Part shown: in pieces, positions 1 to 64,000 of the stretch | Numbering within the stretch: position 1 is the first letter of the stretch | Layout of the letters: each line of letters begins with the position of its first letter | Origin: Oscillospiraceae bacterium | Lineage (GTDB): Bacteria; Bacillota; Clostridia; Oscillospirales; Ruminococcaceae | Assembly: GCA_017545185.1 (NCBI GenBank) | Contig: JAFWQJ010000008.1 | Location: 1 to 64,000 of the forward strand | Reading direction: 5' to 3' | Length of the DNA: 64,000 nt | Notes under the pieces: model-generated | Databases searched by the model: none | Seen by the model: only the letters and a program-made list of their open reading frames with translations | What the model was told of the DNA's origin: nothing | Translations under genes and position numbers: made by a program

Positions 1-33
1 ACGAAAGTGCGCTTCTTGTGTTATACTGTTCAT
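1..33 (-). CDS. IS transposase, N-terminal fragment (leaves window)
   Basis: Read leftward from the ATG whose complement is 31-33, the frame gives MNSITQEAHFR and runs off the window edge. This start resembles, from memory, a DDE integrase-type transposase (IS481/IS3-like) common in gut Clostridia. Only 11 codons are visible, so the family is tentative. Upstream, on the same strand, lie an AAAAGGAAGTTG-like leader and an inverted repeat (36-44 with 90-98). The IS sequence then ends in ...CATAACA, exactly where brxL homology resumes, which supports an insertion-sequence reading. Confidence 0.5.
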   Translation of the reverse strand, partial: MNSITQEAHFR

Positions 34-138
34 AGACAACTTCCTTTTTGATATTGGTGTTTGGGTGGTACTTAACATTATATCATTTTGGAAGTTGTTT
101 TTCTATCCCCTCTGTTACCTATCTATTGTATCATAACA
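1..138 (-). mobile_element. Right end of an insertion sequence inserted in brxL
   Basis: Positions 1-138 carry no BrxL-like sequence, while from 139 the reading frame continues with ISPNSILVSGG, which is internal to BrxL. On the minus strand the segment begins TGTTATGATAC, a TG-type terminus, and leads to a transposase start at 33. The element therefore ends at or near 138 and is inserted in brxL between the Walker A region and the segment still present. The other end and any target duplication lie outside the window. Confidence 0.6.
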
Positions 139-1461
139 ATCTCTCCGAACAGTATTCTTGTTTCAGGCGGTCAGACTACGGTTGCTAACCTGTTTTACAA
201 CATGGCACGAAAAGCCGTCGGCCTTGTCGGCTTGTGGGACTGTGTCGCTTTTGATGAAGTCGCCGGTATCAAATTCAAGGACAAAGACGGCATTCAGATC
301 ATGAAAGATTACATGGCATCCGGCTCGTTTGCTCGCGGCAAAGAAGAAAAGGCTGCATCTGCGTCTATGGTCTTTGTCGGCAACATCAATCAAAGCGTAG
401 ATGTGCTGCTGAAAACATCCAGCTTATTCGATCCGTTCCCGCCGGAAATGGGTACGGACACAGCATTTCTGGACAGAATCCATTGCTATCTGCCCGGTTG
501 GGAAATTCCGAAATTCCGTCCAGAACATTTTACGAACGATTACGGCTTTATCACGGACTATCTTTCGGAGTTTATCCGTGAGCTGCGGAAAGAGCAGTGC
601 GGTGATGCGCTGGATCGTTATTTCCGGCTTGGTACGAATCTGAATCAGCGCGACACAATCGCTGTTCGCAAAATGGTCGGCGGTCTTGTGAAGCTGTTGT
701 ATCCGGACGGCAACTATACAAAGGAACAGCTTGAGGAAATCCTCAAAATCTCATTGGAGATGCGCCGCAGAGTGAAGGAACAGCTCAAAAAGCTCGGCGG
801 AATGGAATTCTACGATGTGAATTTCTCCTATATCGACTTGGATACATCAGAGGAACACTATGTTTCCGTCCCTGAACAGGGCGGCGGAAAGCTGATACCG
901 GAAGGTGTGTGCAATCCAGGACAGGTATACACTGTTGGACGCGGCAAATCCGGTATGCTCGGCGTGTTCAGACTGGAATCACAGATGGTTTCCGGTAACG
1001 GAAAGATCGAGCGCACCGGCATCGGCACTGACCGTGAAGCAAAGGAAGCATCGAATACGGCATTCCATTTCCTGAAAGCAAATGCTTCTCGAATCAGCGC
1101 ACATATCGACATTTCTTCGCAGGATTATGTCATCAACTATCAGGATTTGCAGGGTATCGGCATGACATCGACACTTGCACTGCCGACGCTGATCGCTATG
1201 TGCTCTGTTTCGCTTGGAAAGCCCGTTCTCAGCTCGATGGCAGTCTTGGGCGAAATCAGTATCAGCGGAACGATTATTAAGACAGATGAGCTTGCCAATT
1301 CTTTACAGGTGTGCCTTGACAGCGGCGCAAAACGTGTGCTTTTGCCTATCACATCGGCAGTTGATATTGCAACGGTTCCGCCGGAATTGATCGGTTGTTT
1401 CCAGATTCTTTTCTACAACAGCGCGGAGAATGCCGTATTCAAGGCTCTTGGTGTTGATTAA
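139..1461 (+). pseudogene. brxL: brxL, BREX Lon-like protein, 5'-truncated by an IS
   Basis: The product matches the central and C-terminal parts of BrxL, the AAA+/Lon-like component of BREX phage defence. Seen are the SILVSGGQTTVANLF block, a Walker B-like stretch WDCVAFDEVAG, NINQ, the FYDVNFSYID and VSVPEQGGGKLIPEG stretches, and a Lon-type C-terminus (SGAKRVLLP, ending KALGVD). Complete BrxL is about 680 residues; about 440 remain here. The N-terminal domain and Walker A are missing because an insertion sequence abuts at 138. An open frame begins at 88 inside the IS (MEVVFLS...), so a hybrid product could be made, but it would lack the P-loop. The missing 5' half may lie beyond the IS, outside the window. 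Family assignment is confident; function is almost certainly lost. Confidence 0.85.
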
Positions 1462-1506
1462 GCGGTATAACCCAAAAGTAGTGTAAGTCATGAAAAGGAA
1501 GAGAGG

Positions 1507-4500
1507 GTGATCAGATTGAATACGGAACAATCAATCTTGGATATCCTTTACAACTATGATGTATATGATACACTAACGAAATTATCTGCTCTAAACCTAT
1601 TACCATATAATCAAAATAAAGCAATTATTTTTGATTATGTTATTGACCTAATCCTACATGAGAAAAAAGAGCAGTTTCAATCTAATAGAAAGATATCTCG
1701 ACATCGTCTGGAACAAATTATCGGGCTCTCCTATCAGGTGAATCGGCACGCTATTGATCCAGCTGAAATGCCATTTGTTCAGAGAATCCAGTTTTATGGT
1801 AATAATTGGATTATGTGCGGAATCAATACAGATTGCGGCTATAATCTTCAAACCCTTATTAACTCTATTTTTCTTAGGGACAATAATCTTTCGTCTGATT
1901 TCAAAGACACAGTAAGCAGATTTCTTGAAGCAATACTTCGTATTTCAAATTCAATTGCAACGAACCTAGGCTTTTCTATGCAATCATTAGGACATTTTGA
2001 AAAGCAAAGAGTCGATGTCCCAGACGGAAATACATTGAAAAAGATGACTGACGCAATTTCATTCTCCATAGACGAGTTGAATGGCATAATTGAAGAACTG
2101 GAGATAGAATACTTATTCTCAGATTTTAATACTGTTAATCCGGCTTTAGAGAATTACGAATATGATTTTTGCTTTCATCCCTTTCTTATGATTTCTTCTA
2201 AGGAATTCATCTGTTTGAATCCGACTGTTTTTGCAACATTTGCAATTCATCGTATATTAGAATTGTCGCAGGACTATAATATGTATTCTGAACTCCTAAT
2301 CGGTTTTAATAACGAATCCTGGGCGCAATGTAAATCATATTTGAAACCACTAGGACATTTATGTATCAATGAACAATCTATTGGCATTGAGTTGCAGAAT
2401 ACGGTGTCATACAAAGAAAAACTATTATCATTATCGAATGGCATACTGGTTTTATTTTTTCTGAGCAGCACTTATCCGACTGAGCCAGATGAAATAGATA
2501 GTTACTTGCCTATGGATCTAAAAACAAGATTTCAGGAAATTGAAGCCCAATTACCAGTTGAGGTCAATCGAGATAGAGTGTATGTATTAACCGTAATATC
2601 AAGGCTAAGCGGAACTATAATTCATGGCTTTTCTGATGTTCCGCCTAAAATGCTCACTCTTCGTCCTTTTGAATTACAATGTATTTCCATAAATGAGGAC
2701 AGCCTGTTTTTGCCGCGTTATATAGATGCTGAAGAAAAGATGCATTTTCACAAAATGCCTACTATTGAAGATGCCTTAGATAAAATCTCCTACTTTACCT
2801 CAGCAGACTATTCCTTTTATACTGCTGATGATGTCGATTTAAGAGGCTCGGTTTCCATAATCGGTGTTGGAGATGCTGTGGATTATATTAATAAAGCATT
2901 ACTGAAAGAAGATCGCCAACTTATTGAATCACCGGATTCACAGTATTATACCGAAGTGGTTAGCCAAGATGCAAAAAGAGCACTCTATTGTCCGACAGCA
3001 TTTAATGATCGAATTATGCTGCTTTTGCATCTGCACAATATTGACATCTGGATATCTTCTGATTTATATACAAAATCTGACGAATTAAGTGTTTACTATT
3101 CGTTGGTTGATCTCATTTCATATTGGTTGGGTGAGGTGAGGTGCATATTGGAAAAACATATTTTCCCTTTTTCTTCGATAGTAATAATTAACAAGTTAAC
3201 AGATGATATTGAAAAATACTACCATGAGCAAGAATTATCATCGCCTCTCCAAGAGTTACTTAATCTCAAAATGGATAAGAATGTTGTTCAGTTGTTGTGG
3301 ACACCGGAAGCATATTATTCCGTATGCCAATCTGGTAACGAAAAGAAACTCATCGAGGTGATTCTAGATAATTTATTTAGCAATTTAAGTGCGGATCGAA
3401 GTGACTATCATCTTGAATCGTTCTTTGATTCTCCGCTAAAGCAAAGAATGCAAATATTAGAAAGCGACACCTATCCTTATCTTAAGCCAATTAATGAGAA
3501 ACCGCGATTTGTATTGAGCTTATATGAAAATCAAATTCTGGATGAAATCGGACTCCATTTTCATTCGATGGGTTTGCCTTATGGTGAAATAACAAGCATC
3601 AAAAAAGATGCCGTATGCAATAAAATAGTAAGTTTTCTTTATAAAAAGTTTACGGGAATAATTTCAAACTACTCCTCATTTTCACTTTGCAAAAAGGCAT
3701 ATTATGACTTGGAAATAATCATGTTCCAGATGATGCAGTCACAAAAAAGGTTTGCTTATGATATTGCTTGCTATCCAGAGAAACGCGCCGAAATCGAAAG
3801 CTCATTTAATGAACTAAATAAATCTTCTATAGCTATAAAATTCTTAATTGAATATGCTTCGTCTGTTCAAAAATCAGGTGAGAAGTATGTTGATGAACTT
3901 GATTACGATTACTTGATTGCTTTATGTTCTCAGATTGTGAATTGGGCGAATACGGGTGATCTCTTTCATAATAATATCATTGATGAAAAAATAACGCTTT
4001 TACAATCCAATAGAATAGGAATAAATAAAGCTGCAATTAACCGGCTTACTCATTATAATTACCAAGCGTACAAAACAAGATTAAATCAAAGTTCTGATCC
4101 CTCAAAGCTAGGTTATTACAACCCCTGGGATGAATTAGTTGATTCAGATGCTATCAACGAAGCATTCGTTGAAGAATATGGATACAGCTTTTCTGATTTA
4201 GCGAGTCTCATTATGAGCATGGTCGTTTTAGGAAATGAATATGAAGAAGAGATCAAGCAAGCTAGTCTCGAAGACATTGTTCAAAAAATCAGAAGTCTTT
4301 CTTCTGAAACCATCAATAGAATAATAGATGACTTCAGTAATATTGCTCGTGAAGATTTCTTAAATCCGCCATCTCCATTTACTGGAAATGATGTTTATCC
4401 CTGGCGCTTTAATAGACGTCTTTCATTTATTCGCAGACCAATTCTAAAATTCGAGAATGAACTCATATGGGGCAATCGACAATTGTTTCATAATTTTTTA

Positions 4501-5058
4501 TTCTTGACTGACCTAATCAAGGAGGGGAAACTAGCAACCAAAAAAGGAAAGCTACAAAAGCTGATTGGAAAGATTGCCAATAAATCCGGTAATGATTTTA
4601 ATGATGCTGTTGTAAACAAGATTCGATCCTTAGGATATTCGATGGTATTTAGCAAAGTAGAAAAAATAAATCGAAAGAAAATAGAGTTCACACATGGAGA
4701 AACACTTGGCGATATAGATGTTCTGTTTATCAATCCAAAAAAGAAAAAAATAGTAGTGATTGAGGCGAAGGAGTTTTCGTTCTCTAAAACCGCATATGAA
4801 ATGTATCGGGAGTATTTAAAGCTGTTTTGTGACAGCGACAAGGGACCATGTTATATTACAAAACATAAAAAGAGAGTAGCCTGGGTTAAAGATCATATTA
4901 CTGAGTTGGTTGAACAGTATCATCTCAATCATGGAAAATGGTTAGTTTCAGATGCTTTGGTTGTAAACCAACCAATTGTCTGTAATGATTTTTATCATTG
5001 CCAACAGAAAATAGTATTATTTTCTGAACTGTCTACAGAAGTGCTCGATAAACTTTAA
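1507..5058 (+). CDS. Large protein with C-terminal PD-(D/E)XK nuclease-like motif, behind brxL
   Basis: A 1,183-residue protein I cannot assign to a named family. It is mostly alpha-helical in appearance, without signal peptide or membrane segment. The recognisable part is near the C-terminus: G-D1069-I-D1071-VL, then 14 residues, then E1086-A-K1088 on a hydrophobic strand (VVIEAK). This is the core of a restriction-endonuclease-like fold (compare NERD or Mrr types). It starts 45 bp after brxL on the same strand, so it was probably in the BREX operon. The GTG at 1507 or the TTG at 1516 could be the start; a GAGAGGG ribosome site suits the latter. Base composition is strikingly AT-rich against both brxL and the chromosome, a sign of separate transfer. 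The nuclease role is inference from the motif only. Confidence 0.7.
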   Translation: MIRLNTEQSILDILYNYDVYDTLTKLSALNLLPYNQNKAIIFDYVIDLILHEKKEQFQSNRKISRHRLEQIIGLSYQVNRHAIDPAEMPFVQRIQFYGNNWIMCGINTDCGYNLQTLINSIFLRDNNLSSDFKDTVSRFLEAILRISNSIATNLGFSMQSLGHFEKQRVDVPDGNTLKKMTDAISFSIDELNGIIEELEIEYLFSDFNTVNPALENYEYDFCFHPFLMISSKEFICLNPTVFATFAIHRILELSQDYNMYSELLIGFNNESWAQCKSYLKPLGHLCINEQSIGIELQNTVSYKEKLLSLSNGILVLFFLSSTYPTEPDEIDSYLPMDLKTRFQEIEAQLPVEVNRDRVYVLTVISRLSGTIIHGFSDVPPKMLTLRPFELQCISINEDSLFLPRYIDAEEKMHFHKMPTIEDALDKISYFTSADYSFYTADDVDLRGSVSIIGVGDAVDYINKALLKEDRQLIESPDSQYYTEVVSQDAKRALYCPTAFNDRIMLLLHLHNIDIWISSDLYTKSDELSVYYSLVDLISYWLGEVRCILEKHIFPFSSIVIINKLTDDIEKYYHEQELSSPLQELLNLKMDKNVVQLLWTPEAYYSVCQSGNEKKLIEVILDNLFSNLSADRSDYHLESFFDSPLKQRMQILESDTYPYLKPINEKPRFVLSLYENQILDEIGLHFHSMGLPYGEITSIKKDAVCNKIVSFLYKKFTGIISNYSSFSLCKKAYYDLEIIMFQMMQSQKRFAYDIACYPEKRAEIESSFNELNKSSIAIKFLIEYASSVQKSGEKYVDELDYDYLIALCSQIVNWANTGDLFHNNIIDEKITLLQSNRIGINKAAINRLTHYNYQAYKTRLNQSSDPSKLGYYNPWDELVDSDAINEAFVEEYGYSFSDLASLIMSMVVLGNEYEEEIKQASLEDIVQKIRSLSSETINRIIDDFSNIAREDFLNPPSPFTGNDVYPWRFNRRLSFIRRPILKFENELIWGNRQLFHNFLFLTDLIKEGKLATKKGKLQKLIGKIANKSGNDFNDAVVNKIRSLGYSMVFSKVEKINRKKIEFTHGETLGDIDVLFINPKKKKIVVIEAKEFSFSKTAYEMYREYLKLFCDSDKGPCYITKHKKRVAWVKDHITELVEQYHLNHGKWLVSDALVVNQPIVCNDFYHCQQKIVLFSELSTEVLDKL

Positions 5059-5094
5059 ATGTAAGTGTCAAGTTCAAAATGACAAAAGCACAAT

Positions 5095-5153
5095 AAAACA
5101 GAGCGGCCATTCCGGTTATCACACCGGAACGGCCGCCGAATAAATACTGTTTT
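5095..5153. terminator. Bidirectional terminator between convergent genes
   Basis: Arms 5103-5116 and 5123-5136 form a 14-bp GC-rich stem with loop TATCAC. An outer AAAACAG/CTGTTTT pair (5095-5101, 5147-5153) supplies U-runs in both directions. It serves the large nuclease-like gene and the AlbA_2 gene. A close relative of this hairpin lies at 6660-6693. Confidence 0.8.
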
Positions 5154-5157
5154 GTTC

Positions 5158-6558
5158 TTATTCTTTTATTGTGATATACTTCTGATTCTTACTGTTAGGT
5201 TTATCAGGTATCGTTCTTGTGAGTATTCCTTGTTCCAGTAATGGGTTGAGATATTTTCGCACAGTTTTCTTGTCTTTATAGCCGAGCATTTCTGCAATCT
5301 CAAGAATGCTGTGGGGATTCTTGCAAAAGGCAATAATCCTGTCCTGAATATCATTCCCATTAACTGGGGGATTAACTGTGGGAATTCCACCAGTTGGATT
5401 CCACAAGTTAATCCTGGTAAACGGAATTGTAACAGAAATCGCGTTATCTTTAAATTGGAACGCTTCTTCGCCATATACGGCTGTAATCCGCGGAACACCG
5501 CGCCCGCTCTTTTCACTGATATGAAGCTGCAAGAATATCTCTGAAAGCTTCTGATTCACCGGAATGGATACACCACCGAAAAAGCCATCCTTTGTCTGAT
5601 TCGGCGGCAGCGTACCAAGAGAAATAATCTCTATGTGATCTTCATAAGCCGTAAACATCGGAGCATCGCCGCTTACCCATAGATTGTGGACAAATGCATT
5701 GATAACCGCTTCATGAAAAGCATCTTTATCAAAAAGCATAACCTCTTTGCGTTCCACTCTGCGGTTCCGTTCATCTGCCTGCGGAATGTTCATCGTATCA
5801 CCAAAATCCAGCACCTTATCCAATGACATAAGCAGACACATATTGCCGAATTCTCTGACGGTATACATTGTGGAAGATTTATCTTTGCCGCTGAAAACAG
5901 CAAATCGAATCGGAATATGCGGCTCATCTGACAACAACTGTGCCAGCATATTATACTTTCCGTCTTTTGTCAGAAGTTCAAGATTTTTCTTGAATGACCT
6001 TTTGTTCAGCTTGATTCCGTGTATGTCGTAATAGAGAAACAGCTGATCAAAGGTCAGATCGGTAAACCGGGATTCAGTATTGAGAAGATTAGGAAGTCCG
6101 TTGTTCAGAACACGGAATAATTCCGCCTCACGGTCAGGATACTTTGCAAGGTTCACCTTGCTTGAGCCTATACGCAGATAACGGACAGCTTTGTATGCAG
6201 TCGGAACCGTATGAGCAGCCGGAATACGGAGTACTACAACGCGCTTTCCGTGAATCATGTCTTCTTCAAAGCGAAAATAGATTCCGGGTGTGACATTCCT
6301 CGCCAGATAGTGCTCCAGAGGTTCATTTTTGACATCCTGATGATAATTGAACTTTGTATCGGTTAATTCATGGGTGGAGTTGTGAATCCCCCAGATCAGG
6401 AAGCCTTCTTCTTTGCCAAGCATGGCAGCGGCATTGGACAGCGATGAAATATACTCTCCGATACCGTCCGGTTCATACCATCCGTCCTTAAACTCAAACC
6501 AGCTCTGTTCTTCAGTGTATGAAATACATTCAGCAATCAGTTCAGAAATTGTAAGCAC
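5158..6558 (-). CDS. AlbA_2/Schlafen-type ATP-binding protein with winged helix
   Basis: A 466-residue protein of the AlbA_2 (Schlafen-like) plus GHKL-like family often annotated as a transcriptional regulator or ATP-binding protein and common in defence islands. The AlbA_2 domain occupies about residues 10-140 (SWFEFKDGW, then GFLIWGI). A degenerate HATPase part lies at about 270-375, with FHEAVINAFVHN as the N-box and SGRGVPRI as a G-box. A winged helix follows at about 400-455 (ILEIAEMLGYKDKKTVRKYL). Start is GTG 6558 after AGGGAGGG. A consensus promoter lies upstream. It converges on the brxL/nuclease genes inside the island. Whether it regulates or executes defence cannot be read from sequence. 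Confidence 0.8.
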   Translation of the reverse strand: MLTISELIAECISYTEEQSWFEFKDGWYEPDGIGEYISSLSNAAAMLGKEEGFLIWGIHNSTHELTDTKFNYHQDVKNEPLEHYLARNVTPGIYFRFEEDMIHGKRVVVLRIPAAHTVPTAYKAVRYLRIGSSKVNLAKYPDREAELFRVLNNGLPNLLNTESRFTDLTFDQLFLYYDIHGIKLNKRSFKKNLELLTKDGKYNMLAQLLSDEPHIPIRFAVFSGKDKSSTMYTVREFGNMCLLMSLDKVLDFGDTMNIPQADERNRRVERKEVMLFDKDAFHEAVINAFVHNLWVSGDAPMFTAYEDHIEIISLGTLPPNQTKDGFFGGVSIPVNQKLSEIFLQLHISEKSGRGVPRITAVYGEEAFQFKDNAISVTIPFTRINLWNPTGGIPTVNPPVNGNDIQDRIIAFCKNPHSILEIAEMLGYKDKKTVRKYLNPLLEQGILTRTIPDKPNSKNQKYITIKE

Positions 6559-6607
6559 GCAGTATTCCCTCCCTATTTTTGAGCCAAGCCCGAATGCTGT
6601 TTCATTT

Positions 6608-6636
6608 ATTATACCACAAACGGCACGCTTTTACAA
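6608..6636 (-). promoter_or_regulatory. Sigma-A type promoter for the AlbA_2 gene
   Basis: Minus strand TTGTAA (6631-6636), 17-bp spacer, TATAAT (6608-6613), about 50 bp ahead of the GTG start. Confidence 0.7.
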
Positions 6637-6659
6637 GAGGAGGCTATGAAAAAACAAAA

Positions 6660-6693
6660 GCAGCCATCCCGGTTATCATACCGGAACAGCTGC
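6660..6693 (-). terminator. Terminator-like hairpin, paralogue of the 5095-5153 hairpin
   Basis: Arms GCAGCCATCCCGGT and ACCGGAACAGCTGC enclose TATCAT. Read leftward the stem is followed by TTTTGTTTTTTC, so it would end a leftward transcript entering from the island border. Sequence and loop resemble the hairpin on the other side of the AlbA_2 gene. Confidence 0.6.
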
Positions 6694-6733
6694 CGTAATA
6701 AATCGTACAGAGGTACATCATTTCCTGAACTAA

Positions 6734-6758
6734 TTTTGACCGTTATTTGACCGTTATT
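6734..6758. repeat. Tandem TTTGACCGTTATT repeat, possible integrase arm site
   Basis: Two direct copies of TTTGACCGTTATT lie ~115 bp from the putative tRNA-Trp attachment site. Short direct repeats of this type near att sites commonly bind the arm-binding domain of tyrosine recombinases. That role is inference. Confidence 0.4.
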
Positions 6759-6873
6759 CGCATAAAAAGTTACGAAAAGGGAGGAAAGGAAGAAGGCTTC
6801 AACTTGCAACAAATTCTCGTATCTTCGTTATTTTTGATAAGGTGCATAAAGTTAGAAAATTGAAACAGCACGC

Positions 6874-6896
6874 TTCGATTCCTTCTGCCCCTGCCA
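6874..6896 (+). other. tRNA-Trp 3'-end copy, likely island attachment site
   Basis: The segment reads as the T-loop TTCGATT, the 3' T-stem strand CCTTC, the acceptor strand TGCCCCT, discriminator G and CCA. This matches the 3' end of Firmicute tRNA-Trp (5' acceptor strand AGGGGCA, from memory of the B. subtilis gene). No matching 5' T-stem or tRNA body precedes it, so it is a partial copy. Such fragments mark one end of elements integrated into a tRNA 3' end; a terminator follows directly, as behind a real tRNA gene. The island therefore lies to the left, with the intact tRNA outside the window. Confidence 0.65.
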
Positions 6897-6909
6897 TTCT
6901 ATATCGGAG

Positions 6910-6948
6910 CAAGCTGTGAAGATATTGCTTCGCAGCTTGTTCTTTTTC
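6910..6948 (+). terminator. Terminator behind the tRNA-Trp 3' copy
   Basis: A 12-bp stem (6910-6921 with 6928-6939, loop ATATTG) is followed by TTCTTTTT. It is the sort of terminator expected after the original tRNA-Trp gene. Confidence 0.8.
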
Positions 6949-7480
6949 CACATTCAGTTTGGTCAATTATCCGTGTGCTTGCAAAGCCTACAGGGCGTTT
7001 CATTTCATTACCGCCCTGTGCGTTCGGTTCGCTTTCATTGCATCCTTCGGTTGTGCCTACCGATTCACCGTCATGCATAGAGATCGCTCAGAACCTTATC
7101 TTGTCTCCTATTGAAAAGAAGCAAAGAGGTTGATCTGATTGCTCAGACAGGTTGTTTTCGTGTATGTGACGGATGTGCTGGAATGTTCCCATTCCACGAG
7201 CCGAAAAGCCGGATAAAAAGCTGATATTCAGTTTTCAAGGTTCCAGATATATCGGGAGAGATTGCGAGTCAGTACCGATACATCTTGGAGTGAAATAGTC
7301 AAAGCCTTCTAGAGCCGCTGCGAACGAACACCTGAAAGGCTTGACCAATATGAGTCATCGTGCTACAATGAACACGAAAACTGCCATTGCACTAAGCCAG
7401 TCAGGTGCTGGTAACACCGGTCTGGTTATGGGGCGTGATTGGATTGCCGTCCAATCGCGCTCTGTGTGATGCTTTTTTCT
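6949..7480. other. ORF-free, hairpin-rich block of ~530 bp
   Basis: No convincing coding sequence on either strand. Several perfect or near-perfect hairpins are visible: CAGGGCG/CGCCCTG (about 6990-7018), TGGAATG/CATTCCA (about 7179-7196), GTCAAAGCCTT pairing with AAGGCTTGAC across ~25 nt (about 7298-7345), nested CCAG/GGTG pairs (about 7397-7427), and an 11-bp stem at 7434-7461 followed after 13 nt by TTTTTT. It could be a large structured RNA, or the 5' ribozyme domains of a truncated group II intron read leftward. I cannot decide between them by eye. Confidence 0.4.
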
Positions 7481-7548
7481 ATATACACCTATATCTTATA
7501 GCACATTTTCCGCAGTAAGTCAAGAACTTTTTAATATTGACTTTTCAT

Positions 7549-7569
7549 CGTCCATGAGGACGCTTTTTT
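7549..7569 (+). terminator. Terminator
   Basis: CGTCC-ATGA-GGACG stem followed by CTTTTTT. Confidence 0.6.
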
Positions 7570-7589
7570 ATTGCCAAAAAACATGTGAG

Positions 7590-7617
7590 CTGTTCAGCGA
7601 TGCTGGGCAGTTTTTTT
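7590..7617 (+). terminator. Terminator, second in series
   Basis: 9-bp stem CTGTTCAGC/GCTGGGCAG with loop GAT followed by seven T. It is 20 bp behind the previous terminator, so the region is well insulated ahead of the XRE gene. Confidence 0.7.
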
Positions 7618-7630
7618 GTTTCGGCAATTA

Positions 7631-7650
7631 GGGTGACAGGTCTGTCACCC
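7631..7650. promoter_or_regulatory. 20-bp palindrome upstream of XRE gene (operator candidate)
   Basis: GGGTGACAGGTCTGTCACCC has perfect 9-bp arms around GT. Its core recurs in reverse orientation at 8156-8171 on the other side of the small XRE regulator, so the pair brackets that gene. Confidence 0.5.
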
Positions 7651-7771
7651 TTGAGGAGCTTTGTCCTTCCCTATATTATATACCTAAATGTCCACAAAAT
7701 CAAGCCCAAGCGGACATTATTTTTTCTGTCTATTCGAATTATAATAATAGTCAGAAGAAAGGGGTATTCTA

Positions 7772-8080
7772 ATGGAGATAGGAAAACGTATTTTCGATAT
7801 TCGAAATGAAAAAGGGCTCACAAGATATCGACTAACGCAAATTACCGGTATTTCCGGACACCATATCAAGGGCATTGAAGAAGGCACGCGTCAGCCTACC
7901 ATAGATACACTTCAAAAACTATTGGTTCCTCTTGGACTGACTCTTGCTGAGCTGTTCAGCGAAGAAAAGGAAGCTGTTTATCTATCTGATGATGAACAGG
8001 CGCTACTAGAGAATTACCGAAAACTCGATGAGGAAAAAGCGCGCGCGTTATTGCGAATCAGCGAAGTGCTGAATAAGTAA
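7772..8080 (+). CDS. Small XRE-family HTH regulator
   Basis: A 102-residue protein with an N-terminal Cro/C1-type helix-turn-helix at about residues 5-62 (LTRYRLTQITGISGHHIKGIEEG, LQKLLVPLGLTLAELF). A charged helical tail (YRKLDEEKARALLRISEVL) is probably for dimerisation. ATG 7772 follows AGAAAGGGG. An AATTATAATAATAG stretch upstream is a plausible -10 region. The gene stands alone between terminators and is bracketed by mirrored GTGACAG/CTGTCAC palindromes, which suggests autoregulation. Target genes are unknown. Confidence 0.85.
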   Translation: MEIGKRIFDIRNEKGLTRYRLTQITGISGHHIKGIEEGTRQPTIDTLQKLLVPLGLTLAELFSEEKEAVYLSDDEQALLENYRKLDEEKARALLRISEVLNK

Positions 8081-8093
8081 TCATAACTTATGA

Positions 8094-8129
8094 AACGGTT
8101 CGGAGTGGGTCCGAACCGTTTTTCTTTTT
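8094..8129 (+). terminator. Strong terminator after XRE gene
   Basis: Perfect 11-bp stem AACGGTTCGGA/TCCGAACCGTT with loop GTGGG, then TTTCTTTTTC. Confidence 0.9.
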
Positions 8130-8155
8130 CAATTCAGTTTGCAAGGTGGCGCAGG

Positions 8156-8171
8156 GTGACAGACCTGTCAC
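8156..8171. promoter_or_regulatory. Second GTGACAG palindrome, mirrored copy
   Basis: GTGACAGACCTGTCAC is the reverse complement of the core of the 7631-7650 palindrome. It lies between the XRE terminator and the promoter of the next transcription unit. Confidence 0.5.
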
Positions 8172-8313
8172 TATACAGATGGGATATTCTATTTAGCAAT
8201 ATAAACTTATGCCTATGTTTTTCAATTAGGAGAATGGCCAATTTAGCTCTGATTGGATTTGATAACAAAATATGATTTTTCGGCATTTTGCACATGAATC
8301 CAAGCCGCTTGCA

Positions 8314-8342
8314 TTGGCATTCTTTCAAATGTGTGATATAAT
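8314..8342 (+). promoter_or_regulatory. Promoter of the helicase-fragment/dprA-like unit
   Basis: TTGGCA, 17-bp spacer, TATAAT, 35 bp upstream of ATG 8378 with its GGAGGTGG ribosome site. Confidence 0.7.
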
Positions 8343-8377
8343 AGTAACAATAATTGTGATGATTTGGAGGTGGTTTC

Positions 8378-9022
8378 ATGGCAAGACCGTTTGGCGTTAA
8401 TGACGCAAAATCATTAAATGACGAACATCGTCAGCTGCTCAGCAAACTCGAAGCTGAACAGACTGCTCTGCAAACTTACCGTGAAACTATCAAGAAGTAC
8501 TCTGATCAACTTGTTACGAAAAGAGTATTAGAAATACTACAGGATATTCCAATTGAAGAAATCAACAATAGGGGGAAACGCTCATTTCGTGTTAAAGCGC
8601 TTCGGGACAACGGTTATAGAACAATTGCTGATATAGCATCTGCTTCGGTACATTCCATATCATCTGTCTATGGTGTCAGTGAGGACGCTGCTTATTCAAT
8701 CAAACGAATTGTCAACGAAATGACGGCGCAAGCCAGACAGGGCTTCAAAATACATCTAAGTACGGATAATAAGACAAAAGAATCCTCTAAACTGATTCTA
8801 TCAATATATCTTTTTAAGCTGCTACAGCCTCTTATCAAGTCAGTACAACAGCTCTCAGATACTAATCGCTCTAAAATACTGTCCGCTATATCAGATATTG
8901 AAGCTGTAAACGGAAGACTGAAATGGTTGTTCTCATCAAAGGACAAAAAGCATAAGGCAATGGAATCGTATTGCCTACTGACTGATAATATTTATGCTGT
9001 GCAGTCATTTGATTGCAGATGA
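8378..9022 (+). pseudogene. N-terminal fragment of an SNF2-type helicase (probable)
   Basis: A 214-residue frame starting MARPFGVNDAKSL after a good GGAGG site. About residues 60-110 look like a helix-hairpin-helix region (VKALRDNGYRTIADIASASVHSISSVYGVSEDAAYSIKRI). From memory this is the N-terminal region of large SNF2/DEAD helicases that sit beside DprA-like genes. No ATPase motif is present and the frame ends soon after CLLTD, so the rest of the gene appears deleted at about 8985. The tail overlaps the dprA-like frame by 29 bp. A short stand-alone DNA-binding protein is the alternative. Confidence 0.5.
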
Positions 9023-9908
9023 ATCTTGCAAACCGTTTGAACCGTCAGAATGGTCAAGGCTTGCAGAAAAAATGATGCAGGCAGGATTGCAGCCGAAAGA
9101 CCTGCCCGATTTGACAGATGCCGATTACCTTGATCTTGAAATCGATTCAGCTGAAGGACAGCGGATCCGGCAGTTGATCCGACGCGGTGCAAATCTCACA
9201 TTTGAACTGGAGAAATACGAAAACCTAGGCATTTCTGTTGTCACTCGTGCAGATAAACAATACCCCAGTATACTGAAAACAAGACTTGGAAAAAGCTGCC
9301 CGCCGCTATTTTACTATGCTGGTGATCTGTCACTTGCTGCGAAACAAAGCATAGGTTTTGTCGGTTCCCGCGGCGCAGATGAAGGCGATCAGGCATTCAC
9401 GGAACAAATCGTAAATACGGTCAATGGACTCAATTATTCTGTCGTTTCCGGCGGTGCAAAAGGCGTGGATTCGATTGCAGGTGATGCTTCATTGCGAAAC
9501 GAGCATACATCGGTTGCATATCTTGCCGATTCAATGGTGAAACGTATCCGGAATCGAGAAACAATCGCCGCTATTCAATGCGGAAAACTGCTGCTGTTAT
9601 CTGCGGTACGTCCGGATATGGGCTTTACTGCTGCAACAGCTATGATGCGAAACCGTTATATCTATGCGCAGTCTGCCGGAGCTGTGATTGTGCGTGCAGA
9701 TTACAAAAAAGGGGGAACCTGGACCGGTGCTGTGGATTGTATAAAACACAAGATTTGTCCGGCTTTTTGCTGGAATAATCAGGAATACCGAGGCAACCGG
9801 GAGTTGATTCAACTCGGTGCTGTTCCGATAGATGCAGATTGGGACGGAGATGTCACAAATGTGCCGCCGCCCGCAGAAGAGGAAGTCCAGCTGACGCTGT
9901 TCGGATAA
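8994..9908 (+). CDS. DprA/Smf-like DNA-processing protein
   Basis: 304 residues with a DprA-type Rossmann domain: SIGFVGSRGADEGDQAF, then YSVVSGGAKGVDSIAG and a C-terminal AGAVIVRAD...GGTW block. Competence DprA binds ssDNA and loads RecA; divergent homologues like this one sit in defence and mobile regions. The ATG at 8994 (MLCSHL) is directly at the helicase-fragment junction. Family members usually have a few more N-terminal residues, so the start may be rebuilt by the deletion. The neighbours are helicase fragments and a MazG-like gene. Its RF-fold is clear; its actual partner is not known. Confidence 0.8.
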   Translation: MLCSHLIADESCKPFEPSEWSRLAEKMMQAGLQPKDLPDLTDADYLDLEIDSAEGQRIRQLIRRGANLTFELEKYENLGISVVTRADKQYPSILKTRLGKSCPPLFYYAGDLSLAAKQSIGFVGSRGADEGDQAFTEQIVNTVNGLNYSVVSGGAKGVDSIAGDASLRNEHTSVAYLADSMVKRIRNRETIAAIQCGKLLLLSAVRPDMGFTAATAMMRNRYIYAQSAGAVIVRADYKKGGTWTGAVDCIKHKICPAFCWNNQEYRGNRELIQLGAVPIDADWDGDVTNVPPPAEEEVQLTLFG

Positions 9909-9967
9909 AATCCTAAGGCTGAAATGCTGAGACAAATAGATTATTCCGTCATACGGAGGTGCAAATC

Positions 9968-10285
9968 ATGCCGAGCTATCAGAAACTTGTGAGAGACAAA
10001 ATTCCTGAGATCATAGAAGCCGCCGGAAAGAAGCCTGTAACGCATATTCTGGATGAAGCCTCTTTTCTTTCGGAGCTTGACCGCAAGCTAAACGAGGAAT
10101 GCGCAGAATATCAGGAGAGCAGGAGCATGGAAGAACTGGCTGATATGCTGGAAGTGATGTATGCGATTGCGGAAGCACGCGGCAGTTCCGCTGCAGAACT
10201 GGAATCAATACGCCAAAAGAAGGCTGCCGAGCGCGGCGCTTTCAGCAAACGGATTTTCCTGGACGGAGTGGAGAATCAATCATGA
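9968..10285 (+). CDS. MazG-like phosphoribosyl-ATP pyrophosphohydrolase-type protein
   Basis: 105 residues starting MPSYQKLVRDKIPEII, the signature of the small all-alpha NTP pyrophosphohydrolase group. ECAEYQ (EExxE-like) and EELADMLEVMYA (ExxD-type) supply metal ligands. It would hydrolyse a nucleoside triphosphate analogue to the monophosphate. ATG 9968 is preferred over GTG 9959 because CGGAGGT (9954-9960) lies at the right distance. It follows the DprA-like gene and overlaps the next frame by ATGA. Such enzymes are frequent in phage-defence and mobile regions. Confidence 0.8.
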   Translation: MPSYQKLVRDKIPEIIEAAGKKPVTHILDEASFLSELDRKLNEECAEYQESRSMEELADMLEVMYAIAEARGSSAAELESIRQKKAAERGAFSKRIFLDGVENQS

Positions 10286-10476
10286 GAAACGAATATCATG
10301 CGGCATCCGGCAGCTCCGCGGAAGACCTGTTTATTGAGCTGTTTTCAGATACATTCTGCGCGGAAAAGGCAGGTTATCTCAATACACAGTATCACTTCTA
10401 TGATATTTACCAGAATGAACGCTTTGCGGATTTCTTTCTGGAGAGCGGCGGCAAGCGCATTGCCATAAGGGTTTGA
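10282..10476 (+). pseudogene. N-terminal remnant of a DEAD/SNF2-type helicase gene
   Basis: MRNEYHAASGSSAEDLFIELFSDTF and FYDIYQNERFADFFLESGGKRIAI look like the first ~60 residues of a much larger helicase or restriction-type ATPase (recalled resemblance). The start codon overlaps the MazG-like stop, so translation was coupled. The frame stops at once where flavoprotein-like sequence begins (about 10,470), which points to a deletion junction. Confidence 0.5.
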
Positions 10477-10676
10477 TCCGGTATACGGGTGTGATGCTAA
10501 AAGGCAGAATGGAAGTGCTGACCGATCAGCAGACGAAGGACATGATCTGGCGCAGAGGTGACACGATGTTTTATAAAGGCGGTGTGACCGATCCCGATTA
10601 CTGTGTGTTGAAATTTACCGCAAACAGCGGAAGATATTACTGCGATCTGAAAACAGAAAGCTTTGTCATTGACTGA
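10473..10676 (+). pseudogene. C-terminal fragment of a pyridoxamine-oxidase-like flavoprotein
   Basis: The frame gives IRYTGVMLKGRMEVL...DPDYCVLKFTANSGRYYCDLKTESF, resembling the C-terminal part of the PNPOx-like split-barrel FMN proteins. No N-terminal half is present: upstream sequence belongs to the helicase remnant. The only start is TTG 10473 and no ribosome site precedes it. Best read as the right side of a deletion that fused two unrelated genes. Confidence 0.5.
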
Positions 10677-11040
10677 AAAGCCGGAATAATAAACAAGAGG
10701 ACGCCGGATTCATTGAATGATCTATTTCTGTAACTGGGATCCCTTGTATTTCTGACGGAAAAACTAATTCTTCCAGCGGTTTCGGAGTCAAATTGGATTC
10801 CGTGACATAATGAATACACAATTCAGTTTTTGTATCGTCGGTTGGATGTGCACTAAAGTTTACATGAGTAACCGGATCGCTATACGTATACAGATTTGTT
10901 TCAATAACGGCTTTTCTAAATTGAGTGGAATAGAATGAATTATTGTCTTCAAAAACTATTGCCGAAACGTTAATAGGACTAACACCTGACAGTGTCAGCC
11001 ACCCCGCGCAAAGCATCGCAAATTTCCGCATTCTTTTCAT
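10666..11040 (-). pseudogene. Exported LRR_5 (BspA-like) protein, C-terminally truncated
   Basis: Start ATG 11040 follows AAAGGATG on the minus strand. The N-terminus MKRMRKFAMLCAGWLTLSGVSPINVSA is a signal peptide almost identical in style to that of the WG-repeat protein at 59.8 kb. The body of ~100 residues ends in the start of a BspA-type leucine-rich repeat (FPSEIQGIPVTEIDHS) and then runs into unrelated residues. Normal proteins continue with many repeats and often a dockerin. The truncation point coincides with the end of the flavoprotein fragment, so one rearrangement probably produced both. Confidence 0.6.
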
Positions 11041-11184
11041 CTTCAACATCCTTTCATTTTTCATCCGGCATCTGCCGTTACTAAAATTATAATACAATAC
11101 AAAAAAGCAAGTGCTGTGATTATTTTTGCAGCAACGAACAAAACGCCCTGTCCCGCATTGTGGATTCCGCCGAATCAGCACCAT

Positions 11185-11898
11185 TTATGAAAAGATCACA
11201 TCCTCAAGCTCCTTGCGCAGGCGGCGGATGATCTTTTTTTCAAGCCGCGAGATATACGACTGCGAAATGCCGATCGCGTCCGCGACCTCCTTCTGGGTGC
11301 GTTCCTGCCCGTCCCGCAGACCGAAGCGCATTTCCATGATCTGCCGTTCCCGCGGGGACAGCCGCATGACCGCCTCCCGCAGCAGACGCCGCTCGGATTC
11401 GTTTTCGATGTTCCGGCAGACCTCGTCGCCGTCGGTGCCGAGCAGGTCGGAGAGCAGCAGCTCGTTGCCGTCCCAGTCCACGTTCAGCGGCTCGTCAATG
11501 GAGATCTCCGCACGCTGCTGCGCGACTTTCCGGAGGTGCATCAGGATCTCGTTCTCGATGCAGCGGGAGGCGTAGGTCGCCAGCTTGATGTTCTTCTCCG
11601 GGTGAAAGGTCGCGACCGCCTTGATCAGCCCGATCGTCCCGATCGAAATGAGGTCGTCGAGCTGGACGGCGGGCGTCTCAAACTTTTTTGCGATGTACAC
11701 GACCAGCCGCAGATTATGCACGATCAGTGTTTCGCGGGCAGAGCGGTCGCCGGCGGCAAGGGCAGCGAAGGCCGCCGATTCCTCCGCGCGGGTCAGGGGC
11801 GGCGGGAGCTGATCGGCACCGTTGATGTAATAGATCCCGGTATCCGGTTCCTGCAGGCGGAGCCGGATCATCAGAAAACAGCGAGTTAAAATGTTCAT
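11185..11898 (-). CDS. sigE: Sporulation sigma factor SigE
   Basis: A 237-residue sigma-70 family protein for early mother-cell transcription. Region 2 lies at about residues 50-120 ([43 protein letters not shown]) and region 4 at about 175-232 ([40 protein letters not shown]). The short N-terminal stretch fits a pro-sequence removed by SpoIIGA, encoded just upstream. Start ATG 11898 is chosen for the AAAGGAG site. The gap to spoIIGA is ~20 bp, giving a two-gene operon in the usual order. Confidence 0.93.
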
Positions 11899-11918
11899 AT
11901 TTGCGCTCCTTTCGTATC

Positions 11919-12728
11919 TTATGTGCAAAGGCTCGCCGGAACGACGGCCTGTGTCTGTATGTCAGCGGACAGTGCGATCAGCACATCTGCCGGACGCTCC
12001 GCGCGCTGTGTTTCGGAGATCACGGCGGCGCAGTCCGGACGGAACGCGGGCAGCAGCGCCGTCCCCGCGACCGTTCTGACCGGCAGCATCCGGAAGCCTT
12101 TGCAGGAGGCCGCAGCGGTTTCGGGGTCGGGGTATTGCTTGAGCCAGTCCGCAAGTGCCTTCACCGGGCAGACGATCACGGGCTTTCCGGTGAAGGCATC
12201 GCAGAGCGTGCAGCCTGTGTCCGCGATCGCGGGGAGCAGATAGTCCCGTCCGCCGAGCCGCAGATGCAGTCTGCATCCGGGCGGGGCTGACGCCGAACGC
12301 CTTGCCCAGAGTACGGAGATCCCGGAGGCGGCAGCCGTCCCGAGCAGGAGCGTCAGCAGCGAGAGATCGGCGTAGATCACGGTATTGCAGAGGTACCAGC
12401 CTGCCGGACGGCATACCGCGGAAAACGCATACAGCACGCCGCAGAAAAACAGGCTGACCGCGAGGAATACGGCGGTCTGCCGGAGCAGGCGGCGTCTGCC
12501 GAAAGCGGTCAGGCATACGGCGGCGGCCGTGAGGATCCGGAGCAGAAAGCAGACCGGCAGCGGGAGCGGCGGGAGCAAAACAGTCAGCGCGCTGACGGCA
12601 CCGACGGCGGCACCGAGCAGCCCGCGGCGCCGGTTCATGGGGGTATGCGTCAGGCGGGCGCAGGCGAGCAGCAGCGCGTAGTCCGCCCAGAGATTGGAAA
12701 GCAGCAGAACATCCAGATATACCGTCAT
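11919..12728 (-). CDS. spoIIGA: Sigma-E processing peptidase SpoIIGA
   Basis: 269 residues. The N-terminal half is five hydrophobic segments (about residues 1-145). The C-terminal half is an aspartic-protease-like domain with [19 protein letters not shown] at about residue 170, the DTG catalytic motif of SpoIIGA. It would sit in the septal membrane and cleave pro-sigma-E. It is directly upstream of sigE on the same strand. Sequence outside the motif is divergent and rich in Ala/Leu/Arg, as usual for this family in high-GC clostridia. Confidence 0.88.
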
Positions 12729-13441
12729 GCGATCACCGTTCTCATTATATCACCCACGCCGCACAAAACCTGTCGAAGCGGGGCAGCCCCCGACGCGGAG
12801 CCCGCGCTGGCGATTCCCTCCGGGGGCGGTTGGCGAACCGCTCCCAATATTCACGGTACACGCCGCTGATCGCGGCTTCTGTAAGGTTACTGCTCCCAAA
12901 ATTTTTCAGTGAATAGTGAATAACGAATAGTGAAAAGTGAATAGAATTATCGGGAGATGCCCCCATTCACAGCGAGCAGCAAAACGATACGCAGAACTGA
13001 AAACGCCGAACAGATAAAAGGTATGCGGTGCGCCCCAAAGGGGTCAAGGGGTCAGGAAAGCGGGGGCTCGGGGGAGAAAACTGCCAGACGGGCTCCGTCC
13101 TAGGGGGATAGGGGGAATAAGCGACGAAGGAGCGCTTTCTCCCTGTCCCCCTGGGTTGTCACCCCCGATTTCGTGCCCACCAACAGCATACCGATCGTCC
13201 TTTTTAGTGAATAGTGAATGGTGAATAACGAATAGTGAAAAGTGAATAGAATTATCGGGAGATGCCCCATTCACAGCGCAGGAACGAAACGATACGCAAA
13301 ACTGAAAACGCCGAACAGATAAAAGGTATGAGTTGTGCCCCAAGAGCGGGGCGGAATAAGGAAAGAGAGTCTGAGAGAAGGGCAGGGTGTACAAAAATCC
13401 GCTGCAAATTGCCGCAGAGCAGGCATAATTGCTGATTGCTA
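12729..13441. repeat. Repeat-filled intergenic region before glnN
   Basis: No gene in ~700 bp. It holds one copy of the dispersed ~110-bp element (about 12778-12905, ending TTACTGCTCCCAA) and two direct copies of a ~115-bp GTGAATA-rich repeat (about 12908-13023 and 13206-13331). The latter share GTGAATAACGAATAGTGAAA, then ATTATCGGGAGATGCCCC, CATTCACAGCG and a common tail (ACTGAAAACGCCGAACAGAT). Between them lie G-rich tracts without coding signal. Confidence 0.75.
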
Positions 13442-13470
13442 TTGCTTTCTTGGCAGTTTTCTGCTATAAT
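13442..13470 (+). promoter_or_regulatory. Promoter of glnN
   Basis: TTGCTT, 17-bp spacer, TATAAT, about 80 bp upstream of the glnN frame. Confidence 0.7.
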
Positions 13471-13510
13471 AGTACGGTAAGGAACCGGTCACCCGCCGGA
13501 CTGAGATGAA

Positions 13511-13554
13511 AGGAGGGATACAGCCTGTCCAGACAGACTGTATCGCATAGGGTT
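13511..13554 (+). promoter_or_regulatory. Unusual translation start region of glnN
   Basis: The only strong ribosome site, AGGAGGG (13511-13517), is 37 nt from ATG 13555. GATACAG (13517-13523) pairs perfectly with CTGTATC (13538-13544). Folding this hairpin out leaves about 10 nt between ribosome site and ATG. Alternatively the in-frame CTG at 13525 lies 7 nt from the ribosome site and would add ten residues. Confidence 0.55.
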
Positions 13555-15666
13555 ATGCAGAATTTTGAGAAAAACGCTTCGCCGGATACCTATTTCGGCT
13601 GCAACGTATTCAACGAGAATGTCATGCGGAGCTGCCTGCCGAAAAAGGTTTTTGAGGCGGTCATGGCGACCCGCAGAATGGGCACGCCGCTCCCGCGGGA
13701 AGCTGCCGATTCCGTTGCAAATGCAATGAAGGAGTGGGCAGTCGCGAACGGCTGTACGCATTTCACGCACTGGTTCCAGCCGATGACCGGCGTCACGGCG
13801 GAAAAGCACGATGCATTCCTGACCCCGATCGCGGGCGGCGTCATCCTTGATTTCTCCGGCAAGGAGCTGATCAAGGGCGAATCGGATGCCTCCTCGTTCC
13901 CGTCCGGCGGCCTGCGCGCGACCTTTGAGGCCAGAGGCTATACCGCATGGGACCCGACCTCCGATGCGTTCATCAAGGACCGCACCCTCTGCATCCCGAC
14001 CGGCTTTGTCTCCTATACCGGCGAGGTGCTCGATAAAAAGACCCCGCTGCTCCGCTCCATGGAAGCCGTCAGCCGTTCGACCGTGCGGATGCTCCGGATG
14101 TTCGGCAACGACAAGGTGCAGCGCGTTATGACGAATGTCGGCCCGGAGCAGGAATATTTCCTGATCGACAAGGCCAGCTATGACGCCCGCGAGGATCTGA
14201 TCCTGACCGGCAGAACGCTGTTCGGCAGTATGCCGCCGAAGGGCGAGGAAATGGACGACCATTATTTCGGCAACCTGACGCAGCGCGTCTCCGACTTCAT
14301 GCGGGAGCTGGACGTCGAGCTCTGGAAGCTCGGCATCTACGCAAAGACCGAGCATAACGAGGTCGCACCGGCACAGCACGAGCTTGCACCGGTCTACACC
14401 ACATCGAATATCGCAGCGGATCACAACCAGCTCACGATGGAGCTGATGAAGAAGATCGCGCTGAAGCACGGGCTTGTCTGCCTGCTGCATGAAAAGCCCT
14501 TCGCGGGCATCAGCGGTTCCGGCAAGCACAACAACTGGTCGCTCTCGACCGACGACGGACAGAACCTGCTTGACCCGGGCGATACGCCGCAGGACAACAT
14601 GCAGTTCCTGCTGGTGCTCTGCGCGTTCCTGAAGGGCGTCAAGGAGTATGCACCGCTGCTGCGCCTGTCCTCCGCATCCGCGGGCAATGACTGCCGTCTC
14701 GGCGGAAACGAGGCACCGCCGACCGTCATCTCCGTGTTTATCGGCGACGACCTGCAGCGCGTGCTCGATGCGATCGAATCCGGCAAGCCGCTCGAGGGCT
14801 TCGGCAAGGAGCGATTCTGCCTTGGCGTGGATGCGATGCCGCAGTTCCGCAAGGATACGACCGACCGCAACCGCACCTCCCCGATGGCCTTTACCGGCAA
14901 CAAGTTCGAGTTCCGTATGCTCGGCTCTGCGGATTCGATCTCCTGCTTCAACTTCGTGATGAACACGATCTTCTCGCATGAGATCACTGCGTTCTGCGAT
15001 GAGCTCGAAAAGGCAGACGATTTCAATACCGCGCTGCATGAGCTGCTCGTCCGCACGATCCGCGAAACAAAGGATATCATCTTCAACGGCAACGGCTACG
15101 GCGACGAGTGGTTCGCGGAATGCAAGCGCCGCGGCCTGCCGAATTATCCGTCCACGGTCGAATCGCTGATGCAGTATGACCGTCCGGAATTTGTCGCGAT
15201 CTTCGAGGAAATGAACGTCCTCAGCCGCGCGGAGATCACCTCCCGCAAGGAGATCCTGCTCGACAATTACAGCAAGACCGTCTGCATCGAGGCGCGCACC
15301 ATGCTCGACATCGCGCGCAAGAAGATCCTGCCGGTCTGCATCTCCTATACAAAGCAGCTCTGCGATGCCGTCAACGCGAAGAATCAGCTTTCGCCGGCAC
15401 TCAATGTCAGCACGGCTGTTGAGGACGCTCTGGTCTCCGAGATCAGCGACCTGACCGCCGGCCTGTTTGAGGCGATCGAGGATCTCCGCGAGCAGATCGC
15501 AATGGCGGGCAGAGAGCATACCGTTATTGAAAAGGCAACGGCCTACCGCAAGACAGTCGTTCCGGCCATGGAGCGTCTGCGCACGACCGCGGATGCGCTG
15601 GAACTGCTGATCCCGCAGGATCAGTGGCCGTTCCCGCCGTATTCCGAGATCCTTTATAATATCTGA
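13555..15666 (+). CDS. glnN: Glutamine synthetase type III
   Basis: A 703-residue GSIII, which makes glutamine from glutamate, ammonia and ATP in the cytoplasm; length is typical of the family (~700, against ~450 for GSI). Seen are the GSIII N-terminus (YFGCNVFNENVMRSCLP), VGPEQEYF with the metal-binding glutamates at about residue 196, HEVAP-like NEVAPAQHELAP, GSGKHNNWS (ATP and glutamate site, about 320) and RTSPMAFTGNKFEFRMLG. The ATG at 13555 matches the usual N-terminus, but the ribosome site is distant. A short frameshifted gene follows within 4 bp. Nitrogen control is likely, but no regulator site was recognised. Confidence 0.96.
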   Translation: MQNFEKNASPDTYFGCNVFNENVMRSCLPKKVFEAVMATRRMGTPLPREAADSVANAMKEWAVANGCTHFTHWFQPMTGVTAEKHDAFLTPIAGGVILDFSGKELIKGESDASSFPSGGLRATFEARGYTAWDPTSDAFIKDRTLCIPTGFVSYTGEVLDKKTPLLRSMEAVSRSTVRMLRMFGNDKVQRVMTNVGPEQEYFLIDKASYDAREDLILTGRTLFGSMPPKGEEMDDHYFGNLTQRVSDFMRELDVELWKLGIYAKTEHNEVAPAQHELAPVYTTSNIAADHNQLTMELMKKIALKHGLVCLLHEKPFAGISGSGKHNNWSLSTDDGQNLLDPGDTPQDNMQFLLVLCAFLKGVKEYAPLLRLSSASAGNDCRLGGNEAPPTVISVFIGDDLQRVLDAIESGKPLEGFGKERFCLGVDAMPQFRKDTTDRNRTSPMAFTGNKFEFRMLGSADSISCFNFVMNTIFSHEITAFCDELEKADDFNTALHELLVRTIRETKDIIFNGNGYGDEWFAECKRRGLPNYPSTVESLMQYDRPEFVAIFEEMNVLSRAEITSRKEILLDNYSKTVCIEARTMLDIARKKILPVCISYTKQLCDAVNAKNQLSPALNVSTAVEDALVSEISDLTAGLFEAIEDLREQIAMAGREHTVIEKATAYRKTVVPAMERLRTTADALELLIPQDQWPFPPYSEILYNI

Positions 15667-15669
15667 TTT

Positions 15670-16151
15670 ATGAAAGAGCTTGCATTTTACTGCTATCCGG
15701 GTGCCCCGTGCGGAAGATACCGGGAATACACCGCAGAAGAACTGAAAGACCCGAAGAAGCTGGAAAGCGTGTTCGATCTCTGCCAAATCTATGAGGCGCT
15801 GATCACCGCGGACGGCTGGCATTTCCTGATCGGGCATTACGGTTTTCGGCAGCTTTATGAGATCGACAAAAAAGCGGCAGGTTCGACGAGGACACGTTCG
15901 AGGAATATGTCCTGCGTGTCTGCGAAGAGATCCGCACGATGGAAAAAGTGCGGACGGAAGAAGATGCCCGTTCAGAGATGATCGAGCTGCGCGGCACGCC
16001 GGAGGATATCCGCGATCTGAAAGCCTATGCCGAATCCAAGGGCATGAGCGCGCAGGCACTGCTCTGCAAACGGGCAGATGCACTGTATGAAAAAATGCAG
16101 GCAGAGCTCGGCGCGGATTATCAGGTCCGGAAGCCCGGTCACTGGTTCTGA
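15670..16151 (+). pseudogene. Small protein of unknown function, interrupted by an A6-tract frameshift
   Basis: The frame from ATG 15670 runs MKELAFYCYPGAPCGRYREY to YEIDKKA and then turns to nonsense. A single extra A in the run at about 15869-15874 (GAC AAA AAA GCG) would restore SGRFDEDTFEEYVLRVCEEIRTMEKV and continue to ...RKPGHWF at 16151. The joined product has ~160 residues, is acidic and helical, and is not one I recognise. The shift could be a mutation, a homopolymer sequencing error, or programmed -1 slippage on the A-run. It directly follows glnN, so it is probably co-transcribed. Confidence 0.65.
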
Positions 16152-16174
16152 CCGCTGACAGAGGGGAGGCACTT

Positions 16175-16576
16175 ATGGGTACAAAGGCAAAAGGGGTCAA
16201 AAACGCACTTCTGACCGTTCTGGTGATCATTCTTGTGATTATTGCAGCGGTCGCCGTATTCATCGGCGTGAAGGCATACCGCATTTACAGTCAGGATACG
16301 CTGACGCTGTACGGCTTCACCGGTCAGCGGGATGACGGGACATATTATGCCGAAACAGCGGGCGTAAAAAGCCCCGTGCTCGTCACCTCGGACGATGACC
16401 TTTCGCCGTATCTGACAAGTGCAGATACGGTGCTCAATGTCGAAGGTGAGGTCACAAAGCTGCGGCTCGGGCATCAGGATATCATGGGCATGTATCTGCC
16501 CGCGCTCACCTTTGATTACCGTATCCATTCCGTAATTTCGGCGGAACCCGCACCGGAGGAACAGTCCCTTGCATAA
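16175..16576 (+). CDS. Small membrane-anchored protein of unknown function
   Basis: 133 residues: a short basic N-terminus, one long hydrophobic segment (about residues 11-36) and an extracytoplasmic domain of ~95 residues (LTLYGFTGQRDDGTYYAE...VLNVEGEVTKLRLGHQDIMGMYLPALTFDYRIHSV). No family recognised. ATG 16175 follows GGGGAGG. Its stop region overlaps the mutY start by 8 bp, so the two are translationally coupled. Confidence 0.75.
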   Translation: MGTKAKGVKNALLTVLVIILVIIAAVAVFIGVKAYRIYSQDTLTLYGFTGQRDDGTYYAETAGVKSPVLVTSDDDLSPYLTSADTVLNVEGEVTKLRLGHQDIMGMYLPALTFDYRIHSVISAEPAPEEQSLA

Positions 16577-17618
16577 CGAACAACTGAACCGGCTTGTCGC
16601 GCCGCTTCTTGACTGGTTTGCGGAAAATGCCCGCGTACTGCCGTGGCGAACGGATCGGGAGCCCTATCATGTGTGGCTCTCGGAGATCATGCTGCAGCAG
16701 ACCAGAGTGGAGGCGGTCAAGCCTTATTATGCGCGGTTTCTCGCGGCGCTGCCCGATATCGCCGCGCTCAGTCAGTGTGACCATGACGCGCTGATGAAGC
16801 TCTGGGAAGGGCTCGGCTATTACAGCAGGGCGCGCAATCTGCAGAAGGCCGCACAGCAGGTCATGCAGGAATTTGGCGGCGTTTTTCCGCGTACTTACAA
16901 GGAGATCCGATCGCTTGCGGGCATCGGGGACTATACCGCCGGTGCGGTCGCTTCGATCTGCTTTGATCTGCCGGAGCCTGCCGTAGACGGCAATGTTCTG
17001 CGCGTATATACGCGGCTTTTGTGTGACAGCCGCTGCACGGACGACCTTGCCGTCCGGAAGGATATCCGGGAGCAGCTCCGTGCGGTGTATGAGCAAACGC
17101 CCGCAAATCAGCGCGGAACGCTGACGCAGGCACTCATGGAGCTGGGCGCGACGGTCTGCGTCCCGAACGGCGCACCGCATTGTGACGTCTGTCCGCTTCA
17201 TGCATTCTGTGAGGCGCGGAAAACGGACAGCATTTCGGAATACCCTGTCCGGAAACAGAAAAAAGCGCGCAGGATCGAAGAATACACTGTGTATATCTTA
17301 CAGTGCGGCGACCGCATCGCAGTCAGAAAGCGGCCGAAAACCGGACTGCTCGCGGGGCTCTGGGAGCTGCCGCATCTCGGCGGCAAACTGGATGCGCAGG
17401 CTGCGCTCGATGCCGCCGCGGACTGGCACACCGGTGCCGCAGAGATCGTTTCAACGCGCAGCTGCGTGCATATCTTCACGCATATCGAATGGCACATGAC
17501 GGCGGTGCATCTGCTCGTCACGAGGATGCCGGACTGCTTTTTCTGGGCGGCACCGGAGCAGCTTGCTTCGGAGATCTCGCTCCCGACCGCATTCCGCATC
17601 TGTCTGCCGGAGGAATGA
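16569..17618 (+). CDS. mutY: A/G-specific adenine glycosylase
   Basis: 349 residues. MutY removes adenine mispaired with 8-oxoguanine. The catalytic glutamate region is LSEIMLQQTRVEAV (about residues 35-50). The helix-hairpin-helix plus catalytic aspartate are at SLAGIGDYTAGAVASICFD (about 115-135). A four-cysteine iron-sulfur loop follows at about 195-215 (C-x7-C-x2-C-x5-C as I read it; the usual first gap is six). The C-terminal NUDIX-like domain (GLLAGLWELPHLGG) recognises the oxidised base. Start TTG 16569 overlaps the preceding gene. Confidence 0.93.
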   Translation: MHNEQLNRLVAPLLDWFAENARVLPWRTDREPYHVWLSEIMLQQTRVEAVKPYYARFLAALPDIAALSQCDHDALMKLWEGLGYYSRARNLQKAAQQVMQEFGGVFPRTYKEIRSLAGIGDYTAGAVASICFDLPEPAVDGNVLRVYTRLLCDSRCTDDLAVRKDIREQLRAVYEQTPANQRGTLTQALMELGATVCVPNGAPHCDVCPLHAFCEARKTDSISEYPVRKQKKARRIEEYTVYILQCGDRIAVRKRPKTGLLAGLWELPHLGGKLDAQAALDAAADWHTGAAEIVSTRSCVHIFTHIEWHMTAVHLLVTRMPDCFFWAAPEQLASEISLPTAFRICLPEE

Positions 17619-17621
17619 AAT

Positions 17622-18008
17622 ATGGATTATCTGTATTACTGCAGTCCGGTGATCGCAGTCTGCGTGCTGAATCTGATCTATGAGATCTGCAGAAAGCGAG
17701 AGCCGGATGCCCCGCAGCGCGGACTGCCTGTTGTATTTCTCTGCGCAGTTCTGCTGCCCGCGGCAGCCGTGTATGCCTGCGGACATACAACAGTCTGGAT
17801 CTATGACCGTTTCAGCGATATGGCTTTCCTGCCTGCTGCGATGGGGGCGATCGCAGGCATTGTCCTGCTGACGGTTCTGATCCTGCATCTGCTTTCAAAT
17901 AAGCTGTATCTCAAACGGAAAAACCGCATCATTGCGGCAGTTCTGCTGCTGCTTGCATATCTTGCGGCAGTGACCGTGCTGTGGAAGCTGATCGTGCAGG
18001 CGATCTGA
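17622..18008 (+). CDS. Small four-helix membrane protein
   Basis: 128 residues, three to four hydrophobic segments (about 8-22, 36-52, 68-90, 104-125) with a basic loop LYLKRKNRI before the last. Its layout and the KKNR/KRKNR loop match the membrane protein at 20152, which suggests that the two are paralogues flanking the TPM-like pair. It starts 3 bp after mutY. Function unknown. Confidence 0.75.
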   Translation: MDYLYYCSPVIAVCVLNLIYEICRKREPDAPQRGLPVVFLCAVLLPAAAVYACGHTTVWIYDRFSDMAFLPAAMGAIAGIVLLTVLILHLLSNKLYLKRKNRIIAAVLLLLAYLAAVTVLWKLIVQAI

Positions 18009-18060
18009 ACCGGTAAACAAAAACTGACATCATGCAATATCCTGAAGGAGGCAGATCATT

Positions 18061-18894
18061 ATGCCGCATTCATCAGGCGGAGGCAGCCACGGCGGCGGAT
18101 TCCACGGCGGTTCCCGCTCCGGAAACCATACCGCACAGCACCGGATCAGCCGCACGCCGTATCCCGGCGCAAGACGGTACCGGTACCATACACGCGGCGG
18201 ATACCGCTATTTCTATACGACCCGGGAGCCGGGAAAGATCTTTCAGCCGGCCCGGCTGCTGTATTTCCTGCTGATGATCCCGATGCTGATCGCCGGCATC
18301 GGCATGATCATCGCGACATACCGGACCGGTACCAGCCGGCACGATCAGGAGATCATCGTCAGGGATGAGGCCGGTGTCCTTTCGGACGATGCCGCACTCA
18401 TGGACGCACTGGTCAGATTCCGCGACAAAACGCATATCACGCCGGCTGTCGTCACGGTTCACAATGAGGAATGGCAGGAGCATTATCTCACGCTGGAACG
18501 CTATGCCTATGACCGGTATCTCGATGAATTCGATGACGAAATGCACTGGCTGATCGTTTACAGCGAGCCGCGGGATACCAAAGACCCGAAGAACGACGAC
18601 TGGCAGTGGGAGGGTATGCAGGGCGATGATACCGACCTCATCCTGACCGAAGAAATCGCCGAGGATTTCGGAAAGCTCCTGCATCAGAAGATCAAGGAGG
18701 ATCCGAAAAAGCTCTCGGAAAACCTGACAGCCGCCTTTGAAAAAGCAGCATCCAAGGCGGGTTGGTCCGGAATCAAAAATATTGTGAGCGGCCTGTTTCT
18801 GATCGCAACGACGCTGTTCTTCGGATATTTTGCATCGGGTCTGGACGAGCTGAAGTACCGCAAGGCCGAGCCCGACCCGGAGCAGTCTGCATAA
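18061..18894 (+). CDS. TPM-like membrane protein, copy 1
   Basis: 277 residues. Begins MPHSSGGGSHGGGFHGGS, a glycine/histidine-rich leader, then an Arg/Tyr-rich segment, one membrane helix (about 78-98) and a domain with DEAGVLSDDAALMDALVRFRDKTHITPAVVTVH that resembles the TPM (YgcG-type) fold. A second membrane helix (about 240-260) follows. TPM proteins act at the cell surface in assembly or protein quality control; here the Gly-rich part is N-terminal rather than C-terminal, which is unusual. The paralogue at 18970 shares the first nine residues exactly. ATG 18061 follows GAAGGAGG. Confidence 0.7.
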   Translation: MPHSSGGGSHGGGFHGGSRSGNHTAQHRISRTPYPGARRYRYHTRGGYRYFYTTREPGKIFQPARLLYFLLMIPMLIAGIGMIIATYRTGTSRHDQEIIVRDEAGVLSDDAALMDALVRFRDKTHITPAVVTVHNEEWQEHYLTLERYAYDRYLDEFDDEMHWLIVYSEPRDTKDPKNDDWQWEGMQGDDTDLILTEEIAEDFGKLLHQKIKEDPKKLSENLTAAFEKAASKAGWSGIKNIVSGLFLIATTLFFGYFASGLDELKYRKAEPDPEQSA

Positions 18895-18969
18895 TATCAG
18901 CGCAGATCCCGGCATATTCTCTGAAACATCCGCAGTCTTTTTACGCATGATTAGGGGAGGGAAAGCATT

Positions 18970-20139
18970 ATGCCGCATTCATCAGGCGGAGGCTCCGGCA
19001 GCCACGGCGGCGGGGGCAGCAGTTATCACGGCGGTTCTTCCGGCGGAGGAAGCTTCTTCGGCGGCGGAGGCGGCTTCTTCGGCGGCGACGATTACGGCAA
19101 CGGCTATTACGACGGCCGTCCGCCGAAATTAAGCAAAGGCTATTATGCCGGTGCCAAGCGATTCCGCTATCGCTGGCGCGGGCAGGACCGCTATTTCTAT
19201 TCCATGTACAATACGGGCAAGGAATTCCGGCCGCTTCGCGGGCTGATCCTGCTGCCGCTGATCCTTGCCTGTCTTGCCTTCATGTTCTGGCCGCAGCTGG
19301 TGAGCCTGAAAAAATATGACCGGAACATTCTCATCCAGGACAATGCCGGCGTGCTGGAGAACAGCAGCAGGCTGCGTGACGCGATGCAGGCCTTTTCCGA
19401 TAAGACGAAGATCACCCCGGCTGTCATCACCCTTTATAATGAGGACTGGCAGCACTTCGGCGTGTCCTCGCTGCAGGACTATGCATACAGTCAGTATCTG
19501 ATGCATTTTCAGGACGAAAAGCACTGGCTGATCATGTACTCCGAGCCGAAGGTCAAGGAGGGCGAATGGGAATGGTTCTGGGAAGGGATGCAGGGCAATG
19601 ACACCGACCCGGTGCTGACGCCGTTCACCACCGAGGTGTTCAATTTCACCATGCATTCCGGACTGGTCAATGAAAACAGCCCGGTCCCCGATATCATAGC
19701 CGATGCGTTTGAAGCCGTGACGGAAAAGGCACAGCCGAAATTCCTGCACCCGCGAATCGCACTGGGAAACGTCATTCCCGGCGGCATGGTGCTGGCCGCG
19801 CTTTTGATCTGGGGCTTTTTCTTCATGGGTCTGCACCGCTGGAAATACCGCACGGCTGAGTATGATCCGGAGGATTTCGGCAATGAAGATGACGACCAGT
19901 ACCGGAAGATCCCGAAGTCTCTTTCCGGATCGGCACCCGCAAGACCCCTGCAGCCCGGTCTGTACGCAACGTCCGGGATGCATACAACATCCGGCGAAAA
20001 GCGGTTTGAGCCGCCGCGGTCGGAAATGGCTCCGCTGGAGAGCTCGTTCCCTGCCAAGCCGGTGTTCTGCCGGAACTGCGGCATGAAGAACAAAGCGGGC
20101 ACAGTAATCTGTCCGTCCTGCGGTTCGCGGCTCGGATAA
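18970..20139 (+). CDS. TPM-like membrane protein, copy 2, with C-terminal zinc ribbon
   Basis: 389 residues, same plan as the preceding gene: MPHSSGGGS start, a long Gly/Ser/Phe-rich stretch (about 1-50), membrane helix (about 92-112), TPM-like domain (about 120-235; NAGVLENSSRLRDAMQAFSDKTKITPAVITLY) and a second helix (about 265-285). It adds a ~100-residue tail ending in a zinc ribbon, FCRNCGMKNKAGTVICPSCGSRLG (two CxxC knuckles). The zinc ribbon would be cytoplasmic if the topology is as drawn. Ribosome site AGGGGAGGG precedes ATG 18970. Confidence 0.72.
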   Translation: MPHSSGGGSGSHGGGGSSYHGGSSGGGSFFGGGGGFFGGDDYGNGYYDGRPPKLSKGYYAGAKRFRYRWRGQDRYFYSMYNTGKEFRPLRGLILLPLILACLAFMFWPQLVSLKKYDRNILIQDNAGVLENSSRLRDAMQAFSDKTKITPAVITLYNEDWQHFGVSSLQDYAYSQYLMHFQDEKHWLIMYSEPKVKEGEWEWFWEGMQGNDTDPVLTPFTTEVFNFTMHSGLVNENSPVPDIIADAFEAVTEKAQPKFLHPRIALGNVIPGGMVLAALLIWGFFFMGLHRWKYRTAEYDPEDFGNEDDDQYRKIPKSLSGSAPARPLQPGLYATSGMHTTSGEKRFEPPRSEMAPLESSFPAKPVFCRNCGMKNKAGTVICPSCGSRLG

Positions 20140-20151
20140 GGAGGAATCACA

Positions 20152-20553
20152 ATGGATGTGTTATTGCTGCTGGCTCCGGTGCTGGCCGCCGGACTGCTTT
20201 CGGTCTTTGCCGTCAAAAAGCATACAGAGCAGCCGAATGAAAAAACCGGACGGCTGCCGATCATGATTCTGCTCCTGCTCCCGCTGACGGCCGGCGCGAC
20301 CTACGCCTATTATCTCGGTGCCTTCTTCCTGAGCTTTGTCACGAACAGCCGGTTTGCAAGGCCGTGGAATCTGGTTGTTCTGGTGCTTTGCATGATATTC
20401 ATGGCGTACATCGCCTTTCTGCTCGGGCGGCTGCTCGCGCGGATGCTCTGTCTGACAAAGAAGAACCGTCTCATTTCGCTGACCGTGATGCTTGTGCTCA
20501 TGCTTGCGATGACGTATGCTTCTTATGTTTATATTTCCGGCAATTTTATTTGA
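20152..20553 (+). CDS. Small membrane protein, paralogue of the one at 17622
   Basis: 133 residues with four hydrophobic segments and the loop CLTKKNRLISLTV before the last, mirroring the 17622 protein. It lies 12 bp after the second TPM-like gene, behind AAGGAGG. The order membrane-TPM-TPM-membrane suggests duplication of a two-gene unit. Function unknown. Confidence 0.75.
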   Translation: MDVLLLLAPVLAAGLLSVFAVKKHTEQPNEKTGRLPIMILLLLPLTAGATYAYYLGAFFLSFVTNSRFARPWNLVVLVLCMIFMAYIAFLLGRLLARMLCLTKKNRLISLTVMLVLMLAMTYASYVYISGNFI

Positions 20554-20571
20554 TGTGAAAGGATGATCCCC

Positions 20572-21225
20572 ATGACCTACAAAGAGGAATTTATCAAGTT
20601 CATGACCGAATGCGGTGTGCTGACCTTCGGCGAGTTTACGCTGAAATCCGGCAGAAAGGCTCCGTATTTCATCAACACCGGCAATTATAAGACCGGAAAG
20701 CAGCTTTGCCGTCTCGGTGAGTATTACGCGGCGTGTATGCAGGAGCACGGTCTGAAAGCCGATGTGCTGTTCGGCCCGGCCTACAAGGGCATTCCGCTGG
20801 CGGCATCCGCGGCGATTGCGCTCTGGAAGGAGCACGGCGTCGAGGTCGGCTATGCCTATGACCGCAAGGAGGTCAAGGATCACGGCGAGGGCGGCATGAT
20901 CGTCGGCTCCAAGCTGGAGGACGGCACGAAGGTCGTGCTGATCGAGGACGTCATGACCTCCGGCAAGGCGCTCAGAGAGGTGTACCCGAAGCTAAAATCC
21001 GTAGCCGATGTGGAAGTCGCAGGCATGATCATCACCGTTGACCGGCAGGAGAAGGGTCTCAACAGCGACAAGTCCGCGGTGCAGGAGGTCAAGGCGGAAT
21101 TCGGCATTGATGTGTATTCGATCGTGACCGTCAGCGATATCATCGCGGCGATCGAGAACGGCGTCATTGACGGCAAAGAGTACCTTCCTCAGATGCTCGC
21201 CTACCGCGAACAGTACGGGGTCTAA
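20572..21225 (+). CDS. pyrE: Orotate phosphoribosyltransferase
   Basis: 217 residues. PyrE transfers the phosphoribosyl group of PRPP to orotate in UMP synthesis. Key parts are FTLKSGRKAPYFINTG (orotate site, about 20-35), FGPAYKGIPLA (about 65), AYDRKEVKDHGEGG (flexible loop, about 97-110) and VLIEDVMTSGKAL, the PRPP motif (about 123-135). ATG 20572 is chosen over 20563 because the GAAAGGA site is properly spaced for it. No other pyr gene is adjacent. Confidence 0.95.
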   Translation: MTYKEEFIKFMTECGVLTFGEFTLKSGRKAPYFINTGNYKTGKQLCRLGEYYAACMQEHGLKADVLFGPAYKGIPLAASAAIALWKEHGVEVGYAYDRKEVKDHGEGGMIVGSKLEDGTKVVLIEDVMTSGKALREVYPKLKSVADVEVAGMIITVDRQEKGLNSDKSAVQEVKAEFGIDVYSIVTVSDIIAAIENGVIDGKEYLPQMLAYREQYGV

Positions 21226-21623
21226 GGTGCCTCCGGCGGATCAGTAATGAGGGCTCTGCCCTCAAACTCCCGCCAAAGGGACACTGTCCCTTTGGAATCC
21301 CATTATAAATAGCAGGAGGGTGCTGATGCAACAGTCGGCACCCGTTTTGCTTTTTGTCTGCGGTTTGTGAGAACCGTTCGCATCCTCGCTTCATCCGTTT
21401 GTCCTCTGTGAATGGGGTCATCTCCCGAAGACACTATTCACTTTTCACTATTCATCATTCACTATTCACTTAAAACAAAGGCTTGGGAGAAAAAACGCCA
21501 AAGAAGCCGCCCCGCGGCGTGTGCTTGGCTCATTGGGGGAGCTTCGCCAACCGTCTCCGGAGGGAAACGGCTGTCGGCTCTGCCGACCCGGAGGGAAATG
21601 CCGGCGGGGGATCCCCGCTGACG
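21226..21623. repeat. Repeat mosaic downstream of pyrE
   Basis: No gene. From left: a module with the palindrome AAAGGGACACTGTCCCTTT and a GGGTGC...GCACCC hairpin (about 21310-21345; terminator-like, with GTTTTGCTTTTTG behind), shared with 26941-27060. Then an inverted partial copy of the GTGAATA repeat (about 21408-21474). Then an inverted copy of the ~110-bp element (about 21490-21622). Confidence 0.7.
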
Positions 21624-21652
21624 TTGACTTTTTCGGGGTTTTATGGTATGAT
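21624..21652 (+). promoter_or_regulatory. Promoter of the SDR gene
   Basis: TTGACT, 17-bp spacer, TATGAT, about 60 bp before ATG 21717. Confidence 0.65.
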
Positions 21653-21716
21653 AGAATGAACGGAGTATGGGTAGCTCCGTGAACAAATCATTTTGAAAGA
21701 AGAGAGGGCTTTCTTT

Positions 21717-22460
21717 ATGCTGGAACTGAACGGAAAATGGGCACTGGTCACCGGTGCCGCCCGCGGGATCGGGAGGCTCGCTGCGCAGACACTTGCAGAT
21801 CACGGCTGCAATCTGATCCTGCTCAGCAGAGATACCGCACATACCGCGGAGTTTGCAAAATCACTTCCCGTCGAGGTACGGGAAATCGCCTGTGAGCTTT
21901 CCGATTTAAGCGCCGTGGAACGGGCGGCTGCGGATATCGACGCACTGAATGTGCCCGTCGATATCCTGCTGAACAATGCCGGAATGCAGATCGCATACCG
22001 GACGGACTACTGGGCGACCCCGGCCGATGACTACGAGATCAGCTTCCGGATCAACACGGTCGCGCCGATGATGCTGTGCTATCACTTCATCCCGAAGATG
22101 ATCGCGCGCGGCTTCGGCAGAGTCGTCAACACGACGAGCGGCATTGCGCTGGAGCCGGAACAGGCCGGCTATTCCGCGAGCAAGGCGGCACTCAACAAGG
22201 TCTCGATCGACCTCGGCTCCAAGCTGAAGGGTACCGGCGTCGCGATCAACCTGACCGATCCGGGCTGGTGCAGAACCGATCTCGGCGGCCCGCACGCTCC
22301 GAATGCGCCGGAGAGCGCGATCCCGGGCGTGGTCGTCGGCGCATTCATTGAACAGCCGGTCTCCGGCAGGATTTTTACGGCACAGGATTTCTGCGGCATG
22401 ACGCTCGAAGCGGCTGTCCGCAGGGCGGAGACGATCCCCTGTGACGCTTACGGAGCATAA
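21717..22460 (+). CDS. SDR-family oxidoreductase
   Basis: 247 residues, a classical short-chain dehydrogenase/reductase. The nucleotide-binding motif is TGAARGIG (about residues 11-18), then LLNNAG (about 82-87). The catalytic Ser lies in NTTSG (about 138) with YSASK (about 153-157) as the Tyr/Lys pair. The substrate cannot be told from the sequence. ATG 21717 follows AGAGAGGG; an upstream TTG has no ribosome site. The histidine phosphatase gene follows by 3 bp, so both form one unit. Confidence 0.9.
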   Translation: MLELNGKWALVTGAARGIGRLAAQTLADHGCNLILLSRDTAHTAEFAKSLPVEVREIACELSDLSAVERAAADIDALNVPVDILLNNAGMQIAYRTDYWATPADDYEISFRINTVAPMMLCYHFIPKMIARGFGRVVNTTSGIALEPEQAGYSASKAALNKVSIDLGSKLKGTGVAINLTDPGWCRTDLGGPHAPNAPESAIPGVVVGAFIEQPVSGRIFTAQDFCGMTLEAAVRRAETIPCDAYGA

Positions 22461-22463
22461 GAT

Positions 22464-23192
22464 ATGAAGCTTGTAATTGTTCGCCACGGTGACCCCGACT
22501 ACGAGCATGATACGCTGACGGAAACGGGGCATATTGAGGCGAAGCTGACTGCGGAGCGCCTGAAACATCATCGCTTTGCGGCTTGTTATGTATCGCCGCT
22601 CGGGAGAGCGCAGGATACCGCAAAATATACGCTGGATGCACTCGGCACGGAGGCGGAAACGCTGCCGTGGCTGCGCGAGTTCCGTGCGGCGATTCTGCAT
22701 CCGGATACCGGAGATATCCGTGTCGCATGGGACTGGCTGCCCGCGGTCTGGACGCAGGAGCCGGCCTATTACGACAAGGACCGCTGGGCGGATACCGATG
22801 TGATGCGGGCGCATCATGTCGGGGAGGAGGCGCAGCGGGTATACGCAGGACTGGATGCGCTGACCGCAAAGCACGGCTATGTCCGGGCGGGGAATGCCTA
22901 CCGGGTCGAACGGCCGAACAATGATGCGGTTTTGCTGTTCTGCCACTTCGGTGTGGAATGCGTCATACTGGCGCATCTGATCGGGGCATCCCCGATGGTG
23001 CTCTGGCACGGGCTCTGCGCCGCGCCGACGGCGATCACCGTCGTTTCAACGGAGGAGCGCAGAAAGGGCATTGCATCGTTCCGCATCAATGCCTTCGGGG
23101 ATACGGGGCATCTGTATGCCGGCGGACGGGAGCCGTCCTTTTCCGCAAGGTTCTGCGAGACCTATGACAATTCTGACGAACGGCATGACTGA
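22464..23192 (+). CDS. Histidine phosphatase family protein
   Basis: 242 residues of the phosphoglycerate-mutase-like branch. The catalytic RHG is at residues 7-9 (LVIVRHGDPDY). SPLGRAQDTA (about 44-53) carries the second phosphate-binding arginine, and FCHFGVECVILAH (about 155) the second catalytic histidine. The middle insertion (AWDWLPAVWTQEPAYYDKDRW) is typical of clostridial members. Substrate unknown. It follows the SDR gene by 3 bp. Confidence 0.88.
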   Translation: MKLVIVRHGDPDYEHDTLTETGHIEAKLTAERLKHHRFAACYVSPLGRAQDTAKYTLDALGTEAETLPWLREFRAAILHPDTGDIRVAWDWLPAVWTQEPAYYDKDRWADTDVMRAHHVGEEAQRVYAGLDALTAKHGYVRAGNAYRVERPNNDAVLLFCHFGVECVILAHLIGASPMVLWHGLCAAPTAITVVSTEERRKGIASFRINAFGDTGHLYAGGREPSFSARFCETYDNSDERHD

Positions 23193-23219
23193 GAAACGCT
23201 TTGGGAGGAGAACAGAGCA

Positions 23220-24575
23220 TTGGACATTATTATAGTGGGCTGCGGAAAGGTCGGCAGAGTGCTGGCCGCACAGCTGAATGAGGCAGGCAATAACATTACG
23301 GTCGTGGATATCCGGCCGGAGCGCGTGACCGACCTCACGAACCGGTATGATATCATGGGCGTGACCGGAAACGGCGCGACCCATACGGTGCTAAAGGAAG
23401 CCGGCATTGACGATGCCGACCTGATGATCGCCGTGACCGGTTCGGACGAGCGCAATCTGCTCTGCTGCCTGATCGCGAAAAAGGCCGGCGGATGCCAGAC
23501 CATTGCGCGTGTCAGAAATCCGCAGTACAGCGCGGATGTGCCGTATCTCAAGGAGGAGCTCGGCCTCGCAATGGCCATCAATCCGGAGTATGCCGCTGCG
23601 GAGGAGATCGCGCGCGTGCTGCAGTTCCCGTCCGCGATCAAGATCGACACCTTTGCAAAGGGCAAGGTTGAGCTGCTGAAATTCAAGCTGCCGGAGGACT
23701 CTCCGCTCTGCGGCATGTCCGTGCGCGAGATCAGCGCGAAGCTGCACTGCGATGTGCTGGTCTGCACGATCGAGCGCGGCGAGGATGCCTATATCGCATC
23801 CGGCGATTTCCGCTTCGAGGCCAAGGACATCATCTCCATTATCTCCGAGCCGAAGGCCGCGTTCGTCTTTTTCCGCAAGATCCGCTATAAGGCGAATCCG
23901 GTCGAGGATGTTCTGATCGCGGGCGGCGGCGATATCGCGCATTATCTCTGCGGAATGCTGGATAAGGCCGGCATTTCCGCAACGGTCATCGAGAAGGATG
24001 CCGACCGTGCAAGGCAGCTCGCCGATGCGTTCCCGGATGTCAACATCATTCTGGAGGACGCGGTCAATCAGGAGGTGCTGATGCAGGAGAACATCGACAA
24101 AGCGGAGGCTTTTGTCTCGCTGACGAATCTCGATGAGGAAAATATTTTGCTCTCGCTGTTCGCAAAGTCGGTCAGCGACGGCAAGATCATCACAAAGATC
24201 AACCGCATTGACTTCGACGAGGTCATCGAGCATCTCGATCTCGACACGATCATCTATCCGAAGAATCTGACCTCTGACCATATCGTGCGCTATGTCCGCG
24301 CGATGAACAAGACGATCGGCACGAATCTGGAAACGCTGTATCAGGTCATCAAGGGCAAGGTCGAAGCGGCAGAGTTCATCGTCAAGGAGGAATGCGGGCT
24401 GACTGCGGCACCGCTCTCCCGGCTGAAGCTGAAAAACGGCGTGCTCGTTGCGGCGATCCTGCGCGAGGGCAGAGTCCTGACGCCGCGCGGCAGCGACTGC
24501 ATCCAGGTCGGCGATTCCGTCGTGATCGTCACGGATCACCTCGGCCTGCACGATATGAACGATCTGCTGCAATAA
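23220..24575 (+). CDS. trkA: Trk/Ktr potassium uptake regulator TrkA
   Basis: 451 residues with two RCK units. The first NAD-binding motif is IIVGCGKVGRVLA (residues 4-16), the second LIAGGGDIAHYL (about 235). TrkA_C-type domains end each half (LPEDSPLCGMSVREI; GLTAAPLSRLKLKNGVL). It is the cytoplasmic gating ring of the K+ transporter encoded next. Start is TTG 23220 after GGGAGGAG; no ATG is possible at this position. The trkH gene follows after 15 bp with its own GGAGG site. Confidence 0.95.
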   Translation: MDIIIVGCGKVGRVLAAQLNEAGNNITVVDIRPERVTDLTNRYDIMGVTGNGATHTVLKEAGIDDADLMIAVTGSDERNLLCCLIAKKAGGCQTIARVRNPQYSADVPYLKEELGLAMAINPEYAAAEEIARVLQFPSAIKIDTFAKGKVELLKFKLPEDSPLCGMSVREISAKLHCDVLVCTIERGEDAYIASGDFRFEAKDIISIISEPKAAFVFFRKIRYKANPVEDVLIAGGGDIAHYLCGMLDKAGISATVIEKDADRARQLADAFPDVNIILEDAVNQEVLMQENIDKAEAFVSLTNLDEENILLSLFAKSVSDGKIITKINRIDFDEVIEHLDLDTIIYPKNLTSDHIVRYVRAMNKTIGTNLETLYQVIKGKVEAAEFIVKEECGLTAAPLSRLKLKNGVLVAAILREGRVLTPRGSDCIQVGDSVVIVTDHLGLHDMNDLLQ

Positions 24576-24590
24576 CGGAGGTCTGACAGC

Positions 24591-26027
24591 ATGAATTTCC
24601 GCATGACAACTTATATCCTCGGACTGCTGCTCGCATTTGAGGGCGCTTTTATGGCGGTGCCGGTGCTGACCGCTGCGGTCTATCATGAGCCGGAGCTGCT
24701 GCTGTTCGCCGTGACTGCGCTGCTCTGTCTGGCCGCGGGCTTTCTGCTCTCGCGGTTCAAGCCGAAAACCAAGCGGCTCTTTGCCCGCGACGGTTTCCTG
24801 ATCGTCGCGCTGAGCTGGATCCTGCTGAGCCTTGTCGGCGCGCTCCCGTTTTATATCTCCGGCTGCATCCCGCGCTTTGTGGATGCGGTCTTTGAGACCG
24901 TTTCCGGCTTTACGACGACCGGCGCGAGCATTCTGCACACGCTGGAGGGAATGCCGAAATGTATGCTGATGTGGCGCAGCTTTACGCACTGGGTCGGCGG
25001 CATGGGCGTGCTCGTTTTTATCATGGCGCTGCTGCCGATTGCCGGCGGTCAGAATATGTATCTGATGAAGGCGGAGAGCCCCGGCCCCTCGGTCAGCAAG
25101 CTGGTTCCCCGCGTCAGAAAGACCGCGATGCTGCTCTATGTCATCTACTTTGTGATGACCGTGCTTGAGATCGCGCTGCTGCTGATCGGCGGGATGCCCG
25201 CATTCGATGCGATCAACATTTCGTTTGCGACTGCCGGTACGGGCGGCTTCTCCTGCGACCCCGCCGGTATGCCATATAACCCGTTCTGCATCAATGTCAT
25301 CACGGTGTTCATGATCATGTTCGGTGTCAATTTTACCTGCTATTTCCTGTTCCTGCAGCGGCGGTTCCGTGACGGCTTCACAGAGGAGCTGAAGATCTAT
25401 CTCGGCATCATCGTGTTTGCGATCGTGACGATCACGCTGGATGTGCGGCATCTGCCGATGTTCAGCGGCACGGGCGAGGCACTGATGCACAGCTCCTTCA
25501 CGGTCGGTTCGCTGATGACCACGACAGGCTTTGCAACGGTCGATTTCAACCTGTGGCCGGAATATTCCCGCACGCTGCTGGTGCTGCTGATGTTCGTCGG
25601 CGCCTGCGCGGGCAGTACGGGCGGCGGCATCAAGGTCTCGCGGTGCATCATCTTCTTCAAAAGTATGCACAATGAGCTGCGCATCATGACGCATCCGCGG
25701 CAGGTCAAGACCCTCAAAATGGACGGTCACCCGATCGAGCTGGATGTCATCCGCTCGGTCAGTGCCTATTTTGCCTGCTATATCCTGATCTATGTGGTCA
25801 GTATGCTGGTGCTTTCGTTCGATCAGCTTGATCTGACAACGAACTTTACGGCAACGGTCGCGACGCTTGACAACATCGGCCCCGGACTGAATCTTGTCGG
25901 CCCGACATCCAATTATGATGTTTTTTCCACGGCGTCAAAATGTATGCTGATATTCAATATGCTGGCGGGCAGACTGGAGCTGTTCCCGATCGTACTGCTG
26001 CTCTCGCCTGCAACATGGAAAAAATAA
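24591..26027 (+). CDS. trkH: Trk-type potassium transporter membrane subunit
   Basis: 478 residues, about ten to twelve membrane segments with the four pore-loop repeats of SKT proteins: TVSGFTTTGAS, SFATAGTGGFS, LMTTTGFATVDFN and TLDNIGPGLN. AGSTGGGIKVSR follows the third loop. With TrkA it imports K+. It ends LLSPATWKK, a normal TrkH C-terminus. The trkA-trkH order and close spacing support one operon. Confidence 0.95.
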   Translation: MNFRMTTYILGLLLAFEGAFMAVPVLTAAVYHEPELLLFAVTALLCLAAGFLLSRFKPKTKRLFARDGFLIVALSWILLSLVGALPFYISGCIPRFVDAVFETVSGFTTTGASILHTLEGMPKCMLMWRSFTHWVGGMGVLVFIMALLPIAGGQNMYLMKAESPGPSVSKLVPRVRKTAMLLYVIYFVMTVLEIALLLIGGMPAFDAINISFATAGTGGFSCDPAGMPYNPFCINVITVFMIMFGVNFTCYFLFLQRRFRDGFTEELKIYLGIIVFAIVTITLDVRHLPMFSGTGEALMHSSFTVGSLMTTTGFATVDFNLWPEYSRTLLVLLMFVGACAGSTGGGIKVSRCIIFFKSMHNELRIMTHPRQVKTLKMDGHPIELDVIRSVSAYFACYILIYVVSMLVLSFDQLDLTTNFTATVATLDNIGPGLNLVGPTSNYDVFSTASKCMLIFNMLAGRLELFPIVLLLSPATWKK

Positions 26028-26073
26028 GCTTCTGTATTCTTTACGGCAAATGATGATAAACACGGAGGACTCA

Positions 26074-26940
26074 ATGAAAGAAAAACTCGGACTGGTCATG
26101 GAGGGCGGCGCGATGCGCGGACTGTTCACCGCGGGCGTCATCGACGTTTTCATGGAGAACGGGATTCAGACGGACGGCGTGATCGGCGTTTCGGCCGGCG
26201 CGACCTTCGGCTGCAATTATCTGACGAAGCAGAAGGGGAGACCCCTGCGGTACTGCGTCCGGTTTGCAAAGGACCCGCGGTTCTGCAGCGTGCCCTCGCT
26301 GCTGCTGACCGGCGATATGTTCGGCGCGGAGTTCTGCTATCACACGATCCCCGAAACGCTGGACCCGATCGACAATGAGGCGTTCCGCAGCAGCGGCGTA
26401 CCGTTTTATATCGTCTGCACGGATGTCAACACCGGAAAGGCGGTGTATCATCAGTGCAAAGATATGCTCAGCAGAGAGGAGCTCGAATGGGTGCGCGCAG
26501 GCGCTTCCATGCCGCTTTGCTCGCAGATCGTGAAGGCGGGCAGATACGAGATGCTCGACGGCGGCATTGCGGATTCGATCCCGCTGAAATTTTTTGAGTA
26601 CAAGGGCTATGCGCGGAACATTGTGGTGCTGACGCAGCCTGCGGATTACGTCAAGGAGCCCAATTCCATGATGCCGCTGGTGCGGCAGGTCTACCGGAAA
26701 TATCCGAATCTGATCCGGGCAATGGAGCGGCGGCATATCATTTATAACAGGCAGACTGCCTATGCGGCAGAGGCGGAGCAGGCCGGCAGGGCATTTGTGA
26801 TCCGGCCGCCGGAAAAGCTGCCGGTCAGTCACCTGACGCATGACCCCGATCTCATGCGCGAGGTCTACGCGGCCGGCCGTCAGACCGCCATGTCCCGGCT
26901 CCCCGCCCTGCAGGAGTTTATAGGTATCGCTTCGCGATGA
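26074..26940 (+). CDS. Patatin-like phospholipase
   Basis: 288 residues. The oxyanion loop is MEGGAMRGLFTAGV (about residues 8-21), the nucleophile GVSAGA (about 38-43; GxSxG) and the second catalytic residue the Asp of LDGGIADSIP (about 162). It would hydrolyse membrane lipids or acyl esters. ATG 26074 follows CGGAGG; the ATG at 26050 has no ribosome site. The last codons abut a palindromic repeat mosaic, and the extreme C-terminus (FIGIASR) may already be repeat sequence, since GGTATCGCTTCGCGATGATT recurs, reversed, beside upp. Confidence 0.88.
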   Translation: MKEKLGLVMEGGAMRGLFTAGVIDVFMENGIQTDGVIGVSAGATFGCNYLTKQKGRPLRYCVRFAKDPRFCSVPSLLLTGDMFGAEFCYHTIPETLDPIDNEAFRSSGVPFYIVCTDVNTGKAVYHQCKDMLSREELEWVRAGASMPLCSQIVKAGRYEMLDGGIADSIPLKFFEYKGYARNIVVLTQPADYVKEPNSMMPLVRQVYRKYPNLIRAMERRHIIYNRQTAYAAEAEQAGRAFVIRPPEKLPVSHLTHDPDLMREVYAAGRQTAMSRLPALQEFIGIASR

Positions 26941-27425
26941 TTGATAATGTGCTCCGCCAAATGGACACTGTCCCTTTGGAATCCCGTTATAAAGACCGAG
27001 AGGGTGCTGACGCTGCAGTCGGCACCCTTTTCGCATCAAGCTGGCGGTCAGGCGGTAGGCTAACCGTTCGCAGCCTAATAAAAGTTTCGCTCAAGCCTTT
27101 TCAAAGGCTTGCAGAGTCCAGAGACAGCGTCTCTGGTCGCGCTCCGCAGAGCGCGAAACTCCCCAGCGTCAGGCGCACCGCAAGGGGGAATCGAACAAAA
27201 CGCTCCGGGGGAGCGTTTTGGAGAGGGGGGAGCCCTGCGATAGAGGGCTCCCCCAAGCGAATCGAAAAGCGATTCGCAGTGCGCAGAATGCGTCAGGCTG
27301 ACGGAAGTCAGCCGTCAGCTTTCTGCGTGTGCAGGTTTCCAAAGGGCGGCACCCCTTTGAGCGTGCAGAGCCCGCTTACACTTCCCTCCGGAAGCACAAC
27401 TGAACAACAAAAGGACGCCGGCTGA
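26941..27425. repeat. Mosaic of short perfect palindromes
   Basis: About 480 bp without a gene, built from consecutive hairpins: GGGTGC...GCACCC (27012-27028), AAGCCTTTTCAAAGGCTT, CCAGAGACAGCGTCTCTGG, GCGCTCCGCAGAGCGC, AAACGCTCCGGGGGAGCGTTT, GGGAGCCC...GGGCTCCC, GCGAATCGAAAAGCGATTCGC and CTGACGGAAGTCAG. Many modules recur in reverse order at 35427-35990. Confidence 0.8.
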
Positions 27426-27443
27426 ACCGACGTCCTTTTTTCT
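27410..27443. terminator. Terminator of the surface-protein operon
   Basis: AAAGGACGCCGG/CCGACGTCCTTT stem with T-runs on both sides, between the repeat mosaic and the last gene of the leftward operon. Confidence 0.7.
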
Positions 27444-27461
27444 TATCCGGTGATGCCTGAA

Positions 27462-28352
27462 TCAGTGCTTAGCGTGCCGCGCCGTGCGCTTCCGGTTCCG
27501 TAAGCCGCGGAACATCGCGAACAGCAGATAGCAGCAGACTGCCGCTGCAATGCCGCCCAGCGCCGTAAGGATCACGGCATGTGTGCCGCCGTAGAGATAA
27601 CCGGTCACGGCCGAAAAGGTGTGATCCGTCTTGACGGCGAAGCGGTCGAACCAGCGGGTCTGCGTGAGCCAGACCGCAGGGATCAGCAGCAGCACGGATG
27701 CAACCAGAAAGCCCGTGCCCGTCCAGTAGAAGCCGGCCTCCGGCTCCCGGTGATTGGAAAAGAACAGCAGCAGGATAAAAAGGATCACTGCACCGAACGC
27801 CGCTGCCACGGCATAGCCTGCCCACGGAATGAATATCCGCGCCTTGTCCAGCACGCCTGCTTCTTCGAGCATCCCGAAACGGAACACATCGCAGGCAGAG
27901 AGAATCCGCTCCTCCGCGTTGGACTTCGCCGCTTTCACGGCCGCATCGTAGGTGCTGTCCTTCGCGATGCCGTGCTTTCCGGCATACTCCTCAAAAAACG
28001 CGGTGATGCTGTCCTCCAGCGGCTGAAAATCGTGCGCGATCTCCAGCTTTGCGGTATCGCCGCGCAGATAGGCAAACCCGTTGGAAATGCTGCTGCGGAT
28101 CATCGGCTCGAGCTTTTCCGGCGTGATCGCATCCGCGTAGACGGAAGCGGGAATGCCGGTCGTGCTCTCCGCCGCCCTGATCTCATTCTGCAAAGTACGC
28201 TGCACCTTTTCCGCGAGCTGCTGACCGGTCACGATCTGCAGCACCGCATCGGTATTCAGCATCCGGAACCGGACTGCACCGGACAGTGCTGCCAGAATAC
28301 ACGAAAAAATCAGAAGGATCGTGAAAAACACGCCTGAAATATAATGCTTCAC
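27462..28352 (-). CDS. Membrane protein of the sortase operon
   Basis: 296 residues: an N-terminal signal or anchor segment (about 6-26), a ~140-residue extracytoplasmic helical domain (LAEKVQRTLQNEIRAAEST...SITAFFEEYAG), three membrane helices (about 175-200, 210-232, 255-280) and a basic tail RGLRNRKRTARHAKH. No family recognised. It overlaps the sortase gene by 4 bp and is the last gene of the operon, so it probably works with the sortase or its substrates. Confidence 0.75.
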   Translation of the reverse strand: MKHYISGVFFTILLIFSCILAALSGAVRFRMLNTDAVLQIVTGQQLAEKVQRTLQNEIRAAESTTGIPASVYADAITPEKLEPMIRSSISNGFAYLRGDTAKLEIAHDFQPLEDSITAFFEEYAGKHGIAKDSTYDAAVKAAKSNAEERILSACDVFRFGMLEEAGVLDKARIFIPWAGYAVAAAFGAVILFILLLFFSNHREPEAGFYWTGTGFLVASVLLLIPAVWLTQTRWFDRFAVKTDHTFSAVTGYLYGGTHAVILTALGGIAAAVCCYLLFAMFRGLRNRKRTARHAKH

Positions 28353-29053
28353 GATTTCACCTCCGTGTCCTCTGCCGGTTCATAGAACTGCTTGCTGACC
28401 GGTCTGCAGCGCACGCCGATGCGCGTATCGGCGCTGCCGATCACCTGCGGCGCGCAGGTATACAGCGTCAGCACCTCGTCCTCGGTGACGGCAAGATACT
28501 GCTTATCGTTCTTCTCAAAGGTGATGTTCTCCTCGACCTGATAGGTAAAGGCACCGTAATTGGTATGCAGCTGCACGGTATCGCCCGGCTTCAGCTTCGC
28601 GAGATCGGAAAAAAACGTCGTGACATGCGCGTCGATGACGGTGTTGCCCTTTTCACCGATGATCGCGGACTGCGTGGTCTGGCACGCGCCGAGATCGAGC
28701 AGATCGGGATTCACGCCGTAATAGACGCTGACCGTCAGGCCGATCGCCTCGGAGGAAAGCACCGCATACTGCTCGCCGAAGGTCGGATAATTGATCTTGC
28801 CGTCCTCGTAGGTCTTTTTGGCAGGATCCTGCTCCGTCTCGATCTTGTTCTCCTTGATGTGCAGGCCGGCGGTCGTGCCGGTCGTTTTCAGGTTATCCAT
28901 GAACGCAATGTTCAGATATTTCTGGACGCGGTGCACCGGCGCAAGCGAATACGCAAGCACCAGAATGCCGCCGGTCAGCAGAAAGAGCAGCAGCGGCGTC
29001 AGCAGATATGCCGGCAGCGAGCTGCGTTTTTTCGTCTGTTGTTCTTCAGCCAT
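28349..29053 (-). CDS. Sortase
   Basis: 234 residues: N-terminal membrane anchor (about 16-38), then a sortase barrel. The catalytic His is in VIDAHVTTFFSDL (about residue 142), Cys in LTLYTCAP (about 203) and Arg in TRIGVRC (about 214). The TLYTC and R spacing fits class C/D-type enzymes. It would cleave a sorting signal and attach proteins to peptidoglycan or to each other. It overlaps both neighbours and follows two paralogous surface-protein genes, which are its likely substrates although neither has LPXTG. Confidence 0.88.
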   Translation of the reverse strand: MAEEQQTKKRSSLPAYLLTPLLLFLLTGGILVLAYSLAPVHRVQKYLNIAFMDNLKTTGTTAGLHIKENKIETEQDPAKKTYEDGKINYPTFGEQYAVLSSEAIGLTVSVYYGVNPDLLDLGACQTTQSAIIGEKGNTVIDAHVTTFFSDLAKLKPGDTVQLHTNYGAFTYQVEENITFEKNDKQYLAVTEDEVLTLYTCAPQVIGSADTRIGVRCRPVSKQFYEPAEDTEVKS

Positions 29054-29840
29054 CAGTAGCCTCCTGTTTTCTGCTCCGGATGCCGAGCAGGCAAAGTCCG
29101 CCGAATGCGGCCAGCGTCATCAGTCCGCCGCCCAGCACCGGAACGGTCATGTCCCAGCCGGTCGGGTCAGCGGTCATCCCGATCCCGGATGCGTCGAGCA
29201 GCCGCCCATCTCTGTCACGGACGGAAAACCGCATCTCGCCGTCTGAAATGCTGTCCACGGTCACTTGCATACCGAGCTCCTGTGCGGTCTCGGCCATGCC
29301 CGCCGCGATCTCCTGCTGCTGCTCCGGATCGAGCTGACGGATCAGGCTTTTCCGCTCCTCCGGCGACAGCGAAGCGAGGAACTGTGCGCGCTCCTCCTCC
29401 GGCAGGCTGTCAATATAAGCATGCTTTTCCTCTGCGGTCATCTCCGCAAAGGGCTTGTCCGGCCTGACAGACGGCGTATAGGGTTCCGCATCCTGTTCCC
29501 CGGCCTCCTGCTTTTCTCGGTATTTTGCCATGTCCTCCGGCGATACGCCGTATTCCGCCGCGATCACCGACCAGACATATTCAACGCCCTTCTGCCGGAT
29601 CAGCGCAGCCCATTCGGTATAGGTGTGATACTCGTTATTCATGACCATGCCGTTTTCGTCATGCTCGGAGTTCTGAAAATGATTGCGCATATCCTGGATC
29701 ATGCCCGCAGGCATACAGATCTCCTCCATTGCCTGCCAGACATCCTCGGGGGAGCCCTCCGCAAAGACGGGTGCCGTCAGCAGAACAGCGGCAGCCGCAG
29801 CGGCAAGCAGACCCGCTGCAATGCGCTTACCGTACCGCAT
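29046..29840 (-). CDS. Surface protein, paralogue B; putative sortase substrate
   Basis: 264 residues: signal peptide (1-27, ending VFAEG), a helical ectodomain with AEMTAEEKHAYIDSLPEEERAQFLASLSPEERKSLIRQLD, then DPTGWDMTVPVLGG, a membrane helix (about 236-254) and RSRKQ at the end. That C-terminal plan, motif then hydrophobic helix then basic tail, is a cell-wall sorting signal layout without LPXTG. The N-terminus of the mature protein (SPEDVWQAM...MPAGMIQDM...HDENGM) matches paralogue A. It overlaps the sortase start by 8 bp. Confidence 0.8.
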   Translation of the reverse strand: MRYGKRIAAGLLAAAAAAVLLTAPVFAEGSPEDVWQAMEEICMPAGMIQDMRNHFQNSEHDENGMVMNNEYHTYTEWAALIRQKGVEYVWSVIAAEYGVSPEDMAKYREKQEAGEQDAEPYTPSVRPDKPFAEMTAEEKHAYIDSLPEEERAQFLASLSPEERKSLIRQLDPEQQQEIAAGMAETAQELGMQVTVDSISDGEMRFSVRDRDGRLLDASGIGMTADPTGWDMTVPVLGGGLMTLAAFGGLCLLGIRSRKQEATDG

Positions 29841-30645
29841 CGGTACGCTCCTCTCTGCGGGAACGGCGGCCGAGCACGGCCACGCCGCAGCATGAAAGCA
29901 GGATCACGGCACAGGAGCCGAACACCGGAACGGTCATGTTCCAGCCGGTATTGTCCGCCGATGCACTGACCGAGTTCGCGTCGATCAGCTCGCCCTCGCC
30001 GTTGCGCACGGCATAGTTGATGCCGTTTCCGTCGAGCTGATCGACGGAGATATGCATCCCGAACTGCTCGCCGAGATCGACAAAGCTGCCGACGATATCG
30101 GCCTGACTGCCCGTGTCCATCTGCTTGATGACGCTGTTGCGCTCGGATTTGGACATAGACGCGAGAAACGGCGCACGCTGCTCCTCGGGCAGGCTCTTGA
30201 CATAGTCCTGTTTTTCAGTCAGCGTCATATTGACAAAGGGCTTTTCCGGCTCCGGAACATTGACGGCAGGAGTCTGCTGTGCGGACTCACCCGATGAAGC
30301 CGCAGCGTCGTCGTTCTCCTTCATCTGCTGTCGGATCTCCGAGCCGGAGACGCCGAACTGCTCGCCGACCTTGTCCCAGACCGCGTCCTGACACATCTCA
30401 ACGGTTTCCGCCCAGATATCATAGGTCTGATAGGTGCCGTTGATCTCCATGCCGTTCTCGTCATGCGGGGCATTCTGATACTGCGTTTTTGCTTCCTGTA
30501 TCATCGTTTCCGGCATACCGATCCGGCGCATGGCTTCATAAACGTCCTCCACGCTGCCCTCTGCGGCGCAGCGGAAGGACAGTGCGCCTGCCGCGCAGAC
30601 CGCCGCCGTCAGGGCTGCAGAAAGACATTTGCGGATCATCTTCAT
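29827..30645 (-). CDS. Surface protein, paralogue A; putative sortase substrate
   Basis: 272 residues: signal peptide (1-28), SVEDVYEAMRRIGMPETMIQE, HDENGMEINGTYQTYDIW, an acidic linker, MTLTEKQDYVKSLPEEQRAPFLASMSKSERNSVIKQMD, then NTGWNMTVPVFG, a membrane helix and RRSRRE. It shares the TGWxMTVPVxG motif, helix and basic tail with paralogue B. Start ATG 30645 follows AAAGGATG; longer frames upstream reach into the promoter. First gene of a four-gene operon with 4-14 bp overlaps. Confidence 0.8.
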   Translation of the reverse strand: MKMIRKCLSAALTAAVCAAGALSFRCAAEGSVEDVYEAMRRIGMPETMIQEAKTQYQNAPHDENGMEINGTYQTYDIWAETVEMCQDAVWDKVGEQFGVSGSEIRQQMKENDDAAASSGESAQQTPAVNVPEPEKPFVNMTLTEKQDYVKSLPEEQRAPFLASMSKSERNSVIKQMDTGSQADIVGSFVDLGEQFGMHISVDQLDGNGINYAVRNGEGELIDANSVSASADNTGWNMTVPVFGSCAVILLSCCGVAVLGRRSRREERTDAVR

Positions 30646-30723
30646 AAAAAACATCCTTTCGGTCGTTTCAAAGGGCTCCGGCATAAGCCGGAACAATGCT
30701 GTACCTTTCGGGTACTTTTTGCT

Positions 30724-30752
30724 ATTATACCACAATTCCCGCAAAAAAGCAA
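30724..30752 (-). promoter_or_regulatory. Promoter of the surface-protein/sortase operon
   Basis: Minus strand TTGCTT (30747-30752), 17-bp spacer, TATAAT (30724-30729). Confidence 0.75.
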
Positions 30753-30762
30753 GCAGTCGGCG

Positions 30763-30956
30763 GGCAGCGCCCGCTGGCATTTTCCTCCGGAGACGGTCAG
30801 CGGAGCTCCCCCAGTTATCGCAGTACACGCCGCGGGGCGGCTTCTTTTGATTTACTTCTCCCGGCGGGGAGCCCCCGCTGGCATTTTCCTTCGGAGACGG
30901 TCAGCGAAGCTCCCCCAATTATCGCAGTACACGCTGCGGGGTTACTGCTCCCAAGC
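30763..30956 (+). repeat. Two tandem copies of the ~110-bp dispersed element
   Basis: Copies at about 30763-30850 and 30858-30956 share GCCCGCTGGCATTTTCCTCC/TTCGGAGACGGTCAGCG, AGCTCCCCCA, TTATCGCAGTACACGC and a TTACT(G/T)CTCCC end. Further copies lie near 12.8, 21.5 (inverted), 38.4 and 40.9 kb. Confidence 0.8.
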
Positions 30957-31050
30957 GTATAGAGCAAATAACAAATCGGGCGCCGACTCTTTACATCAGC
31001 GCCCGTTTCATTGCACATGACCGGATCGCGGGGCAGTCCCCGCAGTATCC

Positions 31051-33132
31051 TCAGAACATGATCTTCTTCGCGATAAAGCGCAGCAGCATGGTCAGATCGT
31101 CGGAATCCTGTTTGCCGTTTTTATCCACATCCGCGTGCTGAATGCCGGTCTCCGTGACGACCGCATCCTTATCCGCCGTCAGGAATCTTGCAAGCAGCAC
31201 GGCGTCCGAAACGTCGATCTTCTGATCGCAGTTCACATCGCCCGTCGTGACCGAAGGTGCCGGCGCGGTCTGTTCTTCGGAAAGCACCTCAAATTTCCGT
31301 CCGTACTTTTTCGCATAGGCCTCCGCCGTCGAACCCGCATAGCCGCGGATCACACCGTTATAGGTGAAGGTTTCCGGTTCGTTCCCGTTCGTGATCGTTT
31401 CGATGCTGTCCCCGATGATCATCTCCGGATTCAGGATCGTGACCGTCTGCAGCCGGTCGCAGCGTTCCAGCGCACCCGCGCCGAGCTCCGTCACAGACTT
31501 CGGGACCGTGATCTCTGTCAGGTTTTCGCAGTTGCCGAATGCATACTTGCCGATCGTCTCCACACCCTCCGGCAGACTGATCGCTTTCAGATCGAAGCAA
31601 TTGAAAAACGCGCTGTCATGGATCGTTTTCAGCGTCGAGGGAAGTTCGATCTCCTGCGCCTCACCGCACCAGCAGAAGGCGAAATCGCAGAGCGTTTCCA
31701 CGCCCTCCGGCACCGTGATCTTCAGCACAGGATCCTGACCGCCGCTGTGATAAGCCGCATATTCCAGTGCATCGCCGCCGATGACGCGCACGCCGTCCGG
31801 AACGACAATGCTGTCCCTGAACCGGCCGCCGTATCCGAGCAGAACGCCGCCCTCAATGACGAACTGCTCCTGCCCTTTTCTATAGTCCAGCCATTTTGTA
31901 CCGTCAAACGCACGGCTGCCGACATACTGCACGGTATCGGGCAGCGTGACGGCGGTCAGGTTGACGCAGTACGAAAATGCCTCCATGCCGATCGACTCCG
32001 TGCCGGCCGGAAGCTCGATCTGATCGAGCCCGCCGCTGCAGGAGCCGCACTGTGAAAATGCGTATTCCCCGACCGTTTTCAGATTCTTCGGCAGCTTCAG
32101 GCTCTGCAGGCACTGACAGTGCGCAAACGCACGGTCGCGGATCTCGGTCACGCTGTCCGCGATCGTGATGCTTTCCGCGCATGAGCAGTCAGAAAACGCA
32201 TCCTTGCCGATGCCGGTCACGCCGTCCTCGATCACGATCTTTTTGATCTCAGCCAGATGCTTGCCCCACGGCAGCAGCGACAGGCTGACCTCATTCGGGC
32301 CGAACAGTCCGGCGATGCCGTCGAGCTCCGCCTGTTCCTCCGGCGTGATATTCTCCGAATGCTGCCCCTTGACCAGCGTGACATAATGCGGCGGATTGAC
32401 ATAATCGTACATATCGCCCTTGCCGGAGATCGTCAGGGTGCCTTCCTCAAGCTTCCATGTCACGTTTTCTCCGCAGAGCGTCTGCTCGGTTTCGGTCTGC
32501 CCGGTCGGTTCGTCACTGAGTGCAACGAAATCGAACCAGTGCGCACCCGCAAACAGCTCCGTTGTGGAGTTCCGGTAGCCGCAGAATGCGACCCGATTCT
32601 CCGAACCGCTGAGATCGAATGCATCGTCAGCGATCTTCGCTTCCGGATTCATGATCTCGATCGTTTTCAGCTTTGTGCAGCCCGAAACGATCCCGCCGCT
32701 CAGGGATGCGACATTTTTCGGGAACCGCAGCGTGACCAGCTTCCCGCAGTTCCGGAATGCCTGTGCACCGATCTCGGTGACGGTATCCGGCAGCGTGACC
32801 TGCTCCAGCTCCGCGCAGTCCCGGAATGCATTAGCCCCGACGCCCGTCACGCCGGATTTCAGCTCAACGGTACGGATCGCGGTGCCCCACGGTGCCGCTG
32901 TCCCTTCATCATCCGGCTGATCCGGGTCGCCGTACCGGAACATGCTGCCCGTTCCGGAGATGATCAGCTCGCCGCCGTCCGTGACCTCCCATTTCAGATG
33001 ATCGCCGCATTCGCCCTCTCTGATGATATGCGGCTGCACCGCGGCGGCGGGAACGGCCGGAACAAACGGCACCGTCCCCGAAAACGCGAGACAGGCGGCA
33101 CTGATAAAGGCAAGATTCCGAATCACTTTCAT
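31051..33132 (-). CDS. Exported BspA-type LRR protein with dockerin
   Basis: 693 residues. Signal peptide (1-~32), then many LRR_5 repeats of the form LPDTVTEIGAQAFRNCGKL, interrupted at about 215-290 by a second segment beginning CGENVTWKLEEGTLTISGKGDMYDY, like the N-terminal one. A type I dockerin occupies about 630-693 (GDVNCDQKIDVSDAVLLARF...HADVDKNGKQDSDDLTMLLRFIAKKI) with two calcium-loop repeats. The dockerin would plug it into a cohesin-bearing scaffold, and the LRR part probably binds protein or glycan. Monocistronic, with a consensus promoter upstream. Confidence 0.92.
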   Translation of the reverse strand: MKVIRNLAFISAACLAFSGTVPFVPAVPAAAVQPHIIREGECGDHLKWEVTDGGELIISGTGSMFRYGDPDQPDDEGTAAPWGTAIRTVELKSGVTGVGANAFRDCAELEQVTLPDTVTEIGAQAFRNCGKLVTLRFPKNVASLSGGIVSGCTKLKTIEIMNPEAKIADDAFDLSGSENRVAFCGYRNSTTELFAGAHWFDFVALSDEPTGQTETEQTLCGENVTWKLEEGTLTISGKGDMYDYVNPPHYVTLVKGQHSENITPEEQAELDGIAGLFGPNEVSLSLLPWGKHLAEIKKIVIEDGVTGIGKDAFSDCSCAESITIADSVTEIRDRAFAHCQCLQSLKLPKNLKTVGEYAFSQCGSCSGGLDQIELPAGTESIGMEAFSYCVNLTAVTLPDTVQYVGSRAFDGTKWLDYRKGQEQFVIEGGVLLGYGGRFRDSIVVPDGVRVIGGDALEYAAYHSGGQDPVLKITVPEGVETLCDFAFCWCGEAQEIELPSTLKTIHDSAFFNCFDLKAISLPEGVETIGKYAFGNCENLTEITVPKSVTELGAGALERCDRLQTVTILNPEMIIGDSIETITNGNEPETFTYNGVIRGYAGSTAEAYAKKYGRKFEVLSEEQTAPAPSVTTGDVNCDQKIDVSDAVLLARFLTADKDAVVTETGIQHADVDKNGKQDSDDLTMLLRFIAKKIMF

Positions 33133-33227
33133 AGTCGTTCATCCTTTCCGTAAAAAGATATGCGGGATACCGTCCGCCGATCGCGGTGCTGCGGACAGCC
33201 TGCCGGAAAAATAGTCTGCTATGATAA

Positions 33228-33256
33228 ATTATAGCCTTCTTCGCAGCAAATTGCAA
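33228..33256 (-). promoter_or_regulatory. Promoter of the LRR-dockerin gene
   Basis: Minus strand TTGCAA (33251-33256), 17-bp spacer, TATAAT (33228-33233). Confidence 0.7.
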
Positions 33257-33450
33257 GCGTTTTCATAGATTCTTCATAATAATCGGCAGTTCCTACAAGA
33301 AACGCTCCGGCTTCCTGTCATATTTCCTGTGTAACCATTTCCGCTGTTTCGGGTATCAGCACAGGCGCGGTGATTTTTCCCAAAAATTGCGGTATGCTAA
33401 CCGCCCGTTGCCGAATCCGCGGCTTTCACGCAATTCTCATCCGAAAACGC

Positions 33451-33479
33451 TTGACATTTTTGCCTTTTTTCGGTATAAT
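33451..33479 (+). promoter_or_regulatory. Consensus promoter of pckG
   Basis: TTGACA (33451-33456), 17-bp spacer, TATAAT (33474-33479): a perfect match, in line with a highly expressed gene. Confidence 0.9.
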
Positions 33480-33533
33480 GTAAAAGAGGAAAATTCGGTT
33501 TTTCCCGGAGTGAATTTTTAGGAGGTCTGTTTT

Positions 33534-35369
33534 ATGTCTCTGACAAAGAATCCCAATGTCAACCAGTGGGTCGAGGAAATGATCGCACTGTGCAAGCCGG
33601 ACAAAGTCGTCTGGATCGACGGCTCCAAGGAGCAGCTGGATCAGCTGATCGAGGAAGTCACCGCTCTGCCGGACGGCCATCCCGACAAGCTCTATAAGCT
33701 CAATGAGGAGAAGTATCCGGGCTGCCTCTATCACCGCACCCGTCCGAACGACGTCGCGCGCGTGGAGGACAGAACCTTCATCTGCTCCCGCAGAAAGGAA
33801 GATGCAGGTCCGACCAACAACTGGATGGATCCGAAGGAAATGTACGCAAAGCTCACCCCGCTCTATGACGGCGTGATGAAGGGCAGAACCATGTATGTCA
33901 TTCCGTACAGCATGGGCCCGATCGGCTCCCCGCTCGCAAAGGTCGGCGTGGAGGTCACAGATTCGATCTATGTCGTTCTGAACATGAACATCATGACCCG
34001 TATGGGCACCAAGGCGTTTGAGAACCTCGGCGATGTCTCCAACGATTTCGTCCGCGGCCTGCACTCCAAGGCAGACGTCAATCCGGAGAACCGCTACATC
34101 GTGCAGTTCCCGGAGGACAACGCGATCTGGTCGATCAACTCCGCATACGGCGGAAACGTCCTGCTCGGCAAGAAGTGCTTTGCACTGCGCATCGCATCCT
34201 ATCAGGCAAAGAACGAGGGCTGGATGGCTGAGCACATGCTGATCCTCGGCCTGAAGCGTCCGGGCAAGGAGACCAAGTACATCTGCGCAGCATTCCCGTC
34301 TGCATGCGGCAAGACCAACCTTGCGATGCTGATCCCGCCGGAGGGCTACCGCAAAAAGGGCTATGAGGTCTTCACCGTCGGCGATGACATCGCATGGCTG
34401 AAGCCGGGTCCGGACGGCAGACTGTACGCGATCAACCCGGAAAACGGCTTCTTCGGCGTCGCACCGGGCACGAACGAGAAGTCCAACTACAACGCACTGG
34501 CTTCTACCAAGAAGAACGCGATCTTCACGAACGTCGCGCTGGATAACTCCGACAATACCCCGTGGTGGGAGTCCCTGACCAAGGAGCCGCCGGTCGATGC
34601 GACCGAGTGGAAGGGCGAGAAGGTCAACGGTCCGGAGTTCTGCGCACAGCTTGACGCAAACGGCAAGCACCTGACGCTGGCACATCCGAACAGCCGCTTC
34701 ACTGCTCCGGCAGAGAACTGCCCGTGCATCAGCCCTGAGTTCAACAATCCGCAGGGCGTGCCGATCTCCGCGATCATCTTCGGCGGCAGACGCGCATCCA
34801 CCACGCCGCTCGTTTACCAGTCCTTCGACTGGACGCACGGCACCTACATGGGCTCTGCAGTCTCCTCTGAGACGACCGCAGCAGCAACGGGCGCGGTCGG
34901 CGTGCTCCGTCACGATCCGATGGCTATGAAGCCGTTTATCGGTTACAATGTCGGCGATTACTGGGCACACTGGCTCGAGATGGGCAAGGTGCTCGGCGAC
35001 AAGGCTCCGAAGATCTTTAACGTCAACTGGTTCAAGAAGGACGCTGAGGGTCACTTCATGTGGCCGGGCTTCGGCGACAACATGAGAGTCCTTGACTGGA
35101 TCATCAACCGCTGCGAGGGCGCAGTCGATGCTGACGAGACCGCGATCGGCTATCTGCCGAAGCCGGAGGACATCAACATCGAGGGTCTCGAGGGCGAAGT
35201 CGATCTCGACAAGATGAAGGCGCTCGTCGCTGTTGACAAGGATCTCTGGAAGAAGGAAATTGCCGAAATGCGCAGATATTACGATGAGGATATCAAGGCA
35301 AAGGGCGGCAAGATCCCGCAGGCACTCTACGATGTGCTTGACAAGATCGAGGCAAACCTCAACAAATAA
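33534..35369 (+). CDS. pckG: Phosphoenolpyruvate carboxykinase (GTP)
   Basis: 611 residues, the GTP-dependent class. Visible are the P-loop FPSACGKTNLAM (about residue 256-267, with the class-specific Cys), GDDIAWLKPGPDGRLYAINPENGFFGVAPGTN (metal and GTP site), MGPIGSPLAKVGVEVTDS and FGGRRAST. In rumen and gut anaerobes it fixes CO2 onto PEP on the way to succinate. ATG 33534 follows AGGAGG. Codon use is strongly biased to one set (AAG, GAG, CTC/CTG), as expected for an abundant enzyme. Confidence 0.97.
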   Translation: MSLTKNPNVNQWVEEMIALCKPDKVVWIDGSKEQLDQLIEEVTALPDGHPDKLYKLNEEKYPGCLYHRTRPNDVARVEDRTFICSRRKEDAGPTNNWMDPKEMYAKLTPLYDGVMKGRTMYVIPYSMGPIGSPLAKVGVEVTDSIYVVLNMNIMTRMGTKAFENLGDVSNDFVRGLHSKADVNPENRYIVQFPEDNAIWSINSAYGGNVLLGKKCFALRIASYQAKNEGWMAEHMLILGLKRPGKETKYICAAFPSACGKTNLAMLIPPEGYRKKGYEVFTVGDDIAWLKPGPDGRLYAINPENGFFGVAPGTNEKSNYNALASTKKNAIFTNVALDNSDNTPWWESLTKEPPVDATEWKGEKVNGPEFCAQLDANGKHLTLAHPNSRFTAPAENCPCISPEFNNPQGVPISAIIFGGRRASTTPLVYQSFDWTHGTYMGSAVSSETTAAATGAVGVLRHDPMAMKPFIGYNVGDYWAHWLEMGKVLGDKAPKIFNVNWFKKDAEGHFMWPGFGDNMRVLDWIINRCEGAVDADETAIGYLPKPEDINIEGLEGEVDLDKMKALVAVDKDLWKKEIAEMRRYYDEDIKAKGGKIPQALYDVLDKIEANLNK

Positions 35370-35380
35370 TTGAACGGCAC

Positions 35381-35426
35381 AAAGCCCGTATCCGGAATCA
35401 AACCGGATGCGGGCTTTTGTTTTTGT
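35381..35426 (+). terminator. Terminator of pckG
   Basis: 15-bp stem AAAGCCCGTATCCGG/CCGGATGCGGGCTTT with one mismatch, loop AATCAAA, followed by TGTTTTTG. Confidence 0.9.
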
Positions 35427-35990
35427 GTACTGTGTTTTGTCTGTTGCTGCGGGATTGCAGCAGCGCGGATGCATCCGCGCCGGGAATAGGGCTTGCAGCC
35501 CTAAAACCTGCACGCCCGTTCACTCGTCGCGGCTGACGCCGCTCCTGCGTGCTGCGGGCAGTTTGACCAAAGGGCTCTCGCCCTTTGGAAACCTGCGTAT
35601 TCAGCGCGCGCTGACTTGCGTCATCGCTATACTTCATGCGCGCTGCGGATTGCTATGCAATCCGCCTGGGGACGCCCTCTATTACAGGGCGTCCCTCTCA
35701 TAAAAACGCTCCCCCGGAGCGTTTTTATGATTCACCCTTGCGGTGCGCCTGACGCCTGGGAGTTTCGCGCTCTGCGGAGCGCGACGAGGGCTTCTGCCCA
35801 ACATGAAGAAATGCGTTTCTTAATGTTTAGACCCGCAAGCCTTTGAAAAGGCTTGCCCGATACTGTTGATGTGGATGCAAACGGTTAGCCTATCGCTTGA
35901 CCGGATGCAAAAAGGGTGCCGACTGTTACATCGGCACCCAATCTGTTACACATAATGGGGTGTGGGGACCATTCTGAATCATCGCGAAGC
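35427..35990 (-). repeat. Second large palindrome mosaic, inverted to the one at 27 kb
   Basis: No gene. Consecutive hairpins include GCGCGGATGCATCCGCGC, AGGGCTTGCAGCCCT, CCAAAGGGCTCTCGCCCTTTGG, GCGGATTGCTATGCAATCCGC, GGACGCCCTCTATTACAGGGCGTCC, AAACGCTCCCCCGGAGCGTTT, GCGCTCTGCGGAGCGC and GGGTGCCGA...TCGGCACCC (about 35916-35940). Several occur at 26941-27425 in opposite order and strand. Confidence 0.8.
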
Positions 35991-35998
35991 GATACCGC

Positions 35999-36628
35999 TT
36001 ACTTCGTGCCGAAGATGCGGTCGCCGGCGTCGCCGAGGCCGGGAACAATATAGGCATTCTCGTTCAGGTGACTGTCCACGCAGCCGCAGTAAATGTCAAT
36101 GTCCGGATGCGCCTCCTGCAGCGCCTTCAGTCCCTCCGGCGCCGCGATAATGCACATGAACTTGATGTTCGTGCAGCCCTTTGCCTTGATGAAGTCCACT
36201 GCCTGGATCGCTGAGCCGCCCGTCGCAAGCATCGGGTCGGGCAGGATCACAAGGCGCTCGTCAATGCCGCCCGGCAGCTTGCAGAAGTATTCGTGCGGTT
36301 CGTGCGTCACCTCGTCGCGGTACAGGCCGATGTGGCCGACCTTCGCAGAGGGCACCAGCGCCAGAATGCCGTCCACCATGCCGAGACCTGCGCGCAGGAT
36401 CGGCACGACTGCGAGCTTTTTGCCGGAGAGCATCGGCTCCATGGCCGTCGCGATCGGCGTCTTGACCTCGACCAGCTCGGTCGGCAGGTCGCGCATTGCC
36501 TCATAGCCCATGAGCATCGCGATCTCCTCCACCAGAATGCGGAAATCCCGCGTGCCGGTCTTTTCGTCACGCAGCAGCGTGATCTTGTGCTGGATCAGCG
36601 GATGATCGAGAATAACAGTCTTTGACAT
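35999..36628 (-). CDS. upp: Uracil phosphoribosyltransferase
   Basis: 209 residues. Upp makes UMP from uracil and PRPP. Seen are [14 protein letters not shown] (residues 8-21), [13 protein letters not shown] (about 75-87) and the PRPP loop [12 protein letters not shown] (about 129-140), ending [13 protein letters not shown]. It lies 50 bp behind the uracil permease on the same strand, so salvage and uptake are linked in one unit under the attenuator-like leader. Confidence 0.97.
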
Positions 36629-36678
36629 TGTGAATACTTCCTTTCTGTTGGTTGGCGGTTATGCGTGTCTGCGGCGGA

Positions 36679-38199
36679 TCACTTGCGCTTTTTCCTGCCC
36701 TTGCCGCCCTTTTTTCGGTTTTTGTTCTGCGGATACTGCTTTGCAGGCTGCTTGGGTGCATCTGCATTCTGTACCGGCGCAGCCTTCTTCTTTTCGGGGA
36801 TCTCCGCAGCAGGTGCGGGCTCTCTGTCCTTATCCTTCGAGAGCATGATATTCGTCAGGATGCCGAGGATCAGCGCGGTCGCGATCTCTGTGATCGTCAC
36901 ATCACCGAAGTGCAGGCTCAGTCCGCCGATGCCGGCGATCAGGATCACGGACGCGACAAACAGATTGCGGTTTCTGTCCAGATTGACCTTCTGCAGCATT
37001 TTCAGACCGGAGACCGCGATAAAGCCGTACAGTGCGATGCAGACGCCGCCCATCACGCAGGACGGGATCGAATCGACAAACGCGACCAGCGGCGTGATGA
37101 ACGAGAACAGCAGGCAGCCGATCGCCGCCGCGAGGATCGTCAGGGTGCTGGCGTTGCCGGTGATCGCGACGCAGGCAATGGATTCGCCGTAGGTCGTGTT
37201 CGGACATCCGCCGAAGAATGCACCGACCATAGAGCCGACGCCGTCGCCGAGCAGCGTTCTGGTCAGGCCGGGGGTCTCCAGCAGGTCTCTGCCGATGATC
37301 GAGGAGAGGTTCTTGTGGTCTGCGACATGCTCCGCAAAGACCACGAATGCGACCGGTACATACGCCGCGAACAGCGTTGTGAAGTAGGTGCCGGTGAGGT
37401 CGTCAGTCGTGCTGAATGCCTTGATAAAGGTCAGGTCGGGCACACTGAGGAAGGTGCGCAGGGAGACAGTGCCGTTCGGCATCATATAATTCTCAAAGAC
37501 CGCGAAGTCGATGAGCTTGAGTTCGTTGATATTCATGGCGGTACCGATGCCGGTCAGGGCGGCTGCGGCTGCATAGCCGACGAGAATGCCGATGATGAAC
37601 GGGATCAGCTTGCCCATTTTTTTGCCGTAGGTCGAGCAGAGCATGACGGTCACGAGCGTGATCAGTCCGCAGATGATCGCCGCGTAGGGAGATGCTGCCA
37701 TGACGCTGCTGCCGTCTGCCGCGAGGATATTGACGTCGCCCTTCTGCAGGTCGCCGACCGCATTGCCCGCGAGGGACAGTCCGATGATCGCGACCGTCGG
37801 GCCGATGACGACCGGGGGCATCAGCTTGTTCAGCCAGCCGACGCCGACCGCTGAGATGATTATCGCGATCAGAACGTAGACCAGACCCGCAAGCGCGGCA
37901 CCGATGATGAGACCGAGCATTCCGAGCTCCATGGATACGGCACCCGCAAAGGCAGCCGACATGGAACCGAGGAACGCGAAGGACGAGCCGAGAAAGACCG
38001 GACTCTTGAACTGCGTGAACAGCAGATAGACGATCGTGCCGATGCCGGCGCCGAACATCGCTGCAGCAGGGGTCAGGCCGTGGCCGATGATCATCGGAAC
38101 GGCAATGGTCGCGGCCAGGATCGCAAGCATCTGCTGCAGCGCAAACGCGATCAGTTTGATGCCGCGCGGCTTGTCCGCAATGTCGTAGGTGAGCTTCAT
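36679..38199 (-). CDS. uraA: NCS2-family uracil/xanthine permease
   Basis: 506 residues, about 12-14 membrane segments. Family marks are QQMLAILAATIAVPMI (about 26-41), the QxH-like substrate loop region and GGCPNTTYGESIACVAITG (about 295-313), a near match to the NCS2 signature. The last ~55 residues are an unusual charged tail (KDKDREPAPAAEIPEKKK... ending KKGGKGRKKRK) absent from ordinary members. Start ATG 38199 follows AAAGGAGG. Pairing with upp points to uracil as substrate. Confidence 0.92.
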   Translation of the reverse strand: MKLTYDIADKPRGIKLIAFALQQMLAILAATIAVPMIIGHGLTPAAAMFGAGIGTIVYLLFTQFKSPVFLGSSFAFLGSMSAAFAGAVSMELGMLGLIIGAALAGLVYVLIAIIISAVGVGWLNKLMPPVVIGPTVAIIGLSLAGNAVGDLQKGDVNILAADGSSVMAASPYAAIICGLITLVTVMLCSTYGKKMGKLIPFIIGILVGYAAAAALTGIGTAMNINELKLIDFAVFENYMMPNGTVSLRTFLSVPDLTFIKAFSTTDDLTGTYFTTLFAAYVPVAFVVFAEHVADHKNLSSIIGRDLLETPGLTRTLLGDGVGSMVGAFFGGCPNTTYGESIACVAITGNASTLTILAAAIGCLLFSFITPLVAFVDSIPSCVMGGVCIALYGFIAVSGLKMLQKVNLDRNRNLFVASVILIAGIGGLSLHFGDVTITEIATALILGILTNIMLSKDKDREPAPAAEIPEKKKAAPVQNADAPKQPAKQYPQNKNRKKGGKGRKKRK

Positions 38200-38227
38200 G
38201 AAAACAATCCTCCTTTTTGCGCGGCAG

Positions 38228-38311
38228 AAAAAAAGCCCCGTCTGTTTTTGCAGACAAGGCAGCTGCGGCTGCTATGGGTCAATGCGAGAATGTCTGCATC
38301 GGGGTCGCCGC
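38228..38311 (-). promoter_or_regulatory. Attenuator-type leader of the uracil permease/upp operon
   Basis: Read leftward: hairpin P1 (38307-38311 with 38265-38269) enclosing P2 (38296-38300 with 38281-38285), then an intrinsic terminator of 10 bp (38251-38260 with 38235-38244, loop CAAAAA) and seven U (38228-38234), just ahead of the ribosome site. The terminator 5' arm contains UGUCUGCA, which can pair perfectly with UGCAGACA (38291-38298) in the P2 hairpin. These are mutually exclusive folds. PyrR control is the obvious model, but I do not see the PyrR consensus loop. Confidence 0.65.
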
Positions 38312-38322
38312 GTGATAGTTTT

Positions 38323-38351
38323 ATTATACTCCCCCGGCGGGGATTTGTCAA
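38323..38351 (-). promoter_or_regulatory. Consensus promoter of the uracil permease operon
   Basis: Minus strand TTGACA (38346-38351), 17-bp spacer, TATAAT (38323-38328). Confidence 0.85.
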
Positions 38352-38363
38352 GACGTTTTTGGC

Positions 38364-38480
38364 GGGTCGGCAGGGCCGACAGCCGTTTTCCTCCGGGGGG
38401 GGCGGTCGGCGAAGCTCTCCCAATTTACGTTACTGCACGCCGCTAAAGCGGCTTCTTTGGCGTTTATGCTCCCAATGCTG
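38364..38480 (+). repeat. Copy of the ~110-bp dispersed element
   Basis: GGGTCGGCAGGGCCGACAGCC, TTTTCCTCCGGGGG, GGTCGGCGAAGCTCTCCCAA, GCACGCCGCTAAAGCGGCTTCTTTGG and TTATGCTCCCAA follow the same order as in the other copies. Confidence 0.75.
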
Positions 38481-38614
38481 AAGCATGCCGGGAGCATCCC
38501 CTGTGCGCGGTGTTTTGATTCGGTGCGGTGATATGTGCCGGAAGACGCGTTTTATCCGGAAATGATGTTTTTCGTAACAAATTCTTATGTTTTCCTGAAA
38601 TCCGGAAAATTGCC

Positions 38615-38643
38615 TTGCATGGTGCTGCCGAATGTGTTATAAT
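38615..38643 (+). promoter_or_regulatory. Promoter of the GH25 gene
   Basis: TTGCAT, 17-bp spacer, TATAAT, 57 bp before ATG 38701. Confidence 0.7.
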
Positions 38644-38700
38644 ACAGACAGGATCCGCGGAATGTGCCGGATCCTGTCTGATTGTTTATGAGGTGAACCT

Positions 38701-39855
38701 ATGCGATTCAAATACGTGATTGCGGCTGCCCTGCCGGCGCTTGCCATGTTCGGCGCGATCGGCGGGCTGGCACTGACTGTGCATAACCGCAACAATACCA
38801 TATCTGCGCTGCGCCGCTCGATGATCGAGCAGGATATGGACCCCGACCGCATCAACGTCGAGCCGATCCATTACGACCCGGTGCCGGTCGATCATTTCTA
38901 CGAGCGCGCCGGACACAAGATCCTGCTCTCCGACAACCAGTTCGGGCAGATCTGGCTGCCGGTGCTGGGGGACGTCCCGCTCTCGGAGCATCCGCTGGAG
39001 AATCTGAAGCAGCTCCCGAACGGCCGCATGATCTCGCTGGACGACGCCGGGAATCTCAATGCCCTGACCGGCATCGACATTTCCGCGCACAACACCGTCT
39101 CGGACTGGGCGGCGGTCAAGGCGGATGGCGTTGACTTCGTCATGCTGCGTGTCGGCTACCGCGGCTACGGCGTCGGCACGGGGAAAATGTACAAGGACGA
39201 CCGCTTTAAGCAGTATTACCGGGAGGCAAAGGAAGCCGGTCTGCTGGTCGGCGCGTATTTCTTCTCGCAGGCGATCACCGAGGAGGAGGCCGTCGAGGAG
39301 GCGATCCTCACCGCAGAGATGCTGGAGGGCTGTGAGCTCGATTTTCCGGTCGCCTATGACTGGGAGATGATCTTCCACGACAAGGACGGCGCCCGCACCG
39401 ACAATGTGCCGGTCGATACGCTGACGGACTGCGTGCTCGCGTTCTGCCAGAATGTGGAATCGTTCGGCTATCAGACTATGGTCTATCAGAACAAGCGCAC
39501 GACGCTGTTCAAGCTCGATCTGCCGCGGATCAAGGATATCCCGTTCTGGCTGGCCGAATACGGCGACGGCCCGACCTATGTGTACAATTATGATATGTGG
39601 CAGTACAGCTGCGACGGGACGGTCGCGGGCATTGACGGCAGGGTGGACATGAACCTCTGCTTCCGTGATTATTCGCAGGAGGGCGCACCGGCGGTCTCGC
39701 TGCCGGCACCCGATCTCTCCGGCGCGGCCGATGCCGTACCGCAGGAGGATGTGCCGGATATGCCGGACGGTGCGGATGCGGAGCAGGAAGATGATACTGA
39801 AATGCAGGACGATACCGAGCAGCAGAACGAACAGGAACCCGAAGCAGAAGGCTGA
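38701..39855 (+). CDS. GH25 lysozyme-like muramidase, membrane-anchored
   Basis: 384 residues: an uncleaved-looking N-terminal membrane segment (about 7-27), a ~95-residue spacer, a GH25 barrel (about 120-325) and an acidic low-complexity tail (EDDTEMQDDTEQQNEQEPEAEG). GH25 marks are LTGIDISAHNTVSDW (first catalytic Asp), FVMLRVGYRGYG, VGAYFFSQA, YDWEMIF (Asp and Glu of the active site), WQYSCDGTVAGIDGRVDMNLCF. It would cleave cell-wall muramyl bonds outside the membrane. The next gene is an esterase lipoprotein on the same strand, 47 bp on. Confidence 0.9.
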   Translation: MRFKYVIAAALPALAMFGAIGGLALTVHNRNNTISALRRSMIEQDMDPDRINVEPIHYDPVPVDHFYERAGHKILLSDNQFGQIWLPVLGDVPLSEHPLENLKQLPNGRMISLDDAGNLNALTGIDISAHNTVSDWAAVKADGVDFVMLRVGYRGYGVGTGKMYKDDRFKQYYREAKEAGLLVGAYFFSQAITEEEAVEEAILTAEMLEGCELDFPVAYDWEMIFHDKDGARTDNVPVDTLTDCVLAFCQNVESFGYQTMVYQNKRTTLFKLDLPRIKDIPFWLAEYGDGPTYVYNYDMWQYSCDGTVAGIDGRVDMNLCFRDYSQEGAPAVSLPAPDLSGAADAVPQEDVPDMPDGADAEQEDDTEMQDDTEQQNEQEPEAEG

Positions 39856-39902
39856 CGGCAGGCGATACAGAAACAAATGCAATATACGAGGGAGGATACA
39901 GT

Positions 39903-41060
39903 ATGAAACAGACGGCGATCGTTCTTGCGATGCTGATGCTGCTGACCGGCTGCGCGTCCGGCGGAACGGCTCCGGAACCGGCTGCTGATACCGCACCGGC
40001 TGAAAGCAGCTTATCTGCAGAGATAACAGCAGAACCGGCCGCGGAACCAGCACCGGCGGACAGTGCCCCGGCAGTGATCGAACCGGAGCCGCTCACGGAC
40101 GTTGTGCAGGGAGAGAACGGCGCGTTCACCTGTACGTATGCGGGTATTTCACACGCCTGCATTGCCGATCTTCCCGAACAGGCAGAGGGCGCACCGCTCA
40201 TTCTGGTGCTGCACGGCTACAGCGGTACGGCGGAAAGCTTCCGCAGCACGCAGCATTTTGAGAATGCCGCCAATCCGCGCGGCTATGCGGTCGTGTATGT
40301 GACGGGCGCGCCAGATCCGAACGATCCGACCTCCGGCAACGGCTGGGACTCCGGCCTCGGGCAGGCGGGCAATCCGGATACGGCTTTCCTGAAATCGCTT
40401 GCGCTGTATCTGCAGGAGACCTACAAGTTCGATCCGCAGCGGACATTCGCGGTCGGGTTCAGCAACGGCGCATTCATGACGCACCGGCTCGCAATGGAAG
40501 CATCCGATACCTTTGCCGCGGTGGTCAGCGTTGCCGGCATGATGCCGAAGCAGATCTGGGAGAGCCGGAACAGTACGAACAGCGTCGGCGTGTTCCAGAT
40601 CACCGGTGAAAAGGATGACGTCGTCCCGAAGAACAGCGACGGCAGCGCGAAAACCGCGCAGGCTCCCGCGATCGAGGATGTCATGGACTACTGGGCGGAA
40701 TCGAACGGGCTCAGCGGGCAGGCGAGTGAGGAGATCGGGAACGGCTCCGAGCTGATCAAATATACCGGCAGCGATTCGCAGAAGCAGGTCTGGCATCTGC
40801 GGGTCAAAAACGGGCGGCATTCGTGGCCGTCTCCGGATTATACCGGCATTGACACCGACACGCTGATTCTGGACTATCTTGATTCATTGCGGGCAGTGCC
40901 CGCCGCTATTTCCCTCCGGTGCGCGGAGCCCGCGCCGGCGTTTCCCTCCGGGGGCGGTCAGCGAACCTCTCCCAACAATCGAAACGCACGCCGCGTGGCG
41001 GCTTCTTTGGCTTCACTTCTCCCAATGCTGAAGCGCGCCGCAAGCATAACGCAAACATAA
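39903..41060 (+). CDS. CE1/PHB-depolymerase-like esterase lipoprotein
   Basis: 385 residues. The lipoprotein signal ends LLTGC (Cys17), then a Pro/Ala linker, then an alpha/beta hydrolase (about 70-325): VLHGYSGTAESF (oxyanion), GFSNGAFMTHRLA (nucleophile Ser), TGEKDDVV (Asp) and NGRHSWPSPDY (His). The relatives are feruloyl/acetyl xylan esterases and PHB depolymerases. After LILDYLDSL (about residue 329) the frame reads straight through a ~110-bp dispersed repeat, adding ~55 Ala/Arg/Ser-rich residues that are surely not part of the fold. ATG 39903 follows GGGAGG. Confidence 0.85.
   Translation: MKQTAIVLAMLMLLTGCASGGTAPEPAADTAPAESSLSAEITAEPAAEPAPADSAPAVIEPEPLTDVVQGENGAFTCTYAGISHACIADLPEQAEGAPLILVLHGYSGTAESFRSTQHFENAANPRGYAVVYVTGAPDPNDPTSGNGWDSGLGQAGNPDTAFLKSLALYLQETYKFDPQRTFAVGFSNGAFMTHRLAMEASDTFAAVVSVAGMMPKQIWESRNSTNSVGVFQITGEKDDVVPKNSDGSAKTAQAPAIEDVMDYWAESNGLSGQASEEIGNGSELIKYTGSDSQKQVWHLRVKNGRHSWPSPDYTGIDTDTLILDYLDSLRAVPAAISLRCAEPAPAFPSGGGQRTSPNNRNARRVAASLASLLPMLKRAASITQT
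40894..41041 (+). repeat. ~110-bp dispersed element inside the 3' end of the esterase gene
   Basis: Contains CGCGGAGCCCGCGCCGGCG, TTTCCCTCCGGGGGCGGTCA, GCGAACCTCTCCCAA, ACGCACGCCGCGTGGCGGCTTCTTTGG and TTCACTTCTCCCAATGC, in the same order as the copies near 12.8 and 38.4 kb. It is read as codons of the esterase. Confidence 0.75.
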
Positions 41061-41061
41061 C

Positions 41062-41100
41062 AAAAAGGACGCTGATACGGAAATCAGCGTCCTTTCTTTC
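41062..41100 (+). terminator. Terminator after the esterase gene
   Basis: 9-bp stem GGACGCTGA/TCAGCGTCC followed by TTTCTTTC; A-run on the other side, so it may also serve the leftward GH11-like gene. Confidence 0.8.
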
Positions 41101-41133
41101 ATTGATCGCGGGATGATAGCATAATGCAAAGTC

Positions 41134-44100
41134 TCAGAGCTTGATCTTTTTGGCGATCGCCTGCAGCAGAACCGTGATATCCTCCGGATTCAGGCCGCTT
41201 TTGCCGTCTACGTCGCTGTTCCGGATGCCCTGATCGGTGATGACCGCCGAAGTATCCTCATTGACCACGCGCGCCACCAGAACCGCATCCGAGATATCCA
41301 GCTTGCCGTCACAGGTCGCGTCGCCCTTCACGGCCGGGAGCGTCTGTGCGTTTTTGCTGTCCTTGTTCACAGTCAGCCTGTTTTTCAGAGCAACTGCAGA
41401 ACCGGACGGATTCTGCTCGCCGCTGCTGTTTCCGTCAGCCTCTGCGAACAGCACGGCGCTGTTCAGCCACTTCGCATCCATGCCGAGCTCTGCATAAGCA
41501 TTCAGATGTGCAGTCACATCCACGCTGTTCGCGATGCGTCCGCCGTTTGCCGCAAGGTTCTCTTTGCGGATGCTGTAATACCGCATGACCGGTCTGTTTC
41601 CGCTGATATCGAACTGGTTGATATAGCCCTTGTAGATATCGTATGCCGCGCCGCCGACCGTGGCTTCTCCGAGCTTCTCCATGACCATATTGCCGGATGT
41701 CACAAGCACGGGCAGCTCACGGCCGACCCAGCCGTCGATGATGTAGTATTCCGTCGCATTGTTTGTCAGGGTGCCCATGATGCCCGCAAAGGCATTGCCC
41801 TCAGACGTCAGATCCAGAACATAGTCATACTGAAGCTGACCGGCTTCCTTCCACGATGTATTCTCCGGGAACTTCGTGCCGGAATCGTAGATCGCGTTCA
41901 TGATGCCGCTCCATTCGCAGGAGAACTTGCCTTCGGTGCCGGGATCCATGACGGACTTCGTATAATTTTCCGTGCACCAGTGTTCCCAGGCATAGCCGTC
42001 TGCCGTCTCGCCTGTTTTCCAGAGCTCCTTCTGATTGTCGTTGCTGTATGCATAGGAAATCGCAGTGAAACTCGTATCAAAGTCGCCGAGGCCGCTCTGT
42101 GCCTGCATAAAGAATGCGGAATCGCGCCATGCCGGGAAGTCCGCGCCGAGCGCCTTTACGGTGTTGATGATCTTCAACATGTCATGCGATGCAGCGACCG
42201 TTTCCAGAAAACCGTTTCTGTACTTGCTTTCCTGCCGCACGATTATGTACTGCTGCTTTGTCGTGTGCAGCGGGAGAACCAGCGCCTGATCTGCCGTTTC
42301 ATCCGTGATCGGGAACAGATAGACGTCGTAGCTGCTGTCCTCGCCGTCCACGGTGATCGTTCCGAGTTTGTACTTTGCGTCGGGAACCGGGCGCGCTGTG
42401 CCCCAGCCGTCGATCACATAGCATTCCACGGTATCCGGCTCGTGATCGGACGGGCCGATATCCATAAAGGTGCTCGCGAGGCCGAAATACGCGTCGCCGT
42501 CAAAGCTGCAGCCGACGGTGTATGTGCCCTTCAGCTCCGTGAGGTACGAATTGTCCTGAATGCGGTCGCTGTTGATGCCGTTCGTGAACAGCACGGCTTC
42601 CTCTTCGGAATTATGTTGCCATGATCCGTGAATGTTGCCGTTTTCGCCGATATTAATGAAAGAGGACTCGCCGAGTCCCTTCTGGGTACGCGACCAGACA
42701 TGTCCGTTCGAGATGCCGGTCTCGTTGAAGTATACTCCGTCGTAGGTGCCCAGATCTGTCGTCAGCTTGTTGATGCCGAAGGCGATATCCGCGCTGCTTT
42801 CGCCCCACGAAGAGGCAGCAAATGCCGTAATCCGGCCGAGCTTGCTGCCGAGCCTGGAAGGAGCCAGCTTCGCCCATTCCGCGAGATGCGCATCGACTGC
42901 GACCGTGTTCGAGAGCGTTTTGTCCGATTTCATGCCGTTTTCCTTGCGGACGCTCCAGATCTGATAGAGATACTTCGAGTTGCCGGCGATCGACTCCTGC
43001 GTCACATTGTTGAAGTATACGTCATACTGGATGCCGTAAACAGAGATCGTGCCGAGCAGTTCGCCTGTTTCCGTAATCGGTGGATGCTTTCCTGTCCAGC
43101 CGTCCACGATGAAGAATTCCGTGAGTACCGAGGGGCTTTCCAGATAGCCCTCAAGACCGATGAATGCGCTGCCTGCGCCAAGCGCCCGACAGTAATACTC
43201 ATACCGGAGATTCCCTGCCTGATTCCATTCAGGCTTGTCCGGGAAGTCTTTGCCGCAACCAATGGTGACGTTGGATGCGGTTGTCCATTTTGCTTCAAAA
43301 GCGCCGTTTTCCTGCGGAATGAAGGAGGACATTCCTTCGCCAATCCGTTCATGCCACCATGCCAGACCCTCATCCGTAACGCCTGTCTCCGAGAAGGCCG
43401 GACCGGCTTCCGGCGAGGAATAGGTGTTCTTTGTGAACTCTGCGCTGCCGCTGACCGTACCGCCTTCCTTTTCGCCCGTATCTACGAAAAGTGCGATGTC
43501 TCCGTATTTCTCATACGAAAGCCCGAAGACTTCAAGCTTGCTCAGGTGTTCTGAAACCGGCACGGTGCCTTCGACCGTGTAATTCCGCGGTGCGTCGTAC
43601 TGATTGCAGTTGCTGATAACCCAATAAGAGGCGGTTGCCGGATCCGAGCCGGAGCGGAACACCTCGTACTGTACGTCGCCGACTGTGATGTCCCCGAGCT
43701 TTTCGCCTGCGATCTGACGAACATTGCTCATCATGCCCCAGCCTTCGATGATTCTGAAGCTGTAGCCGCAGTTTTCGCCTCTGACCGTACCGCTGACGCC
43801 GTAATAGCCGTAATCCCCGAGTTCCAGCGTTCCGGCAAATGATACGTTCGGTGCAGGCGTGGTCTGCTTGTCAACATCCTCCAGATCAGCGCCGTAGCAA
43901 TAATAATGGTTCTGAACGCCGTTCCATTTGAAGCTGAATGCGCCGGTTACCGGATCGTGTGAAGCCTCACTCGTACCTTCCGTTCCGCGTGTCGATGAAA
44001 TGCAGAAGAAGCCGTCCGACTTTGAAATGGATGAGCTGTATGCAGATGATTCCGCATCTGCTGCAAAAACCGGAAGCACCGGTACGGAACCGAGTGCCAC

Positions 44101-44142
44101 GGCTGCAGCACTCAGCAAACCGAATAATCGCCTGTGTTTCAT
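41134..44142 (-). CDS. Four GH11-like domains plus dockerin
   Basis: 1,002 residues: signal peptide (1-27), four domains of ~200-230 residues that follow the GH11 xylanase order (GAFSFKWNGVQN; YGYYGVSG...IIEGW; LGDITVGDVQYEVF; ASYWVISN; VPVSEHLSKLEVFG; SGSAEF), and a type I dockerin (about 940-1002, GDATCDGKLDISDAVLVARV...IAKKIKL). The position of the GH11 nucleophile Glu is Ser in domain 1 but Glu in domain 2 (TEFFIVDGW), 3 (VECYVIDGW) and 4 (TEYYIIDGW). The acid/base Glu seems kept only in domain 4 (FAEADGNSSG). Xylanase activity of the whole is therefore uncertain; domains may bind xylan. The dockerin places it in a cellulosome. Confidence 0.85.
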   Translation of the reverse strand: MKHRRLFGLLSAAAVALGSVPVLPVFAADAESSAYSSSISKSDGFFCISSTRGTEGTSEASHDPVTGAFSFKWNGVQNHYYCYGADLEDVDKQTTPAPNVSFAGTLELGDYGYYGVSGTVRGENCGYSFRIIEGWGMMSNVRQIAGEKLGDITVGDVQYEVFRSGSDPATASYWVISNCNQYDAPRNYTVEGTVPVSEHLSKLEVFGLSYEKYGDIALFVDTGEKEGGTVSGSAEFTKNTYSSPEAGPAFSETGVTDEGLAWWHERIGEGMSSFIPQENGAFEAKWTTASNVTIGCGKDFPDKPEWNQAGNLRYEYYCRALGAGSAFIGLEGYLESPSVLTEFFIVDGWTGKHPPITETGELLGTISVYGIQYDVYFNNVTQESIAGNSKYLYQIWSVRKENGMKSDKTLSNTVAVDAHLAEWAKLAPSRLGSKLGRITAFAASSWGESSADIAFGINKLTTDLGTYDGVYFNETGISNGHVWSRTQKGLGESSFINIGENGNIHGSWQHNSEEEAVLFTNGINSDRIQDNSYLTELKGTYTVGCSFDGDAYFGLASTFMDIGPSDHEPDTVECYVIDGWGTARPVPDAKYKLGTITVDGEDSSYDVYLFPITDETADQALVLPLHTTKQQYIIVRQESKYRNGFLETVAASHDMLKIINTVKALGADFPAWRDSAFFMQAQSGLGDFDTSFTAISYAYSNDNQKELWKTGETADGYAWEHWCTENYTKSVMDPGTEGKFSCEWSGIMNAIYDSGTKFPENTSWKEAGQLQYDYVLDLTSEGNAFAGIMGTLTNNATEYYIIDGWVGRELPVLVTSGNMVMEKLGEATVGGAAYDIYKGYINQFDISGNRPVMRYYSIRKENLAANGGRIANSVDVTAHLNAYAELGMDAKWLNSAVLFAEADGNSSGEQNPSGSAVALKNRLTVNKDSKNAQTLPAVKGDATCDGKLDISDAVLVARVVNEDTSAVITDQGIRNSDVDGKSGLNPEDITVLLQAIAKKIKL

Positions 44143-44299
44143 TGTGTTTATCCCTCCTGTTTACAGAAAAAGAATCAACGCAGAAAAAATCCCCTGTCTA
44201 TACTATAACACAAAATATTGCGAAACACAATGCAAATTTTGCGATTGCGGTTTGCCAAATGCCGGAAATTGCGGTAAAATCCGAAAAAACAGCTGCCGG

Positions 44300-44773
44300 T
44301 CAGCGGTTCAGCAGCCGGACGCCGACTGCAAGATAAGCCGCAAAGGAACTCCACAGCAGATACGGCAGGTTCAGCCATGCGGCAGGGCGGCTGACCTTTG
44401 CGAACCGCAGGATCATCCATAAGACCAGAACTGCCAGCAGCACCGCTGTTGCCGCTGCTGCCGTAAATGCGCGGAACCGGAAAAACAGGATGCTCCACGA
44501 GAAGTTGACGGCAAGCTGCACCGCGTAGGCGGTCAGGGCGCGGCTGCGGGGATTCAGCATATCCTCCCGCCAGACCAGATACGACGAGATGCCCATGAGT
44601 GCGTATAGAATCGCCCAGACGACCGGGAATACCGCCCCCGGCGGCGAGAACGGCGGCTGCACGATCTCCCTGTAAAATGCGGAATAATTGCCTGCCAGCA
44701 GTGCCGAAAGCCCGCCGACGAGCTCCGCCAGCACCACCGAGATCAGCATTTCTGTCCAGCTCCATTTTTTCAT
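44300..44773 (-). CDS. tspO: TspO/MBR family membrane protein
   Basis: 157 residues, five membrane helices. Typical motifs are YSAFYREIVQPPFSPPGAVFPVVWAILYALMGISSYLVW (PPxSPP-F-PVWxxLY) and AVQLAVNFSWSILFF. TspO binds porphyrins and related ligands; its bacterial role is unclear. It stands alone between two leftward cellulosomal genes. ATG 44773 follows AAAAGGAGG. An ATG further upstream in another frame has no support. Confidence 0.93.
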   Translation of the reverse strand: MKKWSWTEMLISVVLAELVGGLSALLAGNYSAFYREIVQPPFSPPGAVFPVVWAILYALMGISSYLVWREDMLNPRSRALTAYAVQLAVNFSWSILFFRFRAFTAAAATAVLLAVLVLWMILRFAKVSRPAAWLNLPYLLWSSFAAYLAVGVRLLNR

Positions 44774-44906
44774 AGCGCTGCCTCCTTTTTATGGCTGTGT
44801 GCTGTAGTGTATGCACGGAAATGCTGAATTATGCAGAAGCGGATGTATGCTGAAAAAAACGGGACGCCGACTGTTCAGCCGGCGCCCTGTATGCGCTTAT
44901 TCTGTT

Positions 44907-47241
44907 TTACAGCACGATCTTTTTCGCGATGACCTGCAGCATCATCGTGATATCAGCTGTTTCCAGCTTGCCGCTGCGGTCGATATCTGCATTGCGCAGA
45001 CCCTGATCGCTGATCTTTGCGTCGGTATCCTCGACCAAAATGCGGGAGGCCAGCACGGCATCCGAAACATCCAGTGCGCCGTCGCAGTTGGCATCGCCGC
45101 AGACAGCCCATTCGGTGTCGGGCTGTTCTTTTTCGACGAGACGGATGTCATTTTTCAGGAGCTCCATGCTGCCGCTTCCGACATAAGCCTGCGTGAAGAA
45201 CGAGATATTCGTCAGGACGCCGTTCAGCTTGACGCCGAGCTTTTCGAGCTCTTTGAAAACCTGCAGCAGATCGACGGAGCAGCTGTCAGAGGGACGGATG
45301 AATCCGCGTTCCGCATCCCACCAGCGCTCGATCCAGTAAAGCTTCTTGGTCTCGTGATGTGTCATGTACAGCGCCGGTTCCGCTTCTTCCGTGTTTACGG
45401 GCAGCAGATAGACCCGGTAGCCGATTGTGCCGATATAAAACTCTCCGACCTTTTGTGCCGGATCAAAGAATGCGGTGGGAGAAGCTGCATCGGTCAAGTA
45501 GCACTCTGTCAGCACAGGGTTCTCTCCGATTTCGTCTGCAAAGGTGCTGACGATGCCGTAGACCCCGGTACTGTATGACGGATCGAACGATTCGGAGGTC
45601 TTTCTGATCTCATAGGTACAGTTGATCGACTCCGCCTCGTTCAGCGTCACCTGATACGGTTTTCCGCTGGCAAACATGGTTCGGAGAGCCGGATGCAGAT
45701 CGGTCCATTCTGCCTTGAACGTGCCGTTTTCGCCGAATTCGATGGAAGTGTTGTATTCATAGCCATTCTGGAGGCGCATCATCTCATAGCCGTCCTGACT
45801 GAGCGGTTCGCAGTACCAGGTGCTCATTTCTGTAAGCACAAACTTTGAAATGCTGCAGCTTCCGCTCACCCTGTCCGTTTCGGAAAAGCCGGAAGTGACA
45901 AGCAGACTGAAGAAATCCAAGCCGGTGCTGAAATCCGTGCTCAGGTTTTCGATGTTCAGCTCGCTGATCCGGCTGCAGATCGCCGGGATCGGGATGGCGT
46001 CGTGGATCTGAGAATTTTTGCCGTAATACTGATTGTCTCTGCGGACGCACCAGTAGGTTCTGAGCGGCTGTCCATTGTTGGCCTGAGCATCGTTCCGGTA
46101 CAGATCATAGTACGCACAGCCGACATAGAACTCTCCGACCCAGTTGTCGGCGTCTCCCCATTCATTGCACTGTTCGGCGTATCCCTCCACAAAATAGAGT
46201 GTGGCGCCGCACCAATTTGCGGATGCACCGAAAAAGCCGGTCTCGCCGAGATCAAGCTCACCGGCATACTCCGCGCCTTTTCCGAAATCCTCAGTCAGAT
46301 TGCTCAGGGATACGCTGCCGCGATCCGGTATCGTGTTCATGAAGTATGCACGCTCCACATCCTTCCATGAGAAGTCAAAGCTGCCTTCGGTTCCGGTGTG
46401 ATAGCTGATTTCGCCGATGCCGTAATCGCTGCACGTATACCACCCGTAATCATCCGGTGTTTTGCCGCCGGCTTCGCCGTCAAAAATGCCGTCGATCAGG
46501 CCGTAGCAGCTGTACCGCAAATTCGGCGCTTCCGCTTGCTTTGCCGGATGCAGCCTTCCCGCCGTGCACAAACAGCGCCGGTGCCCTGAGCAGAAAATGC
46601 GCATTCTCAATGTCCGCGGATTCCAGCTGTTCCAGCAGCGCATTGAGCGACACGGAGCCCTTTATGATGCGGTGTGCTGCTGGGTCATAAAGATTGGTGC
46701 GCGGAATGATCCAGTATTCCAAAATGGTATCTTCGTCATTGAGCCTGCTTTCCCTCCGGTATACATCGTAGGTCTTTCCTTCCGCGGTGATCTCGCTGAT
46801 CTTTTCCCCGGCATCCTTGCGGACGCTGCTGTTCTCAGCCCAGCCCTCTACAAAATAAACATTCATAAAGGAATACGGCTCTAAGCTGATGCCGTAGTAT
46901 CCGCTGTCGCCGAGATCAAGCTGCCCGGAATACGTGAAGCGATCCTTTGAGCCGGAGTTCTTTGCTTTGACGCTGTAAATGCTGAATCTTGCGTCTTCGG
47001 TGTCATTCCATTTGAACGTGAAGCTGCCGTTTTTTCCGGCAGATTCCCCGACCGTACCGATACCGCCTGTATTGGTGCAGACCCATCTCGCACCGTCCGC
47101 GGTTTCGCCTTCCTCTGCGGTTCCCTGCGCCGCCGTGCTGACGGGTGCCGTTTCCGCCGCGATGACCGGAAGCGCCGGTACCGATGCGAGCACCACGCCC
47201 GCTGCACAGAGCAGGCTCAAAAAATTCTTGTGTTTCATCAT
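44907..47241 (-). pseudogene. Three GH11-like domains plus dockerin, frameshifted
   Basis: The 5' frame starts at 47241 (MMKHKNF, after GGAGGG): signal peptide, then one GH11-like domain (FTFKWNDTEDARFS, YYGISLEPYSFMNVYFVEGW, EITAEGKTYDVYRRE, VSLNALLEQLES, SGSAEF) that runs out of frame at about 46,510. The 3' frame continues with two more such domains and a dockerin (GDANCDGALDVSDAVL...IAKKIVL) ending at 44907. One base change around 46,505-46,535 would join them into ~775 residues. The nucleophile Glu is Asn in domain 1 and Thr in domain 2 but Glu in domain 3 (LTECYLTD). Both halves look well preserved, so the shift is recent, programmed or a sequencing error. Confidence 0.8.
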
Positions 47242-47515
47242 ACTGTCCCTCCTGATTGTGAAAAAATAAAAATGTTATGCAGGGTTATACCCTGTCTATA
47301 CAATATATCATATTTTTTTGCCAGACGCAAGAATTATATTGCCTGATAATGTACTATATTGCTATTCTTAGAAAATTTACAATTTATCCAAAAGCTATTT
47401 AAATAAATTTAAGCCGGATGATACGATTTTCTATTGTTTTTTGCGGATGTTTATGCTATAGTGTATATGGGGAATTTTGTTCTGCGAATGAACGATGTTC
47501 AGGAGGGAACCAAAA
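47242..47515. promoter_or_regulatory. AT-rich divergent intergenic region
   Basis: 270 bp between two divergent GH11-like dockerin genes, clearly AT-richer than its surroundings. It has several TATA-like stretches (CAATATATCATATT; GCTATAGTGTATATGG) but no single clear promoter pair. Probably holds the promoters of both genes and possible shared control. Confidence 0.45.
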
Positions 47516-49291
47516 ATGAAACAACGAAAGCTTATCAGTTTGCTGGGTGCGGGTGTGATCGCATGTACGGCTGTGCCGATGCTCCCCGCCGCCACAGCAG
47601 CGGAACCGGTGCCGGATACGAGCGCAGCGGAACAGGTGCGGATCCACCATGTTCTGGAGGATTTCTATTTCTTCTCGCGCGAAGCGTTCGGCAGCGGTGA
47701 CGAATCGGAGCTGGAACTCACACGGGGGGAGGACTGCTTCAGCTTTTCAGCAGGCTGGCAGGATGTGACCGCCGATACTGAGACGATGTTCCTTGCCGGC
47801 AGACTGACGCAGCAGGCAGTCGGTTTTCCGGATCTTACTGTTCTGGATGCGCACTGCACGCTGCAGACCGATCTGACAGGACAGGACGCATACTTCGGCT
47901 GGCGCACCCGGTTCGCCGAGACGGACGGTGAAGCGACATACATGACCGACTGCTATCTTGCGGACGGCTTCAGCACGCAGCGTCCGGCGCTGCCTGACAG
48001 CGCAAAGATCGGCACGCTGACCTATAATGAGGCGGCGTATGACATCTATCTGCTGGACGGGGAGCAGCTTTCAGAAAGCCCGGCCAAGTCCGCAGAGAAG
48101 TGGGAGACTGTGAAGGAATACTGGATTGTGCGCGAAGCAGGCATTGTACCGGACGAAATAACCGGCGCATACGAGCTGAATGCAGATCTGTCGGAGCTGT
48201 TCCGGGGTCTGGCAGCGGATTATGACTTTGAGCCGGGCGCGTGGTGTGAATCCGCGTTCTTCCTTGATGTGAAGGCGGGCAGCGGTACCGCGGTATCGCC
48301 GTATATTGATATCTGCGCGCCGATTCGGGACGGACGCACCTATACGGAGGCCGACGAAACGGGCGTGACGGAGGACGGTTATCAGTGGAGCCAGTGGGCG
48401 CTTCCGCCTTACCGCGCATCCGAGATGACCCCGGGCGTAAACGGTGCATTCAGCTGTGCATGGAGCGATGTGCCGGTCACGCTGTTTGAAATGGGCAGGG
48501 GACTTGAAAGCCCTGTCGTATGCGATGCGGAAAACCCGGTACGGTATGATTACGTGATGACGCTCGGCGGATTCGGAACCGCATTTTCGGGTGTCAGCGG
48601 CAAGGTGCAGTATTATCAGATCCCGGAGAATACTGCTGCAGCGGATATCGGAAAGTATCTGGCTGCATTTTATGTCATTGACGCATGGACAGGGGAGCAG
48701 GCGCCCGGCAGCGTGCTGCAGGAGCTTCACCCGTCAACCGCAAACGAGAAGATCGGTGAGATCACCGCGGACGGCGCAGTCTACGATGTATACAGGGAAT
48801 GGTGCACGCAGGTGAGCATTGACGGCTTCGTTCCGGCACCGGCCTTTTACAGCGTGCGCAGAGACAATCTGCTGACTGATCCGGATGAAGAATTCCGGAA
48901 CAGTGTTGACATTGCGGCGCATCTGGAGGGATACCGTGCACTCGGGCAGCAGGCAGGCGCGCTTTACGATGCAAAGGTGTTCGTCGAAGCAGGCAATACC
49001 GAAGCATGGCAAAAAGTGCTCGGCAATGCGGAGATCACCGGAAATGTGCTTGATCTGGAAGTGAAAAAGGCGGCACAGCCTTTGAAGCAGAGCGTCAGGG
49101 GCGACGCAAACTGCGACGGCATATTTGATGTGTCGGATGCTGTTCTGGTCGCGCGGATCGTCGTTGAGGATACGGGCGCTGTCATCAGCGAGCAGGGCCT
49201 CCGCAATGCAGATGCGGACGGTGCTGCAGGTCTGAATGCAGATGATATCCTCTGTCTGCTGCAGGCACTTGCAAAGAAGATCGTGCTGTGA
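47516..49291 (+). CDS. Two GH11-like domains plus dockerin
   Basis: 591 residues: signal peptide (1-~25), two GH11-like domains (about 30-265 and 275-515) and a dockerin (about 528-591, GDANCDGIFDVSDAVLVARI...ALAKKIVL). Domain order markers are FSFSAGWQDV, YMTDCYLADGF, KIGTLTYNEAAYDIY, KEYWIVRE for the first and GAFSCAWSDVP, FYVIDAWTG, KIGEITADGAVYDVY, FYSVRRDN, IAAHLEGYRALG for the second. The GH11 nucleophile position is Asp in the first and Ala in the second, so neither domain looks like an active xylanase. ATG 47516 follows AGGAGG; an upstream ATG in frame lacks a ribosome site. Confidence 0.85.
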   Translation: MKQRKLISLLGAGVIACTAVPMLPAATAAEPVPDTSAAEQVRIHHVLEDFYFFSREAFGSGDESELELTRGEDCFSFSAGWQDVTADTETMFLAGRLTQQAVGFPDLTVLDAHCTLQTDLTGQDAYFGWRTRFAETDGEATYMTDCYLADGFSTQRPALPDSAKIGTLTYNEAAYDIYLLDGEQLSESPAKSAEKWETVKEYWIVREAGIVPDEITGAYELNADLSELFRGLAADYDFEPGAWCESAFFLDVKAGSGTAVSPYIDICAPIRDGRTYTEADETGVTEDGYQWSQWALPPYRASEMTPGVNGAFSCAWSDVPVTLFEMGRGLESPVVCDAENPVRYDYVMTLGGFGTAFSGVSGKVQYYQIPENTAAADIGKYLAAFYVIDAWTGEQAPGSVLQELHPSTANEKIGEITADGAVYDVYREWCTQVSIDGFVPAPAFYSVRRDNLLTDPDEEFRNSVDIAAHLEGYRALGQQAGALYDAKVFVEAGNTEAWQKVLGNAEITGNVLDLEVKKAAQPLKQSVRGDANCDGIFDVSDAVLVARIVVEDTGAVISEQGLRNADADGAAGLNADDILCLLQALAKKIVL

Positions 49292-49309
49292 GCAGATCAA
49301 CTGCATAAC

Positions 49310-49350
49310 AAAAAGCCGGCCGGTTCCTTGTGAGCCGGTCAGCTTTTTTA
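49310..49350 (+). terminator. Terminator of the 47516 gene
   Basis: AAGC-CGGCCGG/CCGGTCAGCTT stem with TTTTTT behind it. Confidence 0.75.
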
Positions 49351-49352
49351 CG

Positions 49353-49388
49353 CAAAAAAACAGACTGCTCCGTGCGGAACAGTCTGCT
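49353..49388 (-). terminator. Terminator of rplM-rpsI
   Basis: Minus strand CAGACTG/CAGTCTG stem followed by TTTTTTT (49354-49360), just behind the rpsI stop. Confidence 0.8.
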
Positions 49389-49410
49389 TTGATTGCAATA
49401 AAATATGGGA

Positions 49411-49827
49411 TCAGCGCTTGCTGAACTGCGGTGCACGACGTGCAGCCTTGAGACCGTACTTCTTTCTTTCCTTCATTCTCGGGTCACGCGTGAGGAAGCC
49501 GGCCTTCTTCAGTGCCGGACGCAGCTCTGCGTTGAACTGCAGCAGTGCGCGGGAAACACCGTGACGGATCGCACCTGCCTGACCGGTCACGCCGCCGCCT
49601 GCAACGGTGCAGACAACGTCGAACTGTGCAGCAGTCTCGGTCAGCTCGAGCGGCTGACGGACGATCAGCTTCAGGGTCTCAAGACCGAAGTACTCGTCGA
49701 TGCTTCTGCCGTTGATCGTGACATTGCCGGAGCCCGGGTACAGGCGAACTCTTGCGACGGAGTGCTTCCGTCTGCCGGTGCCGTAAAACGACTTCAGCTT
49801 TGCTTCGTAAGAAACTGTTTCACTCAT
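49411..49827 (-). CDS. rpsI: Ribosomal protein S9
   Basis: 138 residues, small-subunit protein with the tail contacting the P-site t[23 protein letters not shown] near the N-terminus and [18 protein letters not shown] at the end are diagnostic. It follows rplM by 16 bp, the usual order. The N-terminal [14 protein letters not shown] is a few residues longer than in many S9 proteins. Confidence 0.97.
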
Positions 49828-49843
49828 TGTTCAGGCTCCTTTC

Positions 49844-50272
49844 TTACAGTGTCCACAGCTCAGGCTTCTGAGCGGCGTTCTTGTGCTCTGCATCTGCATA
49901 AACGCGGAGACGCTTCATCGAGGTTCTGCCGATGTGATTGTGCGGCAGCATACCCTCAACAGCGATGAACATTGCGTGCTCCGGTCTCTTTTCCATCAGC
50001 TCGCGGTAGGAGACCTTCTTCAGGTGGCCGATCCAGCCGGTGTGCCAGATCTCGAACTTCTGATCCAGCTTCTTGCCGGTCAGAACTGCCTTTGCGCAGT
50101 TGATGATGATAACATGATCGCCGCAATCGACGTTCGGGGTGAAATCGACCTTGTGCTTGCCGCGGAGAATCGCAGCAGCCTTTGCAGCGGTGCGGCCGAG
50201 CGGCTGACCTGCTGCGTCAATGATGTACCATTTCCGGTTGATCTCTGCAACCTTCGGCATCGTGGTTGACAT
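49844..50272 (-). CDS. rplM: Ribosomal protein L13
   Basis: 142 residues, an early-assembling large-subunit protein. WYIIDAAGQPLGRTAAKAAAILRGKHK, YFTPN-like DFTPNVDCGDHVIIINCAKAVLTGKKLDQK and GMLPHNHIGRTSMKRLRVYA are diagnostic. ATG 50272 follows GGAGG; the longer frame upstream runs into the leader RNA. Translated with rpsI. Confidence 0.97.
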   Translation of the reverse strand: MSTTMPKVAEINRKWYIIDAAGQPLGRTAAKAAAILRGKHKVDFTPNVDCGDHVIIINCAKAVLTGKKLDQKFEIWHTGWIGHLKKVSYRELMEKRPEHAMFIAVEGMLPHNHIGRTSMKRLRVYADAEHKNAAQKPELWTL

Positions 50273-50359
50273 AGTAGTTTCCTCCATACAAATTTTTAGG
50301 TGCCGGAGCGCGGGGCGATCCACGGGGAGGATCCTGTCCGATTTCCGGCGTGCTTCCTT
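50273..50359 (-). ncRNA. 5' leader of rplM-rpsI (L13-leader candidate)
   Basis: About 85 nt between promoter and rplM. It contains GCCGG...CCGGC closing a larger stem with GGATCCTCC/..GGATCG inside. Firmicute rplM operons often carry an autoregulatory L13 leader here; I assign it by position and structure only. Confidence 0.4.
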
Positions 50360-50388
50360 ATTATACACGATAAGGCAATGCTTGTCAA
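50360..50388 (-). promoter_or_regulatory. Consensus promoter of rplM-rpsI
   Basis: Minus strand TTGACA (50383-50388), 17-bp spacer, TATAAT (50360-50365). Confidence 0.9.
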
Positions 50389-50535
50389 CGGGCAAAATCC
50401 CGAAATTTTAAAATATATCGCCCGTTCTCTTGTTTTCTCTGGATATCTCTCCGGTTTGCTCGTTTTCTCGTTTTTCATTTCACTTTTGAGATCCGGCAGG
50501 GGAGAGACAGAAAAGCAAGCAGATATGCGGAAAAA

Positions 50536-51273
50536 TCAGTCCTCCTCCGGCATATCCCAGTTATGCCAGACGTTCTGCACATCGTCGTCATCCTCGAGAT
50601 GCTCGAGCAGCAGACCCATTTTGCGGAGGGACTCCTCCTCGGTCAGGGTGACATAGGTGCTCGGGACCTCCTCGGCCTCCGCGGAGGTAACGAGATAGCC
50701 CTTTGCGGTCAGACCCTCGCGCAGCTCGCTGACCGCTGCCGGATCGCAGACGATCTCGATGCTGTCCTCGGAATAGGTCATATCGTCGCCGCCCAGCTCC
50801 ATGACGTCCTCAAGCACAGCGTCCTCCTCCAGCTCGCCCTCGTGCTCGATGACGATGATGCCTTTTTCGGAGAACAGGTAGGAAACGCAGCCCGTGGTGC
50901 CGAGGTTGCCGCCGAACTTATCGAAATAATGGCGGATGTTGCCCGCGGTGCGGTTCTTGTTATCGGTCAGGCACTCGACGATGACGGCCACGCCGTTCGG
51001 GCCGTAGCCCTCGTAGGTGAGTGCTTCGTAGTTGTTCTTGTCGCTGTCGCCGGCTGCCTTTTTGATCAGGCGGTCGATGTTGTCATTCGGCACATTGTTT
51101 GCCTTTGCCTTCGCGATCAGATCGCGCAGCTTGCTGTTGTTGTTCGGATCGGGACCGCCCTCTTTGATGACGACCATCATCTCACGGCCGATCTTCGTAA
51201 AGATCTTTGCCTTGACGGCGTCGGTCGCTTCCTTTTTCCGCTTGATATTATTCCACTTGGAATGTCCGGACAT
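50536..51273 (-). CDS. yebC: YebC/PmpR family translational/transcriptional regulator
   Basis: 245 residues, full length. MSGHSKWNNIKRKKEATDAVKAKIFTKIGREM is the family signature. Then KANNVPNDNIDRLIKKA, YEGYGPNGVAVIVECLTDNKNRT and GCVSYLFSEKG. YebC proteins bind DNA as regulators and have been linked to relief of ribosome stalling. Located at the head of the mrnC-obg cluster on the same strand, 12 bp behind mrnC. Confidence 0.95.
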   Translation of the reverse strand: MSGHSKWNNIKRKKEATDAVKAKIFTKIGREMMVVIKEGGPDPNNNSKLRDLIAKAKANNVPNDNIDRLIKKAAGDSDKNNYEALTYEGYGPNGVAVIVECLTDNKNRTAGNIRHYFDKFGGNLGTTGCVSYLFSEKGIIVIEHEGELEEDAVLEDVMELGGDDMTYSEDSIEIVCDPAAVSELREGLTAKGYLVTSAEAEEVPSTYVTLTEEESLRKMGLLLEHLEDDDDVQNVWHNWDMPEED

Positions 51274-51285
51274 GAAGAACGCCTC

Positions 51286-51723
51286 CTATTCTGAAAAATT
51301 CTGCTCCTGCTGACTTTCCTGCCAGATCACGGAAAAGAGCTCCCGCAGTCTTTCGGTCTGTCCGCAGAGATACAAATATCCGAACAGGCATTCAAAGCCT
51401 GTTGCCTTCCGGTAATCCGCCGGTGTTGCGTGCTTCGGCACGCTGATGCCGCTTGCATTCCTGCCGCGCCGGAGGATATCCGCTTCCTGCTCGGTGAGCA
51501 GCTCTGCGATCCTGCCTGCGGCGTCCGCCTGATACGCGGCTCTGACATGGGCGACGGCCTGCTGGTGCAGCTCTCTCGCGGGACGGTTCGCCTCGCGCAG
51601 GAGCGTTTCCCGCACCATGACCTCATAGACGCTGTCGCCTAAGAACGCGAGCGTCAGCGGGCTGTACTGCTTTGCCTCGTCCGCTGTCAGCGGCGTCTGC
51701 GTCTGCAAAAAATCAATCGACAT
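51286..51723 (-). CDS. mrnC: Mini-ribonuclease III
   Basis: 145 residues: an RNase III catalytic domain without the dsRNA-binding domain. LTLAFLGDSVYEVMVRETLL carries the catalytic acidic cluster (LGDxVYE). RRGRNASGISVPKHATPADYRKATGFECLFGYLYL is diagnostic. It matures 23S rRNA ends. It overlaps obg by 11 bp, so translation is coupled. Confidence 0.93.
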   Translation of the reverse strand: MSIDFLQTQTPLTADEAKQYSPLTLAFLGDSVYEVMVRETLLREANRPARELHQQAVAHVRAAYQADAAGRIAELLTEQEADILRRGRNASGISVPKHATPADYRKATGFECLFGYLYLCGQTERLRELFSVIWQESQQEQNFSE

Positions 51724-52987
51724 AATCGAACTCGAAACCGTTGATCGAAACGGTCACGCCCTCCTTCGCACCCATTGCCTCGAGCTTGTCAATGATGCCG
51801 CTGCTGCGGAGCACCCGCTCGAAATACTGGAGCGACGACCAGTCGTCGGGATTGATCGTGCGCATGATCGGTTCCATGAACGGTGCATCGACCTGATACA
51901 CACCGTCGCTGTCGATCTCGATCGTAAACCGCTTCTGCTCCTCCGGTGTTTTCTCCGGGATCGCCTCCGGCTCAAAGCGCTTGACCGGCGGGAGCGTCGC
52001 GAGTGTCGCCGCGATCTCGTCGAGCAGCGGTTTGGTGCCCTGCGCGGCGGCCGCGGAGATCACGAAGAACGGCAGTCCCTTTTCGGCAATATAGCCGTGG
52101 AGCCGTTCGATCTGCGCTTCATCCGCGAGGTCTGCCTTGTTTGCCGCAACGATCTGCGGACATTGGCTCAGCTCCTCGGAGAAATTGCGCAGCTCCTTGT
52201 TGATCATTTCAAAGTCCTCGATCGGGTCGCGCGCCTCGCTGCCGGATACGTCGATCACATGGACGATCAGGCGGCAGCGCTCGACATGCCGCAGGAACGC
52301 ATGGCCGAGCCCTGCGCCCTCGGCGGCACCCTCGATCAGGCCGGGGATATCGGCCATGACAAAGGAGCGCTCGTCATCGAGCCGGACAACGCCGAGCACC
52401 GGCTCCAGCGTCGTGAAATGATAGTTTGCGATTTTCGGCTTGGCTGCCGATACGACAGAGATCAGCGTGGATTTGCCCACGTTCGGGAATCCGACCAGAC
52501 CGACATCCGCGAGCAGCTTGAGCTCTAAGATGACGTCATATTTTTCGCCGTCGTAGCCGGGCTTTGCAAAGCGGGGGACCTGTCTGGTCGAGGTCGCAAA
52601 GTGCTGATTGCCCTTGCCGCCTCTGCCGCCCTTCGCGAGAATGACGGGCTCATCGCCGGAGATATCCGCCATGACCCTGCCGGTCTCCGCCTCCCGGATG
52701 ACCGTGCCGCGCGGCACCTTGATGACCAGATCGGGGGCGCTTTTTCCGGTGCAGCGCTTGGCGGCACCGTTCTGCCCGTTCTCTGCAACATATTTCCGCT
52801 TGTAGCGGAAGGAGATCAGGGATGTGAAATGGTCATCGGCTACGAATACCACATCGCCGCCCTTGCCGCCGTCGCCGCCGTCGGGGCCGCCTGCCGCGAC
52901 ATACTTCTCGCGGTGGAAGCTGACTGCGCCGTCGCCGCCGTTGCCGGCTTCGATGCGGATCCTTGCCTGATCCACGAACATAGACAT
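51713..52987 (-). CDS. obg: GTPase ObgE/CgtA
   Basis: 424 residues with three domains. The glycine-rich Obg fold comprises about 1-157 (AGNGGDGAVSFHREKYVAAGGPDGGDGGKGG). The G domain comprises about 158-330: G1 GFPNVGKSTL, G3 DIPGLIEGAAEG, G4 NKAD. The C-terminal OCT domain runs to 424 (FTIEIDSDGVYQVDAPFMEPIMRTIN). It acts in 50S assembly and stress signalling; in spore formers it is linked to Spo0A phosphorelay. The cluster rplU-prp-rpmA-obg follows the usual Firmicute order. Confidence 0.97.
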   Translation of the reverse strand: MSMFVDQARIRIEAGNGGDGAVSFHREKYVAAGGPDGGDGGKGGDVVFVADDHFTSLISFRYKRKYVAENGQNGAAKRCTGKSAPDLVIKVPRGTVIREAETGRVMADISGDEPVILAKGGRGGKGNQHFATSTRQVPRFAKPGYDGEKYDVILELKLLADVGLVGFPNVGKSTLISVVSAAKPKIANYHFTTLEPVLGVVRLDDERSFVMADIPGLIEGAAEGAGLGHAFLRHVERCRLIVHVIDVSGSEARDPIEDFEMINKELRNFSEELSQCPQIVAANKADLADEAQIERLHGYIAEKGLPFFVISAAAAQGTKPLLDEIAATLATLPPVKRFEPEAIPEKTPEEQKRFTIEIDSDGVYQVDAPFMEPIMRTINPDDWSSLQYFERVLRSSGIIDKLEAMGAKEGVTVSINGFEFDYVD

Positions 52988-53094
52988 AAACTCACCTCAT
53001 AAGAAATCCCCCTGCCGGAACAGCAAGGGGACTATGCGGTCATCGCATAAGCGGCACCGCACCGGAACGCTCCGGCACGGTACCGTGCTTTTTC

Positions 53095-53379
53095 TTACTG
53101 CTCGACAGCGTAAACGCTGACGCGCTTGCGGTCGCGGCCGTAGCGCTCGAAGCGGACCTGACCGTCGATCGTTGCAAACAGGGTATCATCCGAACCGATG
53201 CCGACATTGTTGCCCGGGTGGATGTGGGTACCGCGCTGACGAACCAGAATGTTGCCAGCCAGCACGTACTGACCGTCGCCGCGCTTGACGCCCAGACGCT
53301 TTGCCTCGGAATCACGGCCGTTCTTGGTGGAACCGACGCCCTTCTTGTGCGCGAAGAACTGCATACTAATACGGATCAT
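53095..53379 (-). CDS. rpmA: Ribosomal protein L27 with cleavable N-terminus
   Basis: 94 residues. [22 protein letters not shown] and [19 protein letters not shown] are diagnostic. The start [14 protein letters not shown] carries the Firmicute N-terminal extension ending QFF|A, the site cut by the protease Prp, whose gene is the next one upstream. Uncut L27 would block the peptidyl-transferase region. The frame begins 36 bp after prp. Confidence 0.97.
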
Positions 53380-53414
53380 TGAAATACACCTCCGTTTTCA
53401 GAATGTGCCGCTGC

Positions 53415-53750
53415 TCAGGATCCGGAGACTGTGACGCGGAAATCGCCCGCAAAGTCCTCCGAGAGCGCCTGAAAATGCAGCAGCAGCCCGTTAAGGATTT
53501 TGGAATGCACGGGATCCGGTTTATCGAGCCGGATCGAGATCTGATTCTGTCCGCCCGCGGCAGGGGAGACCTGCACGCAATCCTCCGGCGCGCCGAAGCC
53601 GTCCTGAAGAATTGCCGTGGTCAGCTGCACGGCCGATGACACCGCCGCACAGAGCACCGAATATCCGGTGTCATCTGTATATTCGTCGTGTCCGGAAACG
53701 GTACAGGAGATCAGCATCCCGTTCTGACGCATGAAATGCGCTTTCAGCAT
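53415..53750 (-). CDS. prp: Ribosomal-processing cysteine protease Prp
   Basis: 111 residues. The catalytic dyad lies in VSGHDEY (His about 20) and YSVLCAAVSSAV (Cys about 34). Prp removes the N-terminal extension of L27, encoded next. It sits between rplU and rpmA, its canonical place, with 9 bp to rplU. Confidence 0.93.
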   Translation of the reverse strand: MLKAHFMRQNGMLISCTVSGHDEYTDDTGYSVLCAAVSSAVQLTTAILQDGFGAPEDCVQVSPAAGGQNQISIRLDKPDPVHSKILNGLLLHFQALSEDFAGDFRVTVSGS

Positions 53751-53759
53751 TGCCCGTGC

Positions 53760-54071
53760 TTATTTGCTGATGGAGTCGATGCGGACCTGCGTGAACGGCT
53801 GTCTGTGGCCCTTTGCACGCTTCTGACCGCACTTCGGCTTGTAGGTGAAGACACGGATCTTCTTGCCCTTGCCGTTTGCGAGCACCGTAGCGGTGACCTT
53901 TGCACCGTCAACGAACGGTGCGCCGACGGTCAGACCGCTCTCGTCGCCGATTGCTGCGACCTGATCGAAGGTGACGGTAGCATTCACATCAGCTGCGAGC
54001 TTCTCAACGCGAACGACGCTGCCCTCCTCGACCTTCAGCTGCTTACCGCCTGTCAAAATGACTGCATACAT
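53760..54071 (-). CDS. rplU: Ribosomal protein L21
   Basis: 103 residues. MYAVILTGGKQLKVEEGS at the start and YKPKCGQKRAKGHRQPFTQVRI at the end are diagnostic. ATG 54071 matches the family N-terminus; the open frame continues upstream through the leader RNA and should not be used. First gene of the L21-Prp-L27 unit. Confidence 0.96.
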   Translation of the reverse strand: MYAVILTGGKQLKVEEGSVVRVEKLAADVNATVTFDQVAAIGDESGLTVGAPFVDGAKVTATVLANGKGKKIRVFTYKPKCGQKRAKGHRQPFTQVRIDSISK

Positions 54072-54176
54072 GGTATTTCTGGCACCTGCCTTTTCCATAA
54101 TCTCGCTGCGAACGGTGCGTATCGCTCCCGGAAACGGGCATAATACGGCTTCAACCGTCCAGCATGCGGCCTTTTC
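54072..54176 (-). ncRNA. 5' leader of rplU (L21-leader candidate)
   Basis: About 100 nt between promoter and rplU, GC-rich and able to fold: GCCGCATGCTGGACGG with later complements, CCCGTTTCCGGGAGCG and GGCAGGTGCC near the start codon. Autoregulatory L21 leaders are known in Firmicutes; assignment here is by position. Confidence 0.4.
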
Positions 54177-54205
54177 ATTATACAAAATTTCCGGCGTTTT
54201 GTCAA
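54177..54205 (-). promoter_or_regulatory. Consensus promoter of rplU-prp-rpmA
   Basis: Minus strand TTGACA (54200-54205), 17-bp spacer, TATAAT (54177-54182). Confidence 0.9.
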
Positions 54206-54215
54206 GTGCTGACAG

Positions 54216-54245
54216 AAAGCCGCCGGTAGAATCATCGGCGGCTTT
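54216..54245 (-). terminator. Terminator of the GH26 gene
   Basis: Perfect 10-bp stem AAAGCCGCCG/CGGCGGCTTT with loop of 10; the U-run behind it is weak (CTTTCTGT). Confidence 0.6.
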
Positions 54246-54266
54246 CGGCAGGATTTTTGTGGATTT

Positions 54267-56180
54267 TCACTGTTTACTCTCAAACTGCTCCTTTGTGAGC
54301 TGCTTTGCGATATACCGGAGCACGCGGGTCAGGTCGGAGCCGTCCACGCCGGGCGTGCTGTCGCAGTCGGCATTGCGCAGACCCTGATCGGTGATGACCG
54401 CGTTTTTGTCCTCCGCGGCGAATCTTGCGATCAGCACCGCGTCGGAGACATCGACGACGCCGCTGCAGTCCGCGTCACCGAGCAGCGTGACCGTGCCGGT
54501 ACTGCCGGAAACGGTCGTAACAGCGGGCTTTTCCGTCGTGACCGGAGCCGCTGTCGTCGTCACGGCGGGCGTTACCGGCGGGAGCTCCGGATCGTAGGTA
54601 TCCCAGTCGGGGAGCTCGTCCAGCGTGATGCAGTAGTCGCTCGTGTAGATCTTTCTCAGTTCGGCCGGATCGGTCAGCTCGGTCAGATACCGCTGATACC
54701 ACGGGCAGAAATACAGCCATGCGGCCTTATCCGCAAGCAGATTTTCCAGCGAAGGGATCGTGTCGTTCTCGCTCATGACGACCATTTTGCGGCCTTCCGT
54801 CTGCGCGACCATGGAGTAGAACGTCGCGGAGATCGCGCTCGGGTTCGGCTCGCTGTTGTTGATCGCATTGTACTTGTCAATCCCCTGAAAATCGACGTAT
54901 TCGTCACCCGGATACCATTCGGACGCGTGCGCGGAGGTCGAACCTGTCCAGATCCAGAGCAGGTTGTTCAGCTTGTACTTGTTCGTCAGCTGATCCCACA
55001 TATAGCGGTACAGCGCCTTGCACGCCTCGGGGCCGTCCGCGCCCCACCAGAACCATGCGCCCTCTGCCTCATGCAGCGGCCGGAACAAAATCGGGACACC
55101 GGCGTCACGCGCCTTGCCGAGCTGCTTTGCGAGGTTTTCAAGGTCGGTGTCGATCTTCTCGCGCTCCCATGTGCCCTCCTTGACCGCATTCGCCGCGCTG
55201 AACGTCGTGAAGTTGCCGCCGTTCGCCGCGGACTCGACATAGAACGCGACCTCGCTGCTGCCCTTTTCGGTCGGGACATTCCAGTGGAAGGTCACGGTCG
55301 GGATGCCGCCCTTGTCCTTGTACCACGCGACCACGCGTTCCGGGGCGTCGTCCTCGTAGGCCTTTGTCGTGTTGTAGAACAGGAAGTCGATGCCGCGGAT
55401 CGCGGGCTGCTTGCCTGTTTTGTTCTGGATATACTCAAATTCCGCTTCGTTGTCAACGAGATAGTCGATCTCTTTGCCCTGCGATTCCAGCGCATTCTTA
55501 TTATAATTGTGTGAGCCGCAGTATTCCTGCTGACCGGAGAGGATATGCTTGCCGTAGACGCTCCGCAGATAGGCGTAAAGCTTGCGGGCTTCCGTGCTTG
55601 CGTTCGGATTGCACGGCGCATCGTCCGGCGTGAAGCTTGTCAGATACGAGGGAGCGTCCGTCAGCTTGATGTAGTCAAGGAAGGTGTAGCCCCAGTAGCT
55701 CTTGATCGTGATCGTATTCTCGCCCTTTTTCAGATGCACATAGCCTGCGGGCAGCTCCTGCCAGCCCTTGCCGGAGTTGAACGGGAACAGCACCTCGCCC
55801 TGCGATTCGCCGTTGACGAGCAGATACTGCGTTTTGTCGGGCTTTTCCGGATTGCCGAAGCACTGGATATAGCAGATGCTCAGCCCGTAGTAGCCGTCCG
55901 CCGGGACATTGACCGTCACAGTCGCGGCGGCGTCCTTGCGGTCGATGTAGACATAGCTGTCGCCCGACCAGCCCTTCATGTCGCAGACATTGCCGAAGCC
56001 GTCCTCGTCGATCTGCTCCCAGGTGATCGGCTCACGGTTTTCGCAGTCTGTCAGCGTGCCGCTTTCAAACTCGACTTTGATCTCCGTTCCCGCCGCGGCA
56101 GAAGTCCCCGCCGGAAACGAGAGCGCACTGACGCTCAGCATCGCCGAGACAAGCAGCGCCGTTGTTTTTCTCTTTTTCAT
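54267..56180 (-). CDS. Cellulosomal GH26 beta-mannanase with CBM35-like domain and dockerin
   Basis: 637 residues. Signal peptide (1-~28), a CBM35-like domain (about 30-160; VEFESGTLTDCENRE, YVYIDRKDAAATVTVNVPADGYYGLSICY), a GH26 barrel (about 175-500), a Thr/Pro/Val linker and a dockerin (about 570-637, GDADCSGVVDVSDAVLIARF...YIAKQL). GH26 acid/base is the Glu of FRPLHEAEGAWFWWG and the nucleophile that of MVVMSEND; VTFHWNVP and WIWTGS are further marks. It hydrolyses mannans. ATG 56180 follows AAAGAGG; upstream in-frame sequence is not coding. Confidence 0.95.
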   Translation of the reverse strand: MKKRKTTALLVSAMLSVSALSFPAGTSAAAGTEIKVEFESGTLTDCENREPITWEQIDEDGFGNVCDMKGWSGDSYVYIDRKDAAATVTVNVPADGYYGLSICYIQCFGNPEKPDKTQYLLVNGESQGEVLFPFNSGKGWQELPAGYVHLKKGENTITIKSYWGYTFLDYIKLTDAPSYLTSFTPDDAPCNPNASTEARKLYAYLRSVYGKHILSGQQEYCGSHNYNKNALESQGKEIDYLVDNEAEFEYIQNKTGKQPAIRGIDFLFYNTTKAYEDDAPERVVAWYKDKGGIPTVTFHWNVPTEKGSSEVAFYVESAANGGNFTTFSAANAVKEGTWEREKIDTDLENLAKQLGKARDAGVPILFRPLHEAEGAWFWWGADGPEACKALYRYMWDQLTNKYKLNNLLWIWTGSTSAHASEWYPGDEYVDFQGIDKYNAINNSEPNPSAISATFYSMVAQTEGRKMVVMSENDTIPSLENLLADKAAWLYFCPWYQRYLTELTDPAELRKIYTSDYCITLDELPDWDTYDPELPPVTPAVTTTAAPVTTEKPAVTTVSGSTGTVTLLGDADCSGVVDVSDAVLIARFAAEDKNAVITDQGLRNADCDSTPGVDGSDLTRVLRYIAKQLTKEQFESKQ

Positions 56181-56346
56181 GTTTGTAACCTCTTTCAAAT
56201 GATTGTTTTTATTGTCAGTTCCGGTTTGGCCGGAACGTGTGACCTTTTTCTTTTTATAGGATTCAGTGATGAACAGCGGCGGTATGATCAATCTGTCCGC
56301 GCAGCGGACACCGCCTTTGTTCAGTTCACTTTTCGTTATTCTCTGT

Positions 56347-57120
56347 TCACTGTATCGCTGATCGCTCAGCTGCCAGATAAAACCGATGAATCCGCCCCTC
56401 AAGATACCCCTGCTCGCGGCAGATCTGCTCGGCGTTCAGGAGCTGTTCGGTGCAGCGGTCAACGGAAAAGCCGGGGAACTCCCATTCGATCACCCGCGCA
56501 AACCAGACCAGCGCGCCGACATCATAAAACCGGATCGGGAGATATATCTCGCCCTGTTCGCGGAGCGTAAAGCCCGCCTCTTTGAAGCGCGCTGCCTGCT
56601 CTGAAAGCGTAAGCTCCGGAAACGGAACCGGCGTACCGGGCAGCAGGAGATTCACAAGCTCGCGGTCATTGTCCCGCCCGACCTGCTGCGTCACGAAGAA
56701 GCCGCCCGGTCTGAGGACGCGCCGCAGTTCGCGGACGTCGTAGCTGCCGTGCCGGTTGAGGATCACATCGAACTGCGCGTCGTCAAACGGCATTGCGGAT
56801 GCGTCCGGCATGGGGCGGAATTCAATGCCCAGCGGCAGCAGACGCTCTCTGCAAAGCGCGATGTTCGGCGGCCAGCCCTCGGTCGCGGCGGTGTTCTCAT
56901 GCGGATGACCGAGCGACAGCAGAAACTCCCCGCCGCCGGTGTCCATGTCAAGCAGCCGGTCGTCCGGGCGCAGATACCGCCGCAGGACTTCGGTCAGCTC
57001 CCACGGGAGCGCGTCGTCGCCGGACTGCATTCTGCCGTCCAGATGCGAAAAATCCCAGCCGTGCATCTGTGCCTGACGCTCCTCGGCCTTCCAGCTTTCG
57101 ATCAATTCTTGTTTGTTCAT
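56347..57120 (-). CDS. Class I SAM-dependent methyltransferase
   Basis: 257 residues. SAM-binding motif LLDMDTGGGEFLLSL (about residues 55-69; D-x-G-x-G-x pattern with an extra Gly), acidic motif II in AATEGWPPNIALC, FDVILNRHGSYDVRELRRVLRPGGFFVTQQVG (motifs IV-V). The N-terminal WDFSHLDGRM and the GFVTQQVG block are typical of small-molecule methyltransferases of clostridia and bacilli. Substrate unknown. Start at 57120 or 57123; no good ribosome site is visible. Confidence 0.85.
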   Translation of the reverse strand: MNKQELIESWKAEERQAQMHGWDFSHLDGRMQSGDDALPWELTEVLRRYLRPDDRLLDMDTGGGEFLLSLGHPHENTAATEGWPPNIALCRERLLPLGIEFRPMPDASAMPFDDAQFDVILNRHGSYDVRELRRVLRPGGFFVTQQVGRDNDRELVNLLLPGTPVPFPELTLSEQAARFKEAGFTLREQGEIYLPIRFYDVGALVWFARVIEWEFPGFSVDRCTEQLLNAEQICREQGYLEGRIHRFYLAAERSAIQ

Positions 57121-57149
57121 CATAACTGCATTCAGTTGTATCGCTGCGC

Positions 57150-57297
57150 GATGATTTGAAATGGGGCTCCGCCCCAAACCCTGCCGGGGACATTGCCCCC
57201 GGACACCATTATATATAAAACCAAATCCTCATAATCACAATAAAAATGGGATTCTTAAGGGACATTGTCCCTTAAGCGGGTTTGGGCGGAGCCCATG
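57150..57297. repeat. Inverted-repeat element with internal palindromes
   Basis: About 148 bp bounded by ATGGGGCTCCGCCCCAAACCC (about 57162) and its near-perfect complement GGGTTTGGGCGGAGCCCAT (about 57278-57296). Inside lie CCGGGGACATTGCCCCCGG and AAGGGACATTGTCCCTT and the AT-rich CACCATTATATATAAAACC. No coding capacity. It shares the GGGACA(C/T)TGTCCC module with the pyrE and patatin downstream mosaics, so it belongs to the same repeat world. Confidence 0.7.
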
Positions 57298-57321
57298 ATC
57301 AATCCATCGGAGATACCTTTT

Positions 57322-57753
57322 TTATTTCTCCAGCTCCATGACCATATCAACTCTGCGCTGATGACGGCCGCCCTCGAACTCGGTGAACAGGAATGCATCG
57401 AGAATTTCCTTTGCAAGGCCGCTGCCGACCACGCGCGCACCCATGCAGAGCACATTCGCATCATTGTGCAGGCGGGTGAACTTTGCACTGTAGGTCTCTG
57501 AGCAGACCGCCGCACGGATGCCCTTCATCTTGTTGGCGGTCATGCACATGCCGATGCCGGTGCCGCAGAGCAGAATGCCCATATCGGCCTCGCCGTTCTG
57601 GATCTTCTCGCAGACAGCCTTGCCGATGACCGGGTAGTCGCTCGGTGCTTCGTCGGTGCCGCAGTCGATGTACGGCATCTCCTGATCCTCCAGATACTCC
57701 TTGACGATCTTCCGCAGATCTGCTGCGGCGTGGTCACTTCCGATTGCGATCAT
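57322..57753 (-). CDS. rpiB: Ribose-5-phosphate isomerase B
   Basis: 143 residues. IAIGSDHAAADLRKIVKEYL at the start, CGTDEAPSDYPVIGKAV, the catalytic Cys in ILLCGTGIGMCMTANKMKGIRAA and ARVVGSGLAKEILDAFL. It interconverts ribose 5-phosphate and ribulose 5-phosphate. ATG 57753 follows GGAGGT. It lies 26 bp behind tsaB. Confidence 0.95.
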   Translation of the reverse strand: MIAIGSDHAAADLRKIVKEYLEDQEMPYIDCGTDEAPSDYPVIGKAVCEKIQNGEADMGILLCGTGIGMCMTANKMKGIRAAVCSETYSAKFTRLHNDANVLCMGARVVGSGLAKEILDAFLFTEFEGGRHQRRVDMVMELEK

Positions 57754-57779
57754 AATTGTACCTCCTGAATTTTGTGTTG

Positions 57780-58439
57780 TTATCCGATCTTGACTGCCTG
57801 CAGATAGCTGACAGAAAGCGCTTCCGGCGGGACAGGCTCCGTCTGCATCGCCGCCATTGCGATGCCGCATGCCGACTGATCCCGCAGATGCATCGGCGCT
57901 TCGAGGAAGCCCTCGCAGCTTTCCCGCAGGATCGCGGTGCCGTCGCCGATCACCATGACCGGTTCGCTGTAATGCTCGATCTGCGCGGCGATATCGCCCG
58001 CTTCGAGCACCGCGTCGTCCGTCAGCCGGGTGACGGTTCTGCCGCTGCTCTCAAAAAAGGCGCAGTAGCAGAGATTTTTTCTTGCGGCAAGGCAGGCGCA
58101 GAGAATGCCCGTTCTGCCGCAGAGATTCCACGCAAGCCCCTCCAATGTGGAAATGCCTGCGCATTTTTTATTGCCCGCAAAGGCGAGTGCCTGCATCGCG
58201 GAAATGCCGATGCGCAGGCCGGTATACGAGCCGGGGCCGTTCGCTGCCGCAAAGACATCGACCTCCTGCACGGTATGGCCGGTCTCTGCGATCAGATCCC
58301 TGACCATGGGCAGCAGGATCTGCGAGTGCGCCCGCTTGGTATACAGCATCCGGTATCCGAGCAGCGTGCCGTTTTCCGTGAGCGCGCAGGACGCGGTGCT
58401 GCCTGAGGTATCAACTGCCAGAACGATCAAGCAGCTCAT
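57780..58439 (-). CDS. tsaB: tRNA threonylcarbamoyladenosine protein TsaB
   Basis: 219 residues, ASKHA-fold pseudo-enzyme that partners TsaD in making t6A37. VLAVDTSGSTASCAL at the start, ILLPMVRDLI, AAANGPGSYTGLRIGISAMQALAF (family signature, about 65-88). ATG 58439 follows AAGGAG and overlaps the end of tsaE by 29 bp. It sits in the usual tsaE-tsaB order. Confidence 0.95.
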   Translation of the reverse strand: MSCLIVLAVDTSGSTASCALTENGTLLGYRMLYTKRAHSQILLPMVRDLIAETGHTVQEVDVFAAANGPGSYTGLRIGISAMQALAFAGNKKCAGISTLEGLAWNLCGRTGILCACLAARKNLCYCAFFESSGRTVTRLTDDAVLEAGDIAAQIEHYSEPVMVIGDGTAILRESCEGFLEAPMHLRDQSACGIAMAAMQTEPVPPEALSVSYLQAVKIG

Positions 58440-58857
58440 CTCCTTCCAGTATGATCTGCCGCGGCTGGTCACCCGAACCGGTAATCGTGATCTTCACGAG
58501 CGGCTCCGGCAGATCGTCCTCGATATTTTCCGCCCACTCGATCACAAAGACCGAATCCTCGAGCGGGTAGTCCCAGAAGCCGGTCGTTTCCAGCGCTTCG
58601 GGAGAGGTCACGCGGTACATATCAAAATGATACACCGAAACGCAGCCCGGCGCGTGATATTCATTGACAAGCGCGAAGGTCGGGGAGCTGACCAGATCGG
58701 GCAGCCCTAATCCTTCGGCCAATCCTCTGGTAAAGGTCGTTTTGCCCGCGCCGAGCCCGCCGAAGAACGCGACGCAGGTCCCCGGACGGAGCGCCGCGCC
58801 GATCTTCTTTGCGAGCGCGTGCGTTTCCGCGGGTGAATTGGTTGTAAACGAAAGCAT
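58411..58857 (-). CDS. tsaE: tRNA threonylcarbamoyladenosine ATPase TsaE
   Basis: 148 residues. Walker A FFGGLGAGKTTFTRGLAEGLG (about 33-53), PTFALVNEYH (about 61-70), VYHFDMYRV and FVIEWAENIEDDLP are diagnostic. It regulates the TsaBD complex through ATP hydrolysis. It starts 4 bp behind an uncharacterised gene on the same strand. Confidence 0.95.
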   Translation of the reverse strand: MLSFTTNSPAETHALAKKIGAALRPGTCVAFFGGLGAGKTTFTRGLAEGLGLPDLVSSPTFALVNEYHAPGCVSVYHFDMYRVTSPEALETTGFWDYPLEDSVFVIEWAENIEDDLPEPLVKITITGSGDQPRQIILEGDELLDRSGS

Positions 58858-58861
58858 AGGT

Positions 58862-59533
58862 TCAGTCCTGTTTCATAGAGTATTGCACCGTGAGGGTGCA
58901 GCATTTCTGCTTCGGGTCGCGTACCGCGGTGATCTCCGTGATCTCCTCGCCGCTGTCCGCGAACGCCCCGGAGAGCGTCTCTTTCAGCAGCAGCGCCATG
59001 CCGCAGACCTCGCCGTCCCACTGCAGCGGATAGAATCCGCAGTGCTCGAGCATGACCGTCCAGATATCGGATTCCGCGGTCTCCGCCGTGATGCGGAACG
59101 AGGCGGCGGGTTCCTTGTCAAACAGCCGTGCGGTCCGCATCTCATGCCGCTGCAGACGCTTCGCGATCTGTGCGGTGAGCTCTTTGAGCGGCTCCTGAAA
59201 TTTCTCCTGCACGATCTGCTGAAAGGCCGTGCCGCAGTGTACCTCGACAAAGGCATCCGGCACGGTGATGACGGCGTCCGTGCGCGAGGGACGGAACGCG
59301 TCGGGAGCGTCCGGTTCCTCACCGGAGAGCACCGTCCGCGGATAGGTGATGTTCAGATCGGGAAAGCGGTCGGCCAGCCCGCGGACTGCCGCCGCATTCA
59401 TTTCCAGTTCTGCGGTATCGCCGGGGCTTTGCAGGGTGCCGAGCTCCTTTGTCAGCGTAAATCCTTTGCCGTCTGTGCGCATCGCCTCGGAGAACAGCTC
59501 CGCCGCGAGCCCTTCTGTGGAAAGCTGCGTCAT
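58862..59533 (-). CDS. Unknown protein at the head of the tsaE-tsaB operon
   Basis: 223 residues, cytoplasmic, no membrane segment. MTQLSTEGLAAELFSEAMRTDGKGFTLTKELGTLQSPGDTAELEMN, a mid part VITVPDAFVEVHCGTAFQQIVQEKFQEPLKELTAQIA and a C-terminal strand-rich part (EEITEITAVRDPKQKCCTLTVQYSMKQ). I recognise no family. ATG 59533 follows GGAGG. The 4-bp gap to tsaE and the shared promoter suggest co-expression with t6A synthesis. Confidence 0.75.
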   Translation of the reverse strand: MTQLSTEGLAAELFSEAMRTDGKGFTLTKELGTLQSPGDTAELEMNAAAVRGLADRFPDLNITYPRTVLSGEEPDAPDAFRPSRTDAVITVPDAFVEVHCGTAFQQIVQEKFQEPLKELTAQIAKRLQRHEMRTARLFDKEPAASFRITAETAESDIWTVMLEHCGFYPLQWDGEVCGMALLLKETLSGAFADSGEEITEITAVRDPKQKCCTLTVQYSMKQD

Positions 59534-59572
59534 TCGGTTCGCCTCCTGTTCGTCAGAAATCCATACATATTT

Positions 59573-59601
59573 ATTATAGCAATATCCGCATGTAAAGTCA
59601 A
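59573..59601 (-). promoter_or_regulatory. Promoter of the unknown-tsaE-tsaB operon
   Basis: Minus strand TTGACT (59596-59601), 17-bp spacer, TATAAT (59573-59578). Confidence 0.8.
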
Positions 59602-59721
59602 GTCGCGGATTGCGATTGCGCATGGTATGGGGATAATACGACATAGTGTGCCGCGTTTTCGGCGGATTGGACAGCAGGAAGCAGCCTGTTTTGTGGGATA
59701 TGACAAAATTATCAGAACTTC

Positions 59722-59750
59722 TTGCTTTTGCGTGTTATTTGAATTATAAT
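59722..59750 (+). promoter_or_regulatory. Promoter of the WG-repeat gene
   Basis: TTGCTT, 17-bp spacer, TATAAT, 48 bp before ATG 59799. Confidence 0.7.
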
Positions 59751-59798
59751 TTTAATAGCGGCAGCTTTGCCGGATTTTTTGTTGAAAGGGTGTTGAAC

Positions 59799-61706
59799 AT
59801 GAAAACAATGCGGAAATATGCAGTGCTTTGCGCGGGATGCCTGATGCTGACGGCGCTCCCCCTCCCTGCTGCTGCGGCGGAGGATGACCCGGTGCTGATG
59901 CAGCTTGCAGCGGTGAAGAATGACAAGTTTACGGTTGACGCAAAAAAACTCGGATACACGGCATTGAACGGTGAATGTCCGGAGCGGCCGGAGTGGTATA
60001 CAATGCCAACAGATGAATATACTCTCGAAAAGGGATATGCCAATGATGATGAATGGTGGGCGGACAACTGGAAAACTTATGTTGAGTCCGGTTTTTATTA
60101 CGGCGGTCAAACCCGATATGAAAATGTCGGAGAAGTAGAACCTGCTCATTACAGTGTCACCAATTCTCCGGAGGGCTATGCCTTAATCGTTGACGGCAAA
60201 CCGGATTCTCTCACAGCTGATAATGCTGTGTTTCAATTTAATGTGCTGGATAAAAACGGCGAATTGAAATTCACCGGAGCATTTGACAACTATTGCGAGA
60301 GCTTTGATTATTCTTACAGTCAAGGTGTTTTTTCTCTGGCAGAAGGATTAACATGGATTGGAAACCTGAATCAGGCATATTACTATGATGTAAAAAGCGG
60401 AAATCATTTTCAATATCAGCTGGGCGAACCGATGTATAACGGATACGCCGCTGTTCTGGAATGCCTTGAAACGGGCAGAGAATTTACGATTGATTTAGAA
60501 TCCGAATATGGTTCAGACATCAGCCCTGTCAAACATCAGTTATCGTTGATTAATGGTAAGGGAGAAAAGGTCTTCACCGCATCTGAACCTGTTTTAGTGA
60601 CCACGGGCGGCGGCGCCGGCGGCGATGGTTTTGGTGTCACCGGCTACAATTACAGCATGAAACTCGGCGGATATTCCGAAGGTTTGATTTGGTTATCCTG
60701 TGACCGTCAGCTCGGTTCCACTTTGAACGATTTGATTGTTAATACGGATGAAGGAAAAGAAGCGGAAACTGAAATCGGTTGGGCAACATACAGCAACGAA
60801 TACAGTTTTGCAGAACATAAATGCGGGTATGCCGATTTGCAGGGAAATATTGTGATTCCGCAGAAGTTTGATGCTGCCTGGCCTTTTCAAGAGGGAATTG
60901 CGCTTGTCGGAATTATGGAAGAAGGTGATGATCCGTGGAATCCAGTAACGAAATACGGCTTCATCGACAAATCAGGAAATTACATCGCCGAACCGCAGTA
61001 TGAATATTATGACAATTATTGGAACGGCGAAATAAACGTAAAGAACGTCGGCACAGGCAGCTTCTCCGGAGGCTTTGCAAAAGTCGCGCTGAAGGACGAC
61101 AACAATGTGCTTCAATACGGCTACATCGACAAAACCGGCAAGGTTGCGATCGAGCTGCAGTTCGAGGATGCACGTGATTTCCAGAACGGCTTTGCGTGCG
61201 TCAAAAAGGACGGCAAATGGGGCTACATCAACACCGCCGGCGAGACAGTCGTCCCGTTTGAATATACCGGAGCATACGGCAGCGACGGTCTCAGTTTTGT
61301 GGTCGGCAAGGAAATCGACGGCGAAACAAAATTCGGCGCGATCGACGCTGACGGGAACACAATCCTGCCGTTCGTTTTCGAGGATATGTCCAATCCCGTG
61401 AACGGGCTGGTCTATGCGTTCTGCAACAAGGAGCTTTACAGCATGGAAATCGCGGAGATACTGGATTCCGGCGATCTCACCGGCGACGGCGACATCAGCA
61501 TTGACGATGCGCAGACCGCGCTGAAAGCCTACACGGAAAAGCTCTCCGGCAAGGACTCCGGCCTCACGCCGGGACAGCTCAAAGCTGCGGATATCAACGG
61601 CGACGGTCAGCTGTCTGTCGAGGATGTGCAGTATATCCTGATCTACTACACGGAAAATAAGGTCGCAGGCAAGCACATGACATGGGAGGATGTGTTGAAC
61701 CGATAA
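59799..61706 (+). CDS. Exported WG-repeat protein with a second dockerin type
   Basis: 635 residues. Signal peptide (1-~26), a non-repetitive part with GYANDDEWWADNW, then WG-type repeats (about 330-540): CGYADLQGNIVIPQKFDAAWPFQEGIALV, YGFIDKSGNYIAEPQYE, YGYIDKTGKVAIELQFEDARDFQNGFACV, WGYINTAGETVVPFEYTGA. The C-terminus is a dockerin (about 565-630; GDLTGDGDISIDDAQTALKAYTEKLSG...AADINGDGQLSVEDVQYILIYYTENKVAG), unlike the DVSDAVL type of the other proteins. WG repeats are suspected binding modules. ATG 59799 follows AAAGGG. Confidence 0.9.
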   Translation: MKTMRKYAVLCAGCLMLTALPLPAAAAEDDPVLMQLAAVKNDKFTVDAKKLGYTALNGECPERPEWYTMPTDEYTLEKGYANDDEWWADNWKTYVESGFYYGGQTRYENVGEVEPAHYSVTNSPEGYALIVDGKPDSLTADNAVFQFNVLDKNGELKFTGAFDNYCESFDYSYSQGVFSLAEGLTWIGNLNQAYYYDVKSGNHFQYQLGEPMYNGYAAVLECLETGREFTIDLESEYGSDISPVKHQLSLINGKGEKVFTASEPVLVTTGGGAGGDGFGVTGYNYSMKLGGYSEGLIWLSCDRQLGSTLNDLIVNTDEGKEAETEIGWATYSNEYSFAEHKCGYADLQGNIVIPQKFDAAWPFQEGIALVGIMEEGDDPWNPVTKYGFIDKSGNYIAEPQYEYYDNYWNGEINVKNVGTGSFSGGFAKVALKDDNNVLQYGYIDKTGKVAIELQFEDARDFQNGFACVKKDGKWGYINTAGETVVPFEYTGAYGSDGLSFVVGKEIDGETKFGAIDADGNTILPFVFEDMSNPVNGLVYAFCNKELYSMEIAEILDSGDLTGDGDISIDDAQTALKAYTEKLSGKDSGLTPGQLKAADINGDGQLSVEDVQYILIYYTENKVAGKHMTWEDVLNR

Positions 61707-61725
61707 GCAAGGCAATATCATACAA

Positions 61726-61757
61726 ACACCGCAGGGCAAATGCTCTGCAGTGTTTTT
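61726..61757 (+). terminator. Terminator of the WG-repeat gene
   Basis: ACACCGCAGGGC/GCTCTGCAGTGT imperfect stem with TTTTT behind it. Confidence 0.7.
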
Positions 61758-62143
61758 GCGGGGCAGCCCCCGCGGGCAATTCCGAAAGTTCGCCGGCAGG
61801 CTGGTTGCTGCATAAAAAATACTGCGCTCAGCTTGCTTTTTGCCTGATAATATGCTATTATGAGAGCTGCATATCGCAACAGGATAGCATTAGCAGAAAA
61901 CAACGCTATATCGCCAAAAACTGACCGGATAGACAAATCAGCTTATTTGATCCTAACGCATTTTTCAGCCAAATAGTTGACCAAAAGTTGTCCAGATTAC
62001 AACAAGACAAGCGAATATATCAAAGAGCGGTGCATTCTCAGCGCGGGAATGCATCGCTTCTCATTTTCGACCGAATTTACATTTTGTTTACCTCATGATG
62101 AATACTTGATGCAATCCCTTCTGCTAGAATAAAGACAACCAGT
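61758..62143. other. Gene-free stretch between terminator and lipoprotein genes
   Basis: About 385 bp, AT-richer towards the right. GCGGGGCAGCCCCCGCGGGC gives one short hairpin beside the terminator, resembling the left end of the ~110-bp element. Otherwise I see no gene, repeat or RNA. Confidence 0.5.
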
Positions 62144-62172
62144 TTGCGTAATATACCGAAATATGATATACT
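62144..62172 (+). promoter_or_regulatory. Promoter of the lipoprotein pair
   Basis: TTGCGT, 17-bp spacer, TATACT, immediately upstream of the GGAG ribosome site of the 62193 gene. Confidence 0.6.
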
Positions 62173-62192
62173 ATGGAAAAGGAGTGCGGACA

Positions 62193-63737
62193 ATGAAACA
62201 CAAGAAACTGCTTGCGGCGGTACTGTCGTTGCTTCTGCTGACAGGCTGTGCAGAGAGTCCTGATTCGGATATCATCATCCATAAGGACATGGAAAAGCTG
62301 ATTGACGAGGCACAGCAGACCGATGAAAGCAAGGCAGAAGTCTCAGATTTGCAGCAAAACGACCGCTACACCGCAGATTTTGAAAACGAGAGTCTGCGTG
62401 TCTCGGTCCATGCAGATGCAGAAGTCGAAATTCCGGCTATAGACAGGCTGTCGATGTACCGCGTGCAGCAGCGGCGATTTACGCAGGAGGATTGTGACCG
62501 CGTTCGTGCAGCGCTCATGGGCAATGCACCTCTGACCGATTGCACTCAGCTGATGCAGATTCGTACCAAAGCGCAGCTTGAAGAAATGATTGCGGAACAC
62601 CGGCAGATGCTTGCCGAGGAGGAACAGCGCATTGCCAACGATCCCGATTATGCCGAACTGATAAAAAAGAACAATGCTGATTCTCTGGAAGATCGTCAGC
62701 GACGCATCGACGAATTACAGGCAGAATACGAAGCTGCACCGGATATGATCGACTATGCCGTTTACGCAAGTGACGGCAAACTTGAAAAGAATGCGGACAG
62801 AATCGCACAGGAGCAAAATGAAAACGGATTCTGGCACGGCTATTGCCGCGATATCGCAGACGGCGACACCCTTTGGGTATGCACACAGGACGGAAAATCG
62901 CTGCTTCATACGCAAAATACCGATTCATACAGTAATGTTATGTGGTACAGCACCTCACCGATTGGATACGAAAATTGCGGTGTCTATATCGCAGAGCTGC
63001 CGACACTAGCCGAACTCGGCAGCACAGGTGCCAATCTGGAACCGCTGCCGGATGAAACCGCAAATCTGTCCCGTGAAGAAGCAGAACAGAAGGCAGAGTC
63101 TTTTCTTCATCAGGTCGGCGCAGACGATTTCATTTGCTGTGAGGGTGAAAAGCTGACTGCCTGTGAAACGCTGACCGTTCAGAAGCATACCGATTTCCGG
63201 CAAAAGGAACAGACCTATGCACGAACCTATTGGGTGCTTCGGTATTACCGTTCTGTCGGCGGCGCACCGGTCGGTCAGCCGAGCGGAACAAAGAAAGCTG
63301 AGGGAACGGAAAAAGACGGCTTCAAAGAGAAAATGTGGCCCGCTGAGGTGATTGAACTGCGGATCAACGACAGCGGTATCGTGCGAATGCAATGGAGCGC
63401 ACCGCTGGAAATCACGGAAACAGTTGTTGAAAATGCTGCTATGAAGCCATTTGCCGAGATTACGGCTTCATTTGAGAAAATGCTTCCGATGACAGCTACA
63501 AACTCGATTTCCGATCTGGATACAGATATTACGATTGACCGCGTCGAGCTCAGTTATTCCCGTATCAGCGAAAAGGACGATTTCGATACGGGACTGATCG
63601 TTCCGGTCTGGGCATTTTATGGCTCGCGCAAGGTCACGGGCGAGGATTATTATGATCAGCATCTCAGCTTTACAGGCGTGCAGCTTGCGCTGAACGCGAT
63701 TGACGGCTCTGTGATTGACGCAGAACTTGGTTATTGA
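62193..63737 (+). CDS. Lipoprotein resembling the DUF6034 family, copy 1
   Basis: 514 residues. The lipoprotein signal ends LLLLTGC (Cys19 or close), then ESPDSDIIIHKDMEKLIDEAQQ, a helical segment (about 105-190, rich in Glu/Gln/Arg) and a mixed alpha/beta C-terminal half with YWVLRYYRSVGG and VELSYSRISEKDDFDTGLIVPVWAFYG. The last part resembles PepSY/YycI-like modules and, from memory, clostridial DUF6034 proteins. ATG 62193 follows AAAAGGAG; a frame from 62163 reads the -10 region. A near-identical gene starts 15 bp after the stop. Confidence 0.75.
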   Translation: MKHKKLLAAVLSLLLLTGCAESPDSDIIIHKDMEKLIDEAQQTDESKAEVSDLQQNDRYTADFENESLRVSVHADAEVEIPAIDRLSMYRVQQRRFTQEDCDRVRAALMGNAPLTDCTQLMQIRTKAQLEEMIAEHRQMLAEEEQRIANDPDYAELIKKNNADSLEDRQRRIDELQAEYEAAPDMIDYAVYASDGKLEKNADRIAQEQNENGFWHGYCRDIADGDTLWVCTQDGKSLLHTQNTDSYSNVMWYSTSPIGYENCGVYIAELPTLAELGSTGANLEPLPDETANLSREEAEQKAESFLHQVGADDFICCEGEKLTACETLTVQKHTDFRQKEQTYARTYWVLRYYRSVGGAPVGQPSGTKKAEGTEKDGFKEKMWPAEVIELRINDSGIVRMQWSAPLEITETVVENAAMKPFAEITASFEKMLPMTATNSISDLDTDITIDRVELSYSRISEKDDFDTGLIVPVWAFYGSRKVTGEDYYDQHLSFTGVQLALNAIDGSVIDAELGY

Positions 63738-63752
63738 GAAAGGAGCGCGAAC

Positions 63753-64000
63753 ATGAAAAAGAGATTGACTGCGGCAGCGTTTGCGCTGCTTCTGCTGACC
63801 GGCTGTGCGGAGAATCCGGATTCGGATATCATCATTCACAAGGACATGGAAAAGCTGATCGACGAGGCACAGCAGACCGATGCAAGCAAGGCAGAGGTCG
63901 CGGATTTTCAGCAATACGACCACTATACCGTCGATTTGGAAAACGAGGGCCTTCATGTGACGGTTCATGCGGATGCCGATGTGGATATTCCGCAGGCGGA
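63753..64000 (+). CDS. Lipoprotein copy 2, cut by the window end
   Basis: 82 codons visible: MKKRLTAAAFALLLLTGCAENPDSDIIIHKDMEKLIDEAQQTDASKAEVADFQQYDHYTVDLENEGL. From the lipobox on it is nearly identical to copy 1, so the two arose by tandem duplication. ATG 63753 follows AAAGGAG. The rest lies outside the window. Confidence 0.85.
   Translation, partial: MKKRLTAAAFALLLLTGCAENPDSDIIIHKDMEKLIDEAQQTDASKAEVADFQQYDHYTVDLENEGLHVTVHADADVDIPQA

Follow-up and report, generated by a model that had tools for sequence, protein, structure and literature searches.

A divergent Upx-like gene behind a brxL remnant probably encodes a stand-alone anti-phage nuclease

The stretch of DNA analysed here (the window: the first 64,000 nucleotides of contig C82, from a 94-contig Oscillospiraceae genome assembly that is 95.18% complete) carries, directly behind a truncated brxL, a gene for a complete 1183-residue protein that is probably a divergent full-length homologue of the anti-phage protein Upx. 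Homology to Upx is established, as is the invariance among relatives of three residues typical of a nuclease core, D1071, E1086 and K1088. Because of this homology, the motif and the varied neighbours of its relatives, we consider it likely that the protein is a stand-alone nuclease that belongs to the wider Upx family and would protect against phages without partner proteins.

The gene (positions 1507-5058, plus strand) is a single uninterrupted reading frame of 1183 codons with a GTG start, and it begins 45 bp past the end of brxL at position 1461 on the same strand, as the initial annotation had reported. By eye, a TTG at 1516 has the better spacing relative to the GGAAGAGAGG stretch and may be the start in place of the GTG at 1507, which would put it three codons further downstream, a minor point. 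The range given in the initial annotation, 139-5058, contains the Upx-like gene but spans two genes, positions 139-1461 being the C-terminal 440 codons of brxL. The remark that the gene is AT-rich and unlike brxL in composition agrees with a G+C content of 34.4%, against 49.1% for the brxL piece.

Upx is said to have been first described by Gao and colleagues in 2020, among single-gene defence systems. The window protein matched the PADLOC Upx model (PDLC02221) with an E value of 2.7e-27 and the NCBIfam model Upx_antiphage (NF042954) with an E value of 1e-26 and 92.5 bits, residues 881-1136 being the best-matching stretch in the latter; as the curated cut-off of this equivalog model is 1900 bits, we describe the protein as Upx-like and not as a Upx equivalog. 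Seven relatives likewise scored below the cut-off (151.8-640.2 bits), and the best match to the Upx model was that of a remote relative, the G1051 protein (locus L031), which aligned end to end with 640 bits, matched the solved chain 9wuf_A with an E value of 1.2e-112 and is 19% identical to the window protein. The Upx model was matched by all 18 rows of a family alignment (A4), which comprises the window protein and 17 proteins from 16 of 17 related loci (the split gene of L043 is left out, L051 contributes two copies, and the L048 and L049 proteins are partial), and no other PADLOC model was matched at E ≤ 1e-3; Shedu (SduA), which is, as proposed for the window protein, a single-protein PD-(D/E)XK defence nuclease, was thus matched neither by the window protein nor by any A4 row.

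Positions 18-1168 of the 1215 in the A4 profile aligned onto residues 39-1227 of the 1272 in 9wuf_A (E 5.5e-62), and the sole other solved-chain match at E ≤ 1 was to a 60-residue chain (E 0.44). The profile and Upx-model matches suggest that 9wuf_A, whose database name is 'Restriction endonuclease', is itself a Upx protein. This alignment takes in the first ~1,050 residues, which the initial annotation had left unassigned. Full-length collinearity with Upx is seen with the family profile; the window sequence alone matches mainly over its C-terminal part. Like Upx, the window protein is the product of a single gene, has a similar length (1183 residues against 1240-1271 for the models and 1272 for the chain) and, in the family profile, keeps the same order along the chain; similarity to the Upx models, this order and the C-terminal PD-(D/E)XK residues together place it, probably, in the wider Upx family. 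It differs from Upx in its low identity to the G1051 protein, in its score far under the equivalog cut-off and in its taxonomic placement, its branch being one of Bacillota whose base carries rows from Chloroflexota and Acidobacteriota. According to a published account (PMC12629846), Upx is nearly confined to a single hotspot of the Pseudomonas island PAGI-1.

Conservation along the protein is concentrated towards the C terminus. Identity to the window sequence among 16 full-length rows, taken in 60-residue steps, peaked at 0.41-0.48 over residues 961-1140 and was about 0.2 at residues 121-360, 541-600 and 841-900. The PD-(D/E)XK-type core (positions 4594-4887, plus strand) comprises F1031, GDID (residues 1068-1071), E1086-x-K1088, E1098, H1120 and R1123. 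All 23 rows of an alignment of the 200 C-terminal residues (A5) share F1031, G1068, D1071, E1086, K1088 and R1123, and E1098 and H1120 are conserved at 90% or more. The GDID-x14-EAK pattern first annotated near the C terminus is indeed present, with GDIDVL from residue 1068 and EAK at 1086-1088, and 9wuf_A has GDIDLL and IECK in register with it; in both proteins KH and R come after the GDID and E-x-K core. Ahead of the core lies a conserved block, NDVYPWRFNRRLSFIRRP (residues 961-978; positions 4387-4440, plus strand), within which P965, W966, N969, R970, S973, R976 and P978 are invariant in the 18 A4 rows. Since the window protein has no Pfam match at E ≤ 1, the predicted C-terminal restriction-endonuclease-like fold rests on the Upx homology and the motif. 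The window protein has no Walker A motif.

The window protein is conserved far beyond chance: one relative matched its residues 9-1180 with an E value of 2.5e-236, and relatives were found in genome contigs at 17 further loci. The nearest relative is 38% identical to it. In a midpoint-rooted tree with long branches, in which the exact place of the window branch is unsure, the window protein grouped with those of L053 and L037 (support 100/99). Matches were rare at every rank sampled: 3 of 396 genomes in the host's family (E ≤ 1e-3; one of them, G056, weak, with 27% identity over 106 residues and E 2.6e-4), 2 of 394 in the order, 3 of 391 in the class and 7 of 398 in the phylum, each count including the window's own genome and queries and thresholds differing between ranks. 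Relatives also lie on Deinococcus, Sinorhizobium and Bosea plasmids; the plasmid collection yielded 6 records, two of them short Salmonella records and none covering 80% of the query. No relative was found in the phage collection or, with alignment A1, among viral contigs. When genome contigs were first scanned with the window protein alone, 0 of 22 candidates were confirmed; of six other genomes in a further search, G1083, G900 and G1120 gave short matches, G900 and G1120 having no BLAST match to the window protein, and another search newly matched G1253 and G1501. In a Pyrinomonadaceae genome, two Upx-like genes that differ from each other stand in tandem with 5 bp between them (L051, 10073-17451). 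The 17 loci, the profile match to 9wuf_A and the Upx matches in all 18 rows rule out a family without known relatives.

The brxL upstream of the gene is a remnant. Positions 1-138 are the end of a repeat, found at 16 places in the genome including the window with 98-100% identity, so that brxL lacks its N terminus on this contig. The sequence past the repeat differed at all 8 places compared, the window included, and 11 of the 15 other copies are visibly at a contig edge, the remaining 4 not being judgeable; no transposase was seen at the repeat, and it had no match in the plasmid collection. It is probably the end of an insertion sequence in a fragmented assembly. The abutting piece (139-1461, plus strand) is clearly from a type I BREX brxL (BrxL_ATPase, E 3.4e-101; PADLOC BrxL, 239-680 of 680; TIGR02653, 235-674 of 675) and corresponds to residues 248-687 of a 687-residue homologue, the first 247 being missing. 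A search of the source genome covering the brxL N terminus, BrxC and PglZ (PF08665) found none of the three, and hence no intact BREX operon. The BrxC query, confirmed as such by its match to solved BrxC (E 9.2e-171), hit 5 of 5 other genomes with brxL; PF08665 gave matches in 2 of 14 named genomes, close relatives not being among that test set, and the query for the brxL N terminus had no control. With the assembly 95.18% complete, the absence of BREX genes is likely, not certain; the genome seems to hold only a remnant of BREX, with an assembly gap possible.

A rival reading is that the gene encodes an auxiliary BREX effector, made with brxL and backing up PglZ. Among the proteins that recur beside BREX, a 2026 survey (PMC12839542) names PD-(D/E)XK effectors and Schlafen-histidine kinase-wHTH proteins. 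The window protein resembles the former in its PD-(D/E)XK-type motif and in adjoining a BREX gene, on the same strand and 45 bp behind it, and the convergent gene at 5158-6558 resembles the latter. In G1051, moreover, the remote relative shares an island with a type 4 BREX locus (BrxP-BrxC-PglZ-BrxL; L031/L032); it is on the opposite strand, at a distance of about 3.6 kb, with a DUF262 (GmrSD_N) gene in between. Against this, twelve BREX proteins (seven from a type I locus and five from a type 4 locus) were searched against 483 open reading frames in 27 loci, and matches were confined to L032, the source stretch of five of the queries. The type I BrxC, PglX, PglZ and BrxL queries were checked against solved chains, BrxA and BrxB were labelled by gene order, and two of the twelve queries are unnamed locus genes. 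BREX genes were found in 0 of the 17 related loci, the DNA covered being less than 10 kb per side for several. Conversely, none of 17 stretches of 1.2 to ~9 kb on the 3' side of brxL in 16 related genomes carries a Upx-like gene, the other 8 of 25 brxL places being the window's own or outside the examined set. On these two results, within the DNA covered, a BREX subunit was rejected. In the family sample brxL occurs in 23 of 392 genomes (E ≤ 1e-40), compared with the 3 of 396 matched by the window protein, and the term 'Upx' is absent from the main text of the survey. Co-occurrence with BREX among relatives thus comes down to the one remote relative near type 4 BREX, and with the local BREX a remnant we regard a BREX effector as very improbable and the BREX link of the gene as weak.

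Ten proteins from nine stretches downstream of other brxL genes included DolA, DolB, a match to Orf5/HEC-06, a WYL protein and one weak ZorC match, five being without a match; the region 3' of brxL resembles a slot whose cargo changes and consists in part of defence genes. The initial annotation had left the choice between a BREX-linked and an independent defence nuclease open, with a single-protein system as a possibility; the independent half is favoured by the Upx homology, the invariant D, E and K and the lack of a recurrent companion gene among the neighbours tested. The BREX-linked half is not supported, though the remote G1051 relative speaks for it.

The neighbours of the relatives are varied and often defensive. 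Among 21 chosen neighbouring proteins in 13 related loci, a PADLOC match at E ≤ 1e-20 was found in 8 loci: a PifA/KAP NTPase (L038), PDC-S22 (L040), type III (L042), type II (L043) and type I (L050) restriction-modification, OLD-like and PDC-S72 (L044), a PtuA/OLD-like ATPase (L047) and mad3-like ATPases (L053). The other five (L039, L041, L046, L049 and L052) gave no match at this threshold; a 22nd scanned protein, about 14 kb off on the L037 contig and without a match, is excluded from the count. Outside this set, L018 adjoins an Avs2-like NTPase, and the surroundings of L021 include a HamB-like helicase as well as genes with TIR and caspase annotations. Non-defence neighbours occur as well, including flagellin (L041), FUSC and glycosyl hydrolase 3 (L047) and a LysM/beta-lactamase-like protein (L030/L046), and a partial relative in G1013 is flanked by a permease, a carboxylase and altronate dehydratase. 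A Tn916-type integrase lies near the gene at L041, and putative serine recombinases were read by eye at L037. No companion gene recurred among the neighbours tested. G+C content was compared at 12 of the 17 loci, and at 11 of these (L052 being the exception) the Upx-like gene was lower than its flanks, by more than 3 points in 8 and by 2.5 points or less in 3; this fits the separate arrival that the initial annotation had read from composition.

Other features of the window lie close by. The convergent Schlafen-type gene (5158-6558, minus strand) encodes Schlafen AlbA_2, HATPase_c_4 and Fic-like C-terminal domains (PF04326, PF13749 and PF21247); it is context, separate from the Upx-like gene, and a BLAST search of BREX and Upx loci turned up nothing related to it at E ≤ 1e-5. 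Its make-up is close to that of a recurrent BREX-linked effector in PMC12839542. Two 36-bp hairpins (5102-5137 and 6659-6694, minus strand), alike in 31 of 36 bases, flank it, and the exact 18-base pattern of the hairpin core occurs at these two places only, genome-wide; the pair may mark a gene cassette or be a duplicated terminator. Further on, a helix-hairpin-helix protein gene overlaps one for a DprA-family protein (8378-9908, plus strand), near defence genes, and the Upx relative carried by the Sinorhizobium plasmid likewise has a DprA gene nearby (L020, 13835-14791).

As a working model, the C-terminal PD-(D/E)XK domain would cut DNA using D1071, E1086, K1088 and a bound metal, and the ~950 N-terminal residues would keep this domain inactive until the protein meets phage DNA or a DNA intermediate made by the phage. 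The nuclease fold is predicted from sequence, and DNA as the substrate, a sensor function of the N-terminal residues and protection against phage are predictions too. Exchange of defence genes in and out of this slot would account for the place of the gene behind a broken brxL; it would not be there as a BREX subunit. The same sequence evidence would also fit a Upx-like protein that cuts host DNA on infection (abortive infection) in place of phage DNA: the large N-terminal part without a Walker A motif could be a sensor, and the lack of a recurrent companion immunity gene among the neighbours tested would fit an enzyme held in check until triggered. A literature search found no account of the Upx mechanism or of 9wuf, and we hold this alternative to be possible though rather unlikely. 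Decay is a further consideration, the gene adjoining a truncated brxL and some relatives being broken: in Anaerobutyricum hallii DSM 3353 the Upx-like gene falls into two reading frames (L043, 9905-13576), and at L049 only the C-terminal 367-codon portion was found. The window gene, by contrast, runs uninterrupted through 1183 codons with its three catalytic residues present, which makes a functionless passenger, like the adjacent brxL, improbable.

Arrangements at three loci touch on a more speculative role. The Upx-like gene lies on the same strand 64 bp after a type III enzyme gene at L042, 241 bp after a type II enzyme gene at L043, and 79 bp after a 233-aa gene, itself behind a type I enzyme, at L050. 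Restriction-modification genes thus lie upstream in 3 of the 14 loci with an upstream open reading frame, a count that is at most suggestive, and in the window the gene follows brxL. It is conceivable, at long odds, that Upx-like proteins of this branch form a second line behind DNA-modification defences, their genes being retained immediately 3' of restriction-modification or BREX operons and the proteins firing once a phage inhibitor disables the first system.

If the gene product is, as we prefer to read it, a stand-alone Upx-like nuclease, the attractive idea of a new dedicated BREX nuclease at the brxL locus loses ground. The Upx defence family is already known; what is new is the divergent branch. 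With it, a family named by a strict model extends to a divergent branch in Bacillota and to the Chloroflexota and Acidobacteriota rows, and the alignment points out residues worth testing in the Upx-like branch.
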